Program-made: the position numbers and the translations under genes
Shown: in pieces, positions 1 to 32,672 of the stretch
Layout of the letters: every line of letters starts with the position of its first letter
Position numbering within the stretch: position 1 is the first letter of the stretch
Assembly: GCA_023818745.1 (NCBI GenBank)
Contig: JAMWBY010000003.1
Location: forward strand, 1-32,672
Origin: Candidatus Omnitrophota bacterium
GTDB taxonomy: Bacteria > Ratteibacteria > UBA8468 > B48-G9 > JAFGKM01
DNA: 32,672 nucleotides
Reading direction: 5' to 3'
The notes under the pieces: model-generated
What the model was told of the DNA's origin: nothing
The model's database searches: none
Seen by the model: only the letters and a program-made list of their open reading frames with translations

Positions 1-137
1 CAAGTCAAATTATAGAAAAAGCAATTATTAAATCACTATCAGAAGGTTATATAAAATCACTTGAAGCAGGAAAAATGGGAATGACCACAAGTCAGGTAGG
101 AGACCTAATAGCAAAATTTGTAAAAGAAGTAAAATGA
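1..137 (+). CDS. C-terminal fragment of an isocitrate/isopropylmalate dehydrogenase-like protein (5' truncated by window edge)
   Basis: Frame 3 is open from the window edge: ...SQIIEKAIIKSLSEGYIKSLEAGKMGMTTSQVGDLIAKFVKEVK*, stop TGA at 135-137. The tail resembles the IDH/IPMDH C-terminus (AI..aL.eGy...g.s.T...gd.Ia). Confidence 0.5.
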   Translation, partial: SQIIEKAIIKSLSEGYIKSLEAGKMGMTTSQVGDLIAKFVKEVK

Positions 138-200
138 CTGAAAAATGGGTTATCTTAACGATGGTTTAAAGAGCAGATTTTTGAAATATAATTTTTTCAA

Positions 201-2015
201 ATGACTAAAATGTCAAAAAGTATTGTAGAAATTGTTAAAAAGGAAAATGTTAAAGTTGTTCCAGTAAATATAGAAGATGTTAAAATTAATGGTTTCTGGG
301 GAAAAATCTTAGAAAGAAATAGAAAAATAAGTATCCCTCTTCTTTATAAACTTTTTATTAAAAATAAAACAATAGAAAATTTTGAAATAGAAGCGAAAAT
401 TAAAGAAGGTGAAAAAACAGGTCGGCTTGCCACTGATTCTGATTTATATAAATGGATGGAAGCAGTAAGTTGGGATTTACAGAATGACTGGAATGAAAAA
501 AATATAAAACTTCTTGAGGATTTAATAGAGTTGATAGGAAAAGCACAGAAAAAATCAGGTTATTTAAATACCGCGCCATCTATAAAAAAAGAATTTGAAA
601 ATTTAAAGTATTCTCATGAACTTTATTGTGGGGGGCATTTAATTCAAGCAGCAATTGCACATTATAGGTCAACTGTAAAAGAAAATTTTCTAAATATTGC
701 TATTAAATGGGCAGACCTTATTTGTAAAAAATTTGGAAAAGGAAAAATAGAGAAAACAGATGGTCATCCTGAAGTTGAAATGGCATTAGTTGAATTGTAT
801 AGAGCAACAAAAAAGGAAAAATATCTCAAATTAGCCAAATTCTTTTTAGAAATAGAAAATCCTGAATATTGTGGATTACCAAATATACCAATTTTAAAAT
901 TTAAACAACTTTTTGGTCATGCTGTAAGAATGATGTATTTATGTTGTGGTGCTACTGACTATTATATAGAGACAGGAGAAAAAAAATATTTAAAAGTCCT
1001 TGAAAATTTGTGGGAAGACCTTGTTGAAAGGAAAATTTATATAACAGGAGGAATTGGTTCAAGATATGAAGGTGAAGCGATTGGGTTACCTTATGAACTT
1101 CCTAATTTAAGAGCATATTGTGAAAGTTGTGCTTCTGTTGCAGGTATGATGTGGGGTTTTAGAATGTTTTTAATTAAAGGAGAATCTAAGTATTTTGATA
1201 TTTTTGAACAAATCCTTTATAATTCTTTTCTTGCTTCTATTTCTTTTGATGGAAAAAAATATTTCTATAAAAATCCGTTATCTTCAAAAGGAGAACATCA
1301 AAGGAGACAATGGTATGATTGCACTTGTTGTCCTCCAAATATTCAAAGATTTATTTCTTCTTTACCTGGATATTTTTATTCAATTGGGAATGACGGTGTT
1401 TATGTTAATTTATATGATACATCAACTGCAGAACTAAATTTAAATAACAAAAAAGTAAAAATTGAACAGAAAACAAATTATCCTTGGGAAGGAAAAGTTT
1501 TGATAAATGTTGAATCAGATGAAGAAATTGATTTATATCTGAGAATTCCGAAATGGAGTGAAAAAACAAAAATCAAGATTGGGGAAAAAGTTTATAATCC
1601 TGAAAGTGGAAAATATTTTAAATTAAAAATTAAGGGAAAAACGGATATTGAGATAGATTTTAATATTAAACCAGATTTTTATTCTGGAAATCCAGAGATT
1701 GAAAGTGTCAGAAATTGTATTTCTATAAAAAGAGGACCGGTTGTTTATTGTCTTGAAAGTTTTGATAACCCCAAAATAAATCTTTTTAATTCAATATTAT
1801 GGGAACAGAAAATTAAAGAGAAATTTGAAGATATTTTTGGTGGAATTATAACTCTAAATGGTGAAATTCTAACAAGTTATGAGAAACTGCCATTATATGA
1901 AAAAACAAAAAAATTTAAAATAAATTATAAGGAAGAAAAATTTAAAGCAATCCCATATTTTTCATGGGCAAATAGAGGAAAAAGTAAAATGAATATTTGG
2001 TTTTTAAAAAAATGA
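201..2015 (+). CDS. Glycoside hydrolase family 127 (DUF1680) protein, beta-L-arabinofuranosidase-like
   Basis: 604 aa; motifs DGHPEVEMALVELYRAT, ITGGIGSRYEGEAIG.PYELPN.RAYCESCAS, and CTCCPPNIQRF (Cys cluster typical of GH127). Confidence 0.88.
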   Translation: MTKMSKSIVEIVKKENVKVVPVNIEDVKINGFWGKILERNRKISIPLLYKLFIKNKTIENFEIEAKIKEGEKTGRLATDSDLYKWMEAVSWDLQNDWNEKNIKLLEDLIELIGKAQKKSGYLNTAPSIKKEFENLKYSHELYCGGHLIQAAIAHYRSTVKENFLNIAIKWADLICKKFGKGKIEKTDGHPEVEMALVELYRATKKEKYLKLAKFFLEIENPEYCGLPNIPILKFKQLFGHAVRMMYLCCGATDYYIETGEKKYLKVLENLWEDLVERKIYITGGIGSRYEGEAIGLPYELPNLRAYCESCASVAGMMWGFRMFLIKGESKYFDIFEQILYNSFLASISFDGKKYFYKNPLSSKGEHQRRQWYDCTCCPPNIQRFISSLPGYFYSIGNDGVYVNLYDTSTAELNLNNKKVKIEQKTNYPWEGKVLINVESDEEIDLYLRIPKWSEKTKIKIGEKVYNPESGKYFKLKIKGKTDIEIDFNIKPDFYSGNPEIESVRNCISIKRGPVVYCLESFDNPKINLFNSILWEQKIKEKFEDIFGGIITLNGEILTSYEKLPLYEKTKKFKINYKEEKFKAIPYFSWANRGKSKMNIWFLKK

Positions 2016-2069
2016 TTTCACCTCATATTTTTAAGTCAAAAATAGTTAACAACTTCCATTTATTTACAG

Positions 2070-2097
2070 AAAAAGTTACTTGTTTGGCCAACTTTTT
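2070..2097 (+). terminator. Possible hairpin/terminator downstream of the GH127 gene
   Basis: Inverted repeat AAAAAGTT(2070-2077) / AACTTTTT(2090-2097) ending in a T-run. AT-rich stem, so weak. Confidence 0.3.
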
Positions 2098-2210
2098 TCA
2101 AATAAAGCACCTTTATTATTTGCTTCTCTTTTATATTTTAAATTATAATATTATTGAGAAGTTAAGATGTATGTTTTCTTTTTTGCAAACTAAGAAAAGG
2201 AGGTGTATAA

Positions 2211-2564
2211 ATGAAGAAAAATTTAATCTTATTAGCAGGAATAATTTTATGTTTTTGTCTAATTCTTTTTGCAGGAGAAAAGAAGGCGTCTTCTAAGGAA
2301 AAAGAAACCCCAAAAGGTGCGAAAGTAAATGTTGAGAAAGTGGTAGGAGAAATTACAAACATTGATACAAATTTATTTACAATTACTATAAAGCAACTGG
2401 ATGGAACCACTATTATTTTAAAAGCAACAACTCCTGAAATGCAGGAAGCAATAAAAAATTTTAAAGTTGGAGATAGGGTAAAAGTATTATATATTCCAGA
2501 AGAAGGAGAATTGAAATTATTTAAAATAAAGTTATTTGAGGAGAAAAAAACCAGAAAAAAGTAA
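2211..2564 (+). CDS. Small secreted/exported protein of unknown function
   Basis: 117 aa; strong SD (aaggaggtg) about 6 nt upstream of ATG; N-terminal signal peptide MKKNLILLAGIILCFCLILFAGEKK; then a beta-rich region (VVGEITNIDTNLFTITIKQLDGTTIILKA...VGDRVKVLYI). Confidence 0.7.
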   Translation: MKKNLILLAGIILCFCLILFAGEKKASSKEKETPKGAKVNVEKVVGEITNIDTNLFTITIKQLDGTTIILKATTPEMQEAIKNFKVGDRVKVLYIPEEGELKLFKIKLFEEKKTRKK

Positions 2565-2574
2565 GAAGAAAGAG

Positions 2575-3702
2575 AAATAAGCAACTTTTTAATATTTCTC
2601 GTATTTTCTCCTGCTTCTACCATATAGATAAAATTTTTTGATGGAACATTATAATGGATAGAATTGGAAGAAGATAAAATATATCCTCCTTCTTTAGAAG
2701 CATCTTCAATACAATTTTTTACCTCTTTATATATTTCTTCTTTGCTTCCATAAACTAAAGTTTTGGCACAATCTACATTACCAATAAGATTAATTTTTTC
2801 ACCATATTTGTCTTTAAGTTCTTTTAACTCTATGCCTACTGATTTTTCAATTTCTCCATAATTATCAAATTTAATTTCTGAAAATAATAAGTCCCATAAA
2901 GGCCTTGTGTTTCCATCGCTTCTAAAAACATAATATAATCCTAATGAATGAGAAAATTCAATGATTTTTTTAAATCTGGGAGCAAGAAATTTTTTTAAAA
3001 TTGCTGGACTATAAATTGGTCCATTTTTATCAGCAAGGTCTCCTCCTCCAAAAATAAAATCTGCGCCATGGTTTTTGGCTTCTTTTATAAATTCCATTGT
3101 TTTTTCATTTGAAAATCAAGAAGAATTTCTATCCATTCTGGTTTTAAAATTGTGCATTCAAGATAAATAGGATGTATTGGAATATGTAAAGAGGAACTAT
3201 AAGAAATCGCCATTTTGTTTCCTACTTTCTCTACAATTTTATCCCATCCTTCAAAGATAGTTTTATCATCAAAAAATTTGCAGTAAATTCTTCTTTATCA
3301 AAAGATGAAGATACACAAAAAACTCACCTGATTCAGAGGAAAATTTATAAATTGACCAGTTGCCTATTTCTTTATTTTCATATAAATAAGTGTTCTCATC
3401 TATTTTTTTAGGTAAATTTTCTTTGGAATAGTTTTTTGAGGAAGCCAACCGAAATTTATAAAATCAAGTTCTAATTTTTCATGAAGTTCAATAATATCCT
3501 ATATATATCTTTCAACAAGGAAATCTATCTCTCCTTTATATAATAATTCAATAGTATCTCTTGAAAACTCGTCTTCTCCTGTATAAGCATATCTTCCAAG
3601 AATTTCAGAAGCGACTTTTGAAACAATTAATTGGTCTGAAACAGGAACATAATCGCTTTCTTTATGATTAAACGCATTTAAAATTCTTTCTTTTCCTGTC
3701 AT
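2575..3702 (-). pseudogene. Decayed uroporphyrinogen decarboxylase-family (URO-D/MtaA-like) protein
   Basis: N-terminal piece at 3499-3702 (MTGKERILNAFNHKESDYVPVSDQLI...) ends at an in-frame TAG but homologous-looking sequence continues (DIIELHEKLELDFINFGWLPQK). The 3098-3498 region is open only by switching frame several times (LPKKIDENTYLYENKEIGNWSIYKFSSESG; FDDKTIFEGWDKIVEKVGNKMAISYSSSLHIPIHPIYLECTILKPEWIEILLDFQ). The C-terminal part is open at 3097-2575 (MEFIKEAKNHGADFIFGGGDLADKNGP...LYYVFRSDGNTRPLWDLL...INLIGNVDC). Confidence 0.85.
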
Positions 3703-3759
3703 TAAATAAATTTTAAAATAAATTTGAAAAAAAACAAACTTTAGTAGATAATTTTAGAT

Positions 3760-4845
3760 ATGAGAAATGAAATAGAAATTAAATGGCAAAGAATAAAAAA
3801 ATTAATGGCAGAAAATAAAATTGAGGGTGTTTTGATAAACAAAGTTAGTAATTTTGCTTGGTTTACAGGAGGAAAAATAAATTATGTTGGACTTCATACA
3901 GAAGTAGGTGTTTGCAAATTGCTTATAACAGAGGAGAAAATTTATTATCTTACAAATAATATTGAATATCCAAGAATTTCAGAAGAGGAATTAAAAGATT
4001 TTGGATTTGAGCCAATAATAGAAAACTGGTATGAAGAGAAATTTGATAAAAGAATAAAAAAAATCGTTTCTGGCAATATCGGGTCAGATATACCTTTTTT
4101 AAATTATATTCCTGTAAATCTTGAATCCCTTCATTTTCCACTTTTATTAGAAGAAATTGAAAGATATAAAAAACTTGGTAAGGAAACCACCGAAATAATG
4201 ACTGAAATTTGTAGAGAAATAAAAAAAGGAGATAAAGAAATAGAAATTTCTGGCAGATTGAGTGAAAGATTATGGAGTAAAAATATTATCCCTATTGTAA
4301 TTTTGATTGCTGGTGATTATAGAATTGAGAAATTTAGACATCCTATCTCAACTGAAAATAAGATTAAAAAATGTGTTATGGTTGTTTTATGTGGAAGAAG
4401 AGATGGTTTAATTGTTTCAATAACGCGACTTGTGCATTTTGGTAAATTGTCCGAAGAATTAAAAAAGAGGCATATTGCTGTTTGTAAAATTGATAGTTGT
4501 TTCATAATGCAGACAAGAAAAAATAAATCAATTGGAGATGTTTTTAAAAAAGGAATGCAAATGTATGAAAAAATGGGTTATGGAGAAGAATGGAAAAAAC
4601 ATCATCAGGGTGGACCAACAGGTTATTTAACAAGATATTTTAGAGCAACAGAAGATAAAACCGAACTTATCAATGAGAATCAGGCCTTTGCTTGGAATCC
4701 TTCAATAACAGGCACAAAATCAGAAGATACAATAATTACAACTGAAAATCAACCGATTATCATAACAGAAGACAAAAACTGGCCATTATTAGAAATAGAA
4801 ACAGAATTTGGAGAAATTTATAGGCCAGATATTTTGATAAGATGA
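3760..4845 (+). CDS. M24-family (Xaa-Pro aminopeptidase/creatinase fold) protein, apparently lacking several canonical metal ligands
   Basis: 361 aa; N-terminal creatinase-like domain (IKKLMAENKIEGVLINKVSNFAWFTGG) and C-terminal pita-bread-like region (HHQGGPTGY, GTKSEDTIITTE). Confidence 0.78.
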   Translation: MRNEIEIKWQRIKKLMAENKIEGVLINKVSNFAWFTGGKINYVGLHTEVGVCKLLITEEKIYYLTNNIEYPRISEEELKDFGFEPIIENWYEEKFDKRIKKIVSGNIGSDIPFLNYIPVNLESLHFPLLLEEIERYKKLGKETTEIMTEICREIKKGDKEIEISGRLSERLWSKNIIPIVILIAGDYRIEKFRHPISTENKIKKCVMVVLCGRRDGLIVSITRLVHFGKLSEELKKRHIAVCKIDSCFIMQTRKNKSIGDVFKKGMQMYEKMGYGEEWKKHHQGGPTGYLTRYFRATEDKTELINENQAFAWNPSITGTKSEDTIITTENQPIIITEDKNWPLLEIETEFGEIYRPDILIR

Positions 4846-6122
4846 AAAAATTATTTTTTATTATCTCTTTCTGGATTTTTAGTATTGTTTGTAACTCACA
4901 GGTTGGGTATCTTTTAAATATTGATGGAGCAATTGGTCCAGTTACTTATTATCAAGTTAAAAATATCTTATCTATCGCAAAAAAAAATAATGCAAATTTT
5001 GTCTTAATAACAATAGATACTCCTGGAGGTCTTCTGTCATCAACAAGAAAGATAGTTCAAGAAATATTATCTTCAGAAATTCCAGTCATCTGTTATGTTT
5101 ATCCAAGTGGTTCTCAATGTGCTTCTGCAGGAACTTTTATTGCTCTTTCTTCTCATATTCTTGCTATGTCCCCAGCGACAAATATAGGAGCAGCACATCC
5201 TGTTACTTTAACAGGTGGAGAAAAAGATACTCCAATGGAAGAGAAAATTGTAAATGATACAGTTAGTTTTATTAAAACGATTGCAAAATACAGGAATAGA
5301 AATGAAAAATGGGCAGAAAAAGCAGTTAGAGAAAGTATTTCTTCAACTGAAGAAGAAGCACTAAGGGAAAAAGTTATTGATTTGGTGGCAAAAAACATAA
5401 ATGAATTACTTGAGAAAATAGATGGTTGGATAATTAATATCAAAGACAAAGAAACTACTTTAAAAACAAAAGGTGTTCAAATTAAAGAATCAAAACCAGA
5501 ATTTAAAGATAGAATTTTACAATTTATTTCAGACCCAACTATTGCCTATATTTTACTTGTTATTGGCATATGGGGAATAATTCTTGAATTTTCACATCCT
5601 GGTTTTGGGATTCCTGGAATTGTTGGAACAATTGCTTTGATTCTTGCTTTTTTTGGTCTTCATACACTTCCTATAAACCTTGCCGGACTTATTTTACTTT
5701 TTTTAAGTTTCATATTTTTTGCTCTTGAAGCAATAACTCCGACTTTTGGAATTTTTTTAACTTCTGGTATTATTACTTTTATACTTGGTTCTTTAATGCT
5801 ATTTAAACATGGTTCAATGATTAAAATTCCTGTTTTAATAATTTTTTATGTGAGTATTTTAACAGGTGGTTTTGTATGGTTTATAATCTGGTTTGCTTGG
5901 AAAACAAAGAAGAGGAAGGTAATCACAGGTAAGGAAGGACTTATAGGAGAAGAAGGTAGAGCATTATCAGAACTTAATCCAGAAGGAACAGTTTTTGTGC
6001 ATGGAGAATATTGGAAAGCAAAAAGTCAGACAGGTATAATTAAAAAGGATGCCAGAATAATAGTTGTTAAAGTAGAAGGTATGGTTTTAATTGTAAAGGA
6101 GAAAGAAGATGAAAAAAGATAA
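4842..6122 (+). CDS. NfeD family protein (ClpP-class membrane serine protease)
   Basis: 426 aa; signal peptide; IDTPGGLLSSTRKIVQEILSSEIPVICYVYPSGSQCASAGTFI; multiple TM helices; C-terminal OB-like NfeD domain (GKEGLIGEEGRALSELNPEGTVFVHGEYW). Confidence 0.9.
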   Translation: MKKLFFIISFWIFSIVCNSQVGYLLNIDGAIGPVTYYQVKNILSIAKKNNANFVLITIDTPGGLLSSTRKIVQEILSSEIPVICYVYPSGSQCASAGTFIALSSHILAMSPATNIGAAHPVTLTGGEKDTPMEEKIVNDTVSFIKTIAKYRNRNEKWAEKAVRESISSTEEEALREKVIDLVAKNINELLEKIDGWIINIKDKETTLKTKGVQIKESKPEFKDRILQFISDPTIAYILLVIGIWGIILEFSHPGFGIPGIVGTIALILAFFGLHTLPINLAGLILLFLSFIFFALEAITPTFGIFLTSGIITFILGSLMLFKHGSMIKIPVLIIFYVSILTGGFVWFIIWFAWKTKKRKVITGKEGLIGEEGRALSELNPEGTVFVHGEYWKAKSQTGIIKKDARIIVVKVEGMVLIVKEKEDEKR

Positions 6123-6738
6123 ATATGAAGAAGCGTGGAGGATTTTCAGGATAATGGCAGAGTTTGTAGAGGGTTTTGAAACATTGGAAAGGGTTAAGAA
6201 AGCAATAACTATTTGGGGTTCGGCAAGGATAAAACCAAATGACCAATGGTATGAAAAAGCAGTTATTACAGCAGAGAAACTTGCCAAAAAAGGTTATACT
6301 ATAATAACAGGTGGAGGTCCTGGTATAATGGAAGCGGCTAATAAAGGAGCAAGTTTAGCAGGTGGAGAATCTATTGGCCTTAATATTGAATTACCTCAGG
6401 AGCAAAAGCCAAATCCATATATAAAAACAATAATTTCTTTTAGATATTTTTTTACAAGAAAAGTTATGTTTGTAAAATATGCAAAAGGATTCATCATTTT
6501 TCCTGGTGGTTATGGAACACTTGATGAGTTTACAGAGGCGATAACTTTAATTCAAACTAATAGAGTTCATAAATTTCCAGTTGTTCTAATGGATAAAGAG
6601 TATTGGAAGGACTTTATTAATTGGGTTAAAAATGTTATTCTTAAAAGAGGTTATATTGACAAAGAGGATCTTCAGATTTTTAAAACAACAGATAGTCCAG
6701 AAGAAGCAGTTAAAATTATTGAAAGTTTTTATAAATGA
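6109..6738 (+). CDS. LOG-family/TIGR00730-like Rossmann-fold protein (putative nucleoside 5'-monophosphate phosphoribohydrolase)
   Basis: 209 aa; GGGPGIMEAANKGA and PGGYGTLDEFTEA motifs. Confidence 0.9.
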   Translation: MKKDKYEEAWRIFRIMAEFVEGFETLERVKKAITIWGSARIKPNDQWYEKAVITAEKLAKKGYTIITGGGPGIMEAANKGASLAGGESIGLNIELPQEQKPNPYIKTIISFRYFFTRKVMFVKYAKGFIIFPGGYGTLDEFTEAITLIQTNRVHKFPVVLMDKEYWKDFINWVKNVILKRGYIDKEDLQIFKTTDSPEEAVKIIESFYK

Positions 6739-6747
6739 TTTTTTTGA

Positions 6748-7290
6748 CTATTTCTCTTTAGAATTTAAAATTTCTTCAAGTTTACTGGTAAAAATTGAAT
6801 AAGTTTTTTCATCAAATAGAACAAATCTTATTTTTTTAATTGATTTTAAATCAGGTATTACTTCTAAGACAGCTTTAATTGATACTTCAGATGCTTCTTC
6901 AACAGGATATCCGAAAATTCCTGTTGAAATTGCAGGGAAAGCAATTGATTTAAGTCCTTTGCTATCAGCAAGTTTTAATGAATTTTTAAAACATAGAGCA
7001 AGTTTGGTAGCAGGATTTTTTTCTTCTGAATAAATAGGCCCAACAGTGTGAATAACATAAGAATTAGGTAAATTATATCCTTTTGTTATAACTACTTCAC
7101 CTACCTCAATTGGAGCATATTTTTTACATTCTTCATAAAGTTTTGGACCTGCTTTTTTATGTATCGCACCTGCAACTCCTCCTCCAGGAGCAAGATATTT
7201 ATTACTTGCATTTACAATAACATCTATATCTTTTTGTTCAGTTATATCTCCTTTCACACATTCAATTTCTATATTGTTGATTTTTAGCAT
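6748..7290 (-). CDS. Macro domain protein (O-acetyl-ADP-ribose deacetylase-like)
   Basis: 180 aa; KGDITEQKDIDVIVNASNKYLAPGGGVAGAIHKKAG; HTVGPIYSE; FPAISTGIFGYPVEEA. Confidence 0.93.
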   Translation of the reverse strand: MLKINNIEIECVKGDITEQKDIDVIVNASNKYLAPGGGVAGAIHKKAGPKLYEECKKYAPIEVGEVVITKGYNLPNSYVIHTVGPIYSEEKNPATKLALCFKNSLKLADSKGLKSIAFPAISTGIFGYPVEEASEVSIKAVLEVIPDLKSIKKIRFVLFDEKTYSIFTSKLEEILNSKEK

Positions 7291-7327
7291 ATTTTAAAAT
7301 ATTATATAAAAATTAAGGAGAAGTCAA

Positions 7328-8464
7328 ATGGTATATAGAAAATTTGGTAAGACAGGAATTTATGTTTCAATACTTGGATTTGGTGCAATGCGGCTTCCGG
7401 TTAAAGAAATAAACGGAAATAAAGTCATAGATAAAGATTTGTCAATAGAAATTATCACAAGAAGTATAAAACTTGGAATAAATTATATTGATACTGCGTA
7501 TGGATACTGCAATGGAGAGAGTGAAATAGTTGTAGGTAAAGCAATAAAAAATTATAGAGATAGAGTATATATTTCTACCAAGATTCCTCTTTGGAAAGTT
7601 GAAAAGAGAGGAGATTATAGAAAAATTTTAGAAGAACAACTTAAAAAATTAAATACAGATTATATTGACTTTTATCATTTTCACGGGATAAACTGGCAAA
7701 TTTTCCAGGAAAAAGTAATTAAATTAAAACTTCTTAAAGAAGCATTGAAAGCAAAAGTAGAAGGATTGATAAAACATATCTCATTTTCATTTCACGATAA
7801 ACCAGAATATATGAAAAAAATTGTAGATATAGGGGAAATATTTGAAAGTGTTCTCTGTCAGTATAATTTGCTTGATAGAAGAAATGAAGAGATGATTAAG
7901 TATGTTGCTGAAAAAGGGCTTGGAGTTGCAGTTATGGGACCTGTTGGTGGTGGCCGACTTGCTGAATTTCCTTATTTAATGGATGTATTTAAAGAAAAAT
8001 ATAAAACACCTGTAGAAATCGCTTTAAAATTTGTTTTTTCTAATAAAAATATCTCTCTTGCCCTTTCCGGTATGAATTCAATTGAAATGGTAGAAGAAAA
8101 TACTAAAATTGCGAATTCATTTTATCTTCTTACAGATGATGAGATAAAGTTGATAGAAAAGGTTATAACTTATAGGAAGAAAAAAGGAGAAATTCCATGT
8201 ACTTTATGTAGATATTGCTTGCCTTGTCCTAAGAATATTCCAATTCCATTTATTTTCAATCTTTTTAATCAATATATTTTACTTGGTTCTAAAAAGATGG
8301 TGGAAGAATACATGATGATTGGAGAGAAAAGCGGAGATGACAGGAAAAAAGTAAATTTTTGTATTGATTGTGGTCAGTGTGAAACAAAATGTCCTCAAAA
8401 AATTGAAATAAGAAGAACATTGAAAAAAATTGATAAAATATTTTCTAAAAGTTCTAAATATTAG
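7328..8464 (+). CDS. Aldo/keto reductase with C-terminal ferredoxin-like 4Fe-4S cysteine motifs
   Basis: 378 aa; [32 protein letters not shown]-terminal [17 protein letters not shown] and [15 protein letters not shown]. Confidence 0.92.
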
Positions 8465-9743
8465 AATATTCTTTAGTTTGGGCTTTTAAACTTAGAAGAA
8501 GTTCAATATTTGATTTAGTCATTTTTATTTTATTTATCAGTAATTCCATCGCTTCAATTGGATTCAAAGGAGCAAGTATTTTTCTTAGAAGCCATATTAA
8601 CTGAAGTTCCTCACTATCTATTAAAAATTCTTCCCTTCTTGTTCCAGACCTGTTAATATCTATTGCAGGGAAAATTCTTCTATCGGCGAGTTTTCTTTCA
8701 AGATTTATCTCCATATTACCCGTTCCTTTAAATTCTTCAAAAATAACCTCATCCATTTTACTACCTGTATCTATTAAAGCAGTCCCTATTATTGTTAAAC
8801 TTCCTCCCTCTTCTATATTTCTTGCTGCTCCAAAAAATCTTTTTGGTTTATCAAGAGCAGTAGATTCAAGTCCACCTGTCATTATTTTTCCACTATGTGG
8901 AACAAGAACATTGTATGCTCTTGCAAGGCGGGTAATACTATCAAGTAAAATTACAACATCTCTTTTATGTTCAACAAGACGTTTTGCTTTTTCAAGAGCA
9001 ATTTCAGCAACCTGTGTATGTCTTTCAGGTGATTCATCAAACGTTGCACTTATTACCTCTCCTTTTACAATTCTTCTCATTTCAGTTACTTCTTCAGGCC
9101 TTTCTGCAACAAGTAAAACAATTAAATAAACTTCTGGATGATTTTTGGCTATGGCATTGGCTATTTTTTGCAATATGACTGTTTTCCCTGCTCTTGGTGG
9201 AGAAACAATCAATCCTCTCTGTCCCTTTCCAATAGGAGCAATTAAATCAATTACTCTTGTTGTTATTTCTTCAGGAGTTGTCTCAAGTATAAATCTCTTA
9301 TTCGGGTGAATTGGTGTTAATTCTTCAAAAGGAATTCTCGTTGCAATGCTTTCAGGAACTTCTCCATTTACCATTTCTACTTTCAAAAGAGCAAAATATT
9401 TTTCATTATCTTTGGGAGGTCTTATCTGTCCTGAAACAGTATCTCCTGTTTTAAGCCCGAATTTCTTAATTTGAGATGGAGAAACATATATATCATCAGG
9501 TCCGGGTAAATAATTATAGTTAGGAACTCTTAAAAAACCAAAACCATCAGGAAGAACCTCAAGAACTCCTTCTCCAAACAAAAGACCATTCTTTTTTGCT
9601 TGTGCTTCCATAATTTTATAAATTAATTCTTCTTTTCTTAACCCACTTATTCCGTTTACTTCCATTTCTTTTGCAATCTTTTGCAATTTACTTACATTTA
9701 ATTTTCTTAAGGTAGAAACATTAATTTCATTTGCTTTTTCCAT
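8454..9743 (-). CDS. rho: Transcription termination factor Rho
   Basis: 429 aa; Rho N-terminal domain; [53 protein letters not shown]. Confidence 0.97.
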
Positions 9744-9766
9744 TTTTGCTCCTTTTTGAAATTTTT

Positions 9767-10363
9767 TTAGTTAATTTCTTTCTTTATATTTTGAATAATC
9801 CTTTTTACACATTTTTGTGTTTTTAAAATTGAACCAGAATTATCAACAATGTAATCTGCTTCTTTCTTTTTATGGGTAAGAGAGATTTGACTTTTCCATA
9901 TTTTTTCTATTTCTTCTTTAAGATATTTATTTTTCAATCTTTCCTTTATTTCTTTTAACCTTGAACTTACTACAATAATTTTGTCAAATAGAAATTCACT
10001 TTTAGTTTCAAAAAGCAGGGGAATTTCTATAAAGATTATACCACCTTTTTTCTTTGTGTCAAATATTTCTTTTTTAATTTTATCAAATACAAAAGGGTGT
10101 ATCAATTTTTCCAGTTTTTCCTTTTTTTCAGCGTCATCAAATATAATTTTTCTTATTTTTTTTCTATTCAAATTTTCACCAATTAAGACATCAGAACCAA
10201 AAATTTTTTCTATTCTCTTTATGATAAATTTTTTATTGAGTAATTTCTGAACAATTTCATCACATGAAATAACTTTAAATCCCATATCTTTTATAATATT
10301 TGATACTGTTGTTTTTCCTGAACCTAATATTCCTGTAATTCCCACAATACAGGATTTTTTCAT
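9767..10363 (-). CDS. coaE: Dephospho-CoA kinase
   Basis: 198 aa; [18 protein letters not shown]-loop, [26 protein letters not shown]. Confidence 0.92.
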
Positions 10364-11610
10364 AAAGTTCCCAAATTCCAGGAAGAAAGATATTTTTTTT
10401 GTTGTTCTGTTAAGGTATCTATCTTTATATTCATAGTTTCAAGTTTATATTTTGCTACCTGTTTATCTATTTCTTCAGGTACATCATAAACATTTATTTC
10501 AAGGGAAGGATTTTCTTTAAGATATTTTATTGATAAAAATTGATTTGCAAAACTCATATCCATAACTTCTGGAGGATGGCCTTCTGCACAGGCAAGATTT
10601 AAAAGGCGGCCTTCTCCAAGAATATATATTTTTTTACCATTTTTAAGTATATATTCATAAAGTCCATTTCTTATTCTTTTTTTATTTCTAGTATATTTTT
10701 CTATTTCATCCATTTTTATTTCTACATTAAAATGGCCTGAATTTCCAAGAATTACGCCATTTTTCATCATTTTTATTTCATTAATTGTTATAACTGATGT
10801 ATTTCCTGTTGCTGTAATGAATATATCTCCTAATTTACTTGCTTCTGATATTGGCATAACCCAAAATCCATCCATCACCGCTTCAAGTGCTTTTAAATGG
10901 TCAACTTCTACAATTATTACTCTTGCTCCCATACTTTTAAACCTCATTGCGATACCTTTTCCACACCAACCATAACCACAAACAACAACAATTTTTCCTG
11001 CTATTAAAATATTTGTTGCTCTTAATAATCCATCAATAGTAGACTGTCCTGTTCCATATCTATTGTCAAAGAGATATTTTGTTTTTGCATTGTTTACCGC
11101 AACGACAGGGAATTTTAAAAGTTTTTGTTTATGTAAATTTTTCAAACGAATAACTCCTGTTGTTGTTTCTTCTGTTGCACCTATAATTTTTTTTCTATAG
11201 TTTTCTTTTTGATGAAGAAATGTTATTAAATCTCCACCATCATCTATTACAAAATGAGGCAATCTTTTTCCAACTTCTTCAATATTTCTGTAATATTCTT
11301 TACTTGATTCACCTCTTTTTCCAAAAACAGATATTCCATTTTTAACTAAATATGCTGCAACTTCATCCTGAGTACTTAAAGGATTTGAAGCACATAATGA
11401 TACCTCTGCACCTGCTTGTTTAAAATTCATTACTAAATTTGCAGTTTCAGAAGTTATATGTAAACAGGCACCAATTTTATATCCTTTAAAAATTTTATTT
11501 TTTGAATATAATTTTCTTAATTTTTCAATAACAGGCATATGATTTAATGCCCATATAACTTTCTTTTCTCCCTCTCTAAACAATTTTATATCTTTTATTG
11601 AATATTCCAT
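10360..11610 (-). CDS. ahcY: Adenosylhomocysteinase
   Basis: 416 aa; YKIGACLHITSETANL, NNAKTKYLFDNRYGTGQSTIDGLLRATN, CGYGWCGKGIA, LACAEGHPPEVMDMSFANQ. Confidence 0.97.
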   Translation of the reverse strand: MEYSIKDIKLFREGEKKVIWALNHMPVIEKLRKLYSKNKIFKGYKIGACLHITSETANLVMNFKQAGAEVSLCASNPLSTQDEVAAYLVKNGISVFGKRGESSKEYYRNIEEVGKRLPHFVIDDGGDLITFLHQKENYRKKIIGATEETTTGVIRLKNLHKQKLLKFPVVAVNNAKTKYLFDNRYGTGQSTIDGLLRATNILIAGKIVVVCGYGWCGKGIAMRFKSMGARVIIVEVDHLKALEAVMDGFWVMPISEASKLGDIFITATGNTSVITINEIKMMKNGVILGNSGHFNVEIKMDEIEKYTRNKKRIRNGLYEYILKNGKKIYILGEGRLLNLACAEGHPPEVMDMSFANQFLSIKYLKENPSLEINVYDVPEEIDKQVAKYKLETMNIKIDTLTEQQKKYLSSWNLGTL

Positions 11611-12750
11611 TTATTTTATATTTTTTATAAAAATTTCTTTTGAATCAATTTTCTCCCATGTAAAATCATCGTCATTTCTTCCGAAATGTCCATAGCAAGC
11701 AGTTTTTTTATATATTGGTCTTAATAAATCAAGTTTTTTTATAATACCTCTTGGTGATAAATCAAAATTTTCTTTAATTATTTTTTCTATTTGGTTATCT
11801 GGTATTATTCCAGTTCCATATGTATTAACCATTAAAGAGACCGGTTCTGCTTGTCCTATTACATATGCAATCTGAATTTCACATTTTTTAGCAATTCCCG
11901 AAGCAATAATGTTTTTCGCTAAATATCTTGCCATATATGAACCAGATCTGTCAACTTTTGTAGGGTCTTTTCCAGAAAAGCAACCACCACCATGTTTCCC
12001 AAATCCTCCATAAGTATCAACTATAATTTTTCTTCCAGTAACGCCTGTATCTGCTACTGGTCCGCCAATAATAAAACTACCTGTTGGATTTATAAAAATT
12101 TTCATATTTTTACTTTGTAATTCTTTTGGAATTACATAGTTTATTACATATTCTATCATATCCTCTCTAATTTTGTTTAAAGAAACATCTGGATTATGTT
12201 GAGCAGAAATAACTACATTTTCCACACTTACAGGTTTGCCATCTTCATAGAGAACAGTAACTTGTGATTTTCCATCTGGGCGTAAATAATTAACAATTTT
12301 TTTCTTTCGTATTTCAGCAAGGCGCATAACTAATTTATGTGAAAGAATAATTGGTAAAGGCATCAATTCAGGAGTTTCATCCGTTGCATATCCAAACATC
12401 ATTCCTTGATCTCCAGCTCCACCTTTATCCACTCCAATTGCTATTTCAGGCGCCTGTTCCTGTATGGAGGTGATAATTCCAACCGATTCATAGTGGAATC
12501 CATAGGATGGTTCTGTATAACCAACCTCTTTTAATAAATTTCTTGCAACTTCAGGAATGTCAACATAACCAGTTGTAGTTATTTCACCTGCTACAAATAT
12601 TAATCCCCTTGTAGTCAATGTTTCACATGCAACTCTTCCATTTTTATCCTGTTTTAAAACCTCGTCAAGTATAACATCAGAGATTTGGTCACATATTTTA
12701 TCTGGATGTCCTTCACAAACAGATTCTGAAGTAAAAAGGTATTTGTTCAC
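11611..12750 (-). CDS. metK: S-adenosylmethionine synthetase
   Basis: 379 aa; [72 protein letters not shown]. Confidence 0.98.
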
Positions 12751-13784
12751 TATCTACCTCCTTTTTGTAATTCTTCTTTCAAAATATTTATTTCTTTTAT
12801 TTCTGTTGGGTTTACTTTATTTAAAATTCCAAGATAAAAACTTACCCAATCCCCAAGAATTATTAAGTAAAGCAATTTTTCAAAAAGTGTATCTCCTTTC
12901 AGTTTAATTTTTAATACCTGATTTATTTTATTTGAAATTATTTTTTCAGTTATTTCAATTCTTTTCCTGACTCTTTCATTTTCCATATCAGAAATTATAA
13001 ATAAAACAACTATATTTTTTATAAACCATTTAGGGAAATTGAAAGACATTATTTCATTATGGTTCATTTCAGGTAAAACATTTATAAAAGAAAAACTTTT
13101 AGAGTTTTCTGCAATTTGGGTTTTCCATCTTAAAATTCCTGGATAAAATCTATTTTCAGAATAAATAATAGGAACTTTCTTATAAAAATTTTCAGCAATT
13201 TGTATTGCGAGATTACTTTCTTTTTCAGGTAGAAATTCATCAACCCACTTTTTTAATTTTTCAAAAAATTTATTTTCAAGTTCAGGCAATATTTTTAAAT
13301 TTACAAAAAATTTATAAACAGGTAAGAGTAAATATCCAAGTGCACATCTTGGAGGCATTCCAGAAGGTATTTTTATTAAAGGAATTCCATCATTTTTACA
13401 CATTTTTTCTATTTCTCCATTACTTGAAACACATAGCATTATACTGGATTTTTTTCTACTTAATTTATAAATATTCACTGTTTCTTCTGTATTTCCTGAA
13501 TAACTCTCAACTACAACTAAACTTTCATTATCCACAAAAGAAGGAAGAGAATAATCTCTTATACAGAATACAGGAATATTACCTGTTTCTTCAATAATAG
13601 TTTTAATTATATCTCCACTTATCGCAGAACCCCCCATACCTGTAAATATTACTTTTTTAAAATTTTTTTTGATAGATGGTATTTTGAAATTATAACCATT
13701 TGAACAATGTTTAGGAAAATCTTTAAGTAATGAAAGCATATCATTTTTATCATATTTAAGAATTAACTTTTTTGAACATTTCAT
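12750..13784 (-). CDS. SIS-domain bifunctional phosphoglucose/phosphomannose isomerase
   Basis: 344 aa; [48 protein letters not shown]. Confidence 0.9.
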
Positions 13785-13797
13785 TTCTTAACTCCTT

Positions 13798-15510
13798 TTA
13801 ATTCAAGTTTTTTTTGAGAAAATCAATAATCTTTTCATGAGAATTAAAACTTAAAACTTTTTGAGTAATTTCTTTAATTTTTGAATAATAGTTTTTTATA
13901 ATTTTTTCTTTTACCAGAGGTATTGCTACAGGTGCCATACTTAATTCATCTATACCCAACCCAATTAATAGACATGCTATTTCTGGAATAGAAGCCATTT
14001 CTCCACATATTCCGACTTTTATATTATTCTTTTTAGCATTTTCAATAGTTAATTTTATAAGTTTTAAAATAGAAGGATGGCATGGTTTATATAGATAAGA
14101 TAATTTTTCATTGACTCTGTCAATTGCAAGAGTATATTGAATTAAGTCATTAGAGCCGATACTGAAGAAATCTACTTCTTTAGCAAGTTCATCTGAAATT
14201 ATAACAGCGGAAGGAGTTTCAATCATAATCCCTATTTCAATATTTTCTTTAAATTTTTCTCCACCTTTTCTTAATTTATCTTTTGCAATTTCAATTATTT
14301 TTTTTGTTTCAATAACTTCTTCTTTTGTTGTAATCATAGGAAACATAACTTTTAAATTTCCATAATAACTCGCTCTTAAGATTGCTTTTAATTGGGTTAA
14401 AAAAATATCTCTTTTTTCAAGACAAAATCTTATTCCTCTTAACCCAAGAAATGAGTTTAATTCTACAGGGCCTTCAAAAGCAGAAATGAATTTATCTCCA
14501 CCTACATCAATTGTTCTTATAGTAATTGGTTTACCATTCATTTTTTCAATTATTTTTTTATATGAATAAAATTGTTCTTCTTCTGATGGTAAATCTTTTC
14601 TTTTTAAGTATAGATATTCAGTTCTGAAAAGACCTATTCCATCAGCACCATATTTTAAAACTGCATCTACTTCTTCTGGAAGTTCAATATTGGCATATAA
14701 TTCAACTTTTTTTCCATCAAGTGTTAAAGCTTCTTTATTTTTTAATAAATATATTTTCTTTTTAGATTGAGCGATCTTTTTTTCTTTTTGTTTTATCTTT
14801 TCAATTTCAGAAGAAGTTGGATTTATAATTATAATTCCTTCATATCCATCAATCAATAAAGTATCATCTTCTTTAATTTTCTCCATTGCATTGTTAACAC
14901 CAACGACTGCCGGAATTTCAAGTGCTTTTGCTATTATAGTTGTATGAGATGTTTCTGTTCCAACACATGTAATAAAACCCTTTACATATTTTTTTTCTAA
15001 TAAGGAAACTGTTTGAGTTGGAGAAAGGTCATTTGCAACTATAATAATATTTTCTAATGTTTTTGTTTCTTTCTTTTTTTCACTTAGATTTAAAATTATT
15101 TTTTCAAAAATATCAAAAATCTCTTTTTCTCTACTTTTTAAAAAATCACTTTTGAAAAAGTTTTTATTTAAATTTGTTATGAATTTTTTTAATGCGGTCT
15201 CTGCAGAGACGTTTTCCTTTCTTATTATCTTCTCAATTTCTTCCAGAAGATTTTTATCTTTAAGGATTGAAATGTAAAAACTGAAAATTTCAGAATATTC
15301 TTTACCTGCAATTTTTTCTGTTGTTTCTTTAATTTTTAAAATTTCTTCTTCTGTTTTTTGAATACTCTTATAAAACCTATTTATTTCTTCAACTATTTTT
15401 CCACTTTTTATTTTCTTGCTTTCAAAAAATGAGAAAAAATCATCTCTTATTTTATTTGCTTTCCCAATACCTATTCCTGGTGAGGCAGGAAAACCTTTTA
15501 ATTTTCTCAT
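13798..15510 (-). CDS. ptsI: Phosphoenolpyruvate-protein phosphotransferase (PTS enzyme I)
   Basis: 570 aa; GTETSHTTIIAKALEIPAVVG active-site region, GADGIGLFRTEYLYL, LGLRGIRFCL, GICGEMASIPE. Confidence 0.95.
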   Translation of the reverse strand: MRKLKGFPASPGIGIGKANKIRDDFFSFFESKKIKSGKIVEEINRFYKSIQKTEEEILKIKETTEKIAGKEYSEIFSFYISILKDKNLLEEIEKIIRKENVSAETALKKFITNLNKNFFKSDFLKSREKEIFDIFEKIILNLSEKKKETKTLENIIIVANDLSPTQTVSLLEKKYVKGFITCVGTETSHTTIIAKALEIPAVVGVNNAMEKIKEDDTLLIDGYEGIIIINPTSSEIEKIKQKEKKIAQSKKKIYLLKNKEALTLDGKKVELYANIELPEEVDAVLKYGADGIGLFRTEYLYLKRKDLPSEEEQFYSYKKIIEKMNGKPITIRTIDVGGDKFISAFEGPVELNSFLGLRGIRFCLEKRDIFLTQLKAILRASYYGNLKVMFPMITTKEEVIETKKIIEIAKDKLRKGGEKFKENIEIGIMIETPSAVIISDELAKEVDFFSIGSNDLIQYTLAIDRVNEKLSYLYKPCHPSILKLIKLTIENAKKNNIKVGICGEMASIPEIACLLIGLGIDELSMAPVAIPLVKEKIIKNYYSKIKEITQKVLSFNSHEKIIDFLKKNLN

Positions 15511-15511
15511 T

Positions 15512-15985
15512 TTAAGCTAAATTATTTAACTTTTCTTCTTCTTCTTTAATTATTTTTAATGCTTCAGATGGTGTTTTAGAATTTCTTAAAGAAGTTCTAA
15601 AAGTTTTATCCTTAAGAAGACGTGCTATTTTGGCTAATGTTTTTAAATGTTCTCCTATTGATTTTGTAGGAGCAAGAACAAGAAATATAATGTATACTGG
15701 TTCTCCATCAAGAGAATCAAAATCAACCCCATTTTTAGAAATTCCAAGAGCGCATACAATATCATTAATTTGTTCTGTTTTAGCATGTGGTATAGCAATG
15801 CCCTGACCAATACCAGTGGAACCAAGTTTTTCTCTCTCCATCACAGTTTCTAAAATTTTTTCCCCCTCCTTTAAATACCCATTTTTTTCAAGTAGGTCTA
15901 TAAGTGCTTTTAAACTACCTTTCTTATCTCTACTTTTTAAATTTATTATTATCGAGTCCTCTTTCAAATAATCTATAATTTTCAT
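15512..15985 (-). CDS. ptsN: PTS EIIA, fructose/nitrogen-regulatory (PtsN-like) domain
   Basis: 157 aa; MEREKLGSTGIGQGIAIPHAKTEQI with the phospho-accepting His; IIFLVLAPTKSIGEHLKTLAKIARLL. Confidence 0.88.
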   Translation of the reverse strand: MKIIDYLKEDSIIINLKSRDKKGSLKALIDLLEKNGYLKEGEKILETVMEREKLGSTGIGQGIAIPHAKTEQINDIVCALGISKNGVDFDSLDGEPVYIIFLVLAPTKSIGEHLKTLAKIARLLKDKTFRTSLRNSKTPSEALKIIKEEEEKLNNLA

Positions 15986-16278
15986 TTTCCCTCCTTTTTG
16001 TTTACAATTTTTTCATGTGTTTTTCTTACTTTCTCCTTTGTTCTATCAAGAAGAATTTCAACACTTTTATTTAAATCTTTATTCTTTTCCTTCAAAAAAA
16101 CTTTTAAATTTTTAGAATGCAGATAAATTTCAGTTAAAAATATAGAACCATCTTTTTTAATATAGAACTCTGCATATCCACTGTCAAAAATAAATTTTTG
16201 TAATTTTTCTATTTTTTCTTTTATATAATTCTCAAAAAGTTTGTCTATTTTTACTTCTGAATAGATTTTAATATCCAT
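15982..16278 (-). CDS. hpf: Short-form ribosome hibernation promotion factor/RaiA-like protein
   Basis: 98 aa; compact HPF-like beta-alpha pattern, position immediately before a PtsN-like gene as in proteobacterial hpf-ptsN loci. Confidence 0.75.
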   Translation of the reverse strand: MDIKIYSEVKIDKLFENYIKEKIEKLQKFIFDSGYAEFYIKKDGSIFLTEIYLHSKNLKVFLKEKNKDLNKSVEILLDRTKEKVRKTHEKIVNKKEGK

Positions 16279-16291
16279 TTTTTTCTCCTTC

Positions 16292-17188
16292 TTAAAATTC
16301 TGACAGATTTTTTACAATGAAATTTGGAAAATAAAACTTTAAAATTTCTCTGTAATTAAATCCTTCTTCTGCCATTTTTTTTGCTCCATATTGACACAAA
16401 CCGACTCCATGTCCATAACCTTGCCCTTTAAAAATGATAGCATTGCCTATATCTTCAATTTCAAACATAGTACTTGGAATTATATAAGGATTATTAAAAC
16501 TTACTTTTGTCTTTTCATTTACTTTAAGTCTAAACTTATGTCCACTTAATTCATTTATTTTATCATTTTTATCTATAATGTGCAAAATTTTTATTCTACC
16601 GCTTTTGTCTCTCTCAATTACTTCTAATTTTTTTATCTGTATTCCTAAAATTTCTGACAAATATTTTTTTGTCAATGTCTTTTTCCATCTTAAATAGGGA
16701 CTGTCTTTACAATAATAGTCAACAATTGAAATGTTGTAAGGATAAATTCCTCCCCAGACATCCGAAGGATTTGCCGTATAACCTCCAGAACAAGCATGAA
16801 AGAATACAGGAACTATTTTTTCATCATGGGTTACAATAATTTCTCCTCTTGTTTCATTAACTAACTTTTTTATTTTCTCACTTTTACAATCTTCAAAAAC
16901 CTGATGATATATTGAATTTTCAATATCATAAAAACTATTTTTTTTTGTTTGCATCTTCCATATTAAATATGTTCTTGAAACTACTGCCTGTGCTTTTAAT
17001 GATTCTTCTGGCCATTTTTCTCCCATTTCTTTTGATACAACTCCAGCGATGTAATTTTCTAACTCAACTTTTTTAAAAACATTTCCATCAAGAAATTTTA
17101 CATATAATTCATTTTGAGAAAATCCAATCCAGATTAAAGTTAGGAAAATGCTAATTACCAGATTTTTCTTCAGGGTAAATTTCAACAT
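16292..17188 (-). CDS. SpoIID/LytB domain protein
   Basis: 298 aa; signal peptide; LENYIAGVVSKEMGEKWPEESLKAQAVVSRTYLIWKM; FFHACSGGYTANPSDVWGG; GQGYGHGVGLCQYGAKKMAEEG. Confidence 0.93.
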   Translation of the reverse strand: MLKFTLKKNLVISIFLTLIWIGFSQNELYVKFLDGNVFKKVELENYIAGVVSKEMGEKWPEESLKAQAVVSRTYLIWKMQTKKNSFYDIENSIYHQVFEDCKSEKIKKLVNETRGEIIVTHDEKIVPVFFHACSGGYTANPSDVWGGIYPYNISIVDYYCKDSPYLRWKKTLTKKYLSEILGIQIKKLEVIERDKSGRIKILHIIDKNDKINELSGHKFRLKVNEKTKVSFNNPYIIPSTMFEIEDIGNAIIFKGQGYGHGVGLCQYGAKKMAEEGFNYREILKFYFPNFIVKNLSEF

Positions 17189-17723
17189 TTACATTCCCTT
17201 TAATTTCTATTGTATTTTTTTCAATATTGTAAATAATTCTTTCACCAGAAAATGTATTTTTCCCTCTTTTAATTAAAGGTTTTTCTTCAAAAATCATTTC
17301 TTTTTTGCTGTCAATATATGTTAATTTTCCACATGAAATTTCCATTGTTATTTTTTCTTCTTTTTTGTCTTTATACAAAATTGAAACTTTTCCTGTAATA
17401 ATTATCTCTTTAATTCTTTGTGTGTCAGGGTCTACTTTTATTTCTCCTTTTCCCCCTTTGTCAGTTTTTATTTCAATTATTTCAGAGGATGTTTTAAGAG
17501 AAAAAGAAGGAGAAGAAATTTTAACATCTTTATTTTCAGCGATTTCAGCACTTTCTCCATTTAAAGTGATTGAAAAATCTTGAGAAAATTGTTTTAAAGA
17601 AAATTTTTTTATTCTTTCTTCATTAATAAGAACATTTTTTTCTTCTTTTTTACTGCAATTGGTAAAAATATTTGAAATAAAAACGATAGCAAAAATCAAT
17701 AGGTATTTAATTAAGTTTTTCAT
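17151..17723 (-). CDS. LptC/LptA (OstA-like) LPS-export periplasmic lipoprotein candidate
   Basis: 190 aa; N-terminal signal with lipobox-like IFTNC; repeated beta-strand pattern (ISCGKLTYIDSKKEMIFEEKPLIKRGKNTFSGERIIYNIEKNTIEIKGNVNV) typical of the OstA/LptA/LptC fold. Confidence 0.72.
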   Translation of the reverse strand: MKNLIKYLLIFAIVFISNIFTNCSKKEEKNVLINEERIKKFSLKQFSQDFSITLNGESAEIAENKDVKISSPSFSLKTSSEIIEIKTDKGGKGEIKVDPDTQRIKEIIITGKVSILYKDKKEEKITMEISCGKLTYIDSKKEMIFEEKPLIKRGKNTFSGERIIYNIEKNTIEIKGNVNVEIYPEEKSGN

Positions 17724-17742
17724 TTGTTTACTTTTTATTTTA

Positions 17743-18078
17743 TTAACCAGGTGGCCACATCAATATTCTTCCACCCAAAAGATGGAAATGAATGTGGTCA
17801 ACGCTCTGTCCTGCATTTCTGTTCGTATTGATTACTATTCTATATCCTGATTCTTTAATTCCTTCTTTTTCTGCTATATCACATCCGATTTTTAACATTT
17901 TTCCAAGAAGTGTAATTTCATCTGTTTGGTATAATTTTGCAATATGTTTTTTAGGTATTATGAGGATATGAACTGGTGCTTGAGGATTTATATCTTTTAT
18001 ACATAGAACATCCTCATCCTCATAGACCTTTGCGCTTTTTATTTCACCATTTACAATTTTACAAAAAATACAATCCAT
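17743..18078 (-). CDS. HIT (histidine triad) nucleotide-binding protein, HinT-like
   Basis: 111 aa; MDCIFCKIVNGEIKSAKVYEDEDVLCIKDINPQAPVHILIIPKKHI; HIHFHLLGGRILMWPPG. Confidence 0.95.
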   Translation of the reverse strand: MDCIFCKIVNGEIKSAKVYEDEDVLCIKDINPQAPVHILIIPKKHIAKLYQTDEITLLGKMLKIGCDIAEKEGIKESGYRIVINTNRNAGQSVDHIHFHLLGGRILMWPPG

Positions 18079-18079
18079 T

Positions 18080-20053
18080 TCAAACTCCTTTTAATTTTTT
18101 GGGAATTTCTATTAAGTTATATGACTGAATTATATCTCCTTCTTGGAAATCATTAAAGTTGTTAATACCAATTCCGCATTCATTATTATATCCTACCTCA
18201 TTTACTGGGTCTTTAAATCTTTTTAAACTTGATAAAACTCCCTCAAAGATTATTTTCCCATTTCTTATAATTTTTACCTTTGTATTCCTTACAACTTTAC
18301 CATCAACTACAACACAACCAGCAATTACCATATCCTTTGACAATTTAAAAACTTTTTTTACAAGTGCCTGACCAATAAGTTCTTCTTTAATATCGGGTTC
18401 AAGCATCCCTTCTAATGCTCTTATAATATCGTCTCCGATATCATATATAATATCATAAGTTCTGATTTCAACATTCTCTTTTTTAGCAATTTCTTTTGCT
18501 TTTGGATCAATTTGAACTTTAAATCCAAGGACAATCCCATTTGAAGCAGAAGCAAGAAGAACGTCCGATTCACTTATAGGGCCTGTGCCAGAATGAATGA
18601 TATTAACTTTTACTTCATTTTGAGGGATTTTTTCTATTATATTTTTTATAGCATCTATTGAGTTATAGAAATCAGTTTTAAGAACAACGTTGAGTTCTTT
18701 TATATCTCCTTTTTTTATTTCTTCATATAGGTCCTTTAAAGTTAGTTTTCTTACTGGTATTACTTTACTTTTTTCTTTTTTCTTTTCTTCTATTATTTCT
18801 TTTGCTTCTTTTTCTGACTCAACCACTTTAAATTTTTCACCAGGAATAGCTACTTCATGTGCTCCAAGAATTTCCACAGGTGATGATGGACCTACTTTTT
18901 CTAATCTTTGGCCCCAGTCGTCAATTATTGCTCTTACCTTACCATATGTATGTCCTACGATAAAAGGGTCTCCTACTTTCAATTGGCCATTTTCAACAAT
19001 GATACTTATTACTGGACCTTTAAATCTATCAAGATATGATTCAATTACTGTTCCTTCCGCTCTACAATTTATTCTTGCTTTCAATTCAAGCATTTCTCCA
19101 AGTAGAAGTATCATTTCAAGAAGTTCATTTATACCTTCTCCTGTCAATCCAGAAACATTTACATAGATTGTATCTCCACCCCATTCCTCAGGAATGAGTC
19201 CATATTCAGAAAGTTGTTTTTTTATTTTTTCTGGATTAGCATTTGGTTTATCAATTTTATTTATTGCAACTATTATAGGTACTTTTGCTGATTTTGCATG
19301 GTTTAATGCTTCAATCGTTTGTGGTTTTATCCCTTCATCTGCTGCAACAACAAGGACTACAATATCAGTGACTTTTGCTCCCATCGCTCTCATTGCTGTA
19401 AATGCTTCATGTCCTGGCGTATCAAGAAAAACAATAGAACCTTCGGGTAAATTTACCTTATAAGCACCAATTTTTTGAGTTATCTGACCCACTTCTTTTT
19501 CCGCAATTCTACTATTTCTTATTTTATCAAGTATAGTTGTTTTGCCATGGTCCACATGTCCCATTATTGTTACAACTGGACACTTTGGTATAAATATAGG
19601 TTCTGGTTCTTTTTTTTCTTTTAATTCTTCAACTTTTTTCTCCTCTTTAAATATGGGAATAAAATTGAAATTTTCACATATTTTCTGAATAATATTTTTA
19701 TCAATTGTCTGATTTATGTTAGCAACAATTTTAATGCTTAATAGATATTTTAAAATTTCAGAAGAAGGAATTTTTATCTTTTTAGAAAGTTCTTTAACAT
19801 TTTCATTCCCTGTTAGAATTATTTCTTTTGGTATTCCTTCTATTTCTTCTTTTTTTGCTTCCTCTTTTTCTGCTGTTTCTGTTTCTTTGGGTTTTTTTAT
19901 TTTTTGTTTTTGAAAATAATCTTCAATTTTTGATAATTCAGTATCACTTAATGAACTTAAAATTTTTTTATCTTTAATACCGATTTTTTTTAATAATTCT
20001 AAAAATTCTTTTGTTGGAATCTTATATTTTTTTGATAATTCGTAAATTCTCAT
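18080..20053 (-). CDS. infB: Translation initiation factor IF-2
   Basis: 657 aa; [69 protein letters not shown]. Confidence 0.98.
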
Positions 20054-21021
20054 TTTGAAATATTTTCTTCCTTTTTATATTCTGAAACTTTGAAAACTTT
20101 AATATTCCAACCTGTTAATTTTGAAGCAAGGCGAACATTTTGTCCTTTTTTACCTATGGCAAGAAATAACTGGTCATCGTTAACTATCACAACCGCCTCT
20201 TTTTTCTCTTCATTAATTAAAACTTCTTTGGGTTGTGCCGGAGATAAAGAATTTTCAATAAATTTAATAATATCCTCATCCCAGCGAACTATTTCTATTT
20301 TTTCATTTCTCAATTCTTTTACAATATTTTTTATTCTATTTGCTTTATCTCCAATACAAGTTCCAACAGGGTCTATTTTTTCATTTTTAGAATAAACAGC
20401 CACCTTTGTTAAATCACCAGGGAATCTTGCAAGTGCTTTAATTTCTACAATTTTTTCTTTGATTTCAGGAATTTCATTTTCAAGCAATTTTCTAACAAAA
20501 TTGGGATGGGTTCTGGATAAAATTAACTGATAATTTCCTTTTGAAGGCGGCCTTACTTCAAGAAGATAACATCTTATTCCATCTCCTATTTTAAAGTGGT
20601 CATTTGGAAGTTTATGATGATATGGAAGAATTGCTTCTGCTTTACCTATGGTTACTATAATATTTTCATTTTCAAATCTTTCAACTCTTCCGCTCACAAT
20701 TTCACCTTCTAAATTTTTAAACTCATTATAAACTGTGTTTTTTTCTGCTTCCTTTATTTTCTGTATTAAGACGTGTCTTGCCGTTTGTGCTGCAATTCTT
20801 TCCCACTGGAAATTAGGAGGTGAAACCTCTTCCCCTTTTGCATTTATAAACTTTATTTCTCCTGTTTCAGAATCTATTTTAATTTTAATATGTTCTGGAA
20901 GTCCTGCCTTTTTTCTATAAACAGTTAAAAGTCCATCTTCAAGAGATTCTATCAAATAATGCCTTTCTATTCCTTTTTCTTTCTCCCAATATTCCAATAA
21001 AGCAACAATTTCCTTTTTCAT
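20050..21021 (-). CDS. nusA: Transcription termination/antitermination factor NusA (start revised to the third in-frame ATG)
   Basis: N-terminal domain, S1 and KH regions; DPVGTCIGDKANRIKNIVKEL.GEKIEIVRW-like segment (here RNEKIEIVRWDEDIIKFIENSLSPA), AIGKKGQNVRLASKLTGW. The supplied ORF runs to 21036, but the SD GGAGG lies inside that extension and is spaced 8 nt from the ATG at 21021-21019. Confidence 0.95.
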   Translation of the reverse strand: MKKEIVALLEYWEKEKGIERHYLIESLEDGLLTVYRKKAGLPEHIKIKIDSETGEIKFINAKGEEVSPPNFQWERIAAQTARHVLIQKIKEAEKNTVYNEFKNLEGEIVSGRVERFENENIIVTIGKAEAILPYHHKLPNDHFKIGDGIRCYLLEVRPPSKGNYQLILSRTHPNFVRKLLENEIPEIKEKIVEIKALARFPGDLTKVAVYSKNEKIDPVGTCIGDKANRIKNIVKELRNEKIEIVRWDEDIIKFIENSLSPAQPKEVLINEEKKEAVVIVNDDQLFLAIGKKGQNVRLASKLTGWNIKVFKVSEYKKEENISK

Positions 21022-21042
21022 TTCCATAACCTCCATATTTTA

Positions 21043-21071
21043 ATTTTATTTAATTTGCTTTCATCTGTCAA
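21043..21071 (-). promoter_or_regulatory. Near-consensus sigma70-type promoter for the nusA-to-rho gene run
   Basis: Minus strand TTGACA (21071-21066), 17-nt spacer, TAAAAT (21048-21043), followed by SD GGAGG (21034-21030). Confidence 0.75.
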
Positions 21072-21091
21072 GTAATGTAAACTTTTAAAAT

Positions 21092-22276
21092 ATGAGAAAT
21101 ACAACATTTTTAAAAACCAAGGAAGCAATTTCTACAATTATTTTTTTTGGAATAGTAAGCCTATTTGGTGATATTATTTACGAAGGAATAAGAAGTATAA
21201 ATGGTCCTTTCCTTTATTCTCTTGGTGCAAGTGCTTTAATAGTAGGGTTTTTTTCAGGTTTTGGGGAGTTTTTAACTTATATTTTAAGATTTTTATCAGG
21301 TTATTTTATTGATAAAAAAAGGAATTACTGGTTATTTACAATTACAGGATATTTTTTAATATGCAGTTTACCTTTACTTGCATATGTTAAAATATGGCAG
21401 ATTGCAATTTTTTTGTTTTTGGTTGAAAGAATTGGCAAAGGAATAAGAACACCTGCAAGAGACACTCTTATTTCTTTTGCAGGTAAAAATATTGGTTATG
21501 GTAAAAGTTTTGGAATCCATGAGTTATTAGACCAGATTGGAGCAGTCTTAGGCCCTTTAATTTTTTATTTCATTCTTTCAAAATATAAAAATTATTCCAT
21601 TGCATTTAAGTTAATGTGGATACCATTTATTTTTCTTATTGCTTCCCTTATTTTGGCCAAGAAAAACTATAAAATCATAATTGAAAAAAACAACTATGAA
21701 ATGCAAAGAACTAAAGTAAAATTGAATAAATCTTTTGTATTATATATTCTTTTTATATTGTTTTCTGTAGCGGGTGTAATCAACTTTCCCATTATATCAT
21801 ATCATTTTGCAATTAAAGGAAATATGGGATTATCGGAAATTCCAATTTTATATATGATTGCGATGGGAATAGATGGAATCGTCTCTTTTTTTATAGGTGA
21901 TTTATATGATAGAGTTAGATTTAAAACATTATATTTTATTCCATTTTTAACAGTTTTATTATCAGTTTTTGTTTTATCTTTAAATTTTTACTTTTTGCTG
22001 ATGGGGATTATAATTTATGGAATTATTATTGGGTGTCATGAAACAATTTTAAGAGCAACTATTGCAGAAATTATTCCCTTTGAGAAAAGAGGTTTTGCAT
22101 ATGGAGTTTTTAATAGTATTTATGGATTTGGATTTTTCATTGGAGGGTGGCTTATTGGATTTTTATACGAAAAAAATTTAAGTTATATTCTATTTTATGT
22201 AATATGTATTGAAATTATCTCATTTTTGTTTTTATTAACTCTAATAAAAAATGTGGAAAAAATACGGAAGATTTGA
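21092..22276 (+). CDS. Major facilitator superfamily transporter
   Basis: 394 aa with about 12 hydrophobic segments; GKGIRTPARDTLIS and DLYDRVRFKTLYFIPF loop motifs. Confidence 0.85.
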   Translation: MRNTTFLKTKEAISTIIFFGIVSLFGDIIYEGIRSINGPFLYSLGASALIVGFFSGFGEFLTYILRFLSGYFIDKKRNYWLFTITGYFLICSLPLLAYVKIWQIAIFLFLVERIGKGIRTPARDTLISFAGKNIGYGKSFGIHELLDQIGAVLGPLIFYFILSKYKNYSIAFKLMWIPFIFLIASLILAKKNYKIIIEKNNYEMQRTKVKLNKSFVLYILFILFSVAGVINFPIISYHFAIKGNMGLSEIPILYMIAMGIDGIVSFFIGDLYDRVRFKTLYFIPFLTVLLSVFVLSLNFYFLLMGIIIYGIIIGCHETILRATIAEIIPFEKRGFAYGVFNSIYGFGFFIGGWLIGFLYEKNLSYILFYVICIEIISFLFLLTLIKNVEKIRKI

Positions 22277-22613
22277 ACTGAGTTTGAATAAGGTAGATAT
22301 TAAAAGTATAAAAATTAAAGATGAAACAGGAAAAATGAGAAGATTAAGAGTATGTAGTGTATGGAGTAACTTTTCAAAATTTACAGATATTTCTGCCTTG
22401 GGTTGCTTATGCAAAGACGAAAAGGGTTATATAGGAGTTTTATTAACTGGTAAAAATGGTGGATATGTAAAAATTGGGAAAAATTTTTTAATTTCTCAGA
22501 ACTTGATAGTTCCTTTTAATTCAATAGGAAAACTCAACTTAAAAAAACTTTTAAAGGGTTATGATATTGAACTGATAGAGATTGAGGAAACAATTTATGG
22601 AATAGAAAAATGA
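22251..22613 (+). CDS. Unassigned 120-aa protein
   Basis: Open frame fitting between the MFS gene (26-nt overlap) and the CCA-transferase gene (4-nt overlap). No motif recognised. Confidence 0.6.
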   Translation: MWKKYGRFELSLNKVDIKSIKIKDETGKMRRLRVCSVWSNFSKFTDISALGCLCKDEKGYIGVLLTGKNGGYVKIGKNFLISQNLIVPFNSIGKLNLKKLLKGYDIELIEIEETIYGIEK

Positions 22614-23989
22614 GAAAAAAAATTATACCCGAAGAAATAATAGAAAAAATGAAAGATTTTGCCCTAAGAAAAAATATTCAAGTTTATCTTGTTGGTGGTT
22701 ATATAAGAGATAAGATTATGAAGAAGAAAAATAAGGATATTGATTTTGTAATGGAAGAGGATGCATTGGAGATAGCGGAAGAATTTTCAAAAATGTTTAA
22801 TTTGCCTCAACCTATATTTTACGGAAGATTTGGAACTGCAATGATTGAGATAGAGGATATTAAACTTGAATTTGCAACTGCGAGAAAAGAAAGTTATCCT
22901 AAAAATTCAAGAAAACCCTTTGTTGAAAAAACAACAATTTACCAAGACCTTGAAAGAAGAGATTTTACAATAAACTCTATTGCTCAAAACTTAATTACAG
23001 GAGAAATTTTAGACCCTTTTGATGGGCAAGGAGACATAAAAAGAAAATTAATAAAAACACCGATAGACCCTGATAAAACTTTCTATGATGACCCTTTAAG
23101 AATTTTAAGAGGAATTAGATTTGCTACAAAATTTAAATTTAAAATTGAAGAAAATACTTTGATTGGAATGAAAAAAAATAAGGATAGAATAAAGATAGTA
23201 AGTGAAGAAAGGATTGCTGATGAAATAATAAAAATACTTGAATGTTCAACTCCTTCAATTGGTTTTGAAGTAATGGATGAGATTGAACTTCTTGATATTA
23301 TTTTACCAGAAATTGCAAATTTAAAAGAAAAAAGAACCCACCACCCTTGTAAAGAACTTTTTCCCCATACAATGAAAACACTTGATAATTGTGCAAAAAT
23401 GACAAAAAATGTTTATATAAGATTGGCTTGTTTACTTCATGATATTGGCAAACCATATACTTTAAAAATAGAAAATGGCAAAGTTAGTTTCCATAGACAT
23501 GAGTTTGTTGGAGAGAAAATGAGTTACAATGTTTGTAGAAGATTAAAAATAAGTGAAGAAAATGCAAGATTTATAGGAAAGCTTATAAGATTTCATTTAA
23601 GACCTCATTTACTTGCAAAGGAAAACCCAAGCGATAGTGCTTTAAGAAGATTTATAAGAGAAGTGGGAAAGGATATGAAAGCACTTTTTATTCTTGCAAA
23701 AAGCGATTTAACAAGCAGAAATCCTAAGAAAATCAAGGATGCACTTGAACGCCTTAATAAACTTGAAGATAGAATAAAGGAAATAAACAGGAAAGATAAA
23801 CTCTCTTCTTTTAAATTGGCTATAAATGGTTTTGATATTATGGAAATTTTAAAAATTCCATCTGGGAAAAAAGTTGGCATAATAAAAGATTATCTTGAAA
23901 ATCTTGTAATTGATAATCAATTGCAAAATAAAAAAAGAATATTGAAGAAATATCTAATTGAAAATACTGATAAACTTTTGAATTTATAG
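22610..23989 (+). CDS. CCA tRNA nucleotidyltransferase/poly(A) polymerase family with HD domain
   Basis: 459 aa; VYLVGGYIRDKIMKKKNKDIDFVME; RRDFTINSIAQNLITGEILDPFDGQGDIKRKLIKTP; DDPLRILRGIRFATKF; HD motif LACLLHDIGKP. Confidence 0.93.
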   Translation: MRKKIIPEEIIEKMKDFALRKNIQVYLVGGYIRDKIMKKKNKDIDFVMEEDALEIAEEFSKMFNLPQPIFYGRFGTAMIEIEDIKLEFATARKESYPKNSRKPFVEKTTIYQDLERRDFTINSIAQNLITGEILDPFDGQGDIKRKLIKTPIDPDKTFYDDPLRILRGIRFATKFKFKIEENTLIGMKKNKDRIKIVSEERIADEIIKILECSTPSIGFEVMDEIELLDIILPEIANLKEKRTHHPCKELFPHTMKTLDNCAKMTKNVYIRLACLLHDIGKPYTLKIENGKVSFHRHEFVGEKMSYNVCRRLKISEENARFIGKLIRFHLRPHLLAKENPSDSALRRFIREVGKDMKALFILAKSDLTSRNPKKIKDALERLNKLEDRIKEINRKDKLSSFKLAINGFDIMEILKIPSGKKVGIIKDYLENLVIDNQLQNKKRILKKYLIENTDKLLNL

Positions 23990-24086
23990 ATTAATTGAAA
24001 AAATTCTACAGAAATAATAAAATAGAAAATGAAAAGCAAAGTTTTAAAAAAATTTCCTATTTTTACATTACTTGAATTAGAAGAAA

Positions 24087-24590
24087 ATGGATGAAAAAAA
24101 TATATTGTGGGCTCCATGGAGAATGGGTTACATTCTTAAAATAAAAAAAGATATTTGTTTCCTTTGTCAGGAATATAACTCTTCTAAAACTAAATATATA
24201 GTTTATAAAGGGAAATATAGTTTCATTGTATTAAATATTTTTCCTTACAACAATGGACATCTTATGATTTCTCCTATAAGACATATTAAAAATATAGAAG
24301 ACCTAAGTAATGAAGAATTTCACGAAATCTGGAATTTAATAGTAAGTTCTATTAGAGCATTGAAAAAAATTTTGAAGCCAGAGGGATTCAATATAGGACT
24401 AAATATTGGTAAGGTTTCTGGAGCAGGATTGGAAGACCATTTACATATCCATATAGTTCCGAGATGGCAAGGTGATACAAATTTTATGCCGGTTATTTCA
24501 AATACAAAAGTTATTCCTCAATCATTAAATGAAATTGCGAAAATTTTGAAGAAGGAATTTAAAAAGGAAATCAAAAATGTATATCGCTGA
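24087..24590 (+). CDS. HIT-domain protein (Ap4A phosphorylase-like branch)
   Basis: 167 aa; LWAPWRMGYI, NIFPYNNGHLMISPIRHI, DHLHIHIVPRWQGDTNFMPVISNTKVIPQSL. Confidence 0.92.
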   Translation: MDEKNILWAPWRMGYILKIKKDICFLCQEYNSSKTKYIVYKGKYSFIVLNIFPYNNGHLMISPIRHIKNIEDLSNEEFHEIWNLIVSSIRALKKILKPEGFNIGLNIGKVSGAGLEDHLHIHIVPRWQGDTNFMPVISNTKVIPQSLNEIAKILKKEFKKEIKNVYR

Positions 24591-25797
24591 TTTTCACATT
24601 CATTCAAAATTTAGTAGAGCAACAAGTAAAGATATGGAACTTGATGGACTTGTAAAATGGGCTAAATATAAAGGGATAAATCTTCTTGGCACTGGAGATA
24701 TTACTCATTTTTATTGGTTCCATGAATTAAAAAGAAATTTAAAGGAGACAGAAAGATTTGGGATTTATGAATATGGAGGAATTGATTTTATTTTAACAGG
24801 AGAAGTGTGTAATATTTTTGAATACCGTGGAATTACTAAAAGAATACATAATATAATCTTTATTTCAAATGTAGAAAAAGTTGAAAAATTTAATAGAGAT
24901 ATTGAAAAGTATGGTGATTTAAATGCGGATGGAAGACCAATGTTACAACTTTCTGCAAAAGAACTTGTAAAAATTTTAAAGGATATAGATGAATTTAGTT
25001 TTGTTGTTCCTGCTCATATTTGGACCCCTCACTTTTCTCTTTTCGGTTCTAATTCTGGTTTTGATGAAATTGAAGATTGTTTTGAAGAACTTACGGATGA
25101 GATATTTGCGCTTGAAACTGGATTAAGTAGTGACCCTGAGATGAACTGGCGACTATCAAAACTTGACAGATTTTCTTTAATTTCAAATTCAGATGCTCAT
25201 TCTCCCTCAAAAATAGGAAGAGAAGCAAATATATTTTTTGATAAGTTTGATTTTAAACAACTTATAGATATATTAAAAAGTAAAAATTTCAAGATGACAG
25301 TGGAGTATTTTCCTGAAGAAGGAAAGTATCATTATGATGGACATAGAAATTGTAATGTTTGTTTCTCTCCTCAGGAAACAAGAAAAAATAATTTTATATG
25401 TCCTATTTGTGGCAGAAAAGTAACAGTTGGAGTGATGCACAGAGTAGAAGAACTTGCTGATAGAAAACCAAATGAAAAACCGAAAAAATATGTTCCATTT
25501 AAAAAAATTGTTCCTCTTGACCAGATAATAAGTAGTGTAATAAACAAAGAAATTTCTTCCCAAATAGTTCAGAAGACATACTTTGAAATTATAAATAAAG
25601 TTGGTTCAGAGTTTTATATACTCTTAGATGCAAGTGAAAAAGAGATTGAAGAACAAATTGATATTAAAATTTGTGAAGGAATTAAAAAAGTAAGAAAAGG
25701 ACAGGTAAATATAAAACCTGGTTATGATGGAGAATTTGGTAAAGTTGAAATACCTTTAGATTTAAACACAAAAGAAGAACAACAGTCCCTCTTCTAA
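24577..25797 (+). CDS. Endonuclease Q-like protein (PHP domain plus zinc-finger)
   Basis: 406 aa; PHP start MYIADFHIHSKFSRATSKDM; HIWTPHFSLFGSNSGFD; LETGLSSDPEMNWRLSKLDRFSLISNSDAHSPSKIGREAN; CNVCFSPQETRKNNFICPICGRKVTVGVMHRVEELADR. Confidence 0.82.
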   Translation: MYIADFHIHSKFSRATSKDMELDGLVKWAKYKGINLLGTGDITHFYWFHELKRNLKETERFGIYEYGGIDFILTGEVCNIFEYRGITKRIHNIIFISNVEKVEKFNRDIEKYGDLNADGRPMLQLSAKELVKILKDIDEFSFVVPAHIWTPHFSLFGSNSGFDEIEDCFEELTDEIFALETGLSSDPEMNWRLSKLDRFSLISNSDAHSPSKIGREANIFFDKFDFKQLIDILKSKNFKMTVEYFPEEGKYHYDGHRNCNVCFSPQETRKNNFICPICGRKVTVGVMHRVEELADRKPNEKPKKYVPFKKIVPLDQIISSVINKEISSQIVQKTYFEIINKVGSEFYILLDASEKEIEEQIDIKICEGIKKVRKGQVNIKPGYDGEFGKVEIPLDLNTKEEQQSLF

Positions 25798-25805
25798 AAA
25801 TTATA

Positions 25806-25958
25806 ATGAAAAATTTTAAAATCCTTGTAGTTAGTAGTATAAATTCCTTTTTAGAGTTTAAACCATTTTTGATAGAAGATGAGGAAAAATCATATATTCT
25901 ATTAATGACATTTTTTGTGTGCAATCAAAATTTTTTCAGGAAAGAAAATGGTAGGTAA
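25806..25958 (+). CDS. Short 50-aa ORF in an otherwise non-coding gap (coding status uncertain)
   Basis: ATG at 25806 to TAA at 25956-25958: MKNFKILVVSSINSFLEFKPFLIEDEEKSYILLMTFFVCNQNFFRKENGR. Confidence 0.25.
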   Translation: MKNFKILVVSSINSFLEFKPFLIEDEEKSYILLMTFFVCNQNFFRKENGR

Positions 25959-26088
25959 AAAAATTAGGTTGTAAAAAAACTCATTTTTTGAGACCATGTC
26001 TAAGAAAAATTAGGTTAAAAGTTTCTTTTTGTGAAATTGACATATTTAAATTTAAAAAGTTAAAATAAAAATAAAATGGGAGGATAAA

Positions 26089-27027
26089 ATGGCTAAATTC
26101 AGTCCTAAAAAATTTATAAAAGAAAGTGTTAATGAGTTAAGAAAAAAAATAAAAGACAAAAGGGCTTTAGTTGCAACTTCTGGTGGAGTTGATAGTACTG
26201 TTTGTGCTATTCTATCAAAAATGGCGATTGGCGATAAATTAGTTGTTTTTTTTATTGATGATGGTTTAATGAGAGAAAAAGAACCAGAACAAGTCAGAGA
26301 TTTTTTAGCAACAAAAGGAATAAACTTGGAAATCTGGAATGTTGAAGATACATTTTTTGAAGCATTGAAAGGCAAAACTGACCCTGAAGAAAAAAGGAAG
26401 GCATTCAGAGACACGTTTTATAAAATATTGAGTCAAGCAGTAAGAAGTTATTCTGTAGATTTTTTAATTCAAGGAACTATAGCAGCAGATATCGTTGAAA
26501 CCCAAAAAGGCATAAAGACACAACACAATGTTCTTTCTCAAATTGGAGTGAATCCTGCTTTTTATGGTTTAACAATAATTGAACCATTAAGAGAACTTTA
26601 CAAAAATCAGGTAAGACAGGTTGCTAAGGTACTTGGATTACCTAAAAAAATATATGATAGAAAGCCATTTCCTGGTCCTGGATTAGCAACGAGAGTTATA
26701 GGAGAAGTAACAAGGGACAGGGTGGAGAAAATAAGGATTGCTACAAAAATAGTAGAAGAAGAACTTATAGAAAAAAATATTTTTCAAGCATTCCCAGTAT
26801 TATTTTCAGATAAAGCAACAGGTATAGTTGATGGTAAAAGATTGTTAGGAGATATAATTGCAATTAGAGCTGTTAAATCTGAAGATGCTTTAACTGCTCA
26901 ACCAGTAAAAATTTTGTGGAAAAGATTATACAAAATAAGAGATAGGATTTTAAAAGAAGTTCCTGGTGTTGTGAAAGTTTTATATGATATAACTCCTAAA
27001 CCACCGAGTACAATTGAATATATTTAG
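26089..27027 (+). CDS. GMP synthase-type PP-loop ATPase subunit (no fused glutaminase domain)
   Basis: 312 aa; SD gggagg upstream; ALVATSGGVDSTVCAIL P-loop; FLIQGTIAADIVETQKGIKTQHNV; KPFPGPGLATRVIGEVT; C-terminal KPPSTIEYI. Starts directly at the PP-ATPase domain. Confidence 0.85.
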   Translation: MAKFSPKKFIKESVNELRKKIKDKRALVATSGGVDSTVCAILSKMAIGDKLVVFFIDDGLMREKEPEQVRDFLATKGINLEIWNVEDTFFEALKGKTDPEEKRKAFRDTFYKILSQAVRSYSVDFLIQGTIAADIVETQKGIKTQHNVLSQIGVNPAFYGLTIIEPLRELYKNQVRQVAKVLGLPKKIYDRKPFPGPGLATRVIGEVTRDRVEKIRIATKIVEEELIEKNIFQAFPVLFSDKATGIVDGKRLLGDIIAIRAVKSEDALTAQPVKILWKRLYKIRDRILKEVPGVVKVLYDITPKPPSTIEYI

Positions 27028-27058
27028 TCGTTTCAAAAGTTAAAAGGAAAAACAAAAA

Positions 27059-27667
27059 GTGATTGGAATTATAAAGTATGGTAGTGGAAATATATATAGT
27101 GTTTTTTCTACACTTAAATTTTTGGGGAAAGAAGTAGTTTTAGTTGAAAATCCGAAAATATTAGATAAGTTAAATTTTTTGATTCTTCCTGGTGTCGGAA
27201 ATTTTGCTTCAAGTATGGAAAATTTAGAAAAGGGGGGTCTTTTAGAGAAAATAAGATACAAATTAAAAGATGGAATTCCATTTCTTGGTATCTGTTTAGG
27301 ACTTCAACTTTTGTTTGAGTGGAGCGAAGAAGGGGAAAGAGAAGGTTTTGGAATTTTAAAAGGGAAAGTGGTAAAATTTAAAGATAAAAATATAAAGATA
27401 CCTCATATGGGATGGAATAAAGTGAAAATTTTAAAAGAAAGTTTCCTTTTTAAAGATATTAGGGATAATTCATATTTTTATTTTGCACATTCTTATTATG
27501 TAAATACGCAAAAAGAACTTATCATAGGGAAAACAAATTATGGAATTGATTTTCCTTCTGTTATTGTTAAAAAAAATATAGTTGGTGTTCAATTTCATCC
27601 AGAGAAAAGTGGTGAACTTGGATTATTGTTTTTAAAAAATTTTCTGGAGGGAAAATGGTTACAGTGA
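27059..27667 (+). CDS. hisH: Imidazole glycerol phosphate synthase glutaminase subunit HisH (GTG start)
   Basis: 202 aa; [34 protein letters not shown] nucleophile elbow, [23 protein letters not shown]. Confidence 0.93.
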
Positions 27668-28419
27668 GAATTATACCATGTCTTGATGTAAAAGATGGAA
27701 AAGTTGTAAAAGGTATTCATTTTGAAAATATTAAAGTTGCAGGAGACCCTGTAGAAAATGCTTCTTTTTATTGTAAAGAAGGAGCAGATGAGATTGTTTT
27801 TCTTGACATTAGTGCAACTATAGAAGGTAGAAAAACAATGGTAGATATTGTAAGAAAAGTTGCAGATGTTGTTTTTATACCTTTTACAGTGGGTGGAGGT
27901 ATTTCCTCTTTAAATGATATAGATAAATTATTATCAAATGGTGCGGATAAAATTTCAATTAATACTGCTGCTGTAAAAAATCCCAAACTGATTGAAGAAT
28001 CAGCAAAAAAATTTGGAAGTCAATGTATAGTAGTTGCAATAGATGCTAAAAAAATAGGAAATAATAAATGGGAAGTTTTTATTGAAGGAGGGAAGACACC
28101 GACAGGATTAGATGTTATAGATTGGGCAAAGAAAACAGTAGATTTAGGAGCAGGCGAAATTTTATTAACAAGTATTGATAGAGACGGGACACAGGATGGA
28201 TACGATATTGAATTGACAAAAACTGTAAGTGAAAGTGTTAAAATTCCTGTTATTGCTTCTGGTGGAGCAGGAAAACTTGAACATCTATATGAAGCAATTG
28301 TCAATGGTAAAGCAAACGCAGTTTTAATTGCATCTCTTTTACATTTTAGAATTTTAACAATTCCTCAAATAAAAAAATATCTCAAATCAAAAGGAATTGA
28401 AGTAAGAGAAATTAAATGA
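27655..28419 (+). CDS. hisF: Imidazole glycerol phosphate synthase cyclase subunit HisF
   Basis: 254 aa; [73 protein letters not shown]. Confidence 0.97.
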
Positions 28420-28425
28420 GGCAAT

Positions 28426-29415
28426 ATGGATAATTTTTTGATAACAGGTGGTTGTGGATTTATTGGTTCGTATTTAGCAGAAGAACTTGTAAAACAAAAT
28501 AAAAAAGTTTTTGTTATTGATGACCTTTCGACAGGGAGTTTAAAAAATCTGTCAAATATTATAAATCATAAAAATCTTAACATTTTTATAGATACAATCT
28601 TAAATCAACATTTAATTGAACAACTTATAAAAAAAGTTGATTTTGTATTTCATCTTGCAGCAGTTGTTGGAGTAAAAAAAGTTATGGAAAGCCCTATTGA
28701 CTCTATCATTGTAAATATTGAAGGAACTAAAAATATATTAAAATTCTGTGCCAAACACAGAAAAAAAGTTTTAATTACTTCAACATCTGAAGTTTATGGA
28801 AAGAATGTAAATGTTCCTTTTTCTGAATCTGCAGATATAGTTATTGGTTCAACAAAGAAGAAAAGATGGTCTTATGCCTGTACTAAAGCAATTGATGAGT
28901 TTTTATCTTTTGCTTTTTATGAAGAATATGGATTATCTGTAATAATTGTTAGATTGTTTAATACAGTAGGGGCAAGGCAGACGGAAAGATATGGAATGGT
29001 AATTCCAAGGTTTACAAAACAAGCACTTTCAGGCAATCCCATAACTATTTTTGGTAATGGAGAGCAAACAAGATGTTTTATACATGTAAAAGATGTAATT
29101 TCAACTTTACTAAAATTGATTGATAAAGATGAAAGTTACGGAGATATTTTTAACATTGGGAGTGATGAAGAAATTAAGATAAAAGATCTGGCTTTTCTTA
29201 TTAAAGAAATTACAAAAAGTAATTCAGAAATTAAATTTGTAGATCCAGAAGAGGTTTACAATAAAGGTTTTGAGGATATGGCGAGAAGAATTCCTGATTT
29301 AAGCAAATTAAGGAAAACAATTGATTTTCAACCATGTTATACGATAAAAGACATAATAATTGATGTAGTGGAATATTACAAAAAACAATCTGATTTATTA
29401 CCTTATTTTTGTTAA
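28426..29415 (+). CDS. NAD-dependent sugar-nucleotide epimerase/dehydratase (extended SDR)
   Basis: 329 aa; ITGGCGFIGSYLAEELV, HLAAVVGV, STSEVYG, YACTKAIDEFL (YxxxK), RLFNTVGARQTERYGMVIPRF. Confidence 0.93.
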   Translation: MDNFLITGGCGFIGSYLAEELVKQNKKVFVIDDLSTGSLKNLSNIINHKNLNIFIDTILNQHLIEQLIKKVDFVFHLAAVVGVKKVMESPIDSIIVNIEGTKNILKFCAKHRKKVLITSTSEVYGKNVNVPFSESADIVIGSTKKKRWSYACTKAIDEFLSFAFYEEYGLSVIIVRLFNTVGARQTERYGMVIPRFTKQALSGNPITIFGNGEQTRCFIHVKDVISTLLKLIDKDESYGDIFNIGSDEEIKIKDLAFLIKEITKSNSEIKFVDPEEVYNKGFEDMARRIPDLSKLRKTIDFQPCYTIKDIIIDVVEYYKKQSDLLPYFC

Positions 29416-29429
29416 ATGAATATCAACTA

Positions 29430-29455
29430 TTTAATCAATTGAGCAATTAGTTAAA
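29430..29455. promoter_or_regulatory. Operator-like palindrome, copy 1 (upstream of winged-helix gene)
   Basis: TTTAA-tc-AATTG-ag-CAATT-ag-TTAAA, symmetric about 29442/29443; nearly identical to copy 2 at 29782-29805. Confidence 0.7.
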
Positions 29456-29462
29456 TGTAAAA

Positions 29463-29777
29463 ATGAAAAGAAAAAAAATGCCAGAAAGGGAATATAGGGC
29501 GTCAAGGATATGTAGAGTTTTAGGAAATCCAACAGCATATCAGATAATGAAATTGCTTACATCCAAAGAAAAACTTTCTCCATCTGAAATGAGTAAAAAG
29601 CTTGGTCTTACAATTCCTAACGTTTCAAGAACCCTTAGAAATTTAAGACAAATAGATTTGGTAAGATATGAAACGAAAAATTATATCAAAAAATATTACA
29701 TTAAGGATGAAAGTGTTTTAGAAATTTTTAACAGTTTAGAAAATTATGTTGAAAAAATAAAAGAAAAAAAATTTTAA
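29463..29777 (+). CDS. ArsR-like winged-helix transcriptional regulator
   Basis: 104 aa; RICRVLGNPTAYQIMKLLTSKEKLSPSEMSKKLGLTIPNVSRTLRNLRQIDLVRYETKNYIKKYYIKD. Confidence 0.85.
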   Translation: MKRKKMPEREYRASRICRVLGNPTAYQIMKLLTSKEKLSPSEMSKKLGLTIPNVSRTLRNLRQIDLVRYETKNYIKKYYIKDESVLEIFNSLENYVEKIKEKKF

Positions 29778-29781
29778 TTAA

Positions 29782-29805
29782 TTAACCAATTGAGCAATTA
29801 ATTAA
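29782..29805. promoter_or_regulatory. Operator-like palindrome, copy 2 (abuts start codon of GT-C gene)
   Basis: TTAA-cc-AATTG-ag-CAATT-aa-TTAA, immediately followed by ATG at 29806; shares AATTGAGCAATT core and flanks with copy 1. Confidence 0.7.
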
Positions 29806-31374
29806 ATGATTAAGTGGAGAAAAAAAGAGAAGAAGGGAATAAAGGGGTTTGATAAGAGAAAAGCAGTATTATTAATATTGTTGTTGGCATTTCTCCTTAG
29901 AATAAGTTATTTGTTTTTTTTGAAAGACACTGTTTTTTTTAATCCTTATATTATGGATAAACATGACCAAAAAACATTTATTTTATGGGCAGAACAGATT
30001 TTAAAGCATCCTTTTTATGTTGATGGAAATGTTTTTTATATGGCTCCATTTTATCCTTATTTTCTTGCTTTTGTTCATTTAATTTCAAATGGTAATTTAT
30101 TTTTAATTTATATTGTACAAATTTTATTTGATGTCTTTTTATGCTATTTAATTTATCTTCTCGGGAAAATACTCTATGATGAAGCAACTGGAATTCTTGC
30201 AAGTTTTTTCTGTGCATTTTATAGGTCTTTTGTTATCTATTCATCTACTATTCTAAGTGACAATTTAATTATGTTTCTTTATATTTCTTTTATTACTTCT
30301 TTGTACGTTTTTCTTATGAGGAAAAGTTTGAAATGGTTGATAATTACAGGAATTTTGCTTGGTTTTTCTGCTCTTGCAAAACCAACTATTGGAATTTTTT
30401 TACCATTTTTATTTATCGGACTTTTAATTTATGATAAAAAAGATTGCTTATTAAATTTAAAATTTAAAATTGGATATCCTCAGGATAGAATTTTTACTTT
30501 TTTTTTCATTGTTTTTATTGCAGGAATTGTAATTTTACCGATTACTATAAGGAATTGGTATGTTGGAAGAGTTTTTGTTCCTATATGTTCAAATGGTCCT
30601 GAAAACTGGAGGATTGGTAATAGCGCTGATTCTATTGGTCTCTTTTACTATCCAACAGGTCCACTTCTTTCACCTTTATCATTGGATTTCTGGAAATTAT
30701 TTTTAAAAAAAATGTATCTATTTTTTACAAGTTATGAGTGGCCTCAGAATATGAATATTTATTTAATGGAACAGTTAATACCTTTGCTTAAAATTGCTTT
30801 TGTTAGATTTGGTTTAATAATCCCACTTGGTTTATTTGGATTAATTTTATTTTTTAAAAATTTTAGAAAAAATTTTTTATTTATAACATTTACTTTTTCA
30901 AATATTCTATGGGTTGTTTTATTTTTCATTGTTGATAGATACAGATTTCCTGCAGTCGCTTGTTTTTCTATATCTGCCGCATATCTTATTATATGGGCTT
31001 ATAAAGAAATATTTAAAAATAAAAAAATTTTGTATCCATTTTTAATGTTTTTTTTAATATTTATTTTTGCTTATATTTTTAATAGTGGCCCTTCTGAACT
31101 ATTGCCTCGTAAAAGTAAAGAAATTTTTGGGTATTTAAGTGCCAAAGGAATAGGAGAAGATTTGAGAGAGAAAAAAATAAAACAGGCATATAAAAAAGCA
31201 ACTGCATTTTTGAAAATTTTACCTGATGACCCAAAAAGTAATTTTCTGATGGCTCTTGTTTATTACGAGATGGGAGATAGAGAAAAAATGTTTTGGTATT
31301 TAGATAAAACTTTTAAACTTAATCCTGAATTTAAACCAGCAAAAGAATTTTTAGAAGATTTGAATAGAAAATGA
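29806..31374 (+). CDS. GT-C/PMT (ArnT-like, GT39-type) membrane protein with C-terminal TPR-like segment
   Basis: 522 aa; many TM helices; first loop DKHDQKTFILWAEQILKHPFYVDGNVFYMAPFYPYFLAFVH; C-terminal PDDPKSNFLMALVYYEMGDREKMFWYLDKTFKLNPEFKPAKEFLE. Confidence 0.82.
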   Translation: MIKWRKKEKKGIKGFDKRKAVLLILLLAFLLRISYLFFLKDTVFFNPYIMDKHDQKTFILWAEQILKHPFYVDGNVFYMAPFYPYFLAFVHLISNGNLFLIYIVQILFDVFLCYLIYLLGKILYDEATGILASFFCAFYRSFVIYSSTILSDNLIMFLYISFITSLYVFLMRKSLKWLIITGILLGFSALAKPTIGIFLPFLFIGLLIYDKKDCLLNLKFKIGYPQDRIFTFFFIVFIAGIVILPITIRNWYVGRVFVPICSNGPENWRIGNSADSIGLFYYPTGPLLSPLSLDFWKLFLKKMYLFFTSYEWPQNMNIYLMEQLIPLLKIAFVRFGLIIPLGLFGLILFFKNFRKNFLFITFTFSNILWVVLFFIVDRYRFPAVACFSISAAYLIIWAYKEIFKNKKILYPFLMFFLIFIFAYIFNSGPSELLPRKSKEIFGYLSAKGIGEDLREKKIKQAYKKATAFLKILPDDPKSNFLMALVYYEMGDREKMFWYLDKTFKLNPEFKPAKEFLEDLNRK

Positions 31375-32672
31375 TAATTTTAAAAAAAATTTTATTTTTA
31401 ATAATATTTTCCTTCTATTTCTGTTTTGGGAATATTAAAAATTTATCTATTGAAAAGCAAGAAAGAATTATTATATTTGCACCTCATCCTGATGATGAAA
31501 TTCTTGCCTGCGCAGGTTTAATTCAGAAAATTATAAAAAATCAAGGTGAAGTATATATTGTTTATCTTACAAATGGCGACCATAATCAATTACCTTATAG
31601 GATTTATGAAAAAAAGATTATTTTAAACCCAACCGATTATATAAAACTTGGAGAAATAAGAAGAAAAGAGTCAATAAAAGCAACAGGAATTTTGGGTATT
31701 CCTAAGGGAAATCTGATATTTTTAGGGTATCCTGATTTTGGGACATTGAAAATTTGGGAAAATTATTGGGGACAAAATAAACCATATAAAAGTTTTCTAA
31801 CAAAAGCAAGTTATGTTCCTTATAAAGAAAATTATTCTTTTGGAAGACCATATATAAGTGAGAGTATTTTAACCGATATTAAAGAATTACTTAAAGATAT
31901 AAAACCAACAAAAGTATTTACAACTTCTCCTTATGATACCAATGTTGACCATAGAGCACTTTATAATTTTATCAGAGTAGCAATTTTAGAACAAGAAATA
32001 AAACCAGAAATTTTTATTTATTTAATACATTTTAAAAATTATCCAGGTAAGTCAGAAAAATTAATTTTGCCTGATATTTTTTCTATTTTTGAAATTTATA
32101 ATATCTTTCTTGATGAAAAAGAAATAGAAAATAAAAAAGTTGCCTTGGAATGTTTTAAATCTCAAACAATATTTAAAAAAAACTGGTTTTCTTCTTTTGT
32201 TAAAAGTAATGAAATTTTTTATAAAGAAAATGATTTGAAATTAAAAAGTAATATAATTATGGAGAGTGAAAAAGAAGCAGAATATAATGAATATAGGAAT
32301 ATTTCTTTACCATTTTATGTAAACTTAAAAAATAAAGGAGAGTTTTTAGAAGTTGAGTTTATACATAAAAAGAAAACAATTCTGCCTACCTATTATGTTT
32401 TTTATTTATTTCCTTTTAAGAAACAAATTGAGTTTTCAAAAATGCCCAAAATAAAAATAAATTTAAAAAAAGAAAATGGAATTTTGACTTCTTTAAATTA
32501 TTTAACACCTACAAATCAACTTAAGTATGAAAAATCAAAAGATAAATTTAATTTCAAAATAAAATACGAGGATATAAATTATCCTGAGTACTTATTTTTC
32601 TCAGCAAATATAAAAATTGGTAATATAAATTATGATTTTATTCCTTGGGAGGTTATAAAGATTGAATATTAA
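31371..32672 (+). CDS. PIG-L (LmbE-like) family deacetylase with additional C-terminal domain
   Basis: 433 aa; signal peptide; IIIFAPHPDDEILACAGLIQKI; TSPYDTNVDHRALYNFIRVA; about 200 aa C-terminal extension; stop TAA is the last codon of the window. Confidence 0.9.
   Translation: MIILKKILFLIIFSFYFCFGNIKNLSIEKQERIIIFAPHPDDEILACAGLIQKIIKNQGEVYIVYLTNGDHNQLPYRIYEKKIILNPTDYIKLGEIRRKESIKATGILGIPKGNLIFLGYPDFGTLKIWENYWGQNKPYKSFLTKASYVPYKENYSFGRPYISESILTDIKELLKDIKPTKVFTTSPYDTNVDHRALYNFIRVAILEQEIKPEIFIYLIHFKNYPGKSEKLILPDIFSIFEIYNIFLDEKEIENKKVALECFKSQTIFKKNWFSSFVKSNEIFYKENDLKLKSNIIMESEKEAEYNEYRNISLPFYVNLKNKGEFLEVEFIHKKKTILPTYYVFYLFPFKKQIEFSKMPKIKINLKKENGILTSLNYLTPTNQLKYEKSKDKFNFKIKYEDINYPEYLFFSANIKIGNINYDFIPWEVIKIEY

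Follow-up and report, generated by a model that had tools for sequence, protein, structure and literature searches.

A 104-aa winged-helix protein of the ArsR/SmtB fold is encoded between two nearly identical inverted repeats in the 32,672-nt stretch of Candidatus Omnitrophota DNA analysed here (the window), and we consider it probable that the protein recognises both dyads as its operators, the first located at the start of its own gene and the second where the GT-C/PIG-L genes behind it begin. An initial annotation of this DNA had read the arrangement as a regulator controlling itself and the downstream genes through a two-fold symmetric site, and the comparative evidence, consisting of the ArsR-like fold, the 12-2-12 form of the dyad and a conservation that is linked to the regulator, supports that reading.

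Copy 1 of the dyad, TTTAATCAATTGAGCAATTAGTTAAA (29430..29455, + strand), lies 7 nt 5′ of the winged-helix start and is the proposed auto-operator, and copy 2, TTAACCAATTGAGCAATTAATTAA (29782..29805, + strand), is located 5 nt past the regulator stop, ends at the next ATG and is the proposed operator of the downstream genes. The coordinates and sequences first given for both copies proved exact, and the few differences said to separate them leave 22 of 24 positions identical. Both copies have the 12-2-12 inverted-repeat form, imperfect in copy 1, that has been described for operators of the ArsR/SmtB family (PMC8790569). The pattern used in the initial annotation is matched by both copies at 0 mismatches; at up to three mismatches, about 0.03 chance matches are expected in the window. 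Each copy had also been described as sharing a following ATG (TTAAATG). In copy 2 this ATG (29806) is the start codon of the GT-C gene; in copy 1 it hits an immediate stop and is not a start codon, the winged-helix start being located 8 nt beyond it. The reported lack of a Shine-Dalgarno sequence applies to both the winged-helix gene and the GT-C gene; of the remaining long ORFs in the window, roughly 40% have an SD-like stretch.

The assignment of the regulator (29463..29777, + strand) as an ArsR-like winged-helix protein is backed by Pfam, by a PDB profile search, by an AlphaFold model and by an ortholog in the sister genome G001. In Pfam the protein scores 40 bits against HTH_20 (cut-off 27) and 32.2 bits against HTH_5 (cut-off 22), and its PDB profile matches are SmtB, CadC, CmtR, CzrA, NolR and HlyU, with SmtB/CzrA as the best. 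The AlphaFold2 model has a mean pLDDT of 89.7, and fold comparison again returned SmtB/CzrA as the best PDB matches (TM-scores of 0.82-0.92), so that profile and fold both place the protein in the ArsR/SmtB superfamily. Because it contains no His and a single Cys, it possesses neither of the known metal sites, alpha3N and alpha5; the ArsR/SmtB ligands that were sought, the alpha3(N) Cys pair and the alpha5 Asp/His/Glu set, are absent from it, and its score against the NCBIfam metalloregulator model is 48.6 bits (cut-off 55). Metal sensing was rejected on account of the missing ligands. Judged from sequence and model, the protein has an ArsR-like fold and is not a classical metal sensor, and its ligand is probably something other than a metal bound in the classical ArsR positions.

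Upstream, at a distance of 47 nt, the regulator gene has an NAD-dependent epimerase/dehydratase gene as its fixed neighbour (28426..29415, + strand). The proposed target behind it encodes a GT-C type glycosyltransferase (PMT_2) with a TPR-like C-terminal part (29806..31374, + strand), whose end is overlapped by a PIG-L family deacetylase-like ORF (31371..32672, + strand) that reaches the contig edge and is proposed to be a co-transcribed target. Sequence inspection further upstream revealed a 312-aa GMP-synthase ATP-pyrophosphatase-like ORF (26089-27027), which is of the split form, its glutaminase part being absent, and behind it ORFs resembling hisH and hisF (27059-28419). In our model the regulator would dimerise on the dyad; when bound to copy 1 it would regulate itself, most likely by repression, and when bound to copy 2 it would control the GT-C/PIG-L genes behind it. 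The genes follow closely on the epimerase gene, the dyads stand at translation starts, and no promoter is recognisable near copy 1 or copy 2 in the window. The mechanism here might be either a polymerase roadblock inside the operon or occlusion of a promoter that departs from the consensus.

A scan of our collection identified 26 homologous loci, 25 of which came from WOR-3, Stahlbacteria and TA06, and each of five complete WOR-3 chromosomes carries 2-6 members of this wider family. We compared the flanks of the regulator genes in 41 rows representing 40 distinct loci (L139 repeats L079), mostly from WOR-3/Stahlbacteria. In 28 of these rows, a stretch upstream of the gene matched another one just past the regulator stop, typically at 18-24 of 24 positions (shuffled maxima of 15-21). 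Dyads of orthologs are alike across genomes, and those of paralogs of one genome are mostly unlike (13-17 of 20 positions, against a background of 13-14). Because the dyad sequence varies among the paralogs of a single genome, the dyad tracks the protein and not the genome. Likeness of dyads was correlated with likeness of proteins (Mantel r 0.57, p 0.0005), and r was 0.34 when the pairs were limited to those below 70% identity. Part of the agreement of dyads between genomes follows from common descent, which does not, however, account for the matching flanks of a single locus.

The dyads of the wider family are likewise few per genome and intergenic. The L149 dyad occurs in exactly two copies in its 2.8-Mb genome, both adjoining the L149 gene, and in four other genomes it has 0 copies. 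For the remaining dyad types, searches allowing up to three mismatches gave 1-7 sites in each genome, and some of these flank genes, hutH among them, on the promoter side. Two dyad sites, one 5′ of hutH and one 5′ of a carbohydrate-binding-like gene, are common to the related complete WOR-3 genomes G061 and G064 (G061:C1:880008 and G064:C1:956287, dyads L093 and L086; G061:C1:408713 and G064:C1:682346, dyads L167 and L169), and each of them persists even in the genome in which no cognate paralog was detected.

A promoter of the TTGACA/TATAAT type that ends 5-9 nt before the ATG was present in 21 of 37 homologs. In the WOR-3 homologs (L057-L081, L134-L152) it is strikingly uniform, consisting of TTGACA, about 17 nt, TATAAT, 5 to 9 nt and the ATG. 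Because so short a distance remains between promoter end and start codon, leaderless mRNAs are predicted for these 21 homologs. The suggestion of a leaderless promoter made for the window thus finds its counterpart in the promoter geometry of the WOR-3 homologs, but not in the window itself. In most of the 21 promoter-bearing homologs the dyad centre precedes the -35 hexamer by 0-21 bp, a placement seen only in the WOR-3 homologs and not in the window. Because a dimer at the -35 region is expected to hinder the polymerase, repression through a blocked -35 region is the natural reading for these homologs, and activation would be possible where the dyad stands wholly upstream of -35.

A downstream dyad copy would suit an operator of the neighbour gene if that gene is codirectional. 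Such a copy was found at 24 of 30 loci with a codirectional neighbour and at 4 of 10 with a convergent one (p = 0.04), but this link was lost after close orthologs had been collapsed (p = 0.30), and it can be used only as a hint. The four distinct loci with a copy ahead of a convergent gene are L061, L063, L062 and L152. Because the neighbour is convergent, the downstream copy cannot be its operator at these loci, and another role is needed; both sites together could, for instance, act on the gene of the regulator itself. Joint action of the bracketing pair, through a loop or a roadblock, would account for such copies.

The history of the locus can be followed in relatives of the window's genome (G000). 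In the sister genome G001, a 73% ortholog of the regulator is present, gene order is kept and both dyads are found, with copy 2 as TGAATCAATTGAACAATTGGTTAA at the corresponding place and copy 1 degenerate. Conservation in relatives that carry the regulator, which had been proposed as a check, is therefore seen in G001, and in WOR-3 it takes the form of paralog-specific sequences. The GT-C gene adjoins the epimerase gene throughout the family, and with the fixed epimerase neighbour as a reference for placing, we propose that the regulator gene was inserted into an older epimerase/GT-C gene pair. In G003 and G004 one dyad lies between these two genes, and the regulator was not found at this junction; both regulator and dyad are absent from the junction in G005, G007, G009, G010, G012 and G013. 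A regulator remnant in G003/G004 was discounted since the gap is too short and no trace was seen. The order of gain and loss could not be taken from the GT-C tree, in which only the grouping of G003 with G004 is resolved, and the HTH tree, the backbone of which lacks resolution, could not be used to name a donor. Elsewhere in the family and order, five genomes have a gene for a winged-helix protein of a different type (~165 aa) shortly 3′ of the GT-C gene (G007:C25, G008:C92, G010:C2, G012:C30 and G019:C28).

The strongest rival explanation, suggested by the loci of G003 and G004 with their single dyad, is a repeat-flanked mobile cassette, in which the dyad-gene-dyad unit is gained or lost through recombination at the dyads, which would then be recombination sites and possibly operators too. 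One and the same junction carries two dyads with the gene (G000, G001), a single dyad (G003, G004) or neither (G005 and the inspected family members), as such a cassette would predict, and a family profile, at a threshold of E <= 1e-12, detected the regulator in no more than 2 of the 35 genomes searched for the phylum, these MAGs being incomplete. This series, however, is observed at one position only, and loss of the gene between two direct-repeat operators would yield the same pattern. Moreover, the middle of the G004 dyad is CT and not AG, which argues against a simple join of two G000 copies; no recombinase or transposase domain was found in the 104-aa protein by a Pfam-type domain search; and the dyads of WOR-3 stand at promoters in a fixed geometry. 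We regard the cassette as unlikely.

Pattern searches of the genome carrying the window (1.26 Mb, 91% complete) with a looser pattern at 0-1 mismatch yielded four places: the two window copies, a dyad in the nadC-tatD gap (C48:8469) and one beyond the last ORF of contig C32, 5′ of a TTGACA/TATAAT-like stretch (C32:6154). The genome-wide scatter that the initial annotation had named as evidence against its reading is not seen, the four strong sites all being intergenic. Searches of 17 genomes (G012 left out) with the full consensus, TTTAACCAATTG-NN-CAATTGGTTAAA (12-2-12), at up to three mismatches returned matches confined to four genomes of the same genus, with 0 matches for the backward control in 17 of 17 genomes; because this control is not zero at looser settings, weak matches were not used. 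A consensus from 11 genus and family sites comes close to perfect symmetry, with 11 symmetric pairs out of 13 (8-10 in individual sites), and because these sites were partly picked by a symmetric pattern, its symmetry is supportive only. The nadC-tatD dyad is common to G000 and G003, and none was seen in G001, G004 and G005. A similar dyad occurs 5′ of a gene that is cas6-like by inspection in G003 (C24, 6298-6329; L113) and G012 (C56, 3077-3108; L115), two genomes from which the regulator is absent.

Orphan dyads at the nadC-tatD, cas6-like and C32 positions in several genomes would be expected if the repeat were a dispersed extragenic palindrome (REP- or MITE-like) that brackets the regulator by chance. 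The few copies per genome, with four strong sites in G000, and the private L149 dyad speak against it, as do the matched pairs of unlike sequence that flank many diverged paralogs. A dispersed repeat, for which many copies would be expected, was rejected as the main reading because of the low copy number and the private dyads, and we consider it improbable. An RNA-level element, in which the repeats would form terminators or hairpins where translation begins, is very improbable. Copy 2 does fold somewhat better than its shuffled versions (z -2.2) and ends at a start codon, but the A-U stems are very weak (-3.5 and -4.2 kcal/mol; z -0.6 for copy 1), no + strand terminator was found at the dyads in the window, and in WOR-3 the dyad upstream of the gene lies across or ahead of the -35 hexamer and is mostly untranscribed from that promoter.

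Several observations count against the operator reading: the orphan dyads (nadC-tatD in G003, cas6-like in G003 and G012, and the G061/G064 sites kept without a cognate paralog), the single-dyad junctions of G003 and G004, the missing window promoter and the downstream copies ahead of convergent genes. Where dyads occur without a regulator (G003, G004, G012, G061/G064), the gene may have been lost recently or lie on a missing contig, or another paralog may bind the site.

Taken by itself, the sequence of the window locus suggests an autoregulated ArsR-like module of a fairly normal kind. Across the wider family, every paralog would have a dyad sequence of its own at its gene, in most cases with another copy past the stop, and at most a few further sites in the genome. 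We tentatively suggest, at somewhat less than even confidence, that an expanded family of non-metal ArsR-like proteins in WOR-3/Stahlbacteria was transferred horizontally into the Omnitrophota-labelled genus, that each paralog has a private dyad on either side, with protein and DNA specificity diverging together, and that the two dyads may act jointly by a loop or a roadblock. No described family of this kind was found in the literature searched. If this picture is correct, dozens of natural pairs of a small winged-helix protein and a palindrome, with paralog-specific differences inside single genomes, would be available, the joint change of regulator and operator specificity could be tested directly by swapping recognition helices and sites, and a first handle on transcription control would exist in phyla that have no cultured members. 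The kind of gene switch is known; the family is uncharted and unusually clear, and the private bracketing dyads are the part worth following.

Among known systems, the window protein resembles SmtB, CzrA, CadC, CmtR, NolR and HlyU in its winged-helix fold, its length and an imperfect 12-2-12 inverted repeat close to where the regulated gene begins. Unlike the ArsR/SmtB repressors, it has no known metal site and remains below the NCBIfam metalloregulator cut-off, and its locus has a matched second site right past the regulator stop. Autoregulation without classical metal sites occurs in non-metal ArsR proteins, among them the SdpR-type autorepressors (NF033789), and the window protein is similar to them in lacking such sites and in its proposed autoregulation, but at 27.4 bits against a cut-off of 100 it is not a member of the SdpR type. 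In REP/RAYT systems a gene is flanked by its own cognate palindromes, and genes of the window type are likewise bracketed by palindromes whose sequence tracks the gene copy. In contrast to REP/RAYT, these loci carry no transposase domain, have few genomic sites, and their sites are tied to promoters.
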